From: Methylosinus sp. LW4
Lineage (GTDB): Bacteria; Pseudomonadota; Alphaproteobacteria; Rhizobiales; Beijerinckiaceae
Length of the DNA: 64,000 nt
Assembly (NCBI RefSeq): GCF_000379125.1
Contig: NZ_KB900626.1
Location: 837,747 to 901,746, forward strand
Direction of reading: 5' to 3'
A model generated the notes under the pieces. That model saw only the letters and a list, made by a program, of their open reading frames with translations, searched no databases and was not told the origin of the DNA. Positions 1 through 64,000 of this stretch are shown one piece after another (the stretch's first letter is position 1; every line of letters begins with the position of its first letter). A program made the position numbers and the translations under genes.

Positions 1-1
1 C

Positions 2-1207
2 AATCTCTGCGATTCCTTTCCGCGCCTGTTCGATCTCGTCGACGAGTCGGCGAAAGGCGAAGTCGAGACCGTCGCCAGCGCGGATTTCAAAAAGATCGTG
101 GACGCTTGCACGCTCTGCGACATGTGCTTTTTGACCAAATGCCCTTATGTGCCGCCGCATGAGTTCGATCTCGACTTCCCGCATCTGATGCTGCGCTATC
201 GCGCCGTCGAGGCGAAGAAGAAGGGCGTCGGCTTCGCGGATCGCCAGCTCGCCGAGACCGACCGCAATGGCGCATTGGCGACGAAACTCGCGCCGCTCGC
301 CAATTGGGCGACCGATTGCGTACACACGGCTGCGCGCGATGCGTTGGAGAAGCTCGCCGGCCTGCATCATGAGGCCGTGCTGCCGAAATATTCGAAGAAG
401 ACGCTGGCCGCGCTCGCGAAGGAGACGCCGGCCGAGGTGAACAGAGAGGCGCCGGGCTTCGGCCGCAAGGCGGTGATCTACGCCACCTGCTTCGGCGAAT
501 ATAATGATCCCGGCGTCGGCCTCGCCGCGCGCGCCGTGCTCGCCAAGAATGGCGTCGAGACGGAGATTCTGCACCCGCATTGCTGCGGAATGCCGCTGCT
601 GGAGCAGGGGCTCATCGGCGAGGTCGCGGCTTCCGCGAAACAGGTCGCGGCCGCCTTCGAGCCTTGGATCGACAAGGGCTATGACATTATCGCGCTGGTT
701 CCCTCCTGCGCGCTGATGCTGAAATTCGAATGGCCTTTGATCGTCACTGATGATCCAAAAGTGAAGCGTCTCGCCGCCTCCACCTATGATCTCAGCGAAT
801 ATGTCGTCGGCCTTGCGCGCAAGGAGGGGCTGGCGGAAGGGCTCTCGCCGATCGAGGGCGGCGTCGCTTTCCATGTCTCCTGCCATTCGCGCGCGCAGAA
901 TATCGGGCGGAAAGGCGCTGAGCTGTTGAATCTCGTTCCGCAGGCCGATGTCGCCGTCATCGAGCGTTGCTCCGGCCATGGCGGCGCCTGGGGCTATAAG
1001 GCGCAGAATTTCGAGACGGCGCTGAAGGTCGGCAAGCCGGTGGCGCGACAGGCGCAATCCGCCGGCAAAGCCTATATCGTTTCCGAATGTCCGCTCTCCG
1101 GCCCGCATATCGCGCAGGGCATGGAGCGACTGGACGCGGAGGCGAAAAAGCCCGAGCTTCTCGTCCATCCGATCGAGCTGATCGCGCGGGCCTATGGGGT
1201 GAAGTGA
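2..1207 (+). CDS. Fe-S heterodisulfide reductase-like protein (5' partial)
   Basis: The reading frame is open from the first bases of the window, so the true start lies upstream. The visible part begins with an LCDSFPRLFDL segment, followed by a ferredoxin-like cysteine motif (CTLCDMCFLTKCPY, about 110-150). Two CCG-type cysteine domains follow: HCCGMP near 575-595 and SCHSR...CSGHGG near 880-980. This is the layout of GlpC/HdrD-like proteins, which carry 4Fe-4S clusters and move electrons between thiol/disulfide or quinone partners. The DUF3501 gene 150 bp downstream is the usual partner of this subfamily, often together with a rubrerythrin gene, which would lie off the left edge. A role in peroxide or thiol redox stress is an inference; the electron donor and acceptor are not visible. 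Confidence 0.85.
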   Translation, partial: NLCDSFPRLFDLVDESAKGEVETVASADFKKIVDACTLCDMCFLTKCPYVPPHEFDLDFPHLMLRYRAVEAKKKGVGFADRQLAETDRNGALATKLAPLANWATDCVHTAARDALEKLAGLHHEAVLPKYSKKTLAALAKETPAEVNREAPGFGRKAVIYATCFGEYNDPGVGLAARAVLAKNGVETEILHPHCCGMPLLEQGLIGEVAASAKQVAAAFEPWIDKGYDIIALVPSCALMLKFEWPLIVTDDPKVKRLAASTYDLSEYVVGLARKEGLAEGLSPIEGGVAFHVSCHSRAQNIGRKGAELLNLVPQADVAVIERCSGHGGAWGYKAQNFETALKVGKPVARQAQSAGKAYIVSECPLSGPHIAQGMERLDAEAKKPELLVHPIELIARAYGVK

Positions 1208-1208
1208 G

Positions 1209-1330
1209 GCCCCTCCCTCACCCTCCCCGCTGGCGCGGGAGAGGGGGCGGCCGGCGTTTCGCGAACCCTCGATGAAGGGCCGAATCTGCTCCCTCTCTCG
1301 CGAAGCGGGGGAGGGCCGGGGAGGGGGCTC
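1209..1330. repeat. Bipartite palindromic intergenic repeat, copy 1
   Basis: Two arms in opposite orientation (1209-1250 and 1289-1330) are separated by about 38 bp. Each arm holds a pyrimidine-rich tract, a short GC hairpin (CCCCGCTGGCGCGGG and CTCGCGAAGCGGG) and a purine-rich complement. The same architecture recurs between genes at about 12.8, 21.1, 42.8 and 55.6 kb. It is probably a REP/BIME-like element rather than a gene; it may also act as a transcript-end hairpin between the two Fe-S-related genes. Confidence 0.7.
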
Positions 1331-1357
1331 GCGTAGCTTGAAGAATTGGAGCGATCA

Positions 1358-1948
1358 ATGGCGCAAAAGCACCACATCACCGTCGCCGATCTTCTTCCGC
1401 CGGACGAATATGCGAAGATCCGCGTCGAGAGCCGCCGCCGCATCGCCGCGCGCAAGCGCAGTCGCCGCGTCGAGGTCGGGCCTTTCGTGACCTTTTATTT
1501 CGAGGATTTCGAGACGATCTGGCTGCAGATCCAGGAGATGATCCACATAGAGAAGGGGACGCTCGAGCAGGCGCCGAGCGAGATCGCCGCCTATGCGCCG
1601 CTGATCCCCAAGGGCCGCGAATTGGTCGCCACTTTCATGATCGAGATCGATGATCCGCTGCGCAGAAAGCGCGTGCTGGACACGCTGGGCGCGATAGAGG
1701 AGACCGCCTTCATCGAATTGGGCGGCGAGCGCATCGCCGGCGTCGCCGAGGCGGACCAGGACCGCACCAGGGAGGACGGCAAGGCCTCCGCCGTGCAATT
1801 CGTGCATTTCCCCTTCACCGACGTGCAGGTCGCGGCTTTTCGCGAGCCGGGAGCGCGCGCGCTGATCGGCTTCACCCATCAGAATTACGGGCATATCGCA
1901 GTGATGCCGGAGGCGGTGCGGGCGGAGCTGTCGGGCGATTTCGACTGA
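1358..1948 (+). CDS. DUF3501 family protein
   Basis: This 196-residue protein matches the DUF3501 family over its whole length: an N-terminal region rich in Arg/Lys, an IQEMIHIEKG segment around residues 60-70, and a C-terminal half ending in HQNYGHIAVM. The ATG at 1358 is chosen because a GGAG sits at 1348-1351; an in-frame TTG four codons upstream lies inside that Shine-Dalgarno region. No signal peptide or membrane segment is visible, so it should be cytoplasmic. The biochemical function is unknown. The conserved link with HdrD-like Fe-S proteins and rubrerythrin suggests a shared redox or peroxide-defence task. Confidence 0.85.
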   Translation: MAQKHHITVADLLPPDEYAKIRVESRRRIAARKRSRRVEVGPFVTFYFEDFETIWLQIQEMIHIEKGTLEQAPSEIAAYAPLIPKGRELVATFMIEIDDPLRRKRVLDTLGAIEETAFIELGGERIAGVAEADQDRTREDGKASAVQFVHFPFTDVQVAAFREPGARALIGFTHQNYGHIAVMPEAVRAELSGDFD

Positions 1949-2038
1949 CGGCTGCGCGAGTCGTGGCTTTGGCCACATCCTTTCGGAAGCGCGTCTCGTA
2001 AATCTTCGTCCATCGCAATGGCGAGCAAGGGGACGAAA

Positions 2039-2377
2039 ATGAACGAGATCATGACCTATCAGCAATGGATGACGCGCACCTATATTTTCGGCGCGAAAAG
2101 GAGCGCCGAGCTCAGGGCCGTCGACAACGCGCTTCTCGGCTATCATGTCAACGGCACGAGCCAATCGCTGCTCCTTCTCGAGAGCAAATTCGATGCGTTC
2201 GTCGTCAAGAAAGCCCAAATGAGAGGCCGCTTTGTGACGGGCTATGACTATGACGGGCTCACCAAGCGAGACGGTCGAAAGATCGACGGAGTCGGACCCG
2301 TGACGGAGCTCGGCAGACAGATCAGGCTCCATGAGCATTCGTCCGCTCACAAATTCGCGGTCTCGAGCCTCCTGTGA
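2039..2377 (+). CDS. Hypothetical protein, 112 residues
   Basis: I do not recognise this family. The ATG at 2039 follows AAGGGGA (2027-2033) at a good distance and is preferred over the ATG at 2018. The protein is basic and soluble-looking, with no signal peptide or membrane span. It contains an LLGYHVNGTSQSLLLLESKF segment and a Gly/Asp-rich middle (TGYDYDGLTKRDGRKIDG). It stands alone between the DUF3501 gene and prfC. Codon use is slightly less G/C-biased than in the neighbours, so recent acquisition is possible. The strong ribosome site supports a real gene. Confidence 0.55.
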   Translation: MNEIMTYQQWMTRTYIFGAKRSAELRAVDNALLGYHVNGTSQSLLLLESKFDAFVVKKAQMRGRFVTGYDYDGLTKRDGRKIDGVGPVTELGRQIRLHEHSSAHKFAVSSLL

Positions 2378-2474
2378 GATATCACCGATTCATTCGCCTG
2401 CCTCGCTGATTTTTCAGTATTTTAACCCTTGGAGCAGTCCCGTCGGCCTTCGACCCTCTGGCCTTATCGGTCGA

Positions 2475-4127
2475 ATGACCTTAAAGGGCGTGGCGACATT
2501 CGCCACTCCCTTCCAGCGAGTTCGAGACTTGACCACCTCCCAGCCGAGCGACCCCGTCTCGCGGCGGCGCACCTTCGCCATCATTTCCCACCCGGACGCG
2601 GGCAAGACCACGCTCACCGAGAAGCTTCTGCTGTTCGGCGGCGCGATCCAGCTCGCCGGCGCGGTGAAGGCCAAGCGCAACGCCCAGCAGACGCGCTCGG
2701 ACTGGATGAGCATAGAGCGCGAGCGCGGCATTTCCGTCGTCACCTCGGTGATGACCTTCGAATATGGCGATTGCGTCTTCAACCTGCTCGACACGCCGGG
2801 CCATGAGGACTTTTCGGAGGACACCTATCGCACGCTCTCCGCCGTGGATGCGGCGGTGATGGTGATCGACGCCGCCAAGGGCATAGAAGCGCGCACGCGC
2901 AAGCTGTTCGAAGTGTGCCGGCTGCGCGATATTCCGATCGTCACCTTCATCAACAAGCTCGATCGCGAGGGGCGCGATCCTTTCTCGCTGCTCGACGAGA
3001 TCGAGAAGACGCTGGCGCTCGACACGGCGCCGGTGACTTGGCCGATCGGCTCCGGCCGCAGCTTCGCCGGCACCTACTGCTTCGCGACGAAATCCGTGCG
3101 CAAGATCGACGCCGACACCGAGCCGATGGTGGTCTCCGGCCTCGACGATCCGGCGCTGCTCGCGCTGCTGCCGGCGCATGAGGCGGACGCTTGGCTGGAA
3201 GAGGCCATGCTCGCCGAGGAGGGCTGCAAGACGTTCGAGCTCGCGGCGTTTCGCGAGGGGCATTTGACGCCGGTCTTCTTCGGCAGCGCTCTGCGCAATT
3301 TCGGCGTGCGCGATCTCATCGACGCAATGGCCGAATATGCGCCCTCGCCGCGCGGGCAGGACGCCGACAAGCGCCATGTCGAGGCCAAGGAGCCGAAGAT
3401 GGCCGGCTTCGTGTTCAAGATTCAGGCGAATATGGACCCCAACCATCGCGACCGCATCGCCTTCATGCGCGTCTGCTCGGGCAAGCTCTCGCGCGGCATG
3501 AAGGCGAAGATCGTGCGCACGGGCAAAACCATCTCGCTCAATGCGCCGCAATTCTTCTTCGCGCGCGACCGCTCCATCGCCGATGAAGCCTATGCGGGCG
3601 ATGTGGTGGGCATTCCCAATCATGGTATTTTGCGCATCGGCGACACGCTCACCGAGGGCGAGGAGATTTCCTTCCGCGGCGTGCCGAGCTTCGCGCCGGA
3701 AATTCTGCGCCGCATCGTCATCTCCGACGCCATGAAGGCCAAGAAGCTGCGCGAGGCGTTGCGCCAGCTGGCGGAGGAGGGCGTGGTGCAGCTCTTCCTG
3801 CCCAATGACGGCTCCGGCGCGCTGGTCGGCGTCGTCGGCGCGCTACAGCTCGACGTGCTGGCGACGCGGCTCGAGGCCGAATATGGGCTGGAGACGAAAT
3901 ACGAGACCTCGCGCTTCGGCATATGCCGCTGGATCACCTCTCAGGACCCGATCGCGCTGAAGAGCTTCATCGACTCGCACGGCTCCTCGATGGCGGAGGA
4001 CATAGACGGCGCGCCCGTGTTCATGTCGTCGAGCGAGTTCCAGCTTCGCTATGACGCGGAGCGGCATTCGTCCATCGTGTTCTCGGATGTGAAGGATTAT
4101 CAGAAGAGCGGGGCGGGGAAGGGGTGA
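2475..4127 (+). CDS. prfC: Peptide chain release factor 3
   Basis: RF3 is the translational GTPase that removes RF1/RF2 from the ribosome after peptide release. The G motifs are plain: SHPDAGKTT (G1), DTPGHEDFSEDTYR (G3) and NKLD (G4), followed by domain II and the C-terminal RF3 domain. ATG 2475 gives 550 residues. TTG 2529 would give 532 residues and start 11 residues before RRTFAIISHPD, which is closer to E. coli RF3 (529 residues). Neither start has a strong ribosome site, so the start is uncertain. An in-frame ATG at 2331 would overlap the preceding gene and is unlikely. The gene appears monocistronic. Confidence 0.96.
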   Translation: MTLKGVATFATPFQRVRDLTTSQPSDPVSRRRTFAIISHPDAGKTTLTEKLLLFGGAIQLAGAVKAKRNAQQTRSDWMSIERERGISVVTSVMTFEYGDCVFNLLDTPGHEDFSEDTYRTLSAVDAAVMVIDAAKGIEARTRKLFEVCRLRDIPIVTFINKLDREGRDPFSLLDEIEKTLALDTAPVTWPIGSGRSFAGTYCFATKSVRKIDADTEPMVVSGLDDPALLALLPAHEADAWLEEAMLAEEGCKTFELAAFREGHLTPVFFGSALRNFGVRDLIDAMAEYAPSPRGQDADKRHVEAKEPKMAGFVFKIQANMDPNHRDRIAFMRVCSGKLSRGMKAKIVRTGKTISLNAPQFFFARDRSIADEAYAGDVVGIPNHGILRIGDTLTEGEEISFRGVPSFAPEILRRIVISDAMKAKKLREALRQLAEEGVVQLFLPNDGSGALVGVVGALQLDVLATRLEAEYGLETKYETSRFGICRWITSQDPIALKSFIDSHGSSMAEDIDGAPVFMSSSEFQLRYDAERHSSIVFSDVKDYQKSGAGKG

Positions 4128-4184
4128 GCGGCTCGCTGTCGCCTGTGGCGCGATCGTGTTACAGTTTTCGCGAGGAGAGCGCGG

Positions 4185-4466
4185 ATGGCGAATGTCGAAA
4201 AGCGGAGCTTCAGCCTGCCGACCGAGAATTTGGCCTTCATCGAGGCGAAGGTCTCCGCCGGAGACTATGCTTCGGAGAGCGATGTGATCCGCGCGGCGCT
4301 TTCCGCCTTGCAGGAGCGGGACGCCGCCGTCGAGCGATGGCTACGGGAAGACGTCGCGCCCGTTTATGACGCCATGCGCGCCGAGCCGGACCGCGCCGTC
4401 TCTATCGACTCGGTATTCGACGAGGTGCGGGCGCGTCACGCGTTTCGATCGAAGGATCGCGGTTGA
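4185..4466 (+). CDS. ParD-like antitoxin of a type II toxin-antitoxin pair
   Basis: This is a 93-residue protein of the ParD/CC2985 type. Its N-terminal strand (KRSFSLPTENLAFIEAKV) and following helices fit a ribbon-helix-helix DNA-binding domain, with YASESDVIRAALSAL the typical second helix. The acidic C-terminal half (about residues 48-93) would wrap the toxin. The gene is preceded by GAGGAGA near 4171-4177 (spacing somewhat variable). Its stop codon overlaps the start of the ParE-like gene, the normal antitoxin-first order with coupled translation. By analogy with the family it should repress its own promoter together with the toxin; no clear operator was identified. Confidence 0.88.
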   Translation: MANVEKRSFSLPTENLAFIEAKVSAGDYASESDVIRAALSALQERDAAVERWLREDVAPVYDAMRAEPDRAVSIDSVFDEVRARHAFRSKDRG

Positions 4467-4753
4467 GACGGCGAGCGATCGTTTTCTCGCCAGAAGCGCG
4501 CGACGACATTCTGCAGATTTACGATTGGATAGAAGAGAGGGCCGGCTCGGACGTCGCGCTCGCCTATATCGGCCGGCTCGAAACCTATTGCCGGGCGTCC
4601 GAAAGAGGGCGTCGCAGAGATGATCTGCGGCCTGGGCTTCGTGCGGTCGGTTTCGAGCGGCGCGTGACGATCGCCTTTTTCGTCGAGGAAGAGCGCGTCA
4701 CTATCCTTCGCCTGTTCTACGGCGGCAAGGACTGGGAGGCCGCTCTGGCCTGA
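4463..4753 (+). CDS. ParE/RelE-like toxin
   Basis: This 96-residue protein has the ParE fold signature: an N-terminal FSPEARDDILQIYDWIEER helix pair and a C-terminal strand with VTILRLFYGGKDWEAAL. The start is TTG at 4463 in the context TTGA, overlapping the antitoxin stop, so translation is probably coupled. ParE toxins of this family usually poison DNA gyrase, while related RelE proteins cleave mRNA; the sequence alone does not decide which. The length is normal and there is no frameshift, so the pair looks intact. Confidence 0.87.
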   Translation: MRRRAIVFSPEARDDILQIYDWIEERAGSDVALAYIGRLETYCRASERGRRRDDLRPGLRAVGFERRVTIAFFVEEERVTILRLFYGGKDWEAALA

Positions 4754-4835
4754 CGATCCTCGCCACGGCCAAGCGAGACAATCCGTTCGCCTTCGCCTAT
4801 GCTGCCCGATCGCAAGAGCAAAGGAGCACCGACCC

Positions 4836-5219
4836 ATGTCCGAGGCGTCGTCCGGCCTCAATCTCGATCCGATCGGAGAGGATTTCATTCTGAGCCGGAA
4901 AGGCGACGATGGCGTGACGGCCAAAATCGTCCTCACCGCCGCCGATATTCTCGACTTGACCCGCTCCGCCCTGGCGCTGCGCGAGAAGGGCCTCGCTCAG
5001 CGGCAGCCGGCCAGCGGCGAGGTCGAGGCGGTGCTGGCGACGCCGGTGGAGTCGATCGCGCTGCACCGGGAGATGCTCGGCGACAATCTTCTGCTCACCC
5101 TCGTCTCGCCGGACGGCAATCGGCTCGCCTTCGCGCTTCCCTCGGCGGTCGCGGGCGATCTCGTTGAACGGCTCTTGGCCGTTCTCGCGACGCAGACCGC
5201 CGCGCCGGCGCGGCAATGA
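4836..5219 (+). CDS. Hypothetical protein, 127 residues
   Basis: The family is not recognised. The gene has a good ribosome site (AAAGGAG near 4819-4825) ahead of ATG 4836. The protein is soluble and acidic. It has a likely beta-rich N-terminus (FILSRKGDDGVTAKIVLTAADILDLTR) and a second strand-rich segment (GDNLLLTLVSPDGNRLAFALP) before an amphipathic C-terminal helix. It ends 9 bp before the convergent gene on the other strand. Codon use matches the chromosome, so it is probably a resident gene of narrow distribution. Confidence 0.6.
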   Translation: MSEASSGLNLDPIGEDFILSRKGDDGVTAKIVLTAADILDLTRSALALREKGLAQRQPASGEVEAVLATPVESIALHREMLGDNLLLTLVSPDGNRLAFALPSAVAGDLVERLLAVLATQTAAPARQ

Positions 5220-5228
5220 GCCGGCGCG

Positions 5229-5555
5229 TCAGGGCGAGACGCGATATTCCTCGGTGAGATCGCCGCGGATCAGCGTGACGATCTTCTCCGTTCCCGAGCG
5301 GAGCCAGCGCGCGTGGCAGATTTTCGGCCCGCACAGAACCTCGGGGAAGCGATAGAGCGGCTTGCCGGAGGGGAGCTTGAGGCCGAAGCCGGCGTCCGGC
5401 CTCCAGCCCTGCGCGGCGAGCTGGTCGCGAAACTCCCGATAGAGCGGCAATTGCGAGAATTCGGCGTCCTGCGCGACCGCCGCTCCCGACAGGAGCGCGA
5501 GAAGCGAGCCGATGCAGGCGAGCGTCGCGCGCCGACCGGAGCTGGAGGAATTCAT
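5229..5555 (-). CDS. Exported hypothetical protein, 108 residues
   Basis: The protein starts with a clear Sec signal peptide: a short charged start, then LACIGSLLALLSGAAVAQ, with probable cleavage after AVA. The mature part is about 80 residues with two cysteines in a CGPKIC context that could form a disulfide in the periplasm. ATG at 5555 is preferred because AAGGGG lies about nine bases upstream and the signal peptide starts directly; a longer in-frame start at 5609 would add 18 residues ahead of the signal. The function is unknown. It lies downstream of a terminator that ends the phosphoesterase gene, so it probably has its own promoter. Confidence 0.7.
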   Translation of the reverse strand: MNSSSSGRRATLACIGSLLALLSGAAVAQDAEFSQLPLYREFRDQLAAQGWRPDAGFGLKLPSGKPLYRFPEVLCGPKICHARWLRSGTEKIVTLIRGDLTEEYRVSP

Positions 5556-5661
5556 CTTGGCGAGCCCCTTCTGCTGCGCGGGCGAACGGGCCGGCGCCGC
5601 AGGCTTCATCGCATGATCGCGCAGCTCTGAAAAGTTCGACGCGACTTTCGTGACAAAGATG

Positions 5662-5691
5662 AAAACGGCCCCGCTCGCGCGGGGCCGTTTT
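5662..5691 (-). terminator. Rho-independent terminator
   Basis: A perfect 13-bp inverted repeat (AAAACGGCCCCGC, loop TCGC, GCGGGGCCGTTTT) has an A tract on one side and a T tract on the other, so it can work on both strands. On the minus strand it lies 17 bp after the stop of the phosphoesterase gene, which it most likely terminates. Confidence 0.9.
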
Positions 5692-5708
5692 CTCGTGCGT
5701 GGCGTCGC

Positions 5709-7454
5709 TCAGCGCTCGGCGGCTTCCAGCGCCCGCGCGAGGCTGTGGACCTCCGCGTCGCGGGAGCCGAGCGGGGCGAGATGATGGCGCTCCTCGATCA
5801 GCTTCAGGATCGAGGTCGTGTCGTAATTCACATGATCCACCCCGGAGCGGTCGAAGCGCTTGGAGATCAGCAGCGCCGGAATGCGCGTGCCGGGACCCCA
5901 GCGATCATGCGCGCCGCCGCCGGCGTGATGCTCGCGGCCGTGATGGCGTTCGCCTTCGGCCACTTGCTCGGTCTGATAGGGCGGCGGCGGGACATGGTCC
6001 CAGGCGCCGCCGAACTCGTCATAAGTGACGATGATGAGCGTCTCGCGCCCGTCGGGGCCGTTGACGATGGAGGCGATCAGATCGACGAGATGCGAGCTGC
6101 CATCCGGCTCGCTGGCGTAGCCGGGATGCTCGTTTTCCGCGCCGATCAGCTTCACGAAGCTGACGGGCTTGAGCCGCCCGGTCTTGGCGAGCTGAACGAA
6201 CTCGGCCTCGTCGCGCAGATGATCGCGGCGCGCCGCCGTGCCCGGCGCATAGGCCTTGAAATAGTTGAATGGCTGATGGTGGAACTGGAACAGCTTGTCC
6301 GGGCAGTTCGGAAAGACCGCCGTCGCCAGCGCGTTCGGATCGGCGCAGTTCGTCCCGGCGCCATTGGTCCAGCCGGGCGCGCCTATGTCGCCATTGGCGT
6401 TGGACCAGCCGCCCGAATACCAGGCCCAGTCGATCCCGCGCGCGGAGAGGCGATCGCCGATCGTCGGATTTTCCAGCGGCGGCAGACGCTTCGCCTCCGC
6501 CGTGCCGGGCGCGTAGGGCTGATAATAAGGCTGGGTCGTGTTGACCGCGAAATCGCCGCAGACGACAGTCGCCGGCGTCGCCGGACGTCCCGCGGGCGGG
6601 GTGCAGGAGGCGGTCAGCTGCGCGTCCTTGGCGGCGGAGCCGAGCGAGTTGGAATAGAGCGGCGCGCCGGTCGCCATGCCATTGGCGTCGACCACTGAAT
6701 GGAGGTCGTTCGCGCTGGCGTCATTCGGCGCATTGGCGAAGACCGGCGTCGCCGCGGCGACGAGCCATTGATGATTGAGGAAGGAGCCGCCGAAGGCCGA
6801 TTGGAAGAAATGATCGGCGATGACGTAATGCGGCGCGCCATGCTTGTGGAGCGCGACATAGATCGGCAGCTTGGTGGTGTCGTAATAGCCCATGGAGAGG
6901 CCGGCGGCGTCGCTGCCCGTCACATAGCGGTTCTGCTTGCCGCCGTTGATCTGGAACTGCTCGCTGTAATAGCGATGCACGAGATCGCGCGTGCAGCCGC
7001 CCGTGAGGGCGCCGGCGGCGTTCTTCGGCACGCCATTCGCAGCGGAGACGCCGGGCGCGGGACAGGTCTTGTCGGTCGAGGCGATATAATCGTCGATCTC
7101 GAAGGGCTTGTTCTGGAAGGCGCTCACAAAGGACGTCGCGCCGGTCGCATCCGTGCAGCTCGTCGCCAAAGGCGAGGGCGAGGCGAGATTCGCATCATTC
7201 TGTAGCAGGCAGGAATAGGCGGTGGTTCCGTCGGCGCGGACCTGCTTGGTGTGCGCGGCGTCGGCGAAGGGCAGTCCCTGCACCGGCTCGCCATTCACCG
7301 CGCCCCACAGGCCGAACAGATTGTCGAAGCTGTGGTTTTCTTGGTAGATGACGACGATGTGATTGAATTCGTGCAGAGATTCTGAGCTGGCGGGAGTAGC
7401 CGACGCCGCGCAGGCGAGGGCCGCGAGGCCGCCGATCGAGTGCTTCAGGAACAT
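5709..7454 (-). CDS. Secreted phosphoesterase (phospholipase C / acid phosphatase AcpA-like)
   Basis: This 581-residue protein belongs to the phosphoesterase family PF04185. Residues 1-24 are a signal peptide ending in TPASS. The family metal site begins with QENHSFDNLFG near residues 38-48 and is completed by the C-terminal part with TYDEFGGAWDHVPPPP. It should hydrolyse phosphate esters in the periplasm or outside the cell; substrate preference (phospholipid or small phosphomonoester) cannot be read from the sequence. A His/Gly-rich insert (GERHHGREHHAGGGAHD) just after the catalytic Asp region is unusual and might bind metal. A strong AAGGGGG ribosome site precedes ATG 7454, and a terminator follows the stop, so it is probably monocistronic. 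Confidence 0.88.
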   Translation of the reverse strand: MFLKHSIGGLAALACAASATPASSESLHEFNHIVVIYQENHSFDNLFGLWGAVNGEPVQGLPFADAAHTKQVRADGTTAYSCLLQNDANLASPSPLATSCTDATGATSFVSAFQNKPFEIDDYIASTDKTCPAPGVSAANGVPKNAAGALTGGCTRDLVHRYYSEQFQINGGKQNRYVTGSDAAGLSMGYYDTTKLPIYVALHKHGAPHYVIADHFFQSAFGGSFLNHQWLVAAATPVFANAPNDASANDLHSVVDANGMATGAPLYSNSLGSAAKDAQLTASCTPPAGRPATPATVVCGDFAVNTTQPYYQPYAPGTAEAKRLPPLENPTIGDRLSARGIDWAWYSGGWSNANGDIGAPGWTNGAGTNCADPNALATAVFPNCPDKLFQFHHQPFNYFKAYAPGTAARRDHLRDEAEFVQLAKTGRLKPVSFVKLIGAENEHPGYASEPDGSSHLVDLIASIVNGPDGRETLIIVTYDEFGGAWDHVPPPPYQTEQVAEGERHHGREHHAGGGAHDRWGPGTRIPALLISKRFDRSGVDHVNYDTTSILKLIEERHHLAPLGSRDAEVHSLARALEAAER

Positions 7455-7857
7455 TTTGTAGCCCCCTTATATTGGCGGGGCGGACGCTAGCGACGCAAAA
7501 TATCGGGCCTGTGACAGTCGCGGCGACGCTTCGATCGCCTGCGACGCCCCAGAAAGCGGAGCGAATTGGCCGGCGCCGCGACAAACTCCGTCTCCGCGTC
7601 GGTTGCGCCTCTTTTCGTCCCTGCGAGAGCGTGATAAGCGAACCCTCACACCGATGCGCGAGCGCGCATTCTGCGGCCGGATTTCGATCGGCCGGAAGAG
7701 TTTTGCGCTGAAAACGGGAGCTCGAGGCCGTTTCGGGGTCGCCGTTTCCGGCGTCCCCGAGCGAAACCTCGCTTCCCGCGAACGGCTCCGCCCGAAGGCG
7801 CGGGCGAGCCGGGAGCCGCCGTCACTTGCCGCGCCTTGTCTCGATAGAGGATGCTAA
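7455..7857. other. Divergent intergenic region with structured glyA leader
   Basis: These 403 bases hold no convincing gene. They separate the divergent phosphoesterase gene and glyA and should contain both promoters. Close to glyA, at 7783-7811, a stable imperfect hairpin (CGGCTCCGCCCG...CGGGCGAGCCG, one bulged C) ends about 46 bases before the start codon. Further short palindromes occur at 7728-7770. No known riboswitch consensus was recognised by eye. Confidence 0.4.
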
Positions 7858-9132
7858 ATGAGCCAATCCGCTTTCTTCACTGCCTCGCTCGCCGATTCGG
7901 ACCCTGATCTCGCCAAGGCCGTCGGCCTCGAGCTCGGCCGTCAGCGCGACGAGATCGAGCTCATCGCCTCCGAGAACATCGTGTCCAAGGCGGTTCTGGA
8001 AGCGCAGGGCTCCGTCCTCACCAACAAATATGCCGAAGGCTATCCGGGCAAGCGCTATTACGGCGGCTGCCAATTCGTCGACATCGCCGAAAATCTGGCG
8101 ATCGAGCGCGCCAAGCAGCTGTTCGGCGCCGGCTTCGCCAATGTGCAGCCGAACTCCGGCAGCCAGGCCAATCAGTCGGTGTTCCTCGCGCTGGCGACGC
8201 CCGGCGATACGTTCTTGGGCCTCGATCTCGCCGCTGGCGGCCATCTGACCCACGGCTCGCCGGTCAATCTCTCCGGCAAATGGTTCAAGCCCGTTCCCTA
8301 TACGGTGCGCAAGGACGATCAGCGCATCGACATGGAGCAGGTCGCCGCTCTCGCCGCCGAGCACAAGCCGAAGATCATCATCGCGGGCGGCTCCGGCTAT
8401 TCGCGCATTTGGGACTTCGAGGCCTTCCGCAAGATCGCGGATAGCGTCGGAGCCTATTTCATGGTCGATATGGCGCATTTTGCCGGTCTGGTGGCTGCGG
8501 GCCTGCATCCGTCGCCCTTCCCGCACGCCCATGTCGTCACCACCACCACGCATAAGACGCTGCGCGGCCCGCGCGGCGGCATGGTGCTGACCAATGACGA
8601 AGAGATCGCCAAGAAGATCAATTCGGCAGTCTTCCCCGGCCTGCAGGGCGGCCCGCTGATGCATGTCATCGCCGGCAAGGCGGCGGCCTTCGGCGAGGCG
8701 CTGAAGCCGGAGTTCAAGGCCTATCAGCAGCAGGTCAAGGACAACGCCCAGACTCTGGCGCAGACGCTGGTCGACGCCGGCCTCGCCATCGTCTCCGGCG
8801 GCACCGACAATCATCTGATGCTCGTCGACCTGCGTCCGAAGAAGCTGACCGGCAAGGCGGCGGAAGCGGCGCTCGGCCGCGCCCACATCACCTGCAACAA
8901 GAACGGCATCCCCTTCGACCCGGAGAAGCCCTTCGTCACCTCCGGCATCCGCCTCGGCTCGCCGGCCGCCACCTCGCGCGGCTTCGGCACGGCCGAGTTC
9001 AAGACGGTCGGCGGCTATATCGTCGAGGTGCTGGACGGTCTCGCCGCCAAGGGCGAGGCGGACAACGCCGCGACCGAAGCCGCGGTGAAGGAGAAGGTCC
9101 ACGCGTTGACGGCGAAGTTCCCGATCTATTGA
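7858..9132 (+). CDS. glyA: Serine hydroxymethyltransferase
   Basis: GlyA interconverts serine and glycine with tetrahydrofolate / 5,10-methylene-tetrahydrofolate, using pyridoxal phosphate in the cytoplasm. It is the main source of one-carbon units, and in serine-cycle methylotrophs the entry point for formaldehyde carbon. The 424-residue length is normal. The PLP lysine is Lys233 in [14 protein letters not shown], and the N-terminal LIASENIVS and [11 protein letters not shown] motifs are intact. An AGAGGATGCTAA stretch precedes ATG 7858. It heads the nrdR-rib-nusB-thiL gene order that is common in Rhizobiales, although a small inserted gene now separates it from nrdR. Confidence 0.98.
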
Positions 9133-9141
9133 TCGGATGAT

Positions 9142-9173
9142 GTCCCCCTCCTTCCAATTGGGAGGAGGGGGAC
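9142..9173 (+). terminator. Strong hairpin after glyA
   Basis: GTCCCCCTCC and GGAGGGGGAC form a 10-bp stem extended by an almost complementary TTCCAATTGGGA core, 9 bp after the glyA stop. No run of T follows on either strand, so it may stabilise the transcript end or be a degenerate palindromic repeat rather than a classical terminator. Confidence 0.5.
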
Positions 9174-9195
9174 GCATAAATAGGATTTGGTGAGC

Positions 9196-9774
9196 ATGTC
9201 GGAAGCGAAAGTGTTCGGACGGACGACGCTGGGTCTTTTTGACTTTCTCGCTTCACCGGCTGTCATATTTTTTCGCTTTGTTCTCGTGCTCCTTGTTTCG
9301 CTCTTGCTGGCATTCGGCCTATGGCTTGTCTTGCTAGTCGATGCGATGAAGTTTCTGCGACCGGAAATGGTGGATGCTCCGTTTGACCCGAGCTTGGTTG
9401 GCGGTTGGTTTTTCCGTTCCCCGGCGCCTTGGTTCGCGCTCGGTTCCGTGCTGGTCGCCTTTGCTTCTGCGATTCTGAAAATATATTTTAAATTCAATCG
9501 GATGGTCCCGGGGGCTCTCGATCGTTATTACGAATTGGATGCGATCTCTATTCTTTCGAGGGACGGCGCCGGGGTCACGAAAATTTGGCCATGGTCCAGT
9601 CTGAAGGCCGTTAAATTGACGAAGAAGAAGCTTGTCTTCCGAGAGCCGAGTTCTGGCCTCATGGCTATCCCTACAAGGGCTTTCTGTTCAGAGGACAGAA
9701 AACGGATCGGCGAGTTCGTCTCGATGCCGCCACTCTCGAAGCAGCTCGAAACCGAGAGCACCGACGCGACATGA
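9196..9774 (+). CDS. Two-span membrane protein of unknown function
   Basis: The 192-residue product has two hydrophobic segments, one at about residues 21-46 (a long Val/Leu-rich stretch) and one at about 76-93, followed by a soluble C-terminal domain of about 95 residues. That domain ([14 protein letters not shown]...[20 protein letters not shown]) resembles the PH-like domain of YcxB-type proteins; this is an inference from its strand pattern. ATG 9196 is used; AGGA at 9182-9185 is the only likely ribosome site. Base composition is clearly AT-richer than that of glyA and nrdR on either side, which points to insertion of a foreign gene into a conserved gene order. Confidence 0.6.
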
Positions 9775-9802
9775 AAAGTCGGAAGCGACGAAAGCAACAC
9801 TG

Positions 9803-10312
9803 ATGCGCTGTCCCTATTGCGGCTCGCCCGACACGCAGGTGAAAGACTCCCGGCCGGCCGAGGATTCCTCCTCGATCCGGCGTCGGCGCGTCTGTCCCGG
9901 CTGCGGCGGCCGTTTCACCACTTTCGAGCGCGTGCAGCTGCGCGAGCTGATCGTGGTGAAGAAATCGGGCCGCCGCGTGCCTTTCGATCGCGACAAGCTG
10001 ATGCGCTCGCTGGAAATCGCGCTGCGCAAGCGGCCCATCGATCCCGAGCGCGTCGAGCGCATGGTCAATGGCGTCGTACGCCAGCTCGAGAGTTCCGGCG
10101 ATACGGAGATCGAGAGCACGCAGATCGGCGAATTGGTGATCCAGGGCCTCAAAACGCTCGATGACGTAGCCTATGTGCGTTTCGCCTCCGTCTATCGTGA
10201 CTTTCGCGAGATCGGCGATTTCCATGCGCTGATCGACGAATTGTCGCATAGCGAGGGCGAGCAGCGCGCGGATACGGTGGTGGACGCCGAAACCGCGCCG
10301 GGCGGGAGATGA
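9803..10312 (+). CDS. nrdR: Transcriptional repressor NrdR
   Basis: NrdR senses ATP/dATP and represses ribonucleotide reductase operons. The 169-residue protein starts with a zinc ribbon (Cys3, Cys6, Cys31, Cys34 in MRCPYC and VCPGC) and continues with the ATP-cone domain ([16 protein letters not shown] onward, about residues 49-139). The C-terminal tail is longer than in E. coli, as is usual in alphaproteobacteria. The stop overlaps the ribD start as ATGA at 10309-10312, so the two genes are translationally coupled. Confidence 0.97.
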
Positions 10313-11448
10313 CCGCGACGAAGCCGCAATCCGATTCACTGGACCTTCTGGACGACGCCTTCATGGCGGCGGCGCTGGCGCTCGGCCGGCGCAATCTCGG
10401 CCGCACCGGGCCCAATCCCGCCGTTGGCGCGATCCTCGTCAAGGATGGCGTCGTGATCGCGCGCGGCTATACGGCGCTGGGCGGGCGTCCGCATGCCGAG
10501 GCGGTCGCCGTGGCCGCCGCTGGCGAGGCTGCGCGCGGCGCGACGCTCTACGCCACTCTGGAGCCATGCTCCCATCACGGGGCGACGCCGCCCTGCGTGG
10601 ACACGATCATCGCCTCTGGAATCGCCCGCGTCGTCTCGGCGCTCGAGGACCCGGACGATCGCGTCGCCGGCCGCGGCCACGCCCGGCTGCGGGAAGCGGG
10701 AATAGAGGTGACGACCGGCGTGCGTGCGCGTGAGGCTCGCGCCGATCATCTCGGCCATATTCTGCGGGTGACGCAGGGGCGGCCCATGGTCACTCTGAAG
10801 CTCGCCCAGACGGCGGACGGCTACGCCGCCGGGGCCGAGCACGACCCGCGCCTCTTCATCACCGGCGCGCTCGCCGATAGCGTCACCCATATCGAGCGCG
10901 CGCTGCACAGCGCGATCATGGTCGGCTATGGCACTGCCTCTGTCGACGACCCGCTGCTCACCGTGCGCCTGCCCGGCCTCGAGGCCTTCAAGCCGCTGCG
11001 TGTGGTGCTGGATGCGCGTTTGAGCCTGTCGCGCAGCTCCCGCCTCGCCGCCACGGCGCGCGAGACGCCGACGCTCGTCATCGTAGGGGAGGGCGTCGCC
11101 GAGGCCGAGGCGCAGGACTTCGCCGCCGCCACCGGAATAGAGGTCGCGCGCGCCGGAGTGGACGCCGCCGGCCGCCTTGTTCTGGGGGAAGCGCTCGGCC
11201 TGCTGGCGCAACGTGGAATCACCCGCGTCTTCAGCGAGGGCGGTCCCCGCATCGCCGAGAGCCTGCTCGCCGCCGCGCTCGCCGACGACGTCGTTCTCCA
11301 TACCGGGCTGAAGCCGCTCGGCCGTCAGGGCCGGCTCGCGCTCACCCCGGCGGCGCGCGCCATTCTCGAGGATGAGAGCCGCTATCGCCTCGCCGATACG
11401 GCCATGCTCGGCGTCGATCGCATGACCCGCTACGAGAGGATCGGCTGA
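10309..11448 (+). CDS. ribD: Bifunctional riboflavin deaminase/reductase RibD
   Basis: RibD carries out the second and third steps of riboflavin synthesis from GTP: deamination of the diaminopyrimidine and NADPH reduction of its ribosyl group. The N-terminal deaminase (about residues 12-150) keeps the zinc site HAEAVAV and [12 protein letters not shown]. The C-terminal RibD_C reductase domain (about 155-378) includes [10 protein letters not shown]. The 379-residue length is normal. It overlaps nrdR by four bases and is one base from ribE, so it is part of one operon. Confidence 0.97.
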
Positions 11449-11449
11449 A

Positions 11450-12052
11450 ATGTTCACGGGCCTCGTCACCGACGTCGGCGAAATCCTCGCGGTCGAGCCG
11501 CGCGGCGAATTGCGCCGCCTGGCCATCGCCTGCGCCTATCCGCTGGAGAGCATCGCGCTCGGCGCCTCCATCGCCTGCTCCGGCCCATGCCTCACGGCGG
11601 TGGGCCTGCGCCGCGATGGCGCCCGCACGGTCTTCGAGGTGGACGCCGCCGCCGAGACCTTGGCGCGCACCACGGCGGGCGAATGGGCGGTCGGCCGCCG
11701 CATAAATCTCGAGCGCTCGCTGACGATCGGCGACGAATTGGGCGGCCATATCGTCACCGGCCACGTCGATGGCGTCGCGACGATTGTCTCGCGCGATGAT
11801 TTCGACGGCATGTCGCGCTTCTGGATCGAGGCGCCGCATCAATATGCGCGCTTCATCGCCGAGAAGGGCTCTGTGGCGCTGGACGGAACCTCGCTCACCG
11901 TGAATGCGGTGGAGGGCGACCGCTTCTCCGTTCTCATCATCCCGCACACGCTCGCGGTGACGACCTGGGGCGGCTACAGGGCAGGGGACCGCCTCAACCT
12001 CGAGGTCGATCTGATGGCGAGATACGCCGCCCGGCTGGCGGAAGCGAAGTAG
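11450..12052 (+). CDS. ribE: Riboflavin synthase alpha subunit
   Basis: The enzyme dismutates two molecules of 6,7-dimethyl-8-ribityllumazine to riboflavin. The 200-residue protein shows the family's internal duplication of lumazine-binding domains: MFTGLVTDVGEI at the start, and a second repeat beginning near INLERSLTIGDELGGHIVTGHVDG. Both halves look complete, so the trimeric enzyme should be active. It starts one base after the ribD stop. An inserted convergent gene and a palindromic repeat now separate it from ribH. The symbol ribC is used for this gene in some species. Confidence 0.96.
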   Translation: MFTGLVTDVGEILAVEPRGELRRLAIACAYPLESIALGASIACSGPCLTAVGLRRDGARTVFEVDAAAETLARTTAGEWAVGRRINLERSLTIGDELGGHIVTGHVDGVATIVSRDDFDGMSRFWIEAPHQYARFIAEKGSVALDGTSLTVNAVEGDRFSVLIIPHTLAVTTWGGYRAGDRLNLEVDLMARYAARLAEAK

Positions 12053-12208
12053 GGCGTCATCATTCGGCTCGCGACGACGGCGTCTTGCACAACGCTGGCT
12101 GGGCCTGTCCAAGCTGTTGAAGCGATTGGCGTTGTCATTTCGTATCGGACAGACTATCGAACTGCGTCCTAACGTGGATGCCGCTGTGCATCAGGCGTTC
12201 TCAAATGT

Positions 12209-12673
12209 TCATGAAGTTGCTAAAATTAAATATGAGGATTCGCCTTCGATGAGGCGCTCGAACTCATCAGCGAATTTCTTTAAATCTTCATAATATAGAA
12301 AATAGCTGCATTGACCTCCAGAGCCCAGTCCTTTCTTCCAATATTCTGGGTGTGGCGTAAATGCTCTGACCTTCATCACCAAAAGGCCTGTTGTATTTAA
12401 TTTTGCCACGGAAATGTAGAAATTTTCGTTAGAGATGTTATCTCCGGCGTCATCAAAATATCCTCCAGATATAAATGGCTCTTCAATCAATGGAAAACCG
12501 CGAAGCGCGGACACAAAAATTTTGAGCTCCGCGATACTGAAAAATGCCGCTCCGCTGGCACAAAAATCTTCTCCGAACGCTCGTATCGCCAACTCGACAG
12601 AATCCTCGGCTCTCTCTCTAGCAGAAAAAGAGATGTGCCGTGCTCCCGTCTCAGACGGATTCGAGATAGACAT
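12209..12673 (-). CDS. Hypothetical protein inserted in the riboflavin operon
   Basis: This 154-residue protein has no signal peptide or membrane span, and I do not recognise its family. It is rich in aromatic residues, with segments such as FFSIAELKIFVSALRGFPL and CSYFLYYEDLKKFADEFERL. Its G+C content is far below that of the flanking rib genes and it lies on the opposite strand, which together point to horizontal insertion between ribE and ribH. The size, acidity and isolated setting would fit an orphan immunity-type protein, but no toxin gene is next to it, so this is only a guess. Confidence 0.55.
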   Translation of the reverse strand: MSISNPSETGARHISFSARERAEDSVELAIRAFGEDFCASGAAFFSIAELKIFVSALRGFPLIEEPFISGGYFDDAGDNISNENFYISVAKLNTTGLLVMKVRAFTPHPEYWKKGLGSGGQCSYFLYYEDLKKFADEFERLIEGESSYLILATS

Positions 12674-12819
12674 TCAGTCCTCCTCGTCGGCCAAAAAATA
12701 ATTGATTACGAGCCGATAGCCATCGGCGCAAATATGTGTCCGACGACATTCGCGAGCGGTAGGCTTTCCCCGAAAAAATGTGTATCCATCGCCGCTTCGT
12801 TTCTAGAGAGCGTCGCGCG

Positions 12820-12940
12820 CCCCCTCCCCAGCCCTCCCCCGCTTCGCGGGAGAGGGGGCAGGTTGCGCGTTTCATAAGAGAGTGCGCGCAGCGCTCATTG
12901 CATCCCTCTCCCGCGAAGCGGAAGAGGGTGAGGGAGGGGC
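12820..12940. repeat. Bipartite palindromic intergenic repeat, copy 2
   Basis: Arm one (12820-12860, hairpin CCCCGCTTCGCGGG) and arm two (12901-12940, hairpin CCCGCGAAGCGG) are inverted relative to each other across about 40 bp, as in the copy at 1209-1330. The element fills most of the gap between the inserted minus-strand gene and ribH. It may have come with the insertion event or mark a tolerated site. Confidence 0.7.
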
Positions 12941-12965
12941 GGCCCCTCCGCCCATGGAGTCGTGA

Positions 12966-13466
12966 ATGGCAGGGTCCTACCGCGCCGATGACGATGATCT
13001 CGCGCCTGTCGAAGGCGCGCGCATTCTCGTCGTCGAATCGCATTTCAACGAAGATATCGTCGAGCTTCTGCACGAGGGCGCCGTCCGCGCGCTGGAGGAG
13101 CTCGGCTGCGACGTCACCACCATCACCGTCCCCGGCGCGCTGGAGCTGGCGGCCGGCGCGGCCATAGCGCTGGACGCGGCCGAGGCCGCCGGCGCGCCTT
13201 ATGAGGGCGTGGTGGCGCTCGGCTGCGTCATTCGCGGCGACACCTATCATTTCGAGATCGTCGCCAATGAGAGCGCGCGCGCGCTCACTGAGCTTTCGGT
13301 CGCGCGCCGTCTCCCGCTCGGCAATGGCGTCCTGACCGTGGACAATGAGGAGCAGGCGACCGTGCGCGCCGATCCCAAGCAGGGCGGGGCCGACAAGGGC
13401 GGCGACGCCGCGCTGGCCGCGCTGGCGCTGGTGCGCCTGAAGCGCAAGCTCGGAGGCCGCTCGTGA
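12966..13466 (+). CDS. ribH: 6,7-dimethyl-8-ribityllumazine synthase
   Basis: RibH condenses the RibD product (after dephosphorylation) with 3,4-dihydroxy-2-butanone 4-phosphate to form lumazine, the substrate of riboflavin synthase. The 166-residue protein shows the family motifs VVESHFNEDI, VPGALELA, GCVIRGDTYHFEIVANE and GNGVLTVDNEEQA; the His in the DTYHFE segment is the expected catalytic residue. The start ATG 12966 lies 25 bp after the palindromic repeat. The stop overlaps the nusB start as GTGA. Confidence 0.97.
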   Translation: MAGSYRADDDDLAPVEGARILVVESHFNEDIVELLHEGAVRALEELGCDVTTITVPGALELAAGAAIALDAAEAAGAPYEGVVALGCVIRGDTYHFEIVANESARALTELSVARRLPLGNGVLTVDNEEQATVRADPKQGGADKGGDAALAALALVRLKRKLGGRS

Positions 13467-13921
13467 GCGTCGAGGAGAGATCGGCGGCGCGGCTCGCCAT
13501 TGTGCAGGCGCTCTATCAGATGGAGGTCGCCGGCAAGGGCCTCAACGAGATCTACGCCGAATTCGAGTCGCATTGGATCGGCCGCGAGATCGAGGGCGAC
13601 CAATATAAGCCGGCCGAGCTGCAGTTTTTTCGCGATATCGTGAAGGGCGTGCTCGACAATCAGGCGACGATCGACCGCGCGCTCGACCAGGCTTTGCAGG
13701 GCGGCTGGCCGCTGCAGCGCATAGAGGCGGTGATGCGCGCCATATTGCGCGCGGGCGGCTTCGAGCTGGGGTTTCGGCGCGACATACCTGTCAAAGTGGT
13801 CATCAAGGAATATGTGGACGTCGCCGGCGCATTTTTCGGCGCGACCGAATCCGGCATGATCAACGCCGTGCTGGATCGTCTGGCGCGACAGGCGCGGCCG
13901 GAGCATTTTTCCGAGAAGTGA
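13463..13921 (+). CDS. nusB: Transcription antitermination factor NusB
   Basis: NusB with NusE (S10) binds boxA RNA and supports rRNA antitermination. The 152-residue all-helical protein has the family pattern: ARLAIVQALYQMEVAG at the start and a C-terminal VVIKEYVDVAGAFFGATESGMINAVLDRLA. The start is GTG 13463, overlapping the ribH stop. The ribH-nusB-thiL order is typical for alphaproteobacteria. A palindromic repeat follows the stop codon. Confidence 0.95.
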   Translation: MSVEERSAARLAIVQALYQMEVAGKGLNEIYAEFESHWIGREIEGDQYKPAELQFFRDIVKGVLDNQATIDRALDQALQGGWPLQRIEAVMRAILRAGGFELGFRRDIPVKVVIKEYVDVAGAFFGATESGMINAVLDRLARQARPEHFSEK

Positions 13922-13943
13922 GGCGCGTGATCGAAACCACGCG

Positions 13944-14055
13944 CCCTCATCCTGAGGCGCTTTTTGCGGAACGCAAAAAGCCTCGAAGGATGCTTCAGAA
14001 GGCGCGGCGGCCCATCCTTCGAGACGGCCCCTTCGGGGCCTCCTCAGGATGAGGG
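13944..14055. repeat. Palindromic repeat between nusB and thiL
   Basis: The outer arms CCCTCATCCTGAGG (13944-13957) and CCTCAGGATGAGGG (14042-14055) are exact inverted complements. Inside are two more hairpins: CTTTTTGCG...CGCAAAAAG at about 13960-13981 and GGCCCCTTCGGGGCC at about 14026-14040. It belongs to a different sequence family from the bipartite C-rich repeats. It could fold the nusB-thiL intergenic RNA into a long cruciform. Confidence 0.75.
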
Positions 14056-14110
14056 GACTGTTCGGCCAGGGGCGATGCGAGCCGGGAGACTCGCTTTCGA
14101 GAGAGAGTTC

Positions 14111-15088
14111 ATGGCGGAGCGCCGCTTCAGCGAGGACGAGCTGATCGCCGAAATCTTCGCGCCGCTCGCCGCGGAGAGCGCCTTCGGCCTGCGCGACGAT
14201 GCGGCTCTGCTGCCGTTGGGCGGAGCGCGGGAGGTCGTCGTCACCACCGATGCGCTGGTTTCCGGCGTGCATTTCTTCCCCGACGATCCGCCTGGCCTCG
14301 TCGCCAAGAAGGCGCTGCGCGTCAATCTCTCCGATCTCGCGGCCAAGGCGGCGGAGCCTCTGGGTTTTCTGCTTACTCTGGCGCTGCCGCCCGATTGGAC
14401 GAATGACTGGGCGCGCAGCTTCGCCGCCGGCCTCGCCGAGGATGCGCGCGAATTCGCCTGTCCGCTGCTCGGCGGCGACACGACGGCGACGCCCGGTCCT
14501 CTGACCATCTCCATCGCCGCCTTCGGCCGCGCGACGCGCTTCGTCTCGCGATCGGGCGCGCGGCCGGGGGATCGCATTTTCGTCTCCGGGACGATCGGCG
14601 ACGCCGCGCTCGGCCTCGGCGTCGCGCGCGGCGAGGCTTTCGCGGAAAGGCTCGGCGAGGGCGCGCGGACGCATCTGCTCGAGCGCTACCGGCTTCCGCA
14701 GCCGCGGCTGCCCTTGATCGCAGCCTTGCGCGCGCACGCCAGCGCCGCCATGGACGTCTCCGATGGGCTCGCGGGCGATCTCGCCAAGCTGCTGCGCGCG
14801 AGCGGCACGAGCGCGCGGGTGGAGCTCGAGAAGGTTCCGCTCTCGGCGGCGGCGCAGGAGGCGATCGCGCGCGAGCCGGAGCTGCTCTCCCGCGCGGTCA
14901 CGGGCGGGGACGATTACGAGATCCTCTGCTGCGCCTCCGCCGAGGCCGCCCCCGCGCTGGCGGCAGGGAAGGCGGGGATCGCCCTCGCTGAGATCGGCGT
15001 CGTCACAGCCGGCGCCGAGCCGCCACAATTCTTAAATTCTTCTGGAACGATTATAAAATTCAACCGTCTATCCTTCAGTCACTTCTAA
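14111..15088 (+). CDS. thiL: Thiamine-monophosphate kinase
   Basis: ThiL phosphorylates thiamine monophosphate to the coenzyme thiamine diphosphate. The protein has 325 residues from ATG 14111, which is preceded by GAGAGAG and begins MAERRFSEDELI. The conserved GLRDDAALLPLGG, VVTTDALVSGVHFF and LLGGDTTATPG segments carry the Mg-ATP and substrate sites of the PurM-like fold. An in-frame start at 13964 would run through the upstream palindromic repeat and is rejected. The last codons are AT-richer than the rest of the gene. Confidence 0.95.
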   Translation: MAERRFSEDELIAEIFAPLAAESAFGLRDDAALLPLGGAREVVVTTDALVSGVHFFPDDPPGLVAKKALRVNLSDLAAKAAEPLGFLLTLALPPDWTNDWARSFAAGLAEDAREFACPLLGGDTTATPGPLTISIAAFGRATRFVSRSGARPGDRIFVSGTIGDAALGLGVARGEAFAERLGEGARTHLLERYRLPQPRLPLIAALRAHASAAMDVSDGLAGDLAKLLRASGTSARVELEKVPLSAAAQEAIAREPELLSRAVTGGDDYEILCCASAEAAPALAAGKAGIALAEIGVVTAGAEPPQFLNSSGTIIKFNRLSFSHF

Positions 15089-15290
15089 TCGCGCGGCGGT
15101 GCGCGACCTTTGCCGGCATTGCCGAAAACCGGTGTTTCTGGCATGACTGACGCGCTTTTCCCCCGGCGCCGCAGCCGTACGATTCGACTGCGGTCGGACT
15201 ATCGTTGTCGCGGGGACGAAATTGCCGCAAGCGCGGGCCACGAGAACAAATCAGCGCGCGCGGCCGAGGAACGGAGAGGGCGCAATCGTC

Positions 15291-17474
<2,184 letters not shown>

Positions 17475-17503
17475 GAGCGGGCGAATAGCGAGTAGCGAAG
17501 AGA

Positions 17504-17527
17504 GGCGGGGGCGACCCCGCCTTTTTT
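17504..17527 (+). terminator. Rho-independent terminator of hppA
   Basis: GGCGGGG, loop GCGA, CCCCGCC, followed directly by six T residues. It lies 30 bp after the hppA stop and just before the HAD gene on the same strand. Confidence 0.92.
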
Positions 17528-17546
17528 ATTTCGAGAGGACAGGCCG

Positions 17547-18242
17547 ATGGCCGCGGTTTTTGAAACAAAACGCAAGACTTTGGTCGTTTTTGACGTCGAT
17601 GGCACTCTCATCCAGTCGATGGCCGTGGACGGCGAGTGCTATGGCGCGGCATTGTTCGAGCATTTCGATACGACCGACATAAGTCTGGACTGGACGACCT
17701 ATGAGCATGTGACCGACCCCGGCGTCGTCACGGAGCTCTATGCGCACAGGTTCGGTCGCGCGCCGACGGCGCAGGAGCTGCGCGATTTTCGGCAACGTTT
17801 CATGTCGCGTCTCGAGGCGGCGGTGTCCGGTCGCGAGGTTCTTCAGGAGACGCTCGGCGCTTCGCGTCTTTTGAGCGCTCTCGCGGCCGACGCTCGCTTC
17901 GAGGTGGCGATCGCGACAGGCGCGTGGCGAGCGCCGATTTCGATGAAGCTTGCAGTCGCCGGCGTCGACATTGGGGGCTTTCCCTTCGCCTGCGGCGATG
18001 ACGCCATCGAACGCGCGCGCATTTTCTCTCTTGCGGTCGAGCGCACAGTTGGTTCGTTCGAGAGGATCGTGCTGGTTGGCGATGGAGTCTGGGACGTCGT
18101 CACGGCGCGAGCGCTCGGCTTCTCTTTTCTCGGCGTGGGAAGCGGCGCTGAGGCCGAGCGACTGCGCGAGGAGGGTGCGGAGCATGTGGTCGAGGATTTC
18201 TCGCGTCTCGAGGCGGTGATCGAACTATTGTCGAGAGCTTAA
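17547..18242 (+). CDS. HAD-superfamily hydrolase
   Basis: This 231-residue cytoplasmic protein has the HAD motifs: motif I VFDVDGTLIQ near residue 15-24 (nucleophile and general-acid Asp), a helical cap (about 25-95), motif II in the VAIATGAW segment, and motif IV VGDGVWDVVTARA near 178-190. It resembles phosphoglycolate-phosphatase-like or beta-phosphoglucomutase-like members, but the substrate cannot be inferred. AGAGGA lies about nine bases before ATG 17547. It follows the hppA terminator and is probably transcribed separately. Confidence 0.85.
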   Translation: MAAVFETKRKTLVVFDVDGTLIQSMAVDGECYGAALFEHFDTTDISLDWTTYEHVTDPGVVTELYAHRFGRAPTAQELRDFRQRFMSRLEAAVSGREVLQETLGASRLLSALAADARFEVAIATGAWRAPISMKLAVAGVDIGGFPFACGDDAIERARIFSLAVERTVGSFERIVLVGDGVWDVVTARALGFSFLGVGSGAEAERLREEGAEHVVEDFSRLEAVIELLSRA

Positions 18243-18263
18243 CTTCATGCCGATGAGAATGTG

Positions 18264-18506
18264 ATGACCATCCCTCGGGAGAAAATTGTCGCCCGCGTCG
18301 ATCGCGATTTGCTGACAGCAATTCGTAGGATCGCCGAGAAAGAGGGTCGGCCCCTTCAGTCGATTGTCGAGGACGCGCTCGGCGCCTATGTCGAAAAGCA
18401 TGACAAGTCGCGACCGCGAGTGCATGTCATGTCCGCCTATGAGTCCAGTCTCGAGCGTTTCGGATCGCTCTATGAGAAGCTGTCCATTCTCGAGGGCATG
18501 GAGTGA
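18264..18506 (+). CDS. Ribbon-helix-helix protein, possible antitoxin
   Basis: The 80-residue protein begins with EKIVARVDRDLLTAIRRIAEKEGRPLQSIVEDALGAYVEK (split here: strand KIVARVD, helix DLLTAIRRIAEKE, helix LQSIVEDALGAYV), which is the ribbon-helix-helix pattern of CopG/MetJ-type DNA-binding proteins. The C-terminal tail (about 30 residues, SAYESSLERFGSLYEKL) resembles the toxin-binding tail of antitoxins. Such proteins often precede PIN or Fic toxins; here the next gene is a 75-residue protein of unknown type, so the antitoxin assignment is not secure. ATG 18264 is preferred over GTG 18261. Confidence 0.6.
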   Translation: MTIPREKIVARVDRDLLTAIRRIAEKEGRPLQSIVEDALGAYVEKHDKSRPRVHVMSAYESSLERFGSLYEKLSILEGME

Positions 18507-18509
18507 GTG

Positions 18510-18737
18510 ATGACGATCAAGCTTTACGGCTATGGCCTTTTAAATGGAAAAAAACTAATAGAGCTACGAGAGGTCACAATATGTATCGATCAATCCAAAG
18601 CTCTCGCCCTGAGAGATTTCTTTGCTCGATGTGCAGAGCAGATGCAATTGAACCCTAAGTGGGAGCATGAACATTTCCAGGATGACGAATCGGCAGACAT
18701 CATCGTTTTCAACCGCAGCAAATTGGTAGAAAAATAA
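18510..18737 (+). CDS. Hypothetical protein, 75 residues
   Basis: The family is not recognised. ATG 18510 follows GGAG at 18500-18503, three bases after the stop of the ribbon-helix-helix gene, so the two are probably co-transcribed. The protein has no signal peptide. It is AT-richer than its surroundings and carries an FFARCAEQM helix and an acidic patch (EHFQDDESADIIVF). It might be the toxin partner of the upstream gene or an unrelated immunity-like protein; nothing in the sequence shows a catalytic site. Confidence 0.5.
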   Translation: MTIKLYGYGLLNGKKLIELREVTICIDQSKALALRDFFARCAEQMQLNPKWEHEHFQDDESADIIVFNRSKLVEK

Positions 18738-18842
18738 TCCATTTTGGCCGCTCGAGGCGACGTTGTTCCGACCGTAGACCGGATAGCCTGTCGCAGAACC
18801 ATGTTGTATTGACGCCGCTTCCTCGCAAGCATTTGGCTGATT

Positions 18843-19070
18843 TCATCGATCAAGCTCCGCCAAGGCTTTGCCCTCCTCGAGCAACTCGAGAAGTTCCGCC
18901 CATCCTAAAATCTTTCCGCTGATGTTTGTATTGAAGACAATTTCAAGTGTCCCGTCGTCAGAAAATCCAAGGTCGAGTAGCGCAGTCTCACCACATATCA
19001 ACTCGAACAGCGCGTAATCGCGATTGACGTCCGAAGTCTTGCGCCACCTATAAATGGAAGGTGCCATCAT
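18843..19070 (-). CDS. Hypothetical protein, 75 residues
   Basis: The family is not recognised. The protein is small and acidic (TALLDLGFSDDGTLEIVFN, then ILGWAELLELLEEGKALAEL). The first of two adjacent ATGs at 19070 follows GAAGG, giving a plausible ribosome site. It is AT-richer than the flanking YcjX gene and converges on the 18510-18737 gene. The small size, acidity and island setting resemble immunity proteins of polymorphic toxins, but this is inference from composition only. Confidence 0.5.
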   Translation of the reverse strand: MMAPSIYRWRKTSDVNRDYALFELICGETALLDLGFSDDGTLEIVFNTNISGKILGWAELLELLEEGKALAELDR

Positions 19071-19123
19071 TTTGCCTTCAAGGGAATTGGTCTGCGTCTC
19101 ACGGCGGGACGAAAGGCCAGACC

Positions 19124-20629
19124 TCACCCCAACCGATCCCCGAACAAAAACTCCATCGCCCGATCCAGCCGGATATGCGGCAAGGGCAAGGGCTCCTTGT
19201 CGCGGCCGAGGGAGGCGATCGGCGGGCGGAATTTCAGGAAGCGGAAATCGGCATCCTCCTCGGCCAGCGCCAGCGCGTCGCCGCGGAAGACATGGCGCGG
19301 ATCGGCCGGCAATTCGCCGGGGAAGATCGCGCCCTCCGCCACGCCGTCGAATACGTCGTCGCCGATGCGCTCGCCCTCGATCGGCGTGCCGACGATGGCG
19401 GCGAGCGATTCGCCGTCATGCTTGACGATGGCCTCGCGCGTCGCGCGCACGGCGGCGAGCGCGATCACGTCTATGGTCGCGCCGACGCCCTCGGCGCGCT
19501 CGATCGCGCGCGAGGTGAGGTGGCGCAGCACGGCCTCGAGCCGATCATGGCTCGTATGGTGGAGATGGTCGGCCTTGGTGGCCGCGAAGAGGATGCGGTC
19601 GATCTTCGGACGGAAGATGGTCGAGAGCAGACTGGAGCGGCCGGTGCGGAAGGCGGTCAGCACATCGGCGAGCGCGGTCTCGAGATCGCGCACGGCGGCG
19701 GGGCCGGAGTTCAGCGCGGCGAGCGCGTCGACCAGCACGATCTGGCGATCGAGCCGCGCGAAATGATCGCGGAAGAAGGGCCGCACCACATGGGTCTTAT
19801 AGGCCTCGTAGCGGCGCTCCATCATCGCCGCGAGGCTGCCGGAGGGGGGTGCGGAGCCTTCCTCCACGGGCAGCGGCGCGAAGGTCAGCGCCGGCGAGCC
19901 CTCGAGCTCGCCTGGCATCAGAAAGCGCCCCGGCGGCAAGGTGGAGAGGGCGAAGCGCTCCGTCTTGGCGGCGCGCAGATAATTGGTGAACAGCGCCGCG
20001 AGCTTGCGCGCCACATCCTCGGAGGCAGGCTCCTTCGGATCGACGCCCGCCGTCGCGCCGCGCCAATCGGCGGCGATGGTCGCGCGCGCCGCGGCCGAGG
20101 CGGCCTCCAGCGTCTCGCGCGACCATTGCGCATAGGATTTTTCCAAGAGCGGCAGGTCGAGCAGCCATTCGCCGGGATAATCGACGATGTCTATGTCCAG
20201 CCGCGCAGGACCGGGCCGGAAGCTCGACAGTAGACCGGCGGATTTGCGGTCATATTCCAGCGTCACGCGCAGCTCGGAGATGCGGCGCGTCGATTGCGGC
20301 CAATGGCGATCGGCGCCGGTCAGCGCGGAAAGATGCTCCTCATAGGAGAAGCGCGGCACGGCGTCGTCCGGCTGCGGATCGAGATGGGCGCTACGCAGGC
20401 GATTCTCGGCGGCGACGCGGAAGACGGGCAGCTGATTCTTGCGGCCATGCGTGGCGTCGCGCGCGGCGACGGCGCGGGTCAGATGATGCACCAGCGAGGT
20501 GATGAACACCGTCTTGCCGGAGCGCGACAGGCCGGTGACGCCGAGCCGCAAGCGCCCGCCCGCCAGAAAATCCTTGAGGCTGGCGGCGGCGACGGTGGTG
20601 TCGAAGAGAAGATCGGAAATCTGCGACAA
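19124..20629 (-). CDS. YcjX-family P-loop NTPase
   Basis: This is a DUF463/YcjX protein, a dynamin-like or GTPase-like P-loop protein often linked to envelope stress (PspF/YcjF neighbourhoods in enterobacteria). The Walker A is GVTGLSRSGKTVF near residues 30-42, and DIVDYPGEWLLDLP carries the switch-like Asp. The C-terminal part includes the ATKADHLHHTSHDRL motif (NKxD-like). TTG 20629 is chosen as start because it places the P-loop at the family's usual distance; no better start is available without running through the divergent peptide genes. The result is 501 residues, near the family's usual size. Confidence 0.85.
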   Translation of the reverse strand: MSQISDLLFDTTVAAASLKDFLAGGRLRLGVTGLSRSGKTVFITSLVHHLTRAVAARDATHGRKNQLPVFRVAAENRLRSAHLDPQPDDAVPRFSYEEHLSALTGADRHWPQSTRRISELRVTLEYDRKSAGLLSSFRPGPARLDIDIVDYPGEWLLDLPLLEKSYAQWSRETLEAASAAARATIAADWRGATAGVDPKEPASEDVARKLAALFTNYLRAAKTERFALSTLPPGRFLMPGELEGSPALTFAPLPVEEGSAPPSGSLAAMMERRYEAYKTHVVRPFFRDHFARLDRQIVLVDALAALNSGPAAVRDLETALADVLTAFRTGRSSLLSTIFRPKIDRILFAATKADHLHHTSHDRLEAVLRHLTSRAIERAEGVGATIDVIALAAVRATREAIVKHDGESLAAIVGTPIEGERIGDDVFDGVAEGAIFPGELPADPRHVFRGDALALAEEDADFRFLKFRPPIASLGRDKEPLPLPHIRLDRAMEFLFGDRLG

Positions 20630-20786
20630 GGTGGCGGCTCGGGCGTGCGGGGTCGCCTCTCGTGTAACAAGCGGCCGGCGATTTGGGTAGGGCGCGCAAT
20701 GTTCGCCAGCGCACAAACGCCGGGGAGAGCGGCGGCTAATCTCCACACATCGCAAATGACGCGAAACACCGAATGGAGAAACCCCG

Positions 20787-20903
20787 ATGAAGAAGCTTTT
20801 CCTGACCCTAGGCCTGATCGCGGGCTTCGTCTTCAGCGCCGCCGGCGCGCAGGCTTTCAATCCGCAGCCCGACCCGCCCGGCGTCCACGGCGGCGACGAG
20901 TGA
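20787..20903 (+). CDS. Exported FNPQP peptide, copy 1 (38 residues)
   Basis: This very short gene encodes a Sec signal peptide (MKKLFLTLGLIAGFVFSAAGAQA, in parts: MKKL start, hydrophobic LFLTLGLIAGFVFSAAG, cleavage site AQA) and a mature peptide of only 15 residues, FNPQPDPPGVHGGDE. The next gene is a near-identical copy. The two differ at seven positions over 117 bp, every one a codon third base; six changes are silent and one is Asp to Glu. This shows selection on the protein, so the gene is real despite its size. The function is unknown; the mature peptide is Pro/Gly-rich and acidic and would be periplasmic or secreted. Confidence 0.8.
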   Translation: MKKLFLTLGLIAGFVFSAAGAQAFNPQPDPPGVHGGDE

Positions 20904-20956
20904 GAACGAGCGGCAATACATTTTCGAACAATCACGAAATTTCGGAGCAAACCCCA

Positions 20957-21073
20957 ATGAAGAAGCTTTTTCTGACCCTCGGCCTGATCGCGGGCTTCGT
21001 CTTCAGCGCCGCTGGCGCGCAGGCCTTCAACCCGCAGCCCGAGCCGCCCGGCGTCCATGGCGGCGACGAGTGA
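20957..21073 (+). CDS. Exported FNPQP peptide, copy 2 (38 residues)
   Basis: This is a tandem duplicate of the gene 170 bp upstream. The mature sequence after the AQA cleavage site is FNPQPEPPGVHGGDE. The ribosome region (GGAGCAAACCCC before ATG 20957) also resembles that of copy 1 (GGAGAAACCCC), while the rest of the spacer has diverged. Retention of the peptide with almost only silent changes suggests that both copies are used. I recall small alphaproteobacterial proteins that share the NPQPEPPG core, but I know of no assigned function. Nothing here points to a modifying enzyme or a dedicated exporter beyond Sec. Confidence 0.8.
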   Translation: MKKLFLTLGLIAGFVFSAAGAQAFNPQPEPPGVHGGDE

Positions 21074-21083
21074 TACGGCCCGT

Positions 21084-21215
21084 CCTCCCTCTCCCCGCGA
21101 GAGCGGGGAGAGGGCCGGGGTGAGGGGCTCGGGCATTAGCCAGGGACGGAAAACGCCCCGAGCCCCTCATCCGCACCTTCCTCCCGCAAGCGTCCGCAAG
21201 CGAGGAGAAGGAAGG
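21084..21215. repeat. Bipartite palindromic intergenic repeat, copy 3
   Basis: Arm one (21084-21133, hairpin CTCCCCGCGAGAGCGGGGAG) and arm two (21155-21215, with CCCCGAGCCCCTCATCC and a CTTCCTCC...GGAGAAGGAAG hairpin) are in inverse orientation, sharing GGGGCTCGGG/CCCGAGCCCC. The architecture is the same as at 1.2 and 12.8 kb, with a diverged second arm. It separates the peptide genes from the convergent sixA-like gene. Confidence 0.65.
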
Positions 21216-21264
21216 CGGCGACGCCGTGCGAGCCGATCGGCCGAAGATCGCGGGAGGCTGCGCC

Positions 21265-21804
21265 TCAGTCCGGCTCGTCGGCGACGCCGCCGCGCAGATC
21301 GCCAGGCGTCACGAAACGCTCGAGATGGCCGGCGCCTTCGCCGACCATCGCCCAATCCTCGGCGTCGAAATCCAGCACCGCCAGCGCCGCGGTCGGATAT
21401 TTGGAGCGCATGCGGGTGAGCGCCTCGGGCTCGCCGTCGGAGGCGAGGGCGGAGGCCAGCTCGGCGAAGCCGGGATTATGCCCGATGGCGAGCAGGGTGG
21501 AGATTTCGGCCGGCGTCTGGCGCACGGCGTCCAGCAGGCGATCCGGCGTCGCCAGATAGAATTCGTCGTCCAGCCTGTGCTCGACCTCGCGCGGAAACGC
21601 CTCCAGAGCGAGGTCCAGCGTGCGCTTGGCGCGGCGCGCGTCGGAGGCGACGGCGAGATCCGGCGCCAGCCCGGCCTCGGCCAGATAGCGGCCGACGGAG
21701 CGGGCGTCCTCCTCGCCGCGCTTGGTCAGCGGGCGCTGGCGATCGCCCCCCGCGGAGTGGGCGTCGGCTTTGGCGTGGCGCAGCAGGATGAGACGTCGCA
21801 TCAT
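21265..21804 (-). CDS. SixA-like histidine phosphatase
   Basis: The 179-residue protein belongs to the histidine phosphatase (phosphoglycerate mutase-like) superfamily. The LLRHAKAD motif near residues 7-14 holds the phospho-accepting His, and IGHNPGFAEL (about 108-117) holds the second His. The small size and the RHAKA start fit the SixA group, whose E. coli member removes phosphate from phosphohistidine proteins such as ArcB or NPr. The substrate in this organism is unknown. Two consecutive ATGs (21804, 21801) are equally possible starts. Confidence 0.86.
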   Translation of the reverse strand: MMRRLILLRHAKADAHSAGGDRQRPLTKRGEEDARSVGRYLAEAGLAPDLAVASDARRAKRTLDLALEAFPREVEHRLDDEFYLATPDRLLDAVRQTPAEISTLLAIGHNPGFAELASALASDGEPEALTRMRSKYPTAALAVLDFDAEDWAMVGEGAGHLERFVTPGDLRGGVADEPD

Positions 21805-22167
21805 TCTTTCGGCCCGATCGCTAGACGGCGGCCCGGAGCGGGAGCGCCCCGAGCGGCGTTTTTTTCACAAATTCGCCAACGTCGGCGCGCCGGAGCCCAT
21901 CCGGCCGGAAATCACTCTTTGCCGATCATAGCGAAAGTTTCGCGACGCGGCGCGCCCATATGCGTGGCGCCGCCCGCCGGTCCCGCGAGCGAAATGCCGC
22001 GCCGATCCGCTCGCGCGCGAGGTTTTCGAAGCGGCTCGGTTGCGCTATAGCATTTTCCCCGATGGCGCTTCGCCGCCATCCCGCGCGCGCGTGGACGGAA
22101 TCTCTCGCGCGCGGCTGGTATAGACGATTGCGGCGCTCGCGCCGTGGGAACTGGGGGAAGGGAACGC
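21805..22167. other. Divergent intergenic region without a gene
   Basis: These 363 bases lie between the divergent sixA-like gene and the gene at 22168. I see no supported coding sequence. A TTGCGCTATAGCATTTT stretch near 22040-22055 could hold a -10 element, and a T-rich run occurs near 21860. Nothing more specific can be claimed. Confidence 0.4.
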
Positions 22168-22473
22168 ATGATCCGCGAATTCCAATATCGTGGCGAAACT
22201 TTCAGGGTCAACGCGCATGGCGTCGCCGGTCACGAGGAGGTGTTCATCATGCACCTCGTCGACGGCGAGGAAGAGGGCGAGATCTCCATCGATCGCATGA
22301 CCGAGGAGAACGACACCAGCGCGCCGATCGACGCCATCTGCGTGATGCTGTGCGACAAGCTCATCATCGAGAACAGCATCGCCGTCGCCGATCCGAACGG
22401 CGCCTTCGCCTGGGTCGAGATGAAGACGCAGCGCGACGTGCTGCCGACGCGCGACGACTGGGCCGCGCACTGA
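22168..22473 (+). CDS. Hypothetical protein, 101 residues
   Basis: ATG 22168 has an excellent ribosome site (GGGGGAAGGG at 22152-22161). The soluble, strongly acidic protein is not assigned to a family. It has a strand-rich N-terminus (REFQYRGETFRVNAHGVAG) and a conserved-looking acidic middle (DGEEEGEISIDRMTEEND). Codon use is that of the chromosome. It is followed by a 13-bp perfect hairpin and is probably transcribed alone. Confidence 0.65.
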   Translation: MIREFQYRGETFRVNAHGVAGHEEVFIMHLVDGEEEGEISIDRMTEENDTSAPIDAICVMLCDKLIIENSIAVADPNGAFAWVEMKTQRDVLPTRDDWAAH

Positions 22474-22520
22474 GACGGCGCCGGCCCGCCGCGAGCGTGG
22501 GCCGGCGGCGAGCATTCTTT

Positions 22521-22552
22521 GTCGAGAAGCCGCCTTCGTGCGGCTTCTCGAC
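22521..22552. terminator. 13-bp hairpin between genes
   Basis: GTCGAGAAGCCGC, loop CTTCGT, GCGGCTTCTCGAC is a perfect inverted repeat 48 bp after the preceding stop. The flanks are TTCTTT on the left and GAAAAT on the right, which could lengthen the stem; there is no downstream T run on the plus strand, so it is a probable but not typical terminator. Confidence 0.6.
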
Positions 22553-22579
22553 GAAAATCGGCGCGCCAGGATTTTACGC

Positions 22580-22945
22580 ATGAGCCCCGACCCCGCCGCG
22601 CCTGCGGCCGAACGGCTCGATTTTACGCATTTTTCGGCCGTCGACATTCGCATCGGCACGATCGTCGCCGCCCATGCTTTTCCCGAGGCGCGCAAGCCCG
22701 CCTATAAGCTCGAGATCGACTTCGGCCCTGGCCTCGGCGTGAAGCGCTCCAGCGCGCAGATCACGGCTCATTACGATGTTTCGACGCTGGTCGGGCGCCA
22801 GGTGGCGGCGGTGGTGAATTTCCCGCCGCGGCAGATCGGCAAATTCATGTCCGAGGTGCTGACGCTCGGCTTTCCTGATGAAAATGGCGATGTCGTTCTG
22901 GTCGCGCCGGAGCGGGCCGTGCCGAATGGGGCGAGGTTGTATTGA
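22580..22945 (+). CDS. csaA: CsaA-type tRNA-binding/chaperone protein
   Basis: This 121-residue protein has a single tRNA-binding OB-fold domain (EMAP/Trbp111 type). FSAVDIRIGTIVAAHAFPEARKPA is the usual start, followed by KLEIDFG, VNFPPRQIGKFMSEVLTLGF and a final VLVAPERAVPNGARLY. CsaA homodimers bind structured tRNA and have been described as export-related chaperones in Bacillus. ATG 22580 is chosen because the domain begins 13 residues later; the in-frame start at 22538 would lie within the upstream hairpin. Confidence 0.9.
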   Translation: MSPDPAAPAAERLDFTHFSAVDIRIGTIVAAHAFPEARKPAYKLEIDFGPGLGVKRSSAQITAHYDVSTLVGRQVAAVVNFPPRQIGKFMSEVLTLGFPDENGDVVLVAPERAVPNGARLY

Positions 22946-22964
22946 GGGGCGGCGGCACGCCGCT

Positions 22965-23078
22965 TTATTTGAAGACGTTGAGCCAGCCGAACAGATCGAC
23001 GAGAAACTCGAGCGTCGCCAGCCAATCGTCCCAGGCGAATATCCGCTCTCGAATCGTTCGTGGCTTTTCTTCCGACAT
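22965..23078 (-). CDS. Possible 37-residue small protein
   Basis: Downstream of csaA on the opposite strand, an ATG at 23078 opens a 37-residue frame with an unusually protein-like sequence: a charged start (MSEEKPRTIRERIFAW) and an amphipathic, Trp-rich end (LEFLVDLFGWLNVFK). The ribosome site is weak (GCGACGGCG). It could be a membrane-associated small protein. The evidence is only composition and the otherwise unexplained gap, so it may be spurious. Confidence 0.3.
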   Translation of the reverse strand: MSEEKPRTIRERIFAWDDWLATLEFLVDLFGWLNVFK

Positions 23079-23120
23079 CGCCGTCGCGAAACCGCCCGCT
23101 CGAATTGAAATTTCGAGTCT

Positions 23121-23137
23121 GTATGCTATTGTCATAC
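23121..23137. promoter_or_regulatory. Possible operator of the tacA-tacT pair
   Basis: GTATG-N7-CATAC is an exact 5-bp inverted repeat that ends three bases before the antitoxin start codon, in an AT-richer stretch. Antitoxins of this class normally repress their own promoter by binding short palindromes here, so it is a reasonable operator candidate. Confidence 0.4.
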
Positions 23138-23139
23138 GC

Positions 23140-23418
23140 ATGAAAGAGCAATCCACCGCAACCTCCGTCCTGAGCGTGCGGGTTTCGCCCGACGAGCGCG
23201 CGCTGCTGGAAGAAGCGGCGGCGCAGTCGCGCATGACGTTGAGCGAATTCATGCGTCGCAAGGCGGTGGAGGCGGCGGAGGCCGAGGTGATCGAGCGCAG
23301 CGTCGTCACTATACTGGCGAAAGATTGGGAAGCGTTCGAGGCGTGGCTCGACCGTCCCGCGGAGCCGATAGCCGCGCTTTCGGCGTTGGCGCAGCGAACG
23401 CCCTCTTGGAAAAAATGA
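23140..23418 (+). CDS. DUF1778/TacA-like antitoxin
   Basis: The 92-residue protein has the DUF1778 ribbon-helix-helix pattern: SVLSVRVSPDERALLEEAA is the DNA-binding strand and first helix, and MTLSEFMRRKAVEAAEAEV the second. The C-terminal tail (WEAFEAWLDRPAEPIAALSAL) is the segment that blocks the acetyltransferase toxin. ATG 23140 is the first start after the palindrome. The stop overlaps the toxin start as ATGA, the typical coupled antitoxin-toxin order. Confidence 0.9.
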   Translation: MKEQSTATSVLSVRVSPDERALLEEAAAQSRMTLSEFMRRKAVEAAEAEVIERSVVTILAKDWEAFEAWLDRPAEPIAALSALAQRTPSWKK

Positions 23419-23936
23419 AGATCGCGGCGCCGTCGCCGCCGCGGCCGCTCCGGGAAAGCGACGACCGCAGCCAGTTCGATTGCGGGCGAGCGTCCCTCAA
23501 CGACTGGTTTCGCCGCCGCGCCTGGATCAACCAGCTCAATGACGTGTCGCGCGTCAATGTGATGACGGCGGGCGACACGGGCCTCATTGTCGCCTATGTG
23601 GCGATGAGCGCGGCGCAGATCGAGCGCGCCTATTTGCCGAAGCCGCAACAACGCAATCGCCCCGACCCCGTGCCCGTCCTATTGCTCGGACAGCTCGCGG
23701 TGGACAAAGCCTGTCAGGGAAGGGGATACGCCGCAGATCTTCTTTTCTTTGCTTTCGAGACGGCGTTGCGCGTTTCTGAGATCATCGGCGGCGCCGGACT
23801 CCTCACCCATCCGCTCGACGATGATGCGCGTCGCTTTTACGCTCGATGGGGGTTTGGCGAGCTGCCCTATGATCCGCGCCGCGCGATGATCATTCGCATG
23901 GCCGATTTGCGTGTGAGCTTCGCGGAGCGTCGCTGA
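23415..23936 (+). CDS. TacT-like GNAT acetyltransferase toxin
   Basis: The 173-residue GNAT protein begins FDCGRASLNDWFRRRA (the standard TacT/AtaT start), has the acetyl-CoA pyrophosphate loop near QGRGYAADLL (about 96-105), and ends with DARRFYARWGF, which carries the expected catalytic Tyr. Known members acetylate the amino acid on charged tRNA and stop translation; which tRNA is targeted here cannot be told. All motifs are present, so the toxin looks functional. It shares a four-base overlap with its antitoxin. Confidence 0.9.
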   Translation: MKIAAPSPPRPLRESDDRSQFDCGRASLNDWFRRRAWINQLNDVSRVNVMTAGDTGLIVAYVAMSAAQIERAYLPKPQQRNRPDPVPVLLLGQLAVDKACQGRGYAADLLFFAFETALRVSEIIGGAGLLTHPLDDDARRFYARWGFGELPYDPRRAMIIRMADLRVSFAERR

Positions 23937-23946
23937 GGCGCTCGTC

Positions 23947-25032
23947 TCACGTCTGCCCCGGCCGCAGCCGATAGAAGATGTGATTGCCGATCTTGTCCAT
24001 CTTCTTCAGCTGCTTGGCCCAACGCGGTTTCACGTAATTGGCGTGGTAATGCGTCGAGCGGCCCACGTCCGAAATATAGGTGTGGCCGTTCATCACCTCG
24101 TCGGCGATGCGTTGGGCGGTCGCCCAGGAATCGGGCTCGGTGACGCGCAGCTTGCGGCCTTCGCAGGCGAAGGAGAATTGGCAGGCCTTGTAATGGCTGC
24201 GGTTCTGATAGACGACGCCACAGACGCTGGTCGGATAGAGGCCGGAGGACACGCGGTTCAGCACCACTTGCGCCACCGCAGCCTGGCCCGCCTCCGGCTC
24301 GCTGCGCGATTCGAAATAGACCGCCTCGGCGAGGCAGCGCTTCTCGCGCGCCAGCTTGTCGGGGTCGATCAGCGAGGCGTAATCGGGCGGCATCCTCGCG
24401 TCTTGCAGAGCGCGCGAGGGCGCGAAAGAGGCGACGGCGATCGGCACAGCGTCGGGCTGCGCCGGCGTCGAGGAGGCGAGCGCCGCAGCGCGCGCGACCT
24501 GCGGCGTCGCGCCATGGGCGGCGCGCTCGCGCATCGCCTCGGAGATGCGTTGCGTCGTCGCCGAGCCGCGCTGCGAGGGAGAGGCCTGGCCATTGCCGCG
24601 CTGCGTCGTCGGCGCGCCGCTGGAATCGGCGGGGAGGTCGGCGGCTTCCGGCTCGGCGAGGGAGATGGTCGTCGTCTCGCTGTCCGCGCCGAGCGAAATC
24701 TCCACCGTCTCGCTGTCATTGCGCCGCGTGTCGAAGGAGGGTCGCATGGCGATGACGGGATCGCCCTTTTTGGTGCGGTCCACCTCGGGGAAAGCCTCGG
24801 CGTGGGGTTTCAGCGCGGCATGCGGCTCGCGCTCGTCCGGCTGCGCGTGAATGTCTTCCGGCGCGCCGACGGAGAGCCGCGCCGTCTGCAGGCGCGCGAG
24901 ATGCGGCGCTGTGTTCCAGCCTTGCGAAGGGTCCTGGCCGGCGGCCGCGGTGAAGGACACCAACAGGCCAGCGCCCAGCCACCAGGGCGCGATGACGCCT
25001 ATGGCCCAGCTCACTCCCGACCGACGACTCAT
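23947..25032 (-). CDS. SleB-type cell wall hydrolase
   Basis: The 361-residue protein starts with a membrane anchor or signal (about residues 10-33, WAIGVIAPWWLGAGLLVSF), then a long low-complexity linker, and ends with a hydrolase_2 (SleB) domain of about 130 residues beginning near LAREKRCLAEAVYFESRSEP. The Glu in AVYFESRSE is the likely catalytic residue. It should cleave peptidoglycan glycan strands in the periplasm. ATG 25032 is preferred over 25107 because the membrane segment follows directly. The Ser/Thr/Ala-rich linker would let the domain reach across the periplasm. Confidence 0.88.
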   Translation of the reverse strand: MSRRSGVSWAIGVIAPWWLGAGLLVSFTAAAGQDPSQGWNTAPHLARLQTARLSVGAPEDIHAQPDEREPHAALKPHAEAFPEVDRTKKGDPVIAMRPSFDTRRNDSETVEISLGADSETTTISLAEPEAADLPADSSGAPTTQRGNGQASPSQRGSATTQRISEAMRERAAHGATPQVARAAALASSTPAQPDAVPIAVASFAPSRALQDARMPPDYASLIDPDKLAREKRCLAEAVYFESRSEPEAGQAAVAQVVLNRVSSGLYPTSVCGVVYQNRSHYKACQFSFACEGRKLRVTEPDSWATAQRIADEVMNGHTYISDVGRSTHYHANYVKPRWAKQLKKMDKIGNHIFYRLRPGQT

Positions 25033-25171
25033 ACGCTGACGCCCCGTCTCGACCCGCGGAAGCGTGGCCGAAACGCCACACGCAAACGCAGAAAAGCCTA
25101 ACGGCAAGCGTTATCGCTCATTAGGCTTGCGGGTCGGTTAAGGCGGCGCTCCTCGCATGTCCCGCTTTGGA

Positions 25172-25591
25172 TCATTCGCCGAGGAGATGCGCCACCAGCT
25201 CGCGCGTCTGCGCGCCATGGCGATGCTCGAAGAGATAGATCGCCTGCCAAGTTCCCAGCACGAGAGCGCCGCGCGACAGCGGAATGGAGAGCTGCGTCTG
25301 CGTCAGCGCCGTCCTTATATGCGCGGGCATATCGTCCGGGCCTTCCGTATCATGCTCATAGAGGCGCGCGCCCTCCGGCGCGAGGCCGGCGAAGGCGCGT
25401 TCGAGATCGCGCAGCACGGCCGGATCGGCGTTTTCCTGAATGGTGAGCGAGGCCGATGTGTGCCGGCAGAACAACGTCAGCAGGCCCGTCGTCAGCCCCT
25501 CGCCGCGCGCCCAGGCGGAGACGACGCGGGTGACGTCGTAAAAGCCCTTGCCGCGGGTTTCGACATGGAAGTGATGGAGCGATTGGCGCAT
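25172..25591 (-). CDS. YjbQ family (UPF0047) protein
   Basis: The 139-residue protein belongs to the YjbQ/UPF0047 family. Diagnostic parts are LLTLFCRHTSASLTIQENADP, HDTEGPDDMPAHIRTALTQTQL and GTWQAIYLFEHR; the His and Glu residues of these segments form the putative active site. Some members have been reported to have weak thiamine phosphate synthase activity, but the physiological role is unknown. ATG 25591 is preferred to an upstream GTG. The gene sits 39 bp downstream of the acyltransferase stop and may share its transcript. Confidence 0.88.
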   Translation of the reverse strand: MRQSLHHFHVETRGKGFYDVTRVVSAWARGEGLTTGLLTLFCRHTSASLTIQENADPAVLRDLERAFAGLAPEGARLYEHDTEGPDDMPAHIRTALTQTQLSIPLSRGALVLGTWQAIYLFEHRHGAQTRELVAHLLGE

Positions 25592-25630
25592 TGGGGGAAT
25601 GTGCGGAGGAAGCACGGAGAAGTCCAGCGC

Positions 25631-26734
25631 TCAGGCGAGCGCGCCCGGCGCGGGTTGCAGATGGCGTGGCGCGGCGGCTCTTTCTCGGCTGCGTCTCGCC
25701 GCGTTCCAGCGCAGCAGCGGCTGCTCGAGAATGTGATGGCTCGCAGAAGCGATCGCGACTGTGAGGAGAAAAGCGACGCGCTTTTGCTCGAGACCGAATG
25801 CGGAGCCGCTGGCGATGAAGAGCGCGAGAATCGGCTGATGCCAGAGATAGACGCCATAGGAGATGGCGCCGAGATAGGCGAGCGGTCGGTTCGAGAGGAT
25901 GCGGGCGGAAAGCGACATCGGATTGTATCGGCAGTCAATGATGACCATCGCCGAGATGACTGCGAGCAGGGTGTAGCCGAAGATCGCCAGCGCGACGCCT
26001 CCTATGTCCATATAAGCGCCCAATATCGGCATTGCGGCGAGCAGCGTCGCCGAGAGCGTCGGCCGCGTCCTCAGCCATTCGACGAGAGCGGCGCGCAGGC
26101 CGGGCATAGACAGCGCCACGGCCAGCGCGCAGCCGACCAGCAGCTCGTCTATGCGCGTGTCGAAGCCGTGATAGATGCGAAACGTCCGTGCGCCGTCATA
26201 GAGGAGGAGCCAGCGCCAGAGCGTCACGACGGCGACGCCCATGAGGATCGCCTTCAGAAGGTCGGAGCGCGACAAGCGTGCGGCGCCCGCTGCGAGCAGC
26301 AAGGGCCAGCTCAGATAGAACTGCTGTTCGACCGCCAGCGACCAAACATGGGAGAAATAGAAGGAGTCGCCGAAACGCTCGATGAAGGCGCGCTTCCAAT
26401 TGCTCGTGTAGGTGAGAACGAAGCCGAGGTCGCCCGGCAGCTCGTGGGGCGGGATGGAGAGAGCGGCGACGATGAGCGTCGTTCCCAGCGCCATCGCCCA
26501 GAGGGCCGGCGCGAGACGAATGGTGCGGCGCAGGAAAAAGGAGGAGAAGCGAAAGCTTCTCGTCTCCAGCTCGTCGAGCAGGAGAGTCGTGATGAGATAG
26601 CCGCTCAGCACGAAGAATATGTCGACGCCGACGAAGCCGCCCGTCGGCAGATTTTGCCAGTAATGAAACAGGATCACGAAAAGAACCGCGACTCCGCGGA
26701 GGCCGTCCAGCGCGGCCGCTCTCGAATTCATCAT
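25631..26734 (-). CDS. Membrane acyltransferase (OafA/YrhL-like)
   Basis: This 367-residue protein of the acyltransferase 3 family has about ten membrane spans. It begins with ALDGLRGVAVLFVILFHYW, with the His of the catalytic LFHYW segment, continues with VGVDIFFVLSGYLITT, and contains SHVWSLAVEQQFYLSWP. Members transfer acetyl or other acyl groups to cell-surface sugars such as O-antigen or exopolysaccharide; the acceptor here is unknown. The first of two adjacent ATGs (26734) has AAGGCG seven bases upstream. An inverted repeat lies in its leader. Confidence 0.9.
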   Translation of the reverse strand: MMNSRAAALDGLRGVAVLFVILFHYWQNLPTGGFVGVDIFFVLSGYLITTLLLDELETRSFRFSSFFLRRTIRLAPALWAMALGTTLIVAALSIPPHELPGDLGFVLTYTSNWKRAFIERFGDSFYFSHVWSLAVEQQFYLSWPLLLAAGAARLSRSDLLKAILMGVAVVTLWRWLLLYDGARTFRIYHGFDTRIDELLVGCALAVALSMPGLRAALVEWLRTRPTLSATLLAAMPILGAYMDIGGVALAIFGYTLLAVISAMVIIDCRYNPMSLSARILSNRPLAYLGAISYGVYLWHQPILALFIASGSAFGLEQKRVAFLLTVAIASASHHILEQPLLRWNAARRSRERAAAPRHLQPAPGALA

Positions 26735-26751
26735 TGAAACGCCTTGAAATA

Positions 26752-26781
26752 TTACGGGAGCCGTTTGCGACAATCCCGTAA
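26752..26781. promoter_or_regulatory. Inverted repeat in the acyltransferase leader
   Basis: TTACGGGA (26752-26759) and TCCCGTAA (26774-26781) are exact inverted complements 14 bases apart, 18-47 bases upstream of the acyltransferase start on the minus strand. It could be an operator or a hairpin in the 5' leader; it also lies after the ppdK stop and might help end that transcript, although no T run follows. Confidence 0.4.
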
Positions 26782-26817
26782 GTAGTCTCGGCGAAAATTC
26801 TTAACGAAAGGCTGCGC

Positions 26818-29496
26818 TCACGCCGTGCTCACCGCCTCCTTGCCGAGCGCCGCCTGCGCCGCGGCGAGGCGGGCGATCGGCACGCGATAGGGCGAGCAGG
26901 ACACGTAATCGAGGCCGACGCTCTCGAAGAAGGCGATGGAGGCCGGATCGCCGCCATGCTCGCCGCAAATGCCGAGCTTGATCGCGGGACGTTGCGCGCG
27001 GGCGCGCGTCGCGGCGAGGCGCACCAGCTCGCCGACGCCCTGCTGATCGATGGTCACGAAAGGATCGGCCGGCAATATGCCTTTTTGCGCATAGGCGCCG
27101 AGGAAGGAGCCGGCGTCGTCGCGCGAGACGCCCAGCGCCGTCTGGGTGAGGTCATTGGTGCCGAAGGAGAAGAACTCCGCCGTCTCGGCGATCTCGGCGG
27201 CGCGCAGGCAGGCGCGCGGCAGCTCGATCATCGTGCCGATGTGATATTTGGGCGAGAGGCCGGTCTCCTGCTCGAGCGCCTTCGCCGTCGCGTCTATGCG
27301 CGCGGCGACGAAATCCAGCTCCGCCTTGGAGAAGACCAGCGGCACCATGATCTCGATCGTCGCCGGCACGCCGGTTTGCGCGGCGGAGGCGATCGCCGCC
27401 TCGAAGATCGCGCGCGCCTGCATCTCGGCGATCTCGGGGAAGGCGACGGCGAGGCGCACGCCGCGAAAGCCGAGCATGGGATTGAACTCGGAGAGCTCCT
27501 TGGCGCGCTGGCGCAGCTTGGCCGGATCGGCGCCCATGGCCTCCGCCACCTCGGCGATCTCGGATTCCGTATGCGGCAGAAACTCGTGCAGCGGCGGGTC
27601 GAGCAGGCGGATCGTCACCGGCAGGCCGGCCATGATCTCGAACAGCTCCTGAAAATCGCCGCGCTGGATCGGCAGCAGCTTGGCGAGCGCGGCGCGGCGG
27701 CCCTCGACATCGTCGGCGAGGATCATCTCGCGCACGGAGACGATGCGGTCGTCCTCGAAGAACATATGCTCGGTGCGAGCGAGGCCGACGCCCTCGGCGC
27801 CGAAGCGCCGCGCCGCGCGGGCGTCCGCCGGCGTCTCGGCGTTGGCGCGCACGCGCATGCGGCGGGCCTTGTCCGCCCATTCCATCAGCACGGCGAATTC
27901 GCCGGTCAGCTCCGGCTGGCGCATCTTCACCGCGCCGGCGATCACGCGGCCGGCCGAGCCGTCTATGGTGACGAGATCGCCCTTGGCGAAGCGGCGCCCC
28001 GCGACTGAAAAGCTCTGGTCCTCATAGCTCACGCGGATGGCGCCGACGCCGGAGACGCAGGGCTTGCCCATGCCGCGGGCCACCACGGCGGCGTGCGAGG
28101 TCATGCCGCCGCGCGTCGTCAATATGCCCTCGGCGGCGTGCATTCCGCCGATATCCTCCGGGCTCGTCTCGACGCGCACCAGAATGATCTTGCGGCCCTG
28201 CGCGGCGAGCGCCTCGGCCTCCGCGGCGTCGAAGACGATCTCACCGACGGCGGCGCCGGGCGAAGCGGGCAGGCCGCTGGCCAATATGGTCGTCTTCACG
28301 TCCGGGTCGATGGTGGGATGCAGCAATTGGTCGAGCGACAGTGGATCGATGCGCAATATCGCCTCGTCGCGGGTGATGAGCCCCTCATTGGCCATGTCGA
28401 CGGCGATCTTCAGCGCGGCCGGCGCGGTGCGCTTGCCGGTGCGCGTCTGCAGCATCCAGAGCTTCCCGCGCTCGACGGTGAACTCCATGTCCTGCATGTC
28501 GCGATAATGCTTCTCGAGCAGCGCCGAGACGTGGCGGAACTCCTCGAACACATCCGGCAGCGCCGCCTCCATGGAGGGACGGGTGGAGCCGCCGGCGCGG
28601 CGCGCGGCCTCGGTGATCGGCTGCGGGGTGCGGATGCCGGCGACGACATCCTCGCCCTGCGCATTGATGAGGAACTCGCCATAGAGCTCGCGCGCGCCGG
28701 TCGAGGGATTGCGTGTGAAAGCGACGCCGGTCGCGGAATTATCGTCCATATTGCCGAAGACCATGGCCTGAACATTGACGGCCGTGCCCCAATCCTCGGG
28801 AATATTGTGCAGCTGGCGATAGATGATGGCGCGGTGATTCATCCAGGAGGAGAAGACGGCGCCGATCGCGCCCCATAATTGCTCGCGCGGCTCCTGTGGA
28901 AAGGGGCGGGCGGTCGCTTTCTCGACAATCGTCTTGAATGTGTCGACGATAAAGCGCCAATCATCGGCCGAAAGATCCGTGTCGAGCGAGAGGCCTTTCT
29001 TCTCCTTATAGTGCTCGAGCGCGTCCTCGAACGCGTGATGCTCGAGGCCGAGCACCACTGTCGCATACATTTCGACGAAGCGACGGTAGGAATCATAGGC
29101 GAAGCGCTCATTGCCGGCGATCGCCGCCAGCGCCCCGACGGTCTTGTCGTTGAGGCCGAGGTTCAGCACCGTATCCATCATGCCGGGCATGGAGGCGCGG
29201 GCGCCGGAGCGCACCGAGACCAGCAGCGGCCATTTCGACTCGCCGAAGCTATGGCCGGCGAGCTCGCCGAGACGCTCCAGCGCCGCGTCGATCTGCGCGC
29301 CGAGCTCGGCCGGATAGGTCTTGCCATTCGCATAGAAATGCGAGCAAACCTCGGTGGTTATGGTGAAGCCAGGGGGGACCGGCAGGCCGAGCCCGGCCAT
29401 TTCGGCGAGGTTGGCTCCCTTGCCGCCGAGCAGGTTCTTCATCGCGGCCGCGCCTTCGGCCGCGCCGCCGCCGAAATTATAGACCCATTTGGTCAT
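26818..29496 (-). CDS. ppdK: Pyruvate, phosphate dikinase
   Basis: PpdK interconverts pyruvate + ATP + Pi with phosphoenolpyruvate + AMP + PPi. In serine-cycle methylotrophs it supplies PEP for carboxylation. The 892-residue protein has the ATP-grasp domain (GGKGANLAEMAGLGLPVPPGF at the start), the central swivelling domain with catalytic His in GGMTSHAAVVARGMGKPC, and the TIM-barrel PEP domain with LGICGEHGGDP near the end. ATG 29496 begins at the usual family start (MTKWVYNFGGG); longer in-frame extensions lack similarity. The product PPi can feed the H+-pyrophosphatase encoded elsewhere in the window. Confidence 0.97.
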   Translation of the reverse strand: MTKWVYNFGGGAAEGAAAMKNLLGGKGANLAEMAGLGLPVPPGFTITTEVCSHFYANGKTYPAELGAQIDAALERLGELAGHSFGESKWPLLVSVRSGARASMPGMMDTVLNLGLNDKTVGALAAIAGNERFAYDSYRRFVEMYATVVLGLEHHAFEDALEHYKEKKGLSLDTDLSADDWRFIVDTFKTIVEKATARPFPQEPREQLWGAIGAVFSSWMNHRAIIYRQLHNIPEDWGTAVNVQAMVFGNMDDNSATGVAFTRNPSTGARELYGEFLINAQGEDVVAGIRTPQPITEAARRAGGSTRPSMEAALPDVFEEFRHVSALLEKHYRDMQDMEFTVERGKLWMLQTRTGKRTAPAALKIAVDMANEGLITRDEAILRIDPLSLDQLLHPTIDPDVKTTILASGLPASPGAAVGEIVFDAAEAEALAAQGRKIILVRVETSPEDIGGMHAAEGILTTRGGMTSHAAVVARGMGKPCVSGVGAIRVSYEDQSFSVAGRRFAKGDLVTIDGSAGRVIAGAVKMRQPELTGEFAVLMEWADKARRMRVRANAETPADARAARRFGAEGVGLARTEHMFFEDDRIVSVREMILADDVEGRRAALAKLLPIQRGDFQELFEIMAGLPVTIRLLDPPLHEFLPHTESEIAEVAEAMGADPAKLRQRAKELSEFNPMLGFRGVRLAVAFPEIAEMQARAIFEAAIASAAQTGVPATIEIMVPLVFSKAELDFVAARIDATAKALEQETGLSPKYHIGTMIELPRACLRAAEIAETAEFFSFGTNDLTQTALGVSRDDAGSFLGAYAQKGILPADPFVTIDQQGVGELVRLAATRARAQRPAIKLGICGEHGGDPASIAFFESVGLDYVSCSPYRVPIARLAAAQAALGKEAVSTA

Positions 29497-29780
29497 AGCA
29501 TCATTTTCCGGGCGCCACGCTGCGGCGCAACATACAAGAACCGGACCGCCGAGAGCTTCCCCCGAAGGTTTCGCATATTCGAGCTCACGCTCGCAACCGG
29601 CGGCGCCGGGATTGTCCGGCGAATGACCGGTCCTTGTCGCAAAATAGGTCGGCCCAGACGAATATTCCGTGAACGGCGGCCCCGCCGGCGCAGAAAATGG
29701 ACGCTTGTCCCGATGCATGGCGAGCGGCGCGCTTTTCTGGTCTAATGCAATTCCGCGAGGAAAGCTTCGGGGACCACGCC

Positions 29781-29990
29781 ATGATCGACGACCAGGATGA
29801 GCGTCCGCGCGCCGGAGCGGGCGGCGGCAAGACCGTCTCGCACGAGATCGGCCAGCCCCTGGACGCGCTCTCGGTCGCCGAATTCGACGAGCGCATCGCG
29901 CTGCTGCGCGCCGAGATCGAGCGGCTCGAGCAGGCGCGCGCCGCCAAGGCGGCCTCGCTCGCGGCCGCCGACGCGTTTTTCAAGAAATAG
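29781..29990 (+). CDS. DUF1192 family protein
   Basis: The 69-residue protein matches DUF1192, a small alphaproteobacterial family. The diagnostic core is [22 protein letters not shown], followed by a charged coiled-coil ([17 protein letters not shown]) and a final AADAFFK. The coiled-coil suggests a small structural or adaptor role, but no function is known. ATG 29781 gives the family's normal length. It lies 100 bp ahead of tsaD on the same strand and may be co-transcribed. Confidence 0.85.
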
Positions 29991-30090
29991 ATCGGCGATT
30001 TGCTTTGCCGGGCCGCGCGCCTATAGGTTGGCGCCTGTTTTGGCTCCCGCCGGCAGGGCGATTCGTCCGCCGGCGCTCGAGGATCCGTCC

Positions 30091-31152
30091 ATGCGCGTGC
30101 TCGGCATTGAAACCACCTGCGACGAGACGGCGGTCGCCGTCGTGGCGTCGCGCATCGGCGGCGATGGCGGCGACATTCTCTCAAATGAGGTGATGAGCCA
30201 GATCGCCCAGCATGCGGCCTATGGCGGCGTCGTGCCGGAGATCGCGGCGCGCGCCCATATCGATGTGCTGGAGCGGCTGATCGTCCGCGCGCTGGATACG
30301 GCGGGAACCGACATCGCCGGCGTCGACGCCATAGCGGCTTCCGCCGGGCCGGGCCTCATCGGCGGCATTCTCGTCGGCCTCACCGCGGCCAAGGCGCTGG
30401 CGCTCGCCGCCGACAAGCCCTTCATCGCCGTCAATCACCTCGAGGCCCATGCGCTCACCGGCCGCCTGACCGAGCGGCTGGACTTCCCCTATCTCGCTCT
30501 GCTGGTTTCCGGCGGCCATACGCAGCTCGTCGCCGTGATGGGCGTCGGGGATTACAAGCGGCTCGGCTCGACAGTGGATGACGCGGCCGGCGAGGCCTTC
30601 GACAAGGTCGCCAAAATGCTCGGGCTTCCCTATCCCGGCGGCCCGCATATCGAGCGTTTGGCGGAGGAGGGCGATCCGGCCCGCTTCGATTTTCCGCGTC
30701 CCATGTTCGGCCGCGAGGGGGCGGATTTCTCGCTCTCCGGCCTCAAGACCGCGGTGCGCCAGGAGATCGCCCGGATCGGAACGCCGACCGAGCGCGACGT
30801 CGCTGATCTCGCCGCCTCCTTCCAGGCGGCGATCGTGGATGTTCTGGTCGATCGCGTGCGCTCCGGCCTGCGCATCTTCACCCAGAATGGCGGCCAGCCC
30901 AATGGGCTCGTCATCGGCGGCGGCGTCGGCGCCAATGGCGCGATCCGCCGCGCGCTCACGCGTCTTTGCGCCGAGACCGGCCTGCGCTTCGTCTCGCCGC
31001 CGCCGGGGCTGTGCTCGGACAATGGCGCGGTGGTGGCCTGGGCCGGGCTCGAGCGCTTTGCGCGCGGCATGACCGATGATCTGACCTTCGCCGCCCGCCC
31101 GCGCTGGCCGCTGGACGCCAACGCCGGCGCGTTGCACCACGGCAAGGCGTGA
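30091..31152 (+). CDS. tsaD: tRNA N6-adenosine threonylcarbamoyltransferase
   Basis: TsaD with TsaB and TsaE transfers the threonylcarbamoyl group to A37 of tRNAs that read ANN codons. The 353-residue protein has the family start [16 protein letters not shown], the metal-binding HxxxH in [10 protein letters not shown], and the ASKHA nucleotide motifs SGGHTQLV and [14 protein letters not shown] 30091 gives the standard N-terminus. The gpsA gene downstream is a common neighbour of tsaD in alphaproteobacteria; here a PLD-like gene is inserted between them. Confidence 0.97.
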
Positions 31153-31182
31153 GCGCTCGATGCCTTCGGCGGGGCGGATGAG

Positions 31183-31728
31183 ATGAAGCGGCTCTTGCTG
31201 GCCGCGGCGGCGACCTTCTCGGTTCCGCCGCAGCCCGGCGGCCTGCTGTCGCAGGAGCCGCTCGCCGTCGGCGTGCGCGTCTTCTATGGGCCGCGCCCCG
31301 GCTTCGAGGACATCGATCTGCGGCTCATCGGCGGCGCCAAAAAATCCATCGATATGGCCGCTTATGTCCTCACCGATCGCGCGGTGATCTCGGCGCTCGG
31401 CGCCGCCGCCATGCGCGGCGTGCGCGTGCGAATCTATATCGACGGGGAGGAGCGCGGCGGCCTCGGCTCGGCGGTGGAGGCGGTCGCCGCCGCCCGCAAT
31501 ATGGAGATCAGGCGCAAGGGCCGCTCGCGCGATCTGATGCATCTGAAGTCCTATCAGGTGGACGGACGGATGCTGCGCAGCGGCTCCGCCAATTTTTCGG
31601 TCTCGGGCGAAGAATTCCAGGACAATGACCTCATATTGATCGAAAGCCCTAGTGCGGTCGAGCAGTTCGAGGCGACATTCGAGCGGCTATGGGCGCGCTC
31701 GGACAATCAGAAGATCGGGATGCGATGA
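31183..31728 (+). CDS. Phospholipase D-like nuclease, single HKD motif
   Basis: The 181-residue protein has one HKD motif: His120, Lys122, Asp127, then Gly134-Ser135-x-Asn137 (HLKSYQVD and SGSANF). Single-motif members of the PLD superfamily, such as the plasmid nuclease Nuc, work as dimers and cleave DNA without a metal. The first 20 residues (MKRLLLAAAATFSV) look like a weak signal or anchor, so it may act in the periplasm. The stop overlaps the gpsA start as ATGA, so the two are translationally coupled although their functions seem unrelated. Confidence 0.85.
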   Translation: MKRLLLAAAATFSVPPQPGGLLSQEPLAVGVRVFYGPRPGFEDIDLRLIGGAKKSIDMAAYVLTDRAVISALGAAAMRGVRVRIYIDGEERGGLGSAVEAVAAARNMEIRRKGRSRDLMHLKSYQVDGRMLRSGSANFSVSGEEFQDNDLILIESPSAVEQFEATFERLWARSDNQKIGMR

Positions 31729-32720
31729 CGAGCGAGGAGAAGAAGATCGCCGTGCTGGGCGCGGGCGCCTGGGGAACGGCGCTCGCCAATGTGGCCGCGA
31801 CTGGGCGCGAGAGAGTGGCGCTCTGGGGTCATGATCCCGCCCATATCGCCGCCCTCGCGCGCGACCGCGAGAACCGCGCCTATCTGCCGGGCCTGCCGTT
31901 GGCGGCGGGCGTCGCGCCTTCCGCCGATCTCGAGGCCGTGGCGGGCGCCGGCGTCGTGCTCTCGGTGGTTCCGGCGCAGGCGATGCGCGAAGTGGCGCGG
32001 CGCTTTCGCGACATTCTCGCGCCGGGAACGGCTTTCGTCATCTGCTCCAAGGGCATAGAGAGTGGCACGCGGCGCTTCATGAGCGAGGTGGCGGCGCAGG
32101 AGTTGCCGCAGGCGAATATCGCCATTCTCTCCGGCCCGAGCTTCGCCGCCGATGTCTGCCGCGGCCTGCCGACGGCGGTGACGCTCGCCGCGCGCGACGA
32201 GGCGCTGGCCAAGCGCCTGTGCGAGATATTGTCGACGCGCGCCTTCCGCCTCTATCGCTCAACCGATGTGCTGGGCGTCGAGATCGGCGGCGCGGCGAAG
32301 AATGTGCTCGCCATAGCGAGCGGCATGGCGGCGGGCAGGGCGCTCGGCGCCAGCGCCGGCGCCGCGCTGATCGCGCGCGGCTTCGCCGAGCTGACGCGTC
32401 TCGGCCGCGCCTATGGCGTCAATCAGGAGACGCTGATGGGCCTCTCCGGCCTCGGCGATCTGGTGCTCACCTGCGGCTCGGCGCAATCGCGCAATTTCGC
32501 CCTGGGCGCGGCGCTGGCGAGCGGCGAGGCGCCGCTCGAGGCCGCCCACGGCAAGCTCGCCGAGGGCGCCTTCACCGCCTCCGCCCTCGTGGCCATGGCC
32601 AAGGAGCGCGGCGTCGAAATGCCGATCGCCGAGGCGGTCGATGCGATATTGTCGGGCGCGATCGGCGTCGATCAGGCGATAGAGGCGCTGCTGATGCGGC
32701 CGCTGAGAGCGGAGGCTTGA
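31725..32720 (+). CDS. gpsA: NAD(P)H-dependent glycerol-3-phosphate dehydrogenase
   Basis: GpsA reduces dihydroxyacetone phosphate to sn-glycerol-3-phosphate, the backbone for phospholipids. The 331-residue protein has the Rossmann motif AVLGAGAWGTALA at residues 9-21, the FVICSKGIESGTRRFM and ILSGPSFAADV substrate segments, and the catalytic-Lys region GAAKNVLAIASGMAAG. ATG 31725 is set by the ATGA overlap with the PLD-like gene and by the position of the Rossmann motif. A large palindrome follows 44 bp after the stop. Confidence 0.97.
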   Translation: MTSEEKKIAVLGAGAWGTALANVAATGRERVALWGHDPAHIAALARDRENRAYLPGLPLAAGVAPSADLEAVAGAGVVLSVVPAQAMREVARRFRDILAPGTAFVICSKGIESGTRRFMSEVAAQELPQANIAILSGPSFAADVCRGLPTAVTLAARDEALAKRLCEILSTRAFRLYRSTDVLGVEIGGAAKNVLAIASGMAAGRALGASAGAALIARGFAELTRLGRAYGVNQETLMGLSGLGDLVLTCGSAQSRNFALGAALASGEAPLEAAHGKLAEGAFTASALVAMAKERGVEMPIAEAVDAILSGAIGVDQAIEALLMRPLRAEA

Positions 32721-32764
32721 GCTTTCGTTGACCGCTCTGTGAGATTCTATCCCGATGAAGCAGG

Positions 32765-32822
32765 GCGAGCCTGAAGGCTCGCGGTCCGAGCCCGCCACTG
32801 GACCGCGAGCCTTCAGGCTCGC
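32765..32822. repeat. 23-bp perfect inverted repeat (nested palindrome)
   Basis: GCGAGCCTGAAGGCTCGCGGTCC (written in parts: GCGAGCCTGAAGGCTCGC then GGTCC, 32765-32787) is exactly complementary to 32800-32822 across a 12-base loop. Each arm is itself a palindrome (GCGAGCCT-GA-AGGCTCGC), so the whole can fold as one long hairpin or as two small ones. It lies between gpsA and the next gene on the same strand and may end the gpsA transcript or be a mobile REP-type element. Confidence 0.8.
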
Positions 32823-32843
32823 ATCGCGTACCGAGCCGTTTGC

Positions 32844-34310
32844 ATGACCCTCGATATTTCCGCGCGAGATCGCGCGGCCGTTCTCGATCTGCGATCGAAC
32901 CGCTTCCATCTTGAAGCCCTCATCGCCCTGACCCTCATCGGCGCTGCGCTGCGCCTCTGCGCTGCGCAAGGCGATCTCTGGCTCGATGAAATCTGGACGC
33001 TGAACCTGCTCGAGCGGGCGCATTCCTTCGGCGACGTCTTCATCGGCTTGCATCACGACAATAATCACGTCGCCAATTCCGCCTGGCTCTATCTCATAGG
33101 GCCGAACGCGCCGGTTCCGCTGATGCGTCTCGCCGCGATCGTGTTCGGGACGCTGGCCATTCCCGCCGCCGCGGCCGCCAGCCGCCGCTATTTCGACGCG
33201 GCCGGCCTCATCGCGGCTTTCGTCTTCGCGACCTCCTATTTCTTCGTCCATTACGGCTCTGAGGCGCGCGGCTATGCCGGCATGACGCTCGCCGTGCTGC
33301 TGGCCTATGGTCTCGTGGACGCCATTCTGGCGGAGGGCGCCTCTTGGCGCCGGCTGCTGGCGCTGGCGGCGGCGATCTGTTTCGGGACCTTCTCCCATCT
33401 GACGATGATCGAGGCGAGCGGCGCGCTGGCGCTGACGGCGCTGCTGCGTTTTCGTCGCAGCACTCTCGGCCGGACGGTCGCAATCGGGGCTGTCGCCGGG
33501 CTCGCCAGCCTTCCCGCGCTCGCCTGCTTCGCCTATGGCGCGCTGGCCCCGGATTTTCAGGTCGGGGCCATGGTTCCGCTGAGCCCGGCGATCTTCGCCG
33601 AGGGCGTCGCCGGAATGGCGCGGGCGACCTTGGGCTTTCCGCGCGGCGTCGATGATTTCGTCCTGCTCGGCGCCGCCGGGCTGCTCGCCCTCGGCCTGCT
33701 GGCGGTTCTGCCGGCGGAGCGGCGGGGCTTCCCGGCCATCGCCGTCTTTGGCTTGCCGCTGCTGCATGTGGCCGCCGGCCTGCCGAGCCAGCAATATCCG
33801 CGTTTTCACTCGACCGCGGCGATCGGCCTCGCGCTGCTCGCGGCCGAAGGCTGCGCCGCCCTTTGGCGCGCCGGCGCGTGGCGGCGCGGGTTGGCCGTTG
33901 GCCTGCTGGGCGCTTTCGCTATCGGCGAGGCTATCCAACTCGCCGATTTCTACCGCGATGGCCGCGGCCATTACGCCGATGCGGTGAAGATCATGGCCGA
34001 ACGGAAAGAGGCGTCCTACGCCGTCGATTTCGCCCGCGGCGAAACCAAGGCCGTCGTCGCCTATCACGCCCGTAGGCTGGGCTTCGCCGCGACGGCCGTC
34101 TCTCCCGCTGAATGGTGCGCGACGCCGCCGGCTTTTCTGCTTGTGGTCGATTTGCCGGATGCGAAGGCCGATCATGCGGAGCGACGCTCCGCCGGCCCGC
34201 AGGATTGCCGCTCGGCCTTCCTGCGGCGGGGATATTTCCCGGCGTCGGGCCTCTCGGGCTTCGCCTGGACGCTCTATGAGCGGGAGGAGATCACAAGGTC
34301 GGCGCGATGA
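32844..34310 (+). CDS. GT-C-like integral membrane glycosyltransferase
   Basis: The 488-residue protein has about ten to twelve membrane spans. Just after the first span, a periplasmic loop holds GDLWLDEIWTLNLLE, whose Asp-Glu pair matches the catalytic position of GT-C enzymes of the PMT/ArnT type. Such enzymes move sugars from polyprenyl phosphate to lipids or proteins in the periplasm. Donor and acceptor are unknown. The hydrophilic C-terminal part (about 400-488) includes three Cys residues. The 3' end overlaps the convergent DUF2865 gene by 20 bp. It is a distant structural parallel to the murB-linked membrane protein at 56.7 kb. Confidence 0.7.
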   Translation: MTLDISARDRAAVLDLRSNRFHLEALIALTLIGAALRLCAAQGDLWLDEIWTLNLLERAHSFGDVFIGLHHDNNHVANSAWLYLIGPNAPVPLMRLAAIVFGTLAIPAAAAASRRYFDAAGLIAAFVFATSYFFVHYGSEARGYAGMTLAVLLAYGLVDAILAEGASWRRLLALAAAICFGTFSHLTMIEASGALALTALLRFRRSTLGRTVAIGAVAGLASLPALACFAYGALAPDFQVGAMVPLSPAIFAEGVAGMARATLGFPRGVDDFVLLGAAGLLALGLLAVLPAERRGFPAIAVFGLPLLHVAAGLPSQQYPRFHSTAAIGLALLAAEGCAALWRAGAWRRGLAVGLLGAFAIGEAIQLADFYRDGRGHYADAVKIMAERKEASYAVDFARGETKAVVAYHARRLGFAATAVSPAEWCATPPAFLLVVDLPDAKADHAERRSAGPQDCRSAFLRRGYFPASGLSGFAWTLYEREEITRSAR

Positions 34311-35394
34311 CGCGGACGCGCTTCTTGACGCCATCGGCGCCGACGATCTCGCGCGTCGTCTCATGCGCGTCGACCGGGCGCTTCTCCGGCTGCGTCGCCT
34401 CCGTGGCGGGGAGATTGGGCGAGACCGCGCCCCGCGCCGTGCGCGCGATGATCGGCCGCGACATTTCCTCCGCCTTTTCCGCCGAGACGACGAGATCGCC
34501 CTTGTTGCGCTCGGCCAGCAGGCGCTCCGCCTCGGCGAGCGTCTCCGCCCAGCTGCGGCCCGGCGGCCGGCAGGAGCAGGTCGGATCATAGCTCTTGGTG
34601 AATTTCAGCGCATTGGGATGGTCGCCATAGGCCTCGCCATCCATCGACACCGCGGTCTCGATATCGCGCGAGGGCGAGCGCGTGTAGAGCGTCACTTCCA
34701 CATTGGGGCATTGCGCCCGGCACAATTCCTGGAGATCGGCGAGATTGGCGCGCCGCGCCGAATAGCTGATGGGGAAGAAGCCGCCGTCGCAGGCGCGCAC
34801 GCAGACCGCCAGCGAGCCGCCGTGCGCGACTGGCCCGCCATTGTCGTCCTCGCCGCGATCCTGCTGCCCGTCGAGGGGAAGCTCGCGGACAGGCGTCGGC
34901 TCCTCCTCCTGCGAGCCGAACAGCTCCTCGAAAATATTGCGCTGACGGGAGGCGACGCGCGTCGGCTGCTGCGGCTGCCGGCATTGTTGATCGAAGCGCG
35001 CCTGCAGCGCTTGCCGCTGGCCGTCGCCGGAATTCTGCTGGAGCGCGGCGAGATTGGAGCGCATCTGCGCGATGCGGCCGTTGATCGCGCCGCATTGCGG
35101 CGGCGGCGCATTGCCGAAGAAGAGAAACTGCTGCCGGTCGCAGCCGATGGAATGGCCATAGGCGACCGTGCGGTCGATCTCTTTCTGCTGGGTCGCGGCG
35201 GCGGCGCGATAGCGGGCCGAGCCGCTGTTGTTGCCGGCGGCGGCGATCTGCGCGCGCAAATTGTCGCAATAGGCCGATTGCGCCATCGCTGGCGCGGAGA
35301 GCAGCGCGGCCGCCGCCAGACCGAGCGCGCCCGCGAGGCGTTGCAGGAGCCGATGGCGGGCGGACGTCTTCCGAATGATATGTTTCGCCGACAT
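34291..35394 (-). CDS. DUF2865 family exported protein
   Basis: The 367-residue protein has a Sec signal peptide (LAGALGLAAAALLSAPAMAQ, cleavage after AMA) and the DUF2865 pattern: a Gln-rich helical part (about residues 45-160) followed by a Cys-rich domain beginning at SLAVCVRACDGGFFPISYSA and continuing CRAQCPNVEVTLYTRS and CSCRPPG. The six or more cysteines suggest disulfides in the periplasm. The family is common in Rhizobiales and its function is unknown. ATG 35394 gives a clean signal peptide; an upstream ATG at 35478 does not. Confidence 0.83.
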   Translation of the reverse strand: MSAKHIIRKTSARHRLLQRLAGALGLAAAALLSAPAMAQSAYCDNLRAQIAAAGNNSGSARYRAAAATQQKEIDRTVAYGHSIGCDRQQFLFFGNAPPPQCGAINGRIAQMRSNLAALQQNSGDGQRQALQARFDQQCRQPQQPTRVASRQRNIFEELFGSQEEEPTPVRELPLDGQQDRGEDDNGGPVAHGGSLAVCVRACDGGFFPISYSARRANLADLQELCRAQCPNVEVTLYTRSPSRDIETAVSMDGEAYGDHPNALKFTKSYDPTCSCRPPGRSWAETLAEAERLLAERNKGDLVVSAEKAEEMSRPIIARTARGAVSPNLPATEATQPEKRPVDAHETTREIVGADGVKKRVRVIAPTL

Positions 35395-35588
35395 TGGTCC
35401 TATATTGCGCGATTCGAAAGGCGAGGCGCCGCGGGCCGGCGAATCCGAAACCGTCGAGCTCGAGACCATATCGGGCATATCGTCCGTCCGATCAATCGGC
35501 GCGCGATTGTCGCGAGCTTCTTGTCGCGAACAAGGCGCGTCACGACATTTGTCGAGGGAATTTCCCGGCGCTCTGGAGGAACGCAGTT

Positions 35589-36113
35589 ATGAAGCCGTCC
35601 AAATTCGTCCTGTCCGCTCTCATCGCCTCCGGGCTCTTCGCCGCCCTCGGCGCAGCGCCCGCCCGGGCCGACGGGCCGGATCTGATCTTTCGCAAGTCCA
35701 CCGACTTCAAGCTGCTGACGCCCAACGACAAATTGGCGACCTATGTGCTGGACGACCCCGACATCGACGGCGTGGCCTGCTATTACACCGTGCATGAGAA
35801 GGGCGGCGTCGCCGGAATGTTCGGCGTCGCGGAGCAGACCTCCGATGTGTCGCTGTCCTGCCGTCAATATGGGCCGGTGAAATTCAAGGAGAAATTCGGT
35901 CAGGGCGACGAAGTGTTCAGCGAGCGCCGCTCGGCGCTGTGGAAGCGCCTGCATATCGTGCGCGGCTGCGACGCCAAGCACAATGCGCTGGTCTATATGG
36001 CCTATTCCGATCGCCTGATCGAAGGCTCGCCGGAAAACTCCACCTCGGGCGTGCCGATCCAGCCCTGGGGCGCCGGCGACGTCGCGCAATGCGCCGAGTT
36101 CTTGAAAAAATGA
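35589..36113 (+). CDS. creA: CreA family exported protein
   Basis: The 174-residue protein has a signal peptide (LSALIASGLFAALGAAPARA) and the CreA core: GPDLIFRKSTDFKLLTPNDKL, DDPDIDGVACYYT, GVAEQTSDVSLSCRQYGPV and YSDRLIEGSPENS. It should be periplasmic. CreA is widespread and of unknown function; in E. coli it is next to the CreBC two-component system, which is not present here. ATG 35589 has GGAGG ten bases upstream. It converges on the exported gene at 36143, with a small GC hairpin (36120-36137) between the stops. Confidence 0.9.
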   Translation: MKPSKFVLSALIASGLFAALGAAPARADGPDLIFRKSTDFKLLTPNDKLATYVLDDPDIDGVACYYTVHEKGGVAGMFGVAEQTSDVSLSCRQYGPVKFKEKFGQGDEVFSERRSALWKRLHIVRGCDAKHNALVYMAYSDRLIEGSPENSTSGVPIQPWGAGDVAQCAEFLKK

Positions 36114-36142
36114 CGCGGCGGCGGGCTTGCGCCCGCCCACGC

Positions 36143-36478
36143 TCACTCGCCGCAGGAGACGACGGCGGCTTCCGCCGTCAAGGGCTTGCGCGCCGAGGCC
36201 GGGCCGATCGCCGAGGTCACGTCGTCGGCGCGGCCGAAGGCCACCGCGGGGCCGTGGCCATGCGACTCGCACCAGCTGTCGGCGACGATCTTCCCGCATT
36301 CTTTCTTCTGCGTGATGCATTCGACGACGCCATAGCCTTCGGTGCCGGAGATCAAATAGACGTTCTTCGGCGCCTCGGCGGCGCGGGCGCCGCCCTGGGC
36401 CGCCGCGAGCAGCAATCCGCCCAGCAGCGGAATGGCGAGACGCGGGAGAACGAGACGCTGAAATTCGGTGGAGAACAT
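36143..36478 (-). CDS. Exported hypothetical protein with four cysteines
   Basis: The 111-residue protein has a signal peptide (RLAIPLLGGLLLAAAQGGARA) and a mature part of about 75 residues with four Cys (VVECITQKKECGKIVADSWC and VVSCGE). These could form two disulfides or a metal site in the periplasm. I do not recognise the family. ATG 36478 gives the best signal peptide; ATG 36508 in the same frame is also possible. A perfect TTAA-N7-TTAA motif lies 70-84 bases upstream of ATG 36478, so CtrA-type cell-cycle control is possible. Confidence 0.65.
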   Translation of the reverse strand: MFSTEFQRLVLPRLAIPLLGGLLLAAAQGGARAAEAPKNVYLISGTEGYGVVECITQKKECGKIVADSWCESHGHGPAVAFGRADDVTSAIGPASARKPLTAEAAVVSCGE

Positions 36479-36547
36479 CGGGGGCACGCCTCGCGCGGGG
36501 ACGCTCATTCGCCTCGCCGCGCCGGCTCCTGGTTTATGTGATCGCAG

Positions 36548-36562
36548 TTAAGGCGCGGTTAA
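36548..36562. promoter_or_regulatory. Possible CtrA binding site
   Basis: TTAAGGCGCGGTTAA fits the full CtrA consensus TTAA-N7-TTAA of alphaproteobacteria. It lies in the promoter region of the minus-strand exported gene starting at 36478 (or 36508). No other perfect copy was noticed in the gaps checked. One match in 64 kb of GC-rich DNA is suggestive, not proof. Confidence 0.4.
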
Positions 36563-36586
36563 GTCCGCGCCGATTTGCGGGATCAT

Positions 36587-36649
36587 GCGCCCTCGAGGCG
36601 GGAGCTGGCGCCCTCGAGGCGGGACCTCGCGCCCTCGAGCATGGGCCTC
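36587..36649. repeat. Three 21-bp tandem repeats
   Basis: The units start at 36587, 36608 and 36629 and share GCGCCCTCGAG; units one and two read GCGCCCTCGAGGCGGGAGCTG and GCGCCCTCGAGGCGGGACCTC in parts, differing only near the end, and unit three diverges after the first eleven bases. The array ends seven bases beyond the stop of the AhpD-like gene. It is not inside a supported gene; each unit contains CTCGAG. Confidence 0.75.
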
Positions 36650-36655
36650 GCCATT

Positions 36656-37054
36656 TCAGCGAATGTCATATTCGGCGTCCACCTCCACGCCCAGCGCGGT
36701 GACGAGGCGGTTGGTCTCCGAGGCCATGCCGACGATGGCGAGCAGCTCGTTGAACTCCGCCTCGGTCATGCCCTTGGCGCGCGCGCTCGCCGTGTGGGAG
36801 TGGATGCAATAGCTGCAGCCATGCGCGATGGAGACGGCGATATAGATCATCTCCTTCACCTTGGGGTCGAGGACGCCCGGTCCCATCACCGCCTTTATGC
36901 TCTCCCAAGTGCGTTTCAGCGTCGCTGGATCATGCGCCAGGGCGCGCCAGAAATTATTGACGAAATCGCTTTTGCGCGTCGCGCGAATATCGTCGAAGAC
37001 CGCGCGGGCTTCGTCCGAGAGCTCGTCGTCGCCGAGCAGCGTCACAGTGGCCAT
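36656..37054 (-). CDS. Carboxymuconolactone decarboxylase / AhpD-like protein
   Basis: The 132-residue helical protein has the AhpD-type redox site CSYCIHSHTA (CxxC then His) in the segment EMIYIAVSIAHGCSYCIHSH. Such proteins act as thiol peroxidase partners or decarboxylases; the CxxCxxxH form favours a disulfide-reductase role in peroxide defence. A GAGGAAAA ribosome site precedes ATG 37054. It is monocistronic and divergent from the exported gene at 37140. A triple 21-bp repeat follows the stop codon. Confidence 0.88.
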   Translation of the reverse strand: MATVTLLGDDELSDEARAVFDDIRATRKSDFVNNFWRALAHDPATLKRTWESIKAVMGPGVLDPKVKEMIYIAVSIAHGCSYCIHSHTASARAKGMTEAEFNELLAIVGMASETNRLVTALGVEVDAEYDIR

Positions 37055-37139
37055 TTTTTCCTCGCTTCGTCGTGCATTCGCATTCGGCCTATCATAGCGA
37101 CGGCGCGCGCGGCGCGCATGTCTCGAGATGGAGCGGAAA

Positions 37140-37634
37140 ATGTCGAATGCATCGGCTCGGAGGGCGTCAGCCGCGCTCTTCGTCGCGCTTATGGGGATGG
37201 CGTCGCCGGCGGCGGCGCAGCAGGGGCGCATTTGGAGCTTCTCGCTCGACGAGGCGAAGCCGCAAATGGCCTTTCTCAACTATGGCGTTCCCGAAACGGA
37301 TGATTCCTTCGGCGGCTTTCATTGCGACGCGCATAGCGGCGCGACGACGCTGTTCATCTCCGAGACCGACGGCAAGCAGAAGGCCGGCAAGGCCGCGACG
37401 GCGATCTTGGCGGTCGGCGATTCGAAGACGAAGGTCGCGGGAAAGCTCGTGCCGAACGAGGAGGCGGGCGTTCCGAGCTTCGAAGGGCGGGTCGTCGCCG
37501 ATGATCCGATCTTCGCTGCAATGGCGCGGGGCGAGGCGCTCGTCGTGACGATCGGCGGCTCGAAACAATCCGCGCCGCTGAAGGGCGCAGCGGAGAAAAT
37601 CGGCAAATTCGTCGAGGCCTGCAAGAAAAAGTGA
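37140..37634 (+). CDS. Exported hypothetical protein, 164 residues
   Basis: The protein has a signal peptide (SAALFVALMGMASPAAAQ, cleavage after AAA) and a mature part of about 137 residues with two cysteines far apart (FHCDAHSG and the C-terminal EACKKK). Segments RIWSFSLDEAKPQMAFLNYGVP and VVTIGGSKQSAPLKGAAEKIGKFV look like a beta-sandwich with a terminal helix. The family is not recognised. GGAG seven bases before ATG 37140 supports the start. A GC hairpin (about 37633-37661) follows the stop. Confidence 0.68.
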   Translation: MSNASARRASAALFVALMGMASPAAAQQGRIWSFSLDEAKPQMAFLNYGVPETDDSFGGFHCDAHSGATTLFISETDGKQKAGKAATAILAVGDSKTKVAGKLVPNEEAGVPSFEGRVVADDPIFAAMARGEALVVTIGGSKQSAPLKGAAEKIGKFVEACKKK

Positions 37635-37761
37635 GCGCCGCGACCTACGTCGCGCTCGCTCGCCATGGTTTTCAAGGGGCGCACTGGAAAGGAGCCTGCC
37701 GTCTCGACAGGGCCGATAAATTCGTTATAATCTATCGGCTTTGTATATTGTAGGCTCGGAC

Positions 37762-39981
37762 ATGCGCTTCACAGGTTTCCTCGCTTTCGCCGCGACGCTC
37801 GGCGGCGCGCTGCTTCCCTTCGCCGCCCATGGGCAGGCGCAACGCGTCGAGATCGACGCCGACGCCATCGGCGGCGTGGTGACGAGCCGATTCGGGCCGG
37901 AGGCGGGCGTCTGGGTCATCGCCGAGACGACCGAGCTCGGCACGCGCTACGCCAAGATCGTCGTGACCGACGATCTTGGCCGCTATGTCATTCCCGATCT
38001 GCCCAAGGCGCATTATCGCGTGTGGACGCGCGGCTATGGGCTGGTGGATTCCAAGAAGATCGCCGCCGAGCCGGGCAAGCTCGTCGATCATGAGGCTTCC
38101 GTCGCGCCGAGCCTCGAGGCGGCGGCGCAATATTACCCGCCGATCTATTGGCTCTCGCTGCTGCGCGTGCCGGACAGGGCCAAATTCCCCGGCACGGGGC
38201 CGTCCGGCAATGGCGTGCCGGAGAATTTCAAATCGCAGGAGCAATGGCTCGATCTCGTCAAGACCAATGGCTGCGGGCCGTGTCACCAGCTCGGCAATTA
38301 TGCGACGCGCACGATTCCGCCGGCGCTCGGCCATTTCGAGACGTCGCAGGAGGCCTGGGCGCGGCGCCTGCGCTCCGGCCAAGCGGGGTCGGCGATGGTC
38401 AACACGATTTCCCGCCTCGATACGACCGACGGCGGCCAGCTGGCGCTGTTCGCCGATTGGACCGATCGCATAAAGGCCGGCGAGCTGCCGCATGAGACGC
38501 CGCCGCGCCCCTCCGGCGTCGAGCGCAATATCGTCGTCACCGTGCGCGAATGGGCCTCGCCCAAACATTATCTTCACGACCTCGCCATCACCGACAAGCG
38601 CAAGCCGACGGTGAACGCCAAGGGCCTCATCTATGGCGCGACGGAGCTCGGCAGCGACGATATTCCGGTGATCGATCCGCAGACGAACAAGAAATGGCTC
38701 ATCGACGCCAAGGTGCGCGACGCCGATACGCCGTCTTCTCTGCTCGGCAATCCGGTGGTCGATCCTTCGCCCTATTTGGGAAGCGAGGCGATCTGGAACA
38801 GCAAGTTCAACGCGCATACGCCGACATTGGACGAGACGGGCAAAATCTATTTCGCCGCGCAGGCGCGCGCGCCGAAGAATGCGCCCGCCTTCTGCGACAA
38901 GACGTCCGCGCTGCGCTCGGCGCAGCTCTATCCGCTCTCGGCGCGGCCCGAAGGATTCTCGGGCGGTCAGCGTCAGGTGACGATCTATGATCCGTCGACG
39001 AAGCAATTCTCCTTCATCGACACCTGCTTTTCCTCGCATCATCTGAATTTCGCCGAGGATGCGAATAATACGCTGTGGCTCAACACGCTCGGCTCTCCCG
39101 ATCTCGCCGTCGTCGGCTGGGTGGATACGAAGAAATTCCTCGCGACCGGCGACGCCGCCGCCTCGCAGGGCTGGACGCCGCTCATCGTCGACACCAATGG
39201 AAACGGCAAGCGCGACGAGGGCTACAATGAGCCGGGCAAGCCGGTCGATCCCGCCAAGGACACGCGCGTTCCGCTCAATTACTACAGCATTTCCTGGAGC
39301 CCGCTCGACGGCTCGGTGTGGGGATCGAGCCTCGCCTTTCCCGGCTATGCGGTGCGTCTCGCGCCCGGCGCCAATCCGCCGGAGACGGCGCTGGCGGAGG
39401 TCTATAAGGTTCCCGCGCCCGGCTACGGAATTCGCGGCGCGGATGTCGATCGCAAAGGCGTTTTCTGGGCGGCGCTCGGCAGCGGCCATATAGCGAGCTT
39501 CGACCGCCGCAAATGCAAGGGGCCGCTCAACGGGCCGGGCGCCGAGAAGGGCGAGAAATGCCCGGAGGGCTGGAGCTTCTACCCGCTGCCGGGGCCGGGC
39601 TTCGCCGGCGCGCCGGGCGCGGCGGAGACGCCCTATTATCTGTGGGTCGACCAGCACGATATTCTCGGCCTCGGCGCCGATACGCCGATCGCCACGGGCA
39701 ATCAGTCGGATTCGCTGCATGCGCTGGTCGGCGGCAGGATCGTCGAGCTGCGTGTGCCCTATCCGCTCGGCTTCTATGCCAAAGGAGTCGACGGCCGCAT
39801 CGACGATGCGAAAGCCGGCTGGAAGGGCAGGGGCCTCTGGGTCACTTCCGGCAATCGCACGCCCTATCACATAGAGGCGATCGACGCCCCGGCGCCCGGC
39901 GCGCCGGGCGCGACGCCCGCCGCCTATTCGAGCCCGCTGGTGGTGAATTTCCAGCTGCGGCCCGATCCGCTCGCGCATTGA
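37762..39981 (+). CDS. Cytochrome c-like propeller protein with carboxypeptidase-regulatory domain
   Basis: The 739-residue protein has a signal peptide (FAATLGGALLPFAAHGQA), a carboxypeptidase-regulatory-like beta domain (about residues 33-110), and a single haem c site, Cys171-Gly-Pro-Cys174-His175. It continues with a long region of strand-rich repeats that looks like a beta-propeller (AEDANNTLWLNTLGSPD, SISWSPLDGSVWGSS, GADVDRKGVFWAALGSGHIASFD). It should be a periplasmic electron-transfer or oxidoreductase protein; the substrate is unknown. ATG 37762 starts the signal peptide. The membrane protein gene 39 bp downstream is the likely partner. The region's codon use is that of the chromosome. 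Confidence 0.75.
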   Translation: MRFTGFLAFAATLGGALLPFAAHGQAQRVEIDADAIGGVVTSRFGPEAGVWVIAETTELGTRYAKIVVTDDLGRYVIPDLPKAHYRVWTRGYGLVDSKKIAAEPGKLVDHEASVAPSLEAAAQYYPPIYWLSLLRVPDRAKFPGTGPSGNGVPENFKSQEQWLDLVKTNGCGPCHQLGNYATRTIPPALGHFETSQEAWARRLRSGQAGSAMVNTISRLDTTDGGQLALFADWTDRIKAGELPHETPPRPSGVERNIVVTVREWASPKHYLHDLAITDKRKPTVNAKGLIYGATELGSDDIPVIDPQTNKKWLIDAKVRDADTPSSLLGNPVVDPSPYLGSEAIWNSKFNAHTPTLDETGKIYFAAQARAPKNAPAFCDKTSALRSAQLYPLSARPEGFSGGQRQVTIYDPSTKQFSFIDTCFSSHHLNFAEDANNTLWLNTLGSPDLAVVGWVDTKKFLATGDAAASQGWTPLIVDTNGNGKRDEGYNEPGKPVDPAKDTRVPLNYYSISWSPLDGSVWGSSLAFPGYAVRLAPGANPPETALAEVYKVPAPGYGIRGADVDRKGVFWAALGSGHIASFDRRKCKGPLNGPGAEKGEKCPEGWSFYPLPGPGFAGAPGAAETPYYLWVDQHDILGLGADTPIATGNQSDSLHALVGGRIVELRVPYPLGFYAKGVDGRIDDAKAGWKGRGLWVTSGNRTPYHIEAIDAPAPGAPGATPAAYSSPLVVNFQLRPDPLAH

Positions 39982-40020
39982 GCGCGCTATCCGCTCCTTC
40001 TCACGTCAAAGGTCGATCCC

Positions 40021-40764
40021 ATGAGCGAAGCCGTCGATAGCCTACCCGTCGCCTCCAAAATTCGTCTGCCGAAACAAGGCTGGTTCGTCGGGCTCGGCGT
40101 TCTCCTCCTGCTCGTCGGCTTTGCGCCGACCTTCTATCTGAAGCCGGTCTTCGGCGCCGGCAAGCCGCTGACGCTGCTCGTGCTCGCGCATGGCGTGACG
40201 ACGACGGCCTGGCTCGCCGTGTTCATCTATCAATATGTCGCCGCGAGCAGAGGAGCGCTGAAGAACCATCGCACGGTGGGCGTGATCGGCGCGGTCCTCT
40301 TCGGCCTCGTGATCGCATTGTCGATCGTCACGGCGGTGGCGCGCGTCGCCGCGGCGAATCCGCAGGTCGCGGGAACGGCGCCATTGATCGGCCTCGCCTA
40401 TCCTTTCTGGGTGATCGCCGAGGTCGCCTTCTTCGGCGTCGGCGCTTTCGTCACTGTCCGCCGTCCCGAGTGGCATCGGCATTTTCAGCTGGCGAGCTTC
40501 TTCACCTTCATCGCGCCGGCGACGGCGCGCGCGCTGCGCTTCGTCATTCCGGGCGGCCCGGCGGTGACTTACGGATCGCTGCTGATCTCGCTCCTGCTCT
40601 ATGTCGGCGCGAGCCGTCTCGACGACGGCGCCGGAAAATTGTCGCGCGCGGCGCTGGTCGCCATCGGCGTTCAACTCGCCGCGGCGGCTCTGCTCTTCGC
40701 CAGCCTCTCCGGCGCGGATCCGTGGCTGTGGTTCGCCTCCGCCATCACGGGCTATTCTTTGTAA
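40021..40764 (+). CDS. Seven-span membrane protein, partner of the cytochrome-like protein
   Basis: The 247-residue protein has about seven membrane spans. Histidines lie at regular places near the membrane (LAHGVTTTAWLAV, LKNHRTVG, RPEWHRHFQ), which could bind haem or metal, but no known cytochrome b motif is matched. The spacing of 39 bp after the cytochrome-like gene and the same strand suggest one operon. By position it may pass electrons from the periplasmic partner to the quinone pool or the reverse; this is inference. I do not assign a family. Confidence 0.65.
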   Translation: MSEAVDSLPVASKIRLPKQGWFVGLGVLLLLVGFAPTFYLKPVFGAGKPLTLLVLAHGVTTTAWLAVFIYQYVAASRGALKNHRTVGVIGAVLFGLVIALSIVTAVARVAAANPQVAGTAPLIGLAYPFWVIAEVAFFGVGAFVTVRRPEWHRHFQLASFFTFIAPATARALRFVIPGGPAVTYGSLLISLLLYVGASRLDDGAGKLSRAALVAIGVQLAAAALLFASLSGADPWLWFASAITGYSL

Positions 40765-40773
40765 AAAGTCCCG

Positions 40774-40807
40774 CGCGCTCTCCTCGATCCTCGTCGAGGA
40801 GAGCGCG
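40774..40807 (-). terminator. Bidirectional hairpin, minus-strand terminator
   Basis: CGCGCTCTCCTCGA (40774-40787) and TCGAGGAGAGCGCG (40794-40807) form a perfect 14-bp stem. Read on the minus strand it lies after the ketoacyl synthase stop and is followed by GGGACTTTTTAC, so it probably ends that gene; on the plus strand it follows the membrane protein stop with a weaker tail. Confidence 0.75.
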
Positions 40808-40873
40808 AAAATTCGGGCGATCAGATAGACGATCGGTTTCGCCCGTAGCGCAATTATGATCGCCGCCGCCCCA

Positions 40874-42106
40874 CTACCGCGCTCGCCGCACCACCAGCAC
40901 GGCGTTGATGCCGCCGAAGGCGAAGGAATTGGACATGGCGGCGCGCATCGGCACGCGGCGCGCCTCGTGCGGCACGGGGTCGACCGGACATTTGGGGTCC
41001 GGCGCCTTGAAATGGATCGTCGGCGGGGCGAGCTGCTCGCGCAGGGCGCTGATCGTGATGGCGAGCTCGAGCGCGCCGGAGGAGCCCAGCGCATGGCCGT
41101 GGATCGGCTTGGTCGAGGAGACCGGCAGACGCGCGCCGCGCTCGCCGAAGACGCGCAGGATCGCCTCCGACTCGGTGATGTCATTGGCGTAGGTGCCGGT
41201 GCCATGGGCGTTGAGATAATCGATATCGTCGGGCGTGAGGCCGGCGCTCTCCAGCGCTTGCCGCATGGCGGAGGAGGGGCCTTCGACATTGGGCCGCAGC
41301 GGATCGAAAGCGTCGCTCGTCGTGCCATAGCCTGCGAGCTCGCAGAGAGGCGCGTGGCCGCGGGAATGGGCGAGCTCCTCCGTCTCCAGCACGAAGATCG
41401 CGGCGCCCTCGCCGAGCACTATGCCGTTGCGGCCGGCCGAGAAGGGCCGGCAGAAATCCGGCGTCAGCACGCGCAGCGCCTCCCAGGAGCGCAGCGAGCC
41501 ATTGATGACGGCCGCCTCCGCCCCGCCGACGATGGCGCGATCGGCCGCGCCGGAGCGGATCATCTCCAGCCCGACCCCGATCGCCTGGCTCGCCGAGGAG
41601 CAGGCGCTGGCGATGGCGAAAGTCGGCCCGTTGCAAGAATAGCGCATGCCCAGCATTGTGGGCGCGGCGCTGGGGATGAGGCGCGGCACGGTCAGCGGAT
41701 CGGCCCGCTCGCGCGTGTGATATTCCTTATGCGCCTCGTCATCGATGGTCTTGGAGCCGCCGATCCCAGAGCCGATGACGACCGCCGTGCGCGGCCCGGC
41801 GATGTCCTTGCGCGCGAAGCCCGCCTGCGCCATGGCCTCGTCGGCGGCGACGATGGCGTATTGGGTGAAAGGGTCGCAATAGGGGAGAATCTCGGGCTCG
41901 AGATGGGCCAGCGGATCGAAATCCTGCGGCTGCGCGGCGATCTTGATGCGGCCGCCATAGGGGCGCTCGAGCTTCAGCGGGCGGACCTGGCATCGGCCGT
42001 CGCGCGCCGCCTCCCATAGCGGCTGGGCCCCGACGCCGGCGGCCGAAACCGCGCCCATGCCGGAGATCACCACACGTCTTCCGTTCGATTTCACCGCTGT
42101 CGCCAA
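40874..42106 (-). CDS. Beta-ketoacyl-ACP synthase (FabF-like)
   Basis: The enzyme condenses malonyl-ACP with an acyl chain. The 410-residue protein has the thiolase-fold triad: Cys in ASACSSASQAIG, His in LNAHGTGTYAND, and His in KPIHGHALGSSGALE. It resembles FabF/KASII, but it stands alone with no acyl carrier protein or other fab gene, so a specialised role (long-chain or lipid A acyl chain synthesis) is possible. The start is uncertain: TTG 42106 (GGAG 11 bases upstream) or GTG 42094, both just before SNGRRVVISGMG; a longer frame to 42265 lacks family similarity. Confidence 0.9.
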   Translation of the reverse strand: MATAVKSNGRRVVISGMGAVSAAGVGAQPLWEAARDGRCQVRPLKLERPYGGRIKIAAQPQDFDPLAHLEPEILPYCDPFTQYAIVAADEAMAQAGFARKDIAGPRTAVVIGSGIGGSKTIDDEAHKEYHTRERADPLTVPRLIPSAAPTMLGMRYSCNGPTFAIASACSSASQAIGVGLEMIRSGAADRAIVGGAEAAVINGSLRSWEALRVLTPDFCRPFSAGRNGIVLGEGAAIFVLETEELAHSRGHAPLCELAGYGTTSDAFDPLRPNVEGPSSAMRQALESAGLTPDDIDYLNAHGTGTYANDITESEAILRVFGERGARLPVSSTKPIHGHALGSSGALELAITISALREQLAPPTIHFKAPDPKCPVDPVPHEARRVPMRAAMSNSFAFGGINAVLVVRRAR

Positions 42107-42325
42107 AGTGGAAATTCGCTCCGTTGCCGCCGTCTCCCGTCCGACGGGACCAGACGTTAATCCTTTTTGCCGTCTGGGTCGCCTCACGCGCAAGCAGAGG
42201 TCCCCGCTTTTCCCCGAAAAGGCGCGCGGCGCCGCGCCGCAGCGGTCTCTACTCGGCTGATTCATAAGTTGTTCTACTGATGCGCGCGGCTCTGCGCAGC
42301 CGCGGCCGCTGGTTTTTGCGGCGTC

Positions 42326-42354
42326 TTGACCTTCCGCGCCGGGCTGCCTATTGG
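42326..42354 (+). promoter_or_regulatory. Promoter of rnpB
   Basis: TTGACC (42326-42331), a 17-base spacer, then TATTGG (42349-42354) form a good sigma-70 promoter, ending about 6-8 bases before the first base of the predicted mature RNase P RNA. Confidence 0.7.
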
Positions 42355-42357
42355 CAC

Positions 42358-42752
<395 letters not shown>

Positions 42753-42795
42753 GATTTTTTCGGGCGAGCGAGACGAGCGCCGGAAGAGGCGCTTC

Positions 42796-42923
42796 TACCT
42801 CCCCCTAGAGGGGGGAGGTCGAGCGCGAATGCGCTCGGGAGGGGGTGAACGCCCCGAGTCTTTGCTGTCGAACCCCACCCCGGACCGCTGCGCGGTCCGA
42901 CCCTCCCCCTAAAGGGGAGGGTC
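42796..42923. repeat. Bipartite palindromic intergenic repeat, copy 4
   Basis: Arm one (42796-42850) carries CCTCCCCCTAGAGGGGGGAGG and CGAGCGCGAATGCGCTCG; arm two (42871-42923) carries CGGACCGCTGCGCGGTCCG and CCCTCCCCCTAAAGGGGAGGG. The two arms again face each other, as in the copies at 1.2 and 12.8 kb, but the stems differ in sequence, so it is a related but diverged element. Confidence 0.65.
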
Positions 42924-43282
42924 GATACGGCGCCTGTGGAATTTGCTACGGCCTACCGCCACGCCCACTCCGATGGCTAACGCGAAATGCGCGCCCCGCG
43001 CTCGCGTCAACGCTCCCTTAACCCTGACGACGGCTAATAATCGCAAGCGCCGCGCCGCCCGCGCCGCTCCGTCGCCCGTGGTTCTTCATGATATGCGTTG
43101 TTGTTCAGAGCGATGACACGTCTCTCCGGGAGAAGGCGCGCCCGCGCCTTTCGCGCGTCGGCGCTTTCGCGCCTGCGCGCGGGCTCGGCGGACGGCCGCG
43201 TCGACGCCAAATATCCGCCCTGGAGGGCGCGTCCGACGGGCGCGCGCCGGCTCTGCGGCGACATTTTCGGATCGGAGGAGAA
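42924..43282. other. Leader region of the dcw cluster, no mraZ
   Basis: These 359 bases between the repeat and rsmH hold no convincing gene. The usual dcw first gene, mraZ, is absent: no frame here encodes its short duplicated AbrB-like domain. The region should contain the main dcw promoter. CCCTTAACCCTGAC near 43014-43028 and a TAATAATC tract near 43036 are the only AT-richer parts; no clear promoter or MraZ box is claimed. Confidence 0.5.
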
Positions 43283-44293
43283 ATGACGGCGAGCGGCGCT
43301 GAGCGGCATGTTCCCGTGCTGCTCGAGGAGGCGGTCGCCGCGCTCGCGCCGCAGGCGGGCGGCGTCTACCTGGACGCCACCTTCGGCGCCGGCGGCTACA
43401 CGCGCGCCTTGCTGGCGCGGGAAGGCACGCGCGTGCTGGCGCTCGATCGCGATCCGAGCGCCATAAGGGGCGGCTACGCGCTGGTGGAGGCGGCCGGCGG
43501 CCGGCTGACCCTTGTCGAGGCGCGCTTCTCCGAGCTGGCCCAGGTCGCCGAGCGCGCGGGATTGGCGCCGCTCGATGGAATCGTCGCCGACATAGGCGTC
43601 TCCTCCATGCAGTTCGACGAGGCGGCGCGCGGCTTCTCCATCCGCAATGACGGGCCGCTCGACATGCGCATGGAGGGGCGCGGGCCGAGCGCCGCCGACA
43701 TTGTCGCGGAAGCCGAGGAGGAGGCGCTCGCCGATATTCTGTATCACTATGGCGAGGAGCGCGCCTCGCGCCGCATCGCCCGCGCCATCGTCAAGGCGCG
43801 CGAGGCCGGCCGCATAGAGACGACGCGCGCGCTGGCGCAGATCATCGAGCGCGCCGCGCCCGGAAAGCCGGGCGACATTCATCCGGCGACGAAGAGCTTC
43901 CAAGCGCTGCGCATCGCCGTCAATGACGAGCTGGGCGAGCTGGTGGCCGCGCTCGGCGCCGCCGAGCGGGCGTTGAAGCCGGGCGGCCGGCTGGCCGTAG
44001 TGACGTTTCACTCGCTCGAGGATCGCATCGTCAAGCAGTTCTTAGGCGAGCGCTCGGGCCGCGGCGAGACGCGCTCGCGCCGCCTGCCGGGCGAGCCGAT
44101 TCCGCCGCCGCCGACCTTCACCAGTGAAGGGCGCCAGCCGATGACGCCTTCGGACCGCGAAATCGCCGCAAATCCGCGCGCGCGCTCCGCCAAGCTGCGT
44201 TTCGCGACGCGAACGGACGCGCCGGCGCGCGCGATCGACGAGTCTCTGGCGCGCCTCGCCCGCCTGCCGGAACGCGCGAAAGGAAGACGCTGA
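43283..44293 (+). CDS. rsmH: 16S rRNA (cytosine-1402-N4)-methyltransferase
   Basis: RsmH (MraW) methylates C1402 of 16S rRNA at the ribosomal P site with S-adenosylmethionine. The 336-residue protein begins with [14 protein letters not shown] and has the SAM motif [16 protein letters not shown], the [22 protein letters not shown] segment and the [22 protein letters not shown] motif near the C-terminus. ATG 43283 follows a strong GGAGGAG. It is the first gene of this dcw cluster and shares one base with ftsL (TGATG). Confidence 0.97.
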
Positions 44294-44679
44294 TGCTGCG
44301 CATTCTCAATGTCGTCGCCATTCTCGCGCTGATCGGCTCGGGCTTCTACGCCTATTCGATCAAATATCAGACCATGCTGCGCGCCGAGCAGATCAACAAG
44401 ATGAAGCGCGAGGCCAAGAGCGAGCGCGACGCCATCGCCGTGCTGCGCGCCGAATGGGCCTTCATGACGCGTCCCGAGCGCGTGCAGGAGCTCGCCGACA
44501 AATATCTCGATCTGAAGCCGGTCGCCGTCACGCAGATCGCCACGGCGCAATCGCTGCCGGAAAAGCCCGAGCGCATCGACTCGATCGGCCGCAAGCTGGA
44601 CGCGCTCGGCCTCGGCGGCGCCGCGACGACGCCGGCTGCGAGCGAGGCGCCGACGACGCCGAAAGGAAAGCCGCGATGA
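44293..44679 (+). CDS. ftsL: Cell division protein FtsL
   Basis: FtsL is a bitopic inner-membrane divisome protein that joins FtsB and FtsQ and helps activate FtsWI. The 128-residue product has the typical layout: a short N-terminus, one membrane span (about residues 4-22, LNVVAILALIGSGFYAYSI), and a periplasmic coiled-coil (AEQINKMKREAKSERDAIAVL). The low-complexity Ala/Thr/Pro tail is common in Rhizobiales. Position between rsmH and ftsI is diagnostic. It overlaps both neighbours (TGATG and ATGA). Confidence 0.92.
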   Translation: MLRILNVVAILALIGSGFYAYSIKYQTMLRAEQINKMKREAKSERDAIAVLRAEWAFMTRPERVQELADKYLDLKPVAVTQIATAQSLPEKPERIDSIGRKLDALGLGGAATTPAASEAPTTPKGKPR

Positions 44680-46445
44680 CGACAGCCGAAACTTTGACGA
44701 AAGCCGCGCGCAAGAGCCTGCGCGGCCAGCTCGACGGGCTGTTCGCCACCTCGCTCGGCAAGACGGGGACGCGCATGCGCATCGTCGCCGTGGGCTTTTG
44801 CTGCCTCTATGTCGGCATTGGCGCGCGTCTCGTCGCCATCGGCTTCAAGCCCGATCCGACGACGATGCGCCGCGCCTCCGGCGAGCCTATCGCCGCCTCG
44901 CGCCCCGATGTGCTCGATCGCAATGGCGAGATACTCGCGACCGATGTGAAGACCATGTCGGTTTTCGCCGAGCCGCGCCGGCTCATCGACAAGGACGAGG
45001 CGACGGAGCTGCTGACCGCGGTGCTGCCCAATGTCGACTCGCGCGAATTGCGCGAGCGTCTCGCTTCGCGCAAGGGCTTCGTCTGGGTGAAGCGCGAGGT
45101 GACGCCCAAGCAGCGCGACGAAGTGTTTCATCTCGGCCTGCCGGGCGTCGGCCTCGCGCCGGAGAACAAGCGCGTCTATCCCAACGGGCCGGCTGGCGCG
45201 CATGTGCTCGGCTATGTCAATATCGACAATGCCGGCATCGCCGGAATCGAGAAATATATCGACGGGCAAGGCCTAGCCGATCTGCATGACGCCGGCTTCA
45301 GCCTGACGCCGGAGGAGCTGAAGCCCATCTCGCTGTCGATCGACATAAAGGCGACGCACGCCATTCGCGACGAGCTGGAAAAGGGCATTGCGCATTTCAA
45401 GGCCAAGGCCGGCGCCGCGGCGATCATGGACGTCAACACGGGCGAGATCATCGCGCTCGCCTCGCTGCCGGATTATGATCCCAACAAGCCAGGCGACATG
45501 CGCGATCCGACGATCATCAATCGCATGAATGTCGGCGTCTATGAGATGGGCTCCACCTTCAAGGCGCTGACCATCGCAATGGCGCTCGACTCCGGCAAGG
45601 TCAATCTCAACTCGCATCTCGACGCGCGCGGCACGCTCAATTTCGGCCATTTCCGCATTCACGATTATCACGCGACCAATCGCGTGCTGACTCTGCCGGA
45701 AGTGTTCACCCATTCCTCTAACATCGGCACGGCGCGCATGGCGCTCGGCCAGGGCGTCGAGCGGCACAAGGCGTTTTTGCGCAAGATGGGCCAGCTCTCG
45801 CGCATGCGCACCGAGCTGCCGGAGAGCGCCGAGCCGATCGTGCCGAAGAATTGGGGCGAGCTGAACACCATGACCATCGCCTTCGGCCATGGTCTCGCCG
45901 TCGCGCCGCTGCAGGCGATGATGGCGGTCGGCGCGCTGATGAACGGCGGCTATCTGATGACGCCCACTTTCCTCAAGCGCAACGAGGAGGAGGCGAAGAA
46001 GAGCGCCGTGCAGGTGATCAGGCCCGAGACCAGCGAGTCCATGCGCTATCTCATGCGGCTCAACGCCGAGATCGGCTCCGCCAAGAAGGTCAACGTCAAC
46101 GGCTATTTCGTCGGCGGCAAGACCGGCACGGCCGAAAAGGTGATCGGCGGCCATTATTCCAAGACGCGTCTCTTCACCACTTTCATGGCGGTGGCGCCGG
46201 CGGACAAACCGAAGTATCTGTTCCTCACCATAATGGACGAGCCGCAGGGCCTGCCGGAGACCGGAGGCTACGCCACGGCCGCCTATAACTCGGGCCAGGT
46301 GACGGGGCAGATCATCGAGCGCGTCGGCCCGCTGCTGGGCCTGCCGCCGCGCTTCGAATTGCCGACGCAGCCTTTCCCGCTGCTCGCCAAGCTCGGCTAT
46401 GGCATAGCCAATAGTCCCGCCGTTCCGGGCGGGGGAGGGCATTGA
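44676..46445 (+). CDS. ftsI: Peptidoglycan transpeptidase FtsI (PBP3)
   Basis: FtsI crosslinks septal peptidoglycan together with FtsW. The 589-residue class B penicillin-binding protein has one membrane span (about 33-55), a PBP dimer domain, and a transpeptidase domain with the nucleophile Ser293 in GSTFK, the Ser347-Ser348-Asn349 motif and the Lys482-Thr-Gly-Thr motif. All catalytic residues are present. The start overlaps ftsL as ATGA. The Gly-rich C-terminus (PGGGGH) is not a known signal. Confidence 0.97.
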   Translation: MTTAETLTKAARKSLRGQLDGLFATSLGKTGTRMRIVAVGFCCLYVGIGARLVAIGFKPDPTTMRRASGEPIAASRPDVLDRNGEILATDVKTMSVFAEPRRLIDKDEATELLTAVLPNVDSRELRERLASRKGFVWVKREVTPKQRDEVFHLGLPGVGLAPENKRVYPNGPAGAHVLGYVNIDNAGIAGIEKYIDGQGLADLHDAGFSLTPEELKPISLSIDIKATHAIRDELEKGIAHFKAKAGAAAIMDVNTGEIIALASLPDYDPNKPGDMRDPTIINRMNVGVYEMGSTFKALTIAMALDSGKVNLNSHLDARGTLNFGHFRIHDYHATNRVLTLPEVFTHSSNIGTARMALGQGVERHKAFLRKMGQLSRMRTELPESAEPIVPKNWGELNTMTIAFGHGLAVAPLQAMMAVGALMNGGYLMTPTFLKRNEEEAKKSAVQVIRPETSESMRYLMRLNAEIGSAKKVNVNGYFVGGKTGTAEKVIGGHYSKTRLFTTFMAVAPADKPKYLFLTIMDEPQGLPETGGYATAAYNSGQVTGQIIERVGPLLGLPPRFELPTQPFPLLAKLGYGIANSPAVPGGGGH

Positions 46446-47896
46446 TGCGATTTTCCGACCTTCTCGACGAAGCGACGGCGGCGAACCTCGGCGATCTCGA
46501 TATCGCCGGCGTCACCGCGGACAGCCGCGACGTGCGCGAAGGCTATGCTTTCTTCGCCGTGCCGGGCCATGCCGGCGACGGCCTCGCTTATGTCGCCGAT
46601 GCGCGCGCACGTGGCGCGCGGGTCATCGTCGCGCCGCGCACGGCGGAGGTCGGGCTGCCGCTGCTGGTGGTCGCGGATGTGCGCGCTGCGCTCGCTCATG
46701 CGGCGGCGCGTTTTTTCGCGCGTCAGCCGCAGACCATCGCCGCGGTGACAGGCACCAGCGGCAAGAGTTCGGTCGTCGATTTCCTGCGCCAGATCTGGCT
46801 CACGCTCGGCCGCGACGCGGCGTCGCTCGGCACGATCGGAATCGTCGATAAAAACGGCGCGCATTACGGCTCGCTGACGACGCCGGGGCCAGTGGCGCTG
46901 CATCAATCGCTCGATGCGCTGGCCGCGCGCGGCGTCACCCATCTCGCCATGGAGGCGTCCTCGCTGGGCATAGATCAGCGACGCCTCGACGGCGTGCGTC
47001 TGACAGTCGGCGCCTTCACCAATTTCTCGCGCGACCATCTCGATCATCACCGCGATCTCGAGGAGTATTTCGAGGCGAAGATGCGCCTCTTCGACACGCT
47101 GCTCGCGCCCGGCCAGACGGCGGTGATCGACGCCGACAGCTCGGTGGCCGCGCGCGTGATCGATATTTGCGAGAAGCGCGGGCTGACGATCTTCGACGTC
47201 GGCGAGAAGGGCCGCGCCATTGCGCTGCTCGAGGCCGATGCGCAGGCGCTCGGCTCGCGCTTGCGGCTGCGTTGCGGCGACGAGGCTTTCACCGTCGCCC
47301 TGCCGCTCGCCGGCGCGTTTCAAATTTCCAATGCGCTGGTCGCCGCCGGAATGGCGATCGCCTGCGGCGAGGCGCCGGCGCAGGTTTTCGCGGCGCTCGA
47401 GACATTGCGCGGCGCGCCCGGACGGCTGGAGCTCATCGGCGCGCGCGACGGCGCGCCCGTTTTCGTCGATTACGCGCATAAGCCCGACGCGTTGGACAAG
47501 GTGCTGGCGGCGGTGCGTCCTCTGGCGAAAGGACGGCTCGTCGTCGTCTTCGGCGCCGGCGGCGATCGCGACCGAGGCAAGCGGCCGCTGATGGGCGAGA
47601 TCGCGGCGCGCGCGGCGGATGTGGTCGTCGTCACCGACGACAATCCGCGCAGCGAGGAGCCGGCCTCGATCCGCGCCGCCATATTGGAGGCGGCGCGCGG
47701 CGCGAAAGGCGCGGAGATTCACGAGATCGGCGACCGCGCCGCGGCGATCCGCGCGGCGGTCTCCTGGCTGCGCGAGGGCGATGCTCTGGTGGTCGCCGGA
47801 AAGGGCCATGAAACGGGCCAGATCGTCGGCGATCAGGTCCTGCCATTCTCCGACCGGGCGGCGGTCGAGGCGGCCTTGCAGGGTGGACTCGAATGA
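46445..47896 (+). CDS. murE: UDP-MurNAc-tripeptide synthetase (meso-DAP adding)
   Basis: MurE adds the third amino acid to UDP-MurNAc-L-Ala-D-Glu. The 483-residue Mur ligase has the P-loop TGTSGKSSVVDFL, the carbamylated-Lys segment and, near the C-terminus, DDNPRSEEP, whose DNPR motif marks specificity for meso-diaminopimelate, as expected in a Gram-negative bacterium. ATG 46445 shares one base with the ftsI stop (TGATG). It overlaps murF as ATGA. Confidence 0.97.
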   Translation: MRFSDLLDEATAANLGDLDIAGVTADSRDVREGYAFFAVPGHAGDGLAYVADARARGARVIVAPRTAEVGLPLLVVADVRAALAHAAARFFARQPQTIAAVTGTSGKSSVVDFLRQIWLTLGRDAASLGTIGIVDKNGAHYGSLTTPGPVALHQSLDALAARGVTHLAMEASSLGIDQRRLDGVRLTVGAFTNFSRDHLDHHRDLEEYFEAKMRLFDTLLAPGQTAVIDADSSVAARVIDICEKRGLTIFDVGEKGRAIALLEADAQALGSRLRLRCGDEAFTVALPLAGAFQISNALVAAGMAIACGEAPAQVFAALETLRGAPGRLELIGARDGAPVFVDYAHKPDALDKVLAAVRPLAKGRLVVVFGAGGDRDRGKRPLMGEIAARAADVVVVTDDNPRSEEPASIRAAILEAARGAKGAEIHEIGDRAAAIRAAVSWLREGDALVVAGKGHETGQIVGDQVLPFSDRAAVEAALQGGLE

Positions 47897-49311
47897 AACA
47901 GCAAGCGCTATGGACCGGACTGGGGCTGATCGGCGCCTTGCGCGCGCGCATCAGCGGCGGCTTGCCGCGCGACGTCAACGGGGTGTCCATCGACACGCGC
48001 ACGCTGGCGCCGGGCGATCTCTTCTTCGCCATAAAGGGCGAGGCGCGCGACGGTCATGATTTCGTGCGCATGGCTTTCGAGCGCGGCGCCGCGGGCGCGG
48101 TGATCGACGACGCGCACGCCGCCGAGTTTCGCGATCTCTCGCCGCTCTATGTCGTGCGCGACGTGCAGGAATCGCTGGAATATCTCGGCGCCCGCGCGCG
48201 CGAACGCTCGCCCGCCTATATAGCCGCGATCACCGGCTCGGTCGGCAAGACCTCGACCAAGGACATGGCGAAGACGCTGTTCTCGCGCTTCGGCGAGACG
48301 CACGCCTCCGCCGCCTCCTACAACAACCAATGGGGCGTGCCGCTGTCGCTCTCGCGAATGCCGGCGTCGGCGCGCTACGGCCTGTTCGAGATCGGCATGA
48401 ATCACGAGGGCGAGATCGCGTCGCTCGTGCGCTTCGTCGAGCCGCATGTCGCCGTGGTGACGCGCGTCGCGCCCGTGCATCTCGAGCATTTCGACTCGCT
48501 CGAGGCCATAGCGGCGGCGAAGTCCGAAGTTTTTTCCGGCCTCGTCGAAGGCGGCGTCGCCATCATCAATCGCGACGACGAGACTTATGAGACGCTGCTG
48601 GAAGGCGCCGCCGCTTCCAGAGCCGCGCATGTCTTCTCCTTCGGCGAGAGCGAGGCCGCGCAGGCGCGGCTGCTCTCCTATGACGGCGAGAGCCAAGTCG
48701 CCGAGGCGGAGATTTTCGGCCGCCGTCTGCGGTATCGCATCGGCGCGCCGGGCAAGCATTTTGCGGTCAACTCGCTCGCCGTGCTGGTCATGGCCCATGT
48801 CTTCGGCATAGATATCGCCGAGGCGGCGGAGACGCTCGCCGATTTCGCGCCGCCCAAGGGACGCGGCCGTCGCGAGACTTTGGCGACCGGCGGCGGGAGC
48901 TTCACGCTCGTCGATGAGAGCTATAACGCCAATCCCACCTCCATGCGCGCGGCCTTCGATCTCATCGGCGCCGAGAGAAGCGCGCGCCGCCGCATCGCCG
49001 TGCTCGGCGACATGCTGGAGCTCGGGCCGAGCGCAGGCGAATTGCACGCCAGCCTCGCCAAAGACCTCGAGGCGGCCGGCGTCGATCTCCTCTTCACCGC
49101 CGGCCCGTTGATGGCGCGGCTCTTCTACGCCGCGCCCGAGCATATGCGCGGCGCGCATCGCGCCAACGCCGCCGAGCTCGAGGAGGCGGTGCTCTCTGCG
49201 CTGGAGCCCGGCGATGTGGTCATGATCAAGGGCTCGAACGGCTCGCGCATGGCGCGCATCGTCGAGGCGATCAGAACGAAATTCCCGGCCGAAACCGAAG
49301 CGGCCTCGTAA
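47893..49311 (+). CDS. murF: UDP-MurNAc-tripeptide-D-Ala-D-Ala ligase
   Basis: MurF adds D-Ala-D-Ala and completes the cytoplasmic pentapeptide precursor. The 472-residue ligase has GVSIDTRTLAPGDLFFAI in the N-terminal substrate domain, the P-loop AITGSVGKTSTKDM, SYNNQWGVPL, FEIGMNHEGEIA and the DESYNANPTSM segment of the C-terminal domain. It starts within the murE stop (ATGA) and ends 12 bases before mraY. Confidence 0.97.
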   Translation: MKQQALWTGLGLIGALRARISGGLPRDVNGVSIDTRTLAPGDLFFAIKGEARDGHDFVRMAFERGAAGAVIDDAHAAEFRDLSPLYVVRDVQESLEYLGARARERSPAYIAAITGSVGKTSTKDMAKTLFSRFGETHASAASYNNQWGVPLSLSRMPASARYGLFEIGMNHEGEIASLVRFVEPHVAVVTRVAPVHLEHFDSLEAIAAAKSEVFSGLVEGGVAIINRDDETYETLLEGAAASRAAHVFSFGESEAAQARLLSYDGESQVAEAEIFGRRLRYRIGAPGKHFAVNSLAVLVMAHVFGIDIAEAAETLADFAPPKGRGRRETLATGGGSFTLVDESYNANPTSMRAAFDLIGAERSARRRIAVLGDMLELGPSAGELHASLAKDLEAAGVDLLFTAGPLMARLFYAAPEHMRGAHRANAAELEEAVLSALEPGDVVMIKGSNGSRMARIVEAIRTKFPAETEAAS

Positions 49312-49323
49312 AGGAAAAGACGA

Positions 49324-50406
49324 ATGCTGACGCTGCTCGCGGACTACTCGCATCTCTTCGGTCCGCTGAACCTCTTCCGCTACATCACCTTCCGCGCCGC
49401 CGGCGCGGCGGCGACAGCGCTGTTCTTCGTCTTCTTCTTCGGCCCCGCCATCATCGATGCGCTGCGCATCAAGCAGGGCAAGGGCCAGCCCATTCGCGAG
49501 GATGGCCCGGCCTCGCATCTGCTCACCAAAAAAGGCACGCCGACCATGGGCGGGCTGATGATCCTCTCGGGTCTGCTCGTCGCCACGGTGCTCTGGGCGA
49601 ATTTGAAGAACTCCTATGTGTGGATCGTCATTCTCGTCACCGCCTCCTTCGGCGCGATCGGCTTCTACGACGATTATCTGAAGGTGACGAAGCAATCGCA
49701 CAAAGGCTTTTCCGGCAAGGCGCGGCTCGCGCTCGAGTTCGCCGTCGCCGGCCTCGCCTGCTATGCGCTCACCACGGTCGGCGGCGACAATATGACCAAG
49801 CTGGCGCTGCCGCTGCTCAAGGGCTACGCCTTCTCGCTCGGCTGGCTGTTCATTCCCTTCGGCGCCTTCGTCATCGTGGCGGCGGGCAATTGCGTCAATC
49901 TCACCGATGGTCTCGACGGCCTCGCCATCGTGCCGTCGATGATCGCGGCCGGCGCCTTCGCCATCATCGCCTATCTCGTCGGCAATTCGATCTTCTCCGA
50001 TTATCTCGGCGTCAATCACGTCGCCGGCACGGGCGAGCTGACCATCGTCTGCGCGGCGCTGATCGGCTCCGGCCTCGGCTTTCTATGGTTCAACGCGCCG
50101 CCGGCGCAGATCTTCATGGGCGACACAGGCTCGCTCGCGCTCGGCGGATTGCTCGGAACCACATCGGTCGCCATCAAGCAGGAGTTCGTGCTCGTCATCA
50201 TCGGCGGCCTCTTCGTGCTCGAGGGCGCCTCCGTCATCGTGCAGGTGGCGAGCTTCAAGCTCACCGGCAAGCGCGTGTTTCGCATGGCGCCGATCCATCA
50301 TCACTTCGAGCAGATGGGCTGGACCGAGCCGCAGATCGTCATTCGCTTCTGGATCATCTCCTTCGTTCTCGCCCTTCTCGGGCTCTCCTCGCTGAAGCTG
50401 AGGTGA
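49324..50406 (+). CDS. mraY: Phospho-N-acetylmuramoyl-pentapeptide transferase
   Basis: MraY transfers phospho-MurNAc-pentapeptide from UDP to undecaprenyl phosphate to form lipid I on the inner face of the membrane. The 360-residue protein has about ten spans. The Mg-binding DDYLKVTK motif, the [17 protein letters not shown] motif and [14 protein letters not shown] near the end are all present. AAAGGAAAAGACGA precedes ATG 49324. The gene is followed four bases later by murD. Confidence 0.98.
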
Positions 50407-50410
50407 GCGC

Positions 50411-51835
50411 ATGACTCCGGCGACGACATTCGCAGGGCGCAAGGTCGCGCTCTTTGGTCTCGGCGGCTCCGGCCTGTCGACGGCGCGCGCATTGATCGCG
50501 GGCGGCGCCAGCGTCGCCGCCTGGGACGATGGCGAGCCCGGCCGCGCCAAGGCGCAGGCGCAGAGCGTGGAGATCGTCGATCTGACGAGCGCGGATTGGC
50601 GCGAGTTCTCCGCGCTCATTCTTTCGCCCGGCGTGCCGCTGACGCATCCAGAGCCGCATTGGACCGTCGCGCGCGCGCGCGAGGCGGGCGTCGAGGTGAT
50701 CGGCGACATCGAGCTCTTCTGCCGCGAGCGGCAGGCGAAGGCGCCGGGCGCGCCTTTCATCGCCATCACCGGCACCAATGGCAAATCGACGACGACGGCG
50801 CTGATCGCGCATCTTCTGCGCAGCGCCGGCAAGGATGTGCAGCTCGGCGGCAATATCGGCACGCCGATCCTCGATCTCGAGCCGCCCTCCGAGGCGCGCA
50901 TTCACGTCATCGAATGCTCGTCCTTTCAGATCGATCTCACGCCTTCGCTCGCGCCCTCCATCGGCATTCTCATCAATCTGACGCCGGATCATATCGACCG
51001 GCACGGAACGATGGAGAATTACGCGGCGGTGAAGGAGCGTCTCGTCGCCGGCGCCGATGTCGCGCTGATCGGCGTCGACGACGCTTTCTCTCACGCGATC
51101 GGCGCGCGGCTGACCGAGCGAGGCCGCGAGGGCCAGCGCATCTATCCCGTCTCCGCCGCGCGCGCGCTCGATTGGGGCTTTTTCATCGAGGACCGCAAGG
51201 CGCTCTATCGCGAGGCCGGCCATGCGCCGGAGGAGACCGAGACGCTCGGCGATCTCGAGGGCGCGCGCGCATTGCGCGGCGCGCATAATGCGCAGAACGC
51301 CGCCTTCGCCGCCGCCGCCGCCTGGCATTGCGGGCTCTCCTGCGCGGAGATCGCGCGCGGGCTGCTCACCTATCCCGGCCTGCCGCATCGCATGGAAGAA
51401 GTGGGGCGTCGCGGACGCGTCGTCTTCGTCAACGACTCGAAAGCCACCAACGCCGACGCCGCGGAGAAGGCGCTGCTCTCCTATGACGATATTTTCTGGA
51501 TCGCCGGCGGCAAGGCCAAGGAGGGCGGCATAGAGCCGCTGCGTCCGCTGTTCTCGCGCATCGCAAAAGCCTATCTCATCGGCGCGGCGGCGCAGGATTT
51601 CGCGCGCACGCTCGAGGGCGTGGTGACTTATGAGCAATGCGGAACGCTCGATGTGGCGATCGCGCGCGCGGCCGAGGAGGCTGCGCTGAGCGAGGCGCGC
51701 GAGCCCGTGGTGCTGCTGTCGCCGGCCTGCGCTTCTTACGATCAATTCGCCAATTTCGAAGCGCGCGGCGACGCTTTTCGCCTGCTCGCGCGCGAGCTGC
51801 ATGCGCATGCGCCCATTGCCGGAGAAACCCCATGA
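50411..51835 (+). CDS. murD: UDP-MurNAc-L-alanine:D-glutamate ligase
   Basis: MurD adds D-glutamate to UDP-MurNAc-L-alanine. The 474-residue ligase has the N-terminal nucleotide-fold FGLGGSGLSTARALI, the P-loop ITGTNGKSTTTALI, and the NLTPDHIDRHGTMENY and NDSKATNADAAEKAL segments. The GAAGCGCGCGGCG-type end and the ATGA overlap with ftsW are normal. No unusual domain is present. Confidence 0.97.
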   Translation: MTPATTFAGRKVALFGLGGSGLSTARALIAGGASVAAWDDGEPGRAKAQAQSVEIVDLTSADWREFSALILSPGVPLTHPEPHWTVARAREAGVEVIGDIELFCRERQAKAPGAPFIAITGTNGKSTTTALIAHLLRSAGKDVQLGGNIGTPILDLEPPSEARIHVIECSSFQIDLTPSLAPSIGILINLTPDHIDRHGTMENYAAVKERLVAGADVALIGVDDAFSHAIGARLTERGREGQRIYPVSAARALDWGFFIEDRKALYREAGHAPEETETLGDLEGARALRGAHNAQNAAFAAAAAWHCGLSCAEIARGLLTYPGLPHRMEEVGRRGRVVFVNDSKATNADAAEKALLSYDDIFWIAGGKAKEGGIEPLRPLFSRIAKAYLIGAAAQDFARTLEGVVTYEQCGTLDVAIARAAEEAALSEAREPVVLLSPACASYDQFANFEARGDAFRLLARELHAHAPIAGETP

Positions 51836-52995
51836 TCTCGCGCGCGGAGCGTTCCACCTTCTCGGATTGGGCCTGGACGATCGACCGCTGGCTCCTCGCC
51901 GGCGTCGCGCTGCTCATCGTCTGCGGCCTCGTCTTCGCCATGGCCGGCAGCCCGCCCGTCGCCGAGCGGCTGCATCTCTCCACCTTCTATTTCGTGCATC
52001 GGCAGGTGCTGTATCTCGGTCCGGCGATCCTCGTGATGATCGGCGTCTCCTTTCTCACGCCGCGTCATGTGCGCCGCGCGGCGATCGTGCTGTGGATCGT
52101 CTCGCTCGCGCTCGTCGTCGGCACGCTGTTCTTCGGGCAGGAGGTGAAGGGCGCCAAGCGCTGGATCTTCGGCATTCAGCCCTCCGAATTCTTGAAGCCG
52201 GCCTTCGTCATCATGGCCGCATGGGCGTTTTCGGAAGGCGCCAAGCGCAAGGACGTTCCCGGCAATCTTCTCGCCATCGCGCTGCTGCCCGTTACGGTCG
52301 CGCCGCTGGTGATGCAGCCGGACATCGGCCAGACCATGCTGATCTCGCTCGTCTGGGCGGGGCTCTTGTTCATGGCCGGCATTCACTGGTTCTGGATTTT
52401 CGGCGTCGGCGGCGCGGGCGCCGTGGGCGCGGTCGCGGCCTATAAATTCCTGCCGCATGTCCATGCGCGCGTGACGCGCTTTCTCGATCCGCAAGCTGCG
52501 GGGCAGGGCGTCGCCGACACATTCCAGGCCGATACGGCGCTCTACAGCTTCATCAGCGGCTCCTGGTTCGGCAAAGGGCCGGGCGAAGGCACGCTGAAGC
52601 GCATCTTGCCGGATGCGCATACGGATACGATCTTCGCCGTCATCGGCGAGGAGTTCGGCCTCTTCGTCTGCATGGGCGTCGCCGCGATCTATGGCTTCAT
52701 CGTGCTGCGCGGGCTCTATTCGGCCTCGCGCAACGACGATCCTTTCTGCGGCTTCGCCACCGCCGGCCTCGTCATGCTGTTCGGCCTGCAGGCCTGCATC
52801 AACATGGCGGTCAATCTGCAGCTGATGCCGTCGAAGGGCATGACGCTTCCCTTCATCTCCTATGGCGGCTCATCGCTCATCTCGCTGGCGCTGGGCTTCG
52901 GCTTTCTGCTCGCCGTCACGCGTCGGCGCCCGCACATAGAGCCGGTCGTCGAGACCGCGCATGTCGGCCCCGCGCCGATGGGAGCGGCGGCATGA
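51832..52995 (+). CDS. ftsW: SEDS glycosyltransferase FtsW
   Basis: FtsW polymerises lipid II into glycan strands at the septum together with FtsI. The 387-residue protein has about ten membrane spans and the SEDS motifs KGAKRWIFGIQPSEFLKP, LVMQPDIGQTMLIS, the long extracellular loop with SGSWFGKGPGEGTLK and PDAHTDTIFAVIGEEFGL, and LPFISYGGSSLIS near the end. The Asp in the PDAHTD segment matches the catalytic Asp of SEDS enzymes. The start overlaps the murD stop and the end overlaps murG, both as ATGA. Confidence 0.97.
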   Translation: MISRAERSTFSDWAWTIDRWLLAGVALLIVCGLVFAMAGSPPVAERLHLSTFYFVHRQVLYLGPAILVMIGVSFLTPRHVRRAAIVLWIVSLALVVGTLFFGQEVKGAKRWIFGIQPSEFLKPAFVIMAAWAFSEGAKRKDVPGNLLAIALLPVTVAPLVMQPDIGQTMLISLVWAGLLFMAGIHWFWIFGVGGAGAVGAVAAYKFLPHVHARVTRFLDPQAAGQGVADTFQADTALYSFISGSWFGKGPGEGTLKRILPDAHTDTIFAVIGEEFGLFVCMGVAAIYGFIVLRGLYSASRNDDPFCGFATAGLVMLFGLQACINMAVNLQLMPSKGMTLPFISYGGSSLISLALGFGFLLAVTRRRPHIEPVVETAHVGPAPMGAAA

Positions 52996-54116
52996 GCGCG
53001 CCGGTTCTGCTCGCCGCCGGCGGCACCGGCGGCCATCTTTTTCCGGCCGAGGCGCTGGCGCATGCGCTGCGCGCGCGCGGGCTCGAGGTGGAGCTCGTCA
53101 CCGATGAGCGCGCCTTGCGCTATGGCGGCGAATTTCCCGCGCGCGCGATGCACACGATCGCTTCCGCGACGCCGCGCGGCGGCTCGGCCCTCGCCAAGGC
53201 GAAGGCTATTGCGACGCTCGGCGTCGGCGCCTTGCAGGCGCTGCTTCTTCTGCGGCGCATTCGCCCGCTCGCCGTCGTCGGCTTCGGCGGTTATCCCAGC
53301 GTGCCGCCGCTCTTCGCCGCCTCGCTTCTGCGCATTCCGACCGTGCTGCATGAGGCGAATGCGGTGATGGGCCGCGCCAATTCCTTTCTCGCCGGCCGCG
53401 TCGATAGCGTTGCGTCGGGTTTTCCGCTCGCCGGCGTTTCCGATGCGCTCGCGAAAAAGATCGTCGTCATCGGCAATCCGCTGCGTCCCGCCGCGCTCGC
53501 CGCCGCCGCGACGCCCTATCCGGGATTCGAGGACGGCAAGCTGCGCCTGCTCGTCACCGGCGGCTCGCAGGGCGCGCGGGTGATGTCCGATATCGCGCCC
53601 GCAGCCCTCGAATCTCTGCCGAAAGAATTGCGCGAGCGCATAGAGCTGACGCAGCAGGCGCGCGAGGAAGATCTCGCGCGCGTCACCATGGCTTATGCGC
53701 GCGCCGGAATCGTCGCGCAGATCGCGCCCTTCTTCGCCGATCTGCCGGAGCGCATCGCGGGGGCGCATCTCGTGATCGCCCGCGCCGGCGCCTCCACCGT
53801 CACCGAGCTGGCGGCGATCGGGCGGCCGAGCATTCTCGTGCCGCTGCCGCATGCGTTGGATCAAGACCAGGCGGCCAACGCCGCTGTGCTGGCGAAATCC
53901 GGCGCGGCGGAGGTCGTGCGCCAAGCCGATTTCACGCCGCAATGGCTCGCCGAACGCATCGCCGCGCTCGCGGCGGACAGCGGCGAATTGCAGCGGCGCG
54001 CGCAGGCGGCGAAAAGCGTTGGCGTGACGGACGCGGCCGAGCGGCTCGCCGATCTCGTGCTCGCCGTCGCGCAGAAGAGAGAGAGCGCCGCGCCGGCGCC
54101 AGGGAGCCAGATATGA
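52992..54116 (+). CDS. murG: Lipid II synthase MurG
   Basis: MurG adds GlcNAc from UDP-GlcNAc to lipid I to form lipid II at the cytoplasmic membrane face. The 374-residue GT-B enzyme has the G-loops [16 protein letters not shown] and [12 protein letters not shown], the [12 protein letters not shown] segment and the UDP-GlcNAc site [23 protein letters not shown]. It starts in the ftsW stop and its own stop overlaps the murC start (ATGA). Confidence 0.97.
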
Positions 54117-55519
54117 GAATGCCGCGCCGTCTCGGCCCCATTCATTTCGTCGGCATCGGCGGAATCGGAATGTCCGGCGTCGCCGAAATTCTGCTCGCGC
54201 AAGGCTATGAGGTGCAAGGCACGGACGCCGCCGCCAGCGCCAATCTGCAACGGCTCGCCGGCAAGGGCGCGCGCGTGCATGTCGGGCATGACGCCAAATG
54301 GCTGGGCGAAGCCGCCGTCGTCGTCGTGTCGAGCGCGATCAAGCGCGACAATCCCGAGCTCGTCGCGGCGCGCGCGCGGCGTCTGCCCGTGGTCAAGCGC
54401 GCGGAAATGCTCGCGGAGCTGATGCGCGACAAGCGCTGCGTCGCCGTCGCCGGCACGCATGGCAAGACGACGACCACCTCGCTGGTCGCCACTCTGCTCG
54501 ACGCCGGGGGCCTCGATCCGACGGTCGTGAATGGCGGCATCATCAACGCCTATGGCACGAATGCGTGGCCGGGCGCCGGCGAATGGATGGTGGTGGAAGC
54601 CGACGAGAGCGACGGCACATTCTTGAAGCTGCCGGCGGAAGTCGCCATCGTCACCAATGTCGATCCCGAGCATTTGGATCATTTCGGCGATTTCGACGGC
54701 GTGAAGAAGGGCTTTCGTAGCTTCATCGAAAATCTGCCATTCTATGGCTTCGCGGCCATCTGCCTCGATCATCCGACCGCGCGCGAGATCATCGGCCAAG
54801 TCGAGGATCGCCGCGTCATTTCCTATGGCGAGAGCGAGGAGGCCGAGGCGCGCTTGCTCGATCTCGATCTTTCCGGCGGCGTCGGACGCTTTTCGGTTCT
54901 GCTGCGCGATCGCGATACGGGCGCGGAGACGCGGCTCGACGAGCTTCTGCTGCCGGCGGCGGGACGGCACAATGCGCTCAACGCCACGGCCGCCATTGCG
55001 GTGGCGCATCGGCTCGGCGTTCCCGCGGACAAGATTCGCGAAGGGCTCGCGCGCTTCGCCGGCGTGAAGCGGCGCTTCACCAAGACGGGCGAGTGGAAGG
55101 GCGTTTCCATCTTCGACGATTACGGCCATCATCCCGTCGAGATCGCCGCCGTGCTGCGCGCCGCGCGCGCTTCCACCAAGGGCAAGGTGATCGCCATCAT
55201 GCAGCCGCATCGCTACACGCGGCTGCAATCCTTGTTCGATCAATTCGCCGGCTGCTTCAGCGACGCCGATGTGGCGCTGATCGCCGATGTCTATCCGGCC
55301 GGCGAGAGCAAGATTGAGGGCGTCGACGGTCCCGCGCTGGCGCGCGCCGCCGCTGCGCAAGGGCATGAGCGCGCGAGCGCCTTCGCTTCGCCGCAGGAGC
55401 TGCCGGGATTGATCCGCGAGATCGCCGCGCCGGGGGATTATGTGGTGTTTCTCGGCGCCGGCGACATTACGAAATGGGCCTATGCGCTGCCCGGTCAGCT
55501 CGCGGAGCTCGCGCCATGA
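54113..55519 (+). CDS. murC: UDP-MurNAc:L-alanine ligase
   Basis: MurC adds L-alanine to UDP-MurNAc, the first peptide step. The 468-residue ligase has the N-terminal [16 protein letters not shown] fold, the P-loop [29 protein letters not shown] and the [14 protein letters not shown] and [12 protein letters not shown] motifs. ATG 54113 overlaps the murG stop. Downstream the coupled series is broken by a 220-bp gap with a palindromic repeat before murB. Confidence 0.97.
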
Positions 55520-55546
55520 CATTCGCGCAGACATGCAGAACGCGCG

Positions 55547-55719
55547 CTCCTTCTCCCACAGGTGGGAGAAGGTGGCCCGACGCAGTCGGGTCGGATGAGG
55601 GTCCGCGCCGAAATGCCAGGCTCCTCGTTTCGCTGCGCTCTTACGTTGCGCGCAATATCCACGGACCCTCATCCGACCTCGCTTCGCGAGGCCACCTTCT
55701 CCCGCGCGCGGGAGAAGGA
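55547..55719. repeat. Bipartite palindromic intergenic repeat, copy 5
   Basis: Arm one (55547-55606: CCTTCTCCCACAGGTGGGAGAAGG then CCCGACGCAGTCGGG and GGATGAGGGTCC, in parts) and arm two (55662-55719: GGACCCTCATCC, CTCGCTTCGCGAG, CCTTCTCCCGCGCGCGGGAGAAGG, in parts) are inverted copies of one unit across about 55 bp. It fills the gap between murC and murB, one of the few breaks inside the dcw cluster. Confidence 0.8.
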
Positions 55720-55739
55720 ATTGCGCACGGAGATTGCGG

Positions 55740-56666
55740 ATGAGCTTTCGAGATATCTCCGCCGAGATCGCCGCGCTCATGCCGGAATTGCGCGGGCGTC
55801 TTTCCGCCAATGAGCCGCTCGCGCCGCTCACCTGGTTTCGCGTCGGCGGGCCGGCGCAGCTTCTCTTCTCGCCGGCGGACGAGGACGATCTCGCCTACTT
55901 TCTCGCGCGTCTGCCGCGCGAGATTCCGGTCACGGTCATCGGCCTCGGCTCCAATCTCATCGTGCGCGACGGCGGAGTGCCGGGCGTCGTGGTGCGGCTG
56001 ACGGCCAAGGGCTTCGGCGCCATTACGGTGGAGGAGGGCGAGCGCATTCGCGTCGGCGCGGCCGTTCCCGATGTGAAGCTCGCGCGTGCGGCGGCGGACG
56101 CCGGCATAGACGGTCTCGCTTTCTATCGCGGCATTCCGGGCGGCGTCGGCGGCGCGCTGCGCATGAATGCGGGCGCGCATGGCGGCGAGACCAAGGATGC
56201 GCTGCTCGAGGCGCGCGGCGTCGATCGTTCCGGCAATACGCGCGTCTACGCCAACGCCGATCTCGGCTTCTCCTATCGCCATAGCGATGCGCCGGAGGAT
56301 GTGATCTTCACGCAGGCGCTGTATCAGGGCCGCAAGGGCGATCCCGCGACGATCCTCGCGGAGATGGAGCGCATCACGCAGGCGCGCGAAGCCTCGCAGC
56401 CCATTCGCGAGAAGACGGGCGGCTCCACTTTCGCCAATCCGCCCGGCCATAAAGCGTGGCAATTGATCGACGAGGCCGGCTGCCGCGGGCTCGTCATCGG
56501 CGATGCGCAGGTCAGCGAGATGCATTGCAACTTCCTCGTCAATCGCGGCCAGGCGACGGCCGCCGACGTCGAGGCGCTGGGCGAGGAGGTGCGGCGACGC
56601 GTGCGGGAGAAGAGCGGCGTTGTGCTGCGCTGGGAGATCAAGCGGATCGGCCTCGCCCTCGCATGA
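55740..56666 (+). CDS. murB: UDP-N-acetylenolpyruvoylglucosamine reductase
   Basis: MurB reduces the enolpyruvyl group with NADPH and FAD to make UDP-MurNAc. The 308-residue protein has the FAD segments [30 protein letters not shown] and [20 protein letters not shown], and the catalytic Ser in [13 protein letters not shown] 55740 follows GGAG at 55729-55732. Its stop overlaps the start of a membrane protein gene as ATGA, so that gene is coupled to murB. Confidence 0.97.
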
Positions 56667-58168
56667 CTGTCCTCGAGAAGAGCGCGCGGGCGCGCGTCGA
56701 GAGCGATGGGCTCGAGCTGCTGCTGTCGAGCCCGCCGCTCGGCGCGGGGCTCGCTGTCGTCGCCGTCGCGCAGCAGCTCATCGGACATATCGATTGCGAC
56801 GTCTCCTGGTTCCTGACTTTCGCCGAGAAGGTTCTCGATGGGCGCATCGCCTATGTCGAGACGAGCGATCCCAATCCGCCGGCGGCCTTTCTCTCGCTCA
56901 TGCCGGCCGTGCTGCTGGCCCGCGCGCTGCATCTTCCGGCGGAGGCGCTGGTCGCGGCGCTGGTGTTTCTCGCCGCGGCGGGCTCCATCGGCTTTTCCTT
57001 CCTGCTGCTGCGGCATGGCGCGGCGCGCGGCCGGCGCGAATGGATGCAGCTTCTCAACGCCGCGATCTTTCTGCTGCTGGTCGCGCCGGAGATCGTCTTC
57101 GCCGAGCGCGAGCATATCGCTCTGCTCGCTCTGCTGCCGCTGCTCGCCGCGCTGGCGGAGGAGCGCGCGTCGGCGCCGCTCCCCTTGCGCGTCGTCGCGG
57201 GATTGTGCGGCGGTCTCGCCGTGGCGATGAAGCCGCATTTCCTCCTCGCCATCGCTCTGCCGGCGCTGGCGCTCGCGTGGCGGGAGCGCAGCGCGCGCGC
57301 CTTGCTGCGGGCGGAGCTGGTCGCCGCGGCGCTCGCCGCCGTGGTCGCGACCGGCGCGACGCTGATCGCTTTTCCGGCCTATGTCGACGAGGCGCTGCCG
57401 CTCGCGCTCGAGGTCTATGGTCCGGCGCGCGACGATCTCGGCCATTTTCTCGCGCATTCGCTCGCGCTCGCCTATCTGGCGCTGCTCGCGGGCTTTCTCG
57501 TCGCGGCGCGCGGGGCTGCGCTCGGCCGGGCGTCGCTCGTCGCGCTCGCCGCCTCTCTCGGCTTTTTCGCCGCCTTTCTGCTGCAGGGGAAGGGCTGGAT
57601 GAACCACGCCTATCCGGCGATGGTCCTGCTGCTGTTCGCCTGGATTTTTTTCGCGCTTCGCGACCGCGCGGCGACGGGCGTGCGCGCGGCGCTGACGAAA
57701 TTCCTGTTCGTGCCGGCGCTGCTCGCCGCGCCGGCCTATTTCGGAATCGTCGAGCAGCTGACCGATCGCGAGGAGCACGAGGGCCTCATGGCCGCCGTGG
57801 CCGCGGTCGCGCCGCCGCGTCCGCGCATCGCGACCATCGCCAGCCAGCTCGACTTCGGCCATCCTCTGACGCGGCGGCTCGCCGGCGAGTGGGTCGGCCG
57901 CCAGAACGCGCTCTTCGTCACCGCGGCCGTCGGCCGGCTGCTGGAGACGGCGGGGCCAGAACGCCGCCAGCGGCTGGAGGCGCGGCGCAGCGCCGATCTC
58001 GCCGCGCTGGCCGAGGATATTCGCGCCGGGCGGCCGGACATTATCGTCGCCGAAGATCGGGCGACGCGGGAATGGGTGCTGAAGCGCCCGGGAATGGCCG
58101 GCGCCCTCGATGGCTACAGGCTCGCGAAACAGGCGGGGGATATAGAGATTTGGCGGCGGGCGGAGTGA
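56663..58168 (+). CDS. GT-C-like membrane protein coupled to murB
   Basis: The 501-residue protein has about ten to eleven membrane spans. After the first span, the loop [17 protein letters not shown] and [18 protein letters not shown] sits where GT-C enzymes hold their catalytic acidic residue. A soluble C-terminal part of about 110 residues follows (from [17 protein letters not shown]). It resembles PMT/GT87-type polyprenyl-phosphate-sugar transferases, though no specific family can be named. The ATGA overlap with murB shows coupling inside the dcw cluster; it is not a standard dcw gene. A role in modifying wall or surface glycan at division is a reasonable but untested idea. Confidence 0.72.
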
Positions 58169-58286
58169 GAGCGGGGGAGGCGCCGCCCGACCAATTCCCA
58201 GTCGCTCGCGGACCTCTCGAGGTTGCCGAGCCCCATTTGCGAATTGATCGCGCTGCTGGCAGACTGCGTTCGACAGGGGACGAGCC

Positions 58287-58562
58287 ATGAGAGCGGATGA
58301 TTTTCAAAATTGGCTCGAGGAGAAGGGCGCCCTCGGCGCCTGTCCCTTTTGCGGGACAAACAATTGGATCGGCGAATCCGACGCTGAGAATGAGCAGCAA
58401 TTGGTGAAGGTGTCGGTCGTTTCTCGCGGAAAAGCGCATTCAGACGATTCTGGCCGCTCGTATTCGGTGGAGATGGTCCGACACGACTGCTATATGCTCA
58501 CATGTAGTCATTGCGGCTTCGTGCGCTTACATAACGTGTCGGTGGTCGACAAAAATGACTGA
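58287..58562 (+). CDS. Small zinc-ribbon-like protein, 91 residues
   Basis: The protein has two CxxC pairs, ACPFCGTNNW (about residues 18-27) and LTCSHCGFVRLHN (about 71-83), the usual spacing for a four-Cys zinc ribbon with a long strand-rich insert. No further domain is visible. AGGGGA lies six bases before ATG 58287. The gene overlaps the following one by eight bases. Base composition is less GC-rich than murB or ddl. Likely a recent insertion into the dcw cluster; phage or island origin is possible. Function unknown. Confidence 0.65.
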   Translation: MRADDFQNWLEEKGALGACPFCGTNNWIGESDAENEQQLVKVSVVSRGKAHSDDSGRSYSVEMVRHDCYMLTCSHCGFVRLHNVSVVDKND

Positions 58563-59016
58563 AAAGCCTCGTCTGCACGTCGTCGGCGGCTCGACGGCTC
58601 CCCATGATAGAGACATCGCCCAGGTAAGCGCAGGACCTGCGAGCGCTGGACCTGGAGGCGGCGGCGGAGGAGAGGGGATGAGCGATCTCGAGCGTCGTGT
58701 CACCACACTCGAGTCGGATATGAAGAAACTTCTTCAGGACACCGCCGAGATCAAGGGGCTTCTCCGCGCAATGCCGACGTCCTCCGACTTCAAGGATCTG
58801 AAGGCGACGTTCGCGGCGGATATCGGCGAGGTGAAGGGGCGTGTCGCCGGCCTTCCATCCGCGGTCGAGTTTGGCGAGCTGAAAGGGCGCGTGAACGCCC
58901 TTCCGACCACGGCCAAGATCGCGTCGATCGTCTCGATCATCGGCGCCATGGTCGCAATCATTCTCCGCTGGCAGGAGATAGCCGCCTTCACCGCCGGAAT
59001 GGTAGCGAAGCATTAA
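58555..59016 (+). CDS. Coiled-coil protein with C-terminal membrane anchor
   Basis: The 153-residue protein has a flexible Gly-rich stretch (about residues 25-41), a coiled-coil region (SDLERRVTTLESDMKKLL, about 43-75), two similar segments with a GEVKGRVAGLP / GELKGRVNALP core, and one C-terminal membrane span (about 120-139, IASIVSIIGAMVAIIL). This tail-anchored layout is seen in many small phage or island proteins. It overlaps the zinc-ribbon gene, so the two form a unit. No function can be assigned. Confidence 0.65.
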   Translation: MTEKPRLHVVGGSTAPHDRDIAQVSAGPASAGPGGGGGGEGMSDLERRVTTLESDMKKLLQDTAEIKGLLRAMPTSSDFKDLKATFAADIGEVKGRVAGLPSAVEFGELKGRVNALPTTAKIASIVSIIGAMVAIILRWQEIAAFTAGMVAKH

Positions 59017-59213
59017 TTTCGCGCTGCCACTCCAAGGCGTGAGTCGATCGTCGGTGGCGCATCAGCTGGCGCGCTCTTTCATAGCCCTGCCGATGGCGGC
59101 GATGATCTGCTCAGGGCATGTCGTGATGGGCGGCGGCGCGCCATCCGCGCCCCGCCGGCCCATTCGCAAATCCAACCGAGGGTCGAAGCCCTCGCACAAC
59201 TCGAAGGTGCGTC

Positions 59214-60149
59214 ATGACTGCTCCCGTCGCCGTTCACGTCGCCGTGCTCATGGGCGGATTCTCCTCGGAGCGAGAGGTCTCGCTGCGCTCGGGCGAGGCC
59301 AGCGCCAAGGCGCTGGAGAGCGTCGGCTTTCGCGTCACCCGCGTCGATGTCGGCCGCGACGTCGCCGAGGTTCTCGCCAAGCTCGCGCCGGATGTGGCCT
59401 TCAACGCGCTGCATGGACGCTTCGGCGAGGATGGCGCCATTCAGGGCGTGCTCGAGATTCTGCGCATCCCCTACACGCATTCCGGCGTGCTCGCCTCGTC
59501 TCTGGCGATGAAGAAGGATGTGGCCAAGAGCGTCATGGCGGCGGCCGGCGTGCCTGTGCCGCGGGGCCGGGTGGTGCATCGTCTCGAGGCGGCCAAGGCC
59601 CACGCCCTCGAGCCTCCTTACGTGCTGAAGCCGGTGAGCGAGGGATCGTCCTTCGGCGTCTTCATCGTCAAGGAGGGGCGCTCGCATCCGCCGCAGGAGC
59701 TGGCCGCCGCCGATTGGCGCCATGGCGATTTCATGCTGGCGGAGAATTTCGTCGACGGCCGCGAGCTCACTTGTGCAGTGATGGGCGACCGCGCTCTCGA
59801 CGTCATCGAAATCCTCCCCGTGTCGGAGGACTTCTACGGTTTCGACGCGAAATACGCGAAAGGCGGTTCGAAACACGTGCTTCCGGCGAATCTTAAACAA
59901 AATATTTACCAAGAGGTCCAACAGTTGGCGCTCGAGGCTCATCGGGCTCTCGGCTGTCGTGGCGTCAGCCGTGCGGACTTTCGATACGACGATCGACCCG
60001 GAGGAACGGGCGAGCTCGTCGTGCTGGAGGTCAACACGCAGCCGGGCATGACCGAGACCTCGCTGGTTCCCGAAATGGCGGCCTATGCCGGATATTCGTT
60101 TGGCGAGCTCGTAAGATGGATGGTGGAAGACGCGTCCTGCGATCGTTGA
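59214..60149 (+). CDS. ddl: D-alanine-D-alanine ligase
   Basis: Ddl joins two D-alanines with ATP to supply MurF. The 311-residue ATP-grasp protein has VAVLMGGFSSEREVSLRSG at the start, NALHGRFGEDGAIQGVLE, the ATP loop LKPVSEGSSFGVFIV and the EVNTQPGMTETSLVPEM metal site near the end. ATG 59214 lies 197 bp after the inserted small genes, a gap not found in the standard cluster. Its last 34 bases overlap ftsQ. Confidence 0.97.
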   Translation: MTAPVAVHVAVLMGGFSSEREVSLRSGEASAKALESVGFRVTRVDVGRDVAEVLAKLAPDVAFNALHGRFGEDGAIQGVLEILRIPYTHSGVLASSLAMKKDVAKSVMAAAGVPVPRGRVVHRLEAAKAHALEPPYVLKPVSEGSSFGVFIVKEGRSHPPQELAAADWRHGDFMLAENFVDGRELTCAVMGDRALDVIEILPVSEDFYGFDAKYAKGGSKHVLPANLKQNIYQEVQQLALEAHRALGCRGVSRADFRYDDRPGGTGELVVLEVNTQPGMTETSLVPEMAAYAGYSFGELVRWMVEDASCDR

Positions 60150-61135
60150 GAGAGCCTGTCGAGGCTCTCTTCGATGTCGCGCATCCGCATCCCGTCCAAG
60201 CTTCGTATCAAGCCGGCGCTCTTCAGCCCGGCGCCTATTCCGCTCCTTACGTAACCCCCGTCGCTTCCCAGCCGGCCGAGCGGCGCACCCGCCCGGCGGC
60301 GGCTCCGCGCGCCGAGCGCGGGCGTCTGTCGCGGCTCGCCGCTCTGCCGGGAATCGGCACGGCGGCGCTCGCTCTGCTGTTCGGCGGCGTCGGCTTCGTC
60401 GGCGTCGCGCATAATGGCGGCTATGCGGAATTCGTCGCGCGCAATGGCGCGCCGCGCGATATTGTGGCGCGCGCGCTCGGCTTTTCCATCGAGGTCGTCA
60501 CCATCAGCGGGCTCGGCGAGCTCTCCGAGAGCGACGTGCTTGCCGCTTCGGGCGTGAAGCCCACGCATTCGCTGCTCTTTCTCGACGCCGAGACGATTCG
60601 CGAGCGGCTGACCGCGCTGCCGCTGGTGGAGAGCGCGCGCGTGCTGAAGCTCTATCCCGATCGGCTGATCATCGCGCTCGAGGGGCGTCGGCCCTTCGCG
60701 CTCTGGCAGCGCGACGGCAAGCTCTCCGTCGTCGCCGCGGATGGCGTCGTCATCGACGAAATGCGCGACGAGCGATTCTTGGGTCTGCCCTTCGTCGTGG
60801 GCGAGGGCGCGGAGAAGCGGCTCGACGAATATATGCGGCTACTGGAGGCCGTCGGCGATCTCAAATCGCGCGTGCGCGCCGGCGTTCTCGTCTCCGGGCG
60901 GCGCTGGTCGCTCGACATGACCAACGGCGTCGAGGTCAAGCTCCCCGAGCAGGATCCTGAGGCGGCGCTCGCCGTCCTGCAGCGACTCCAGCGTGAGGCC
61001 AGGATCCTCGATAAGGATGTGATCTCGATCGATTTGCGCGCGCCGGGACGCGTCGCGGCGCGCCTCTCCGAGGAGGCGGCCGCCGCGCGCGCGGCCGCGA
61101 GTTCGCGTGGTTCACACAAGGGCGGCCAGACATGA
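60116..61135 (+). CDS. ftsQ: Cell division protein FtsQ
   Basis: FtsQ is the inner-membrane scaffold that binds FtsB/FtsL in the divisome. The 339-residue protein has a long Pro/Ala-rich cytoplasmic tail (about 1-75), one span (about 78-97), a POTRA domain (from VVTISGLGELSESDVLAASGV) and the FtsQ beta-domain. The MDGGRRVLRSL start at ATG 60116 is the form usual in Rhizobiales and overlaps ddl by 34 bases. It overlaps ftsA as ATGA. Confidence 0.95.
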   Translation: MDGGRRVLRSLREPVEALFDVAHPHPVQASYQAGALQPGAYSAPYVTPVASQPAERRTRPAAAPRAERGRLSRLAALPGIGTAALALLFGGVGFVGVAHNGGYAEFVARNGAPRDIVARALGFSIEVVTISGLGELSESDVLAASGVKPTHSLLFLDAETIRERLTALPLVESARVLKLYPDRLIIALEGRRPFALWQRDGKLSVVAADGVVIDEMRDERFLGLPFVVGEGAEKRLDEYMRLLEAVGDLKSRVRAGVLVSGRRWSLDMTNGVEVKLPEQDPEAALAVLQRLQREARILDKDVISIDLRAPGRVAARLSEEAAAARAAASSRGSHKGGQT

Positions 61136-62445
61136 AGCCACATATGTTCCCGCCGCGAATGAAGCAGCTCGGCGCGCGCCGCAGCGCGACCATGGCGGTG
61201 CTCGACGTCGGCACGTCGAAGATCGCCTGCATCATCGCGCGGCTGACGCCGGTCGGCGACGGCTCGCCGCGCGGGCGCACGCATCGCGCGCGCGTGCTCG
61301 GCATCGGCCATCAGCGCTCGCGCGGCGTGAAGGCCGGCCAGATCGTCGATATGGAGGAAGTCGAGAGCGCGCTGCGCCGCACGGTGGACGCGGCCGAGCG
61401 CATGGCGCGCTCGCAGATCGACGCCATAATCGTCACCGCTTCCGGCGGGCGGCTCGCCTCGCAGCATTTCGCCGCCAAGACGCGCGTCGTCTCCGGCGCC
61501 GTCGCGCCCTCCGACGTGCATCGCGTGCTCGAGGCTTCCGCCGCCCATGTGATGGAGCGCGGCCGCGTGGTCATGCATTCGCTGCCCACCGGCTTCTCGC
61601 TGGATGGAACGCCCGGCATTCGCGAGCCGGCCGGCATGGTCGGCGGCGAGCTCGGCGTCGATCTCCATGTCGCGAGCTGCGATCAGGCGGCGATGCGCAA
61701 TCTTCTCGTCGCGGTGGAGCGCTGCCATCTCGGCATAGAGGCGGCCGCCGCGGCGCCTTATGTCGCCGGCCTCGCCGTGCTGGAGGCCGATGAGGCCGAG
61801 CTCGGCGCCATCGTCATCGACATGGGCGCGGGCGTCACTTCGCTCGCCGTCTTCGCGGGCGGCGCGCTGGCGCATGTCGATGCGGTGACGCTCGGCGGCA
61901 ATCACATCACCATGGATATCGCCCGCGGCCTCGACTGTCGTCTGAGCGACGCCGAACGTCTGAAGACGCTCTATGGCGCGGCGATCTCCTCTCCTTCCGA
62001 CGATCGCGAGACGATCGCCTTCGATCATGTGGGCGACAGCGGCGAGCATCCGGCGCATGCGCCGAAATCGCATCTCGTGCGCATCATTCGTCCGCGCGTC
62101 GAGGAGACTTTGGAGTTCCTGCGCGACCGTCTGGCGGCGTCCGGCTTCTCGGCGCATGCGGGGCGGCGCGTGGTGCTCACCGGCGGCGCCTGCATGCTCA
62201 CGGGCCTGCCGGAGGCGGCGCGCCGCATTCTGGGCGGACAGGTGCGCGTCGGCCGGCCGGCCGGCATCGACGGCCTGCCCGAATCGGCCAGAAGCCCGGC
62301 TTTCGCCGCGGCCGTCGGCCTGCTCGTCTATCCGCAATTCGCAGGGCGCGAATATTTCGAGCCGCGTCGCGAGGCGGAGACGCGCGGGACCGGGACCAAT
62401 GGGTACATCTCTCGGGTCGGACAGTGGTTGAGAGACAGTTTCTGA
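61132..62445 (+). CDS. ftsA: Cell division protein FtsA
   Basis: FtsA is an actin-like ATPase that tethers FtsZ to the membrane. The 437-residue protein has the phosphate-1 segment [16 protein letters not shown], the 1C domain, [14 protein letters not shown] (phosphate 2) and [13 protein letters not shown] (adenosine motif). The last residues [14 protein letters not shown] form the amphipathic membrane-targeting helix. It overlaps ftsQ by four bases; 97 bp separate it from ftsZ, room for a separate ftsZ promoter. Confidence 0.97.
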
Positions 62446-62542
62446 GCATTTCGAGCATGGAGAGCGAGGCGCGCGTCGGCGAAACGCTCCGGGGATGGCA
62501 ACCGACGCGCAGTCGCATGAAAATCAGTCGAAAGGTCTGGCG

Positions 62543-64000
62543 ATGACGATCAATCTCAAGGCGCCCGAGCTCCGGGAATTGAAGCCCCGCATTTTGGTGT
62601 GCGGCGTCGGCGGCGGCGGGGGCAACGCTGTCAACAATATGATTATGTCGGGCCTCTCCGGGGTGGACTTTCTGATCGCCAACACCGACGCGCAGGCGCT
62701 CGCCTCGGCGCGCGCCGAGCACATCATTCAGATGGGCCTGCAGGTGACGGAAGGCCTCGGCGCCGGCGCGCAGCCGGAAGTCGGCCGCGCCGCCGCGGAA
62801 GAGGCCAAGGACGAGATCCGCGAGCATCTCAATGGCGCGCATATGGTCTTCGTCACCGCCGGCATGGGCGGCGGCACGGGCACGGGCGCGGCGCCGGTCA
62901 TCGCCGCCACCGCGCGCGAGATGGGCATTCTGACCGTCGGCGTCGTGACCAAGCCCTTCCATTTCGAGGGCGCGCGTCGCCTGCGCATCGCCGAGGGCGG
63001 CATCGCCGAATTGCAGAAGTCGGTCGACACTCTGATCATCATCCCGAATCAGAATCTTTTCCGCATCGCCACGGAGAAGACGACCTTCGCCGACGCTTTC
63101 GCCATGGCCGATCAGGTGCTCTACTCGGGCGTCGCCTCGGTCACTGATCTCATGGTCAAGGAAGGCCTCATCAATCTCGACTTCGCCGATGTGCGCTCGA
63201 TCATGCGCGGCATGGGCAAGGCGATGATGGGCACGGGCGAGGCCACCGGAGAGCGCCGCGCCAGCCTGGCGGCGGAGGCGGCCATCGCCAATCCGCTGCT
63301 CGACGAAGTGTCGATGAAGGGCGCCCGCGGCCTCTTGATCTCGATCACCGGCGGCAACGACCTCACCCTCTACGAGGTGGACGAGGCGGCGAGCCGCATC
63401 CGCCAGGAGGTGGACGAGGACGCCAACATCATCCTCGGCGCGACCTTCGATTCTTCGCTCGAGGGCGTCGTGCGCGTGTCCGTGGTGGCGACGGGCATCG
63501 ATCTGCCCTCCACCGCCGCCGAGGACGCCGCCGCGGCGGAAGCCCGTGTGCTGGAGGCCGCCGAGCGTCTGCGCGCCCAGGTGGCGGCGCAGGGCCGGGT
63601 GTCCTTCGTTCAGACGGTCGCCGAGCCGGCTCCGCAGCCGGCGCAGCAGGCCTATGCGGCTCCCGTCTATGCGCCCGAGCCCGCGCAGGCCCCGGTCGAG
63701 CGCCAGCAGCCCTCGCCCTATTACGGCGAGCCGCAGCAGGCGCAGGCGCCCTCGCGCGATGTCTATCTCGAGCAGGTGGCGACGCGTCCGGTCTATGCGC
63801 CGGAGCCGGCGCCGCAGCCGGCCCATATGATGGAGGCGCATGAGCCCTACATCCCGCCGGCCGCCGAGCTGCCGCGCATGCGCATGCCGCAGATCGAGGA
63901 CTTCCCGCGTCCGGTGCAGGAGCAATATCGCCAGGCGCGCGGCGACGCCGCCGCCCAGGCGCCGGAGGCCGCCCGCCGCCGCACGCTGCTGGAGCGTCTC
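62543..64000 (+). CDS. ftsZ: Cell division protein FtsZ (3' partial)
   Basis: FtsZ polymerises with GTP into the division ring. The frame runs from ATG 62543 to the window end (486 codons) without a stop. The GTP site [13 protein letters not shown] lies at about residues 107-119, and NTDAQAL (T3 loop region), IITGG-like [10 protein letters not shown] and the T7 residues [11 protein letters not shown] are intact. From about residue 320 the protein becomes a long Pro/Gln/Ala-rich linker with [15 protein letters not shown] sequence, as in other Rhizobiales FtsZ proteins. The conserved C-terminal peptide that binds FtsA is beyond the window. AAAGG at 62531-62535 precedes the start. Confidence 0.97.

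Follow-up and report, generated by a model that had tools for sequence, protein, structure and literature searches.

Tandem small genes encode predicted exported peptides with a FNPQP[DE]PPG motif that recurs across bacterial phyla

The window, a 64,000-nucleotide stretch of the Methylosinus sp. LW4 genome, contains two tandem genes whose products each open their predicted exported part with the nine-residue sequence FNPQP[DE]PPG. The same sequence recurs in exported proteins of many bacterial phyla. Taken as a whole, the observations lean, at somewhat less than an even chance, towards an exported short linear motif that would be the ligand of a putative extracytoplasmic partner, with the window genes as its smallest free form. 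The proposed mechanism would involve: Sec export and a cut after AQA, which would yield a 15-residue peptide beginning FNPQP[DE]PPG; display of the nine residues as a stiff, proline-rich ligand on accessible ends, tails and repeats; and binding of the motif by the partner, which some lineages would keep and others would be without. The window peptides would represent the smallest soluble form, encoded by two genes for dose. An exported ligand would explain why the motif sits on accessible ends, in many carriers and in tandem copies, why it varies so narrowly, and why it clusters in genomes. We infer this ligand role; it is favored by the excess of the motif over chance, four kinds of leader, up to 71 carrier groups and the link to a second phrase, LLPAV. 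Set against it are that no partner was found, that presence in the genus is patchy and that one of two homologues recovered with a profile is without the motif.

The motif class appears to be new in kind, with the window genes as a minimal member. In the carrier proteins scanned, the motif is described by no Pfam or NCBIfam family, and the open-access PMC library yielded no relevant paper on the motif or on the NHNET and LLPAVQ phrases discussed below. The recurrence of one nine-residue sequence in unrelated exported proteins from many phyla is unusual for bacteria, whose short motifs common to several families are mostly sorting or cleavage signals. Gene callers miss a signal of this kind, as its smallest carriers are about 20-40 residues long, and profile libraries miss it because the conserved stretch is shorter than a domain model needs. 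If the motif is a ligand, its partner can be caught directly with a synthetic 15-mer.

An earlier note on this DNA had described two 117-bp frames lying 170 bp apart. Both frames are present (Table 1); the distance of 170 bp is that from start to start, and the intergenic gap is 53 bp. The two copies do differ, as had been noted, at 7 of 117 bases, every one a third codon position. Six of these differences are silent (codons 5, 8, 19, 23, 25 and 34) and one exchanges Asp for Glu (codon 29); without constraint, six silent changes among seven would have a binomial p of 0.0013. The flanks of the copies are unlike, save for about 8 bp before the start (AAACCCC), and GGAG lies 8-9 nt 5' of the ATG in both. 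No third copy was found in the same genome.

Table 1. Features of the gene pair and its immediate surroundings, in window coordinates
Feature	Position	Strand	Basis or detail
Gene copy 1, 38 codons	20787..20903	+	Frame and paralogue comparison; near-identical copies in the genus
Copy 1, predicted Sec-type signal	20787-20855	+	Mature part FNPQPDPPGVHGGDE
Copy 1, motif FNPQPDPPG	20856..20882	+	Read from the sequence; motif recurrence
Gene copy 2, 38 codons	20957..21073	+	Frame, paralogue and cross-genome comparison
Copy 2, predicted Sec-type signal	20957-21025	+	Mature part FNPQPEPPGVHGGDE
Copy 2, motif FNPQPEPPG	21026..21052	+	Read from the sequence; motif recurrence
GGAG, possible ribosome-binding site of copy 1	20775..20778	+	Comparable GGAG ahead of most other copies (alignment)
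GGAG, possible ribosome-binding site of copy 2	20944..20947	+	Read from the sequence; alignment of copies
Perfect 12-bp hairpin, 14 bp past the copy 2 stop	21087..21114	+	Inverted repeat I10; fold z-score -3.1

Read by eye, each product has the export signal that the note had claimed: a predicted 23-residue Sec signal with AQA before F24, followed by a 15-residue mature part. Most likely, to judge from the sequence, the window peptides leave by Sec and are cut after AQA. The mature peptide contains three acidic residues and no Arg or Lys. It may have a structural role. Metal binding, which had also been suggested, finds no support, as the 9-mer contains no Cys, His or Met and a single acidic residue; a methanobactin-like role was rejected on the same absence of Cys, His and Met from the core. 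Proline-rich antimicrobial peptides resemble the window peptide in being short and rich in proline. Such peptides are basic and Arg-rich, and this identity was rejected for the lack of Arg and Lys.

Two minus-strand genes flank the pair, one of DUF463 (YcjX-like) and the other for a histidine phosphatase, and a profile scan of four neighbors gave DUF463, His_Phos_1, tRNA_bind and one gene without a match. A 670-residue minus-strand frame covers both small genes; its Pfam DUF463 match falls below position 20668. A promoter and terminator scan of the region called none, the hairpin 3' of copy 2 included; this hairpin may mark the transcript end, though it has no T run. A GC-rich palindromic repeat (21087-21189), possibly a dispersed element, follows the second gene and draws spurious Rfam miRNA matches. 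A known RNA was rejected: ten Rfam matches reach up to E 1 and none is at the gathering score, nine being miRNA families on the GC-rich repeat (21099-21189) and one Rev44 (20506-20599).

PPG stretches slow ribosomes in an EF-P-dependent manner, and one possibility would be that the short genes are translation-pausing leaders that regulate a neighbor. The window genes are indeed short and carry a signal sequence, and PPG is present in every exact carrier, though by construction of the search. With the arrest peptides SecM and ApdP they share a short frame, a signal sequence and a proline-glycine stretch; they differ in that no gene in the same direction lies downstream. The next downstream gene is convergent, and an arrest peptide was rejected on this ground. 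With no sign of a terminator-antiterminator pair, and with the motif placed in repeats or at the extreme C-terminus of many carriers, a pausing role is highly improbable.

Comparison within the genus supports these as real genes. An intact gene is present in 4 of 10 genus genomes, with one copy each in G078 and G187 and two each in G174 and the window genome. Across these six copies, ten codons vary silently in the alignment, and the protein changes are confined to D/E at residue 29 and an ATG/GTG start. In G128, the motif-coding end is kept and the signal peptide is gone, leaving a remnant. The remaining five genomes gave no gene match, and their phosphatase locus is without the motif within the flanks examined. 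Silent drift in four genomes, together with absence or a remnant in six, indicates a gene that is conserved where present and easily lost. The silent bias within and between genomes agrees with the note's view of real, conserved small genes under purifying selection, and the reality of both is well supported at the level of sequence comparison. It would be scarcely credible for them to be non-functional recent duplicates or chance frames with no product: the few substitutions overall and the loss from part of the genus would fit, but the silent bias and the excess of the motif in the genome collection would not.

Two database proteins were found. One of them, P0002, has the same FNPQPEPPG with a diverged signal peptide and the tail DYGD in place of VHGGDE. 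Of the mature part described in the note, the 9-mer FNPQP[DE]PPG is conserved widely and the full 15-mer is not. This one protein suggests that the 9-mer may outlast the rest of the protein near the genus. The note's case had turned in part on homologues with a conserved mature sequence, and both homologues and further motif matches were found. In Pfam and NCBIfam, the window product scores above no curated cut-off, and a match to LPAM_1 lies below its cut-off.

A scan of 84,980 species genomes (one genome per species) for exact FNPQP[DE]PPG gave at least 116 stretches. By chance, Markov models of order 1-3 would give 0.2-2, and amino-acid frequencies would give 0.3. The carriers, many of them MAGs, span many phyla: Mycolicibacterium (CBMA 226, CBMA 234 and M. 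moriokaense GAS496), Paenibacillus, Cellvibrio, Polyangium, Minicystis, Acidobacteria, Planctomycetes, Chloroflexi, Verrucomicrobia, Zixibacteria, Caulobacteraceae, cyanobacteria, one gemmatimonad and one archaeal record. Because the motif letters are imposed by the search, invariance among exact carriers is no evidence. A slightly relaxed form of the motif gives 130 frames, counting the window pair, L023 and L024; once the motif is masked, these form up to 71 BLAST groups, an upper figure since short peptides get split. The codons of the motif vary at third positions, and a mobile element acting at the DNA level was rejected on this ground.

The note had proposed a search of Hyphomicrobiales genomes. 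The motif is present in this order and is not specific to it: among 397 genomes, the exact F...[DE] form occurs only in the window's own genome and in G552. The looser NPQPxPPG has 15 sites in 8 of the 397 genomes, compared with about six sites for a reversed control, and loci L025, L027 and L028 resemble chance matches to this loose pattern; single loose matches therefore prove nothing. Separately, an NPQPLPPG form occurs in other Hyphomicrobiales proteins (L029:1396-1836 (+), L030:1396-1836 (+), L009 and L011), and those of L029, L009 and L011 have no Pfam or NCBIfam match above cut-off. Several NPQPxPP repeats, mostly 13 residues apart, are present in L024:1344-1763 (-), which has no obvious signal peptide, and in L023:1500-1736 (-). 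A tblastn search of plasmids with L023 gave two matches only, at E 9-10.

Carrier loci cluster in some genomes. In the genus around Mycolicibacterium CBMA 226, the exact motif occurs in 1 of 118 genomes, CBMA 226 alone, which has four unlinked motif loci (three of Sec type and one with a double-glycine leader). At least two unlinked loci are found in 5 of 50 carrier genomes, a hand-picked set, and in three of these five (CBMA 226, Minicystis and a Terriglobia MAG with L068 and L122) the carriers are unrelated to one another. Were second loci as frequent in carrier genomes as the near-match described next, 3 of 50 would have p = 0.001, though the carriers are a non-random set. The exact motif is absent from 248 other Pseudomonadota genomes, where the sole one-mismatch match lies inside a large oxidoreductase-like frame and was judged chance; the base rate is higher in Polyangiales, with exact matches in 7 of 115 genomes. 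Duplication or shared ancestry accounts for part of the clustering in the 50 carrier genomes. Among recurrent neighbors over the 116 listed loci, no partner emerged: the families are those of carriers or of general kinds, and ABC transporters lie near 4 of these loci.

Among the matches listed, the motif opens the predicted exported part in 67 of 125 exact-motif frames. In 37 of these it lies at or near the predicted cleavage site of a Sec signal, and in 13 it follows a lipoprotein cysteine, with about ten residues between in one case; a double-glycine leader precedes it in 5 and a short KAG-type prefix in 12. It lies near the C-terminus in 17 frames and internally in 41, some of which may be chance or false frames. 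These classes were assigned by a simple rule and then corrected by eye (five loci moved to Sec, two removed, and L051, L089, L153 and one L075 frame reassigned). The preceding residue is Gly, Ala or Ser in 99 of the 125.

Lipoprotein carriers occur in Polyangiales, where 25 sites with at most 2 base mismatches occur in 14 of 115 genomes, compared with 5 control sites. Of 16 loci taken for frame inspection, 13 gave rows (L198, L200 and L212 gave none), and in 11 of the 13 frames shown [FLI]NPQP directly follows a lipobox cysteine plus one residue. Near-copies allow little change: the form [FLI]NPQP[DEQ]PP[GA] is present in 10 of these 11. A lipobox Cys at the cleavage site is thus a feature of Polyangiales carriers; the window products contain no Cys. 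Several of the Polyangiales lipoproteins are tandem pairs whose Gly/Ser-rich tails differ. Other tandem carriers include four in a row at L255 and four short peptides at L152.

Folded carriers are represented by homologous beta-sandwich proteins that bear the motif at either terminus or at both, its invariance in their alignment arising by construction. An AlphaFold model of L048, built from 18 sequences, has a mean pLDDT of 80 and a confident beta-sandwich; the block holding the C-terminal motif averages 63, and the N-terminal motif spans blocks of 53 and 86. Foldseek found weak beta-sandwich likeness, with best TM-scores near 0.4. Searching 149 Acidobacteriota genomes with a profile of the family recovered two members, one ending GFNPQPDPPTN and the other without the motif. 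A model of a Caulobacteraceae carrier reached a mean pLDDT of 58. Of two PDB sequence searches, one gave two weak human matches and the other none.

This placement could also reflect a passive proline-rich cap or spacer: a stiff, exopeptidase-resistant element that guards or separates the ends of exported proteins and needs no specific partner. Occurrence at protein ends, behind the lipid cysteine and in between repeats is consistent with this, as are the low-confidence C-terminal copy in the L048 model and its N-terminal copy, which straddles a low-confidence and a high-confidence block. A proline cap explains placement and not one exact sequence, however: a spacer has no need of a single order of nine residues, yet the excess over chance is of that order, and patchy presence and a linked LLPAV phrase are unexpected. 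A purely passive role is rather unlikely.

A further proposal is that the 9-mer is the RiPP-like core of a released, possibly modified peptide signal or natural product, for which Sec, double-glycine leaders and multi-core repeats would be delivery routes. Three loci invite it. In L126, FNPQPEPPG comes straight after a leader ending VSGG, beside the RiPP C-methyltransferase TIGR03975 (E 2e-170), much as in RiPPs with a double-glycine or Nif11-type leader and a TIGR03975 maturase. In L100, a double-glycine precursor lies about 3 kb from a cNMP-binding, C39-peptidase ABC exporter, and in L090 a KAG-type peptide is 3' of an NHLM-related ABC exporter and a HlyD homologue, both below curated cut-offs. 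Carriers with several copies (L023, L024, L129 and L137) would also fit. In contrast to such precursors, the window products have a Sec signal, and their four scanned neighbors include no RiPP maturation or peptidase-exporter gene; the tested neighbors of L113 and L141 are without NCBIfam match. Lipoproteins and folded carriers, moreover, keep the motif attached. A RiPP-like core would account for leaders and repeats and leave these carriers unexplained, and we consider it rather unlikely.

The preferred reading, an exported ligand, invites comparison with other short elements. PEP-CTERM/exosortase and LPXTG/sortase systems are protein sorting tags and, like FNPQP[DE]PPG, involve a short conserved element in many unrelated exported proteins, patchy in its distribution among genomes. 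The carriers differ in having no hydrophobic helix and basic tail at the C-terminus (HGGDE closes the window products) and in bearing the motif more often N-terminally. One carrier family (L136) has PEP-CTERM in addition to the motif. As a separate observation, L223:842-1534 (-), on an IMG/VR contig of 4768 bp, encodes two FNPQPEPP motifs and, by eye, a PEP-CTERM-like end; the protein resembles planctomycete L053, and other frames of the contig look phage-like. WW and SH3 domains bind proline-rich short linear motifs, and the likeness here is a proline-rich 9-mer on flexible ends; the difference is that FNPQP[DE]PPG is bacterial and exported and has no known binding domain.

Other phrases accompany the motif. 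Of 130 carrier frames, 15 contain LLPAV or LPAVQ (8 of 71 groups), compared with 2 of 583 other long frames at the same loci, these being the longest open frames and not proven genes. The odds ratio is 38, with p = 4e-10 when frames are counted and 5e-7 when groups are. LLPAV[QKEH] sits at differing places in the carriers, among them L102:4253-4756 (+), L113, L115, L123 and L150. The L102 protein (Acidobacteriota) unites three of four phrases: FNPQPDPPG, LLPAVQ and NHNETLVR. Four of 50 carrier genomes, including that of L102, have NHNETL[VI], compared with 0 of 119 Acidobacteriota genomes (p = 0.007; leaving out L102, 0.024), a contrast confounded by the differing phylogeny of the sets. It is conceivable, though doubtful, that FNPQP[DE]PPG, LLPAV[QK], KxKTxVKAG and NHNETLV form an exported-phrase vocabulary shared by distant phyla. 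Exported proteins would carry such phrases on their leaders, ends and repeats, where common extracytoplasmic receptors or processing enzymes would read them. In Minicystis rosea, the repeats of L229 (~1321-1930 (+)) alternate KAG-like (RIKSGVRAG) and [NQ]HNETLVK phrases, and the same genome also has four tandem MKTKTSVKAG-FNPQPDPPG mini-genes.
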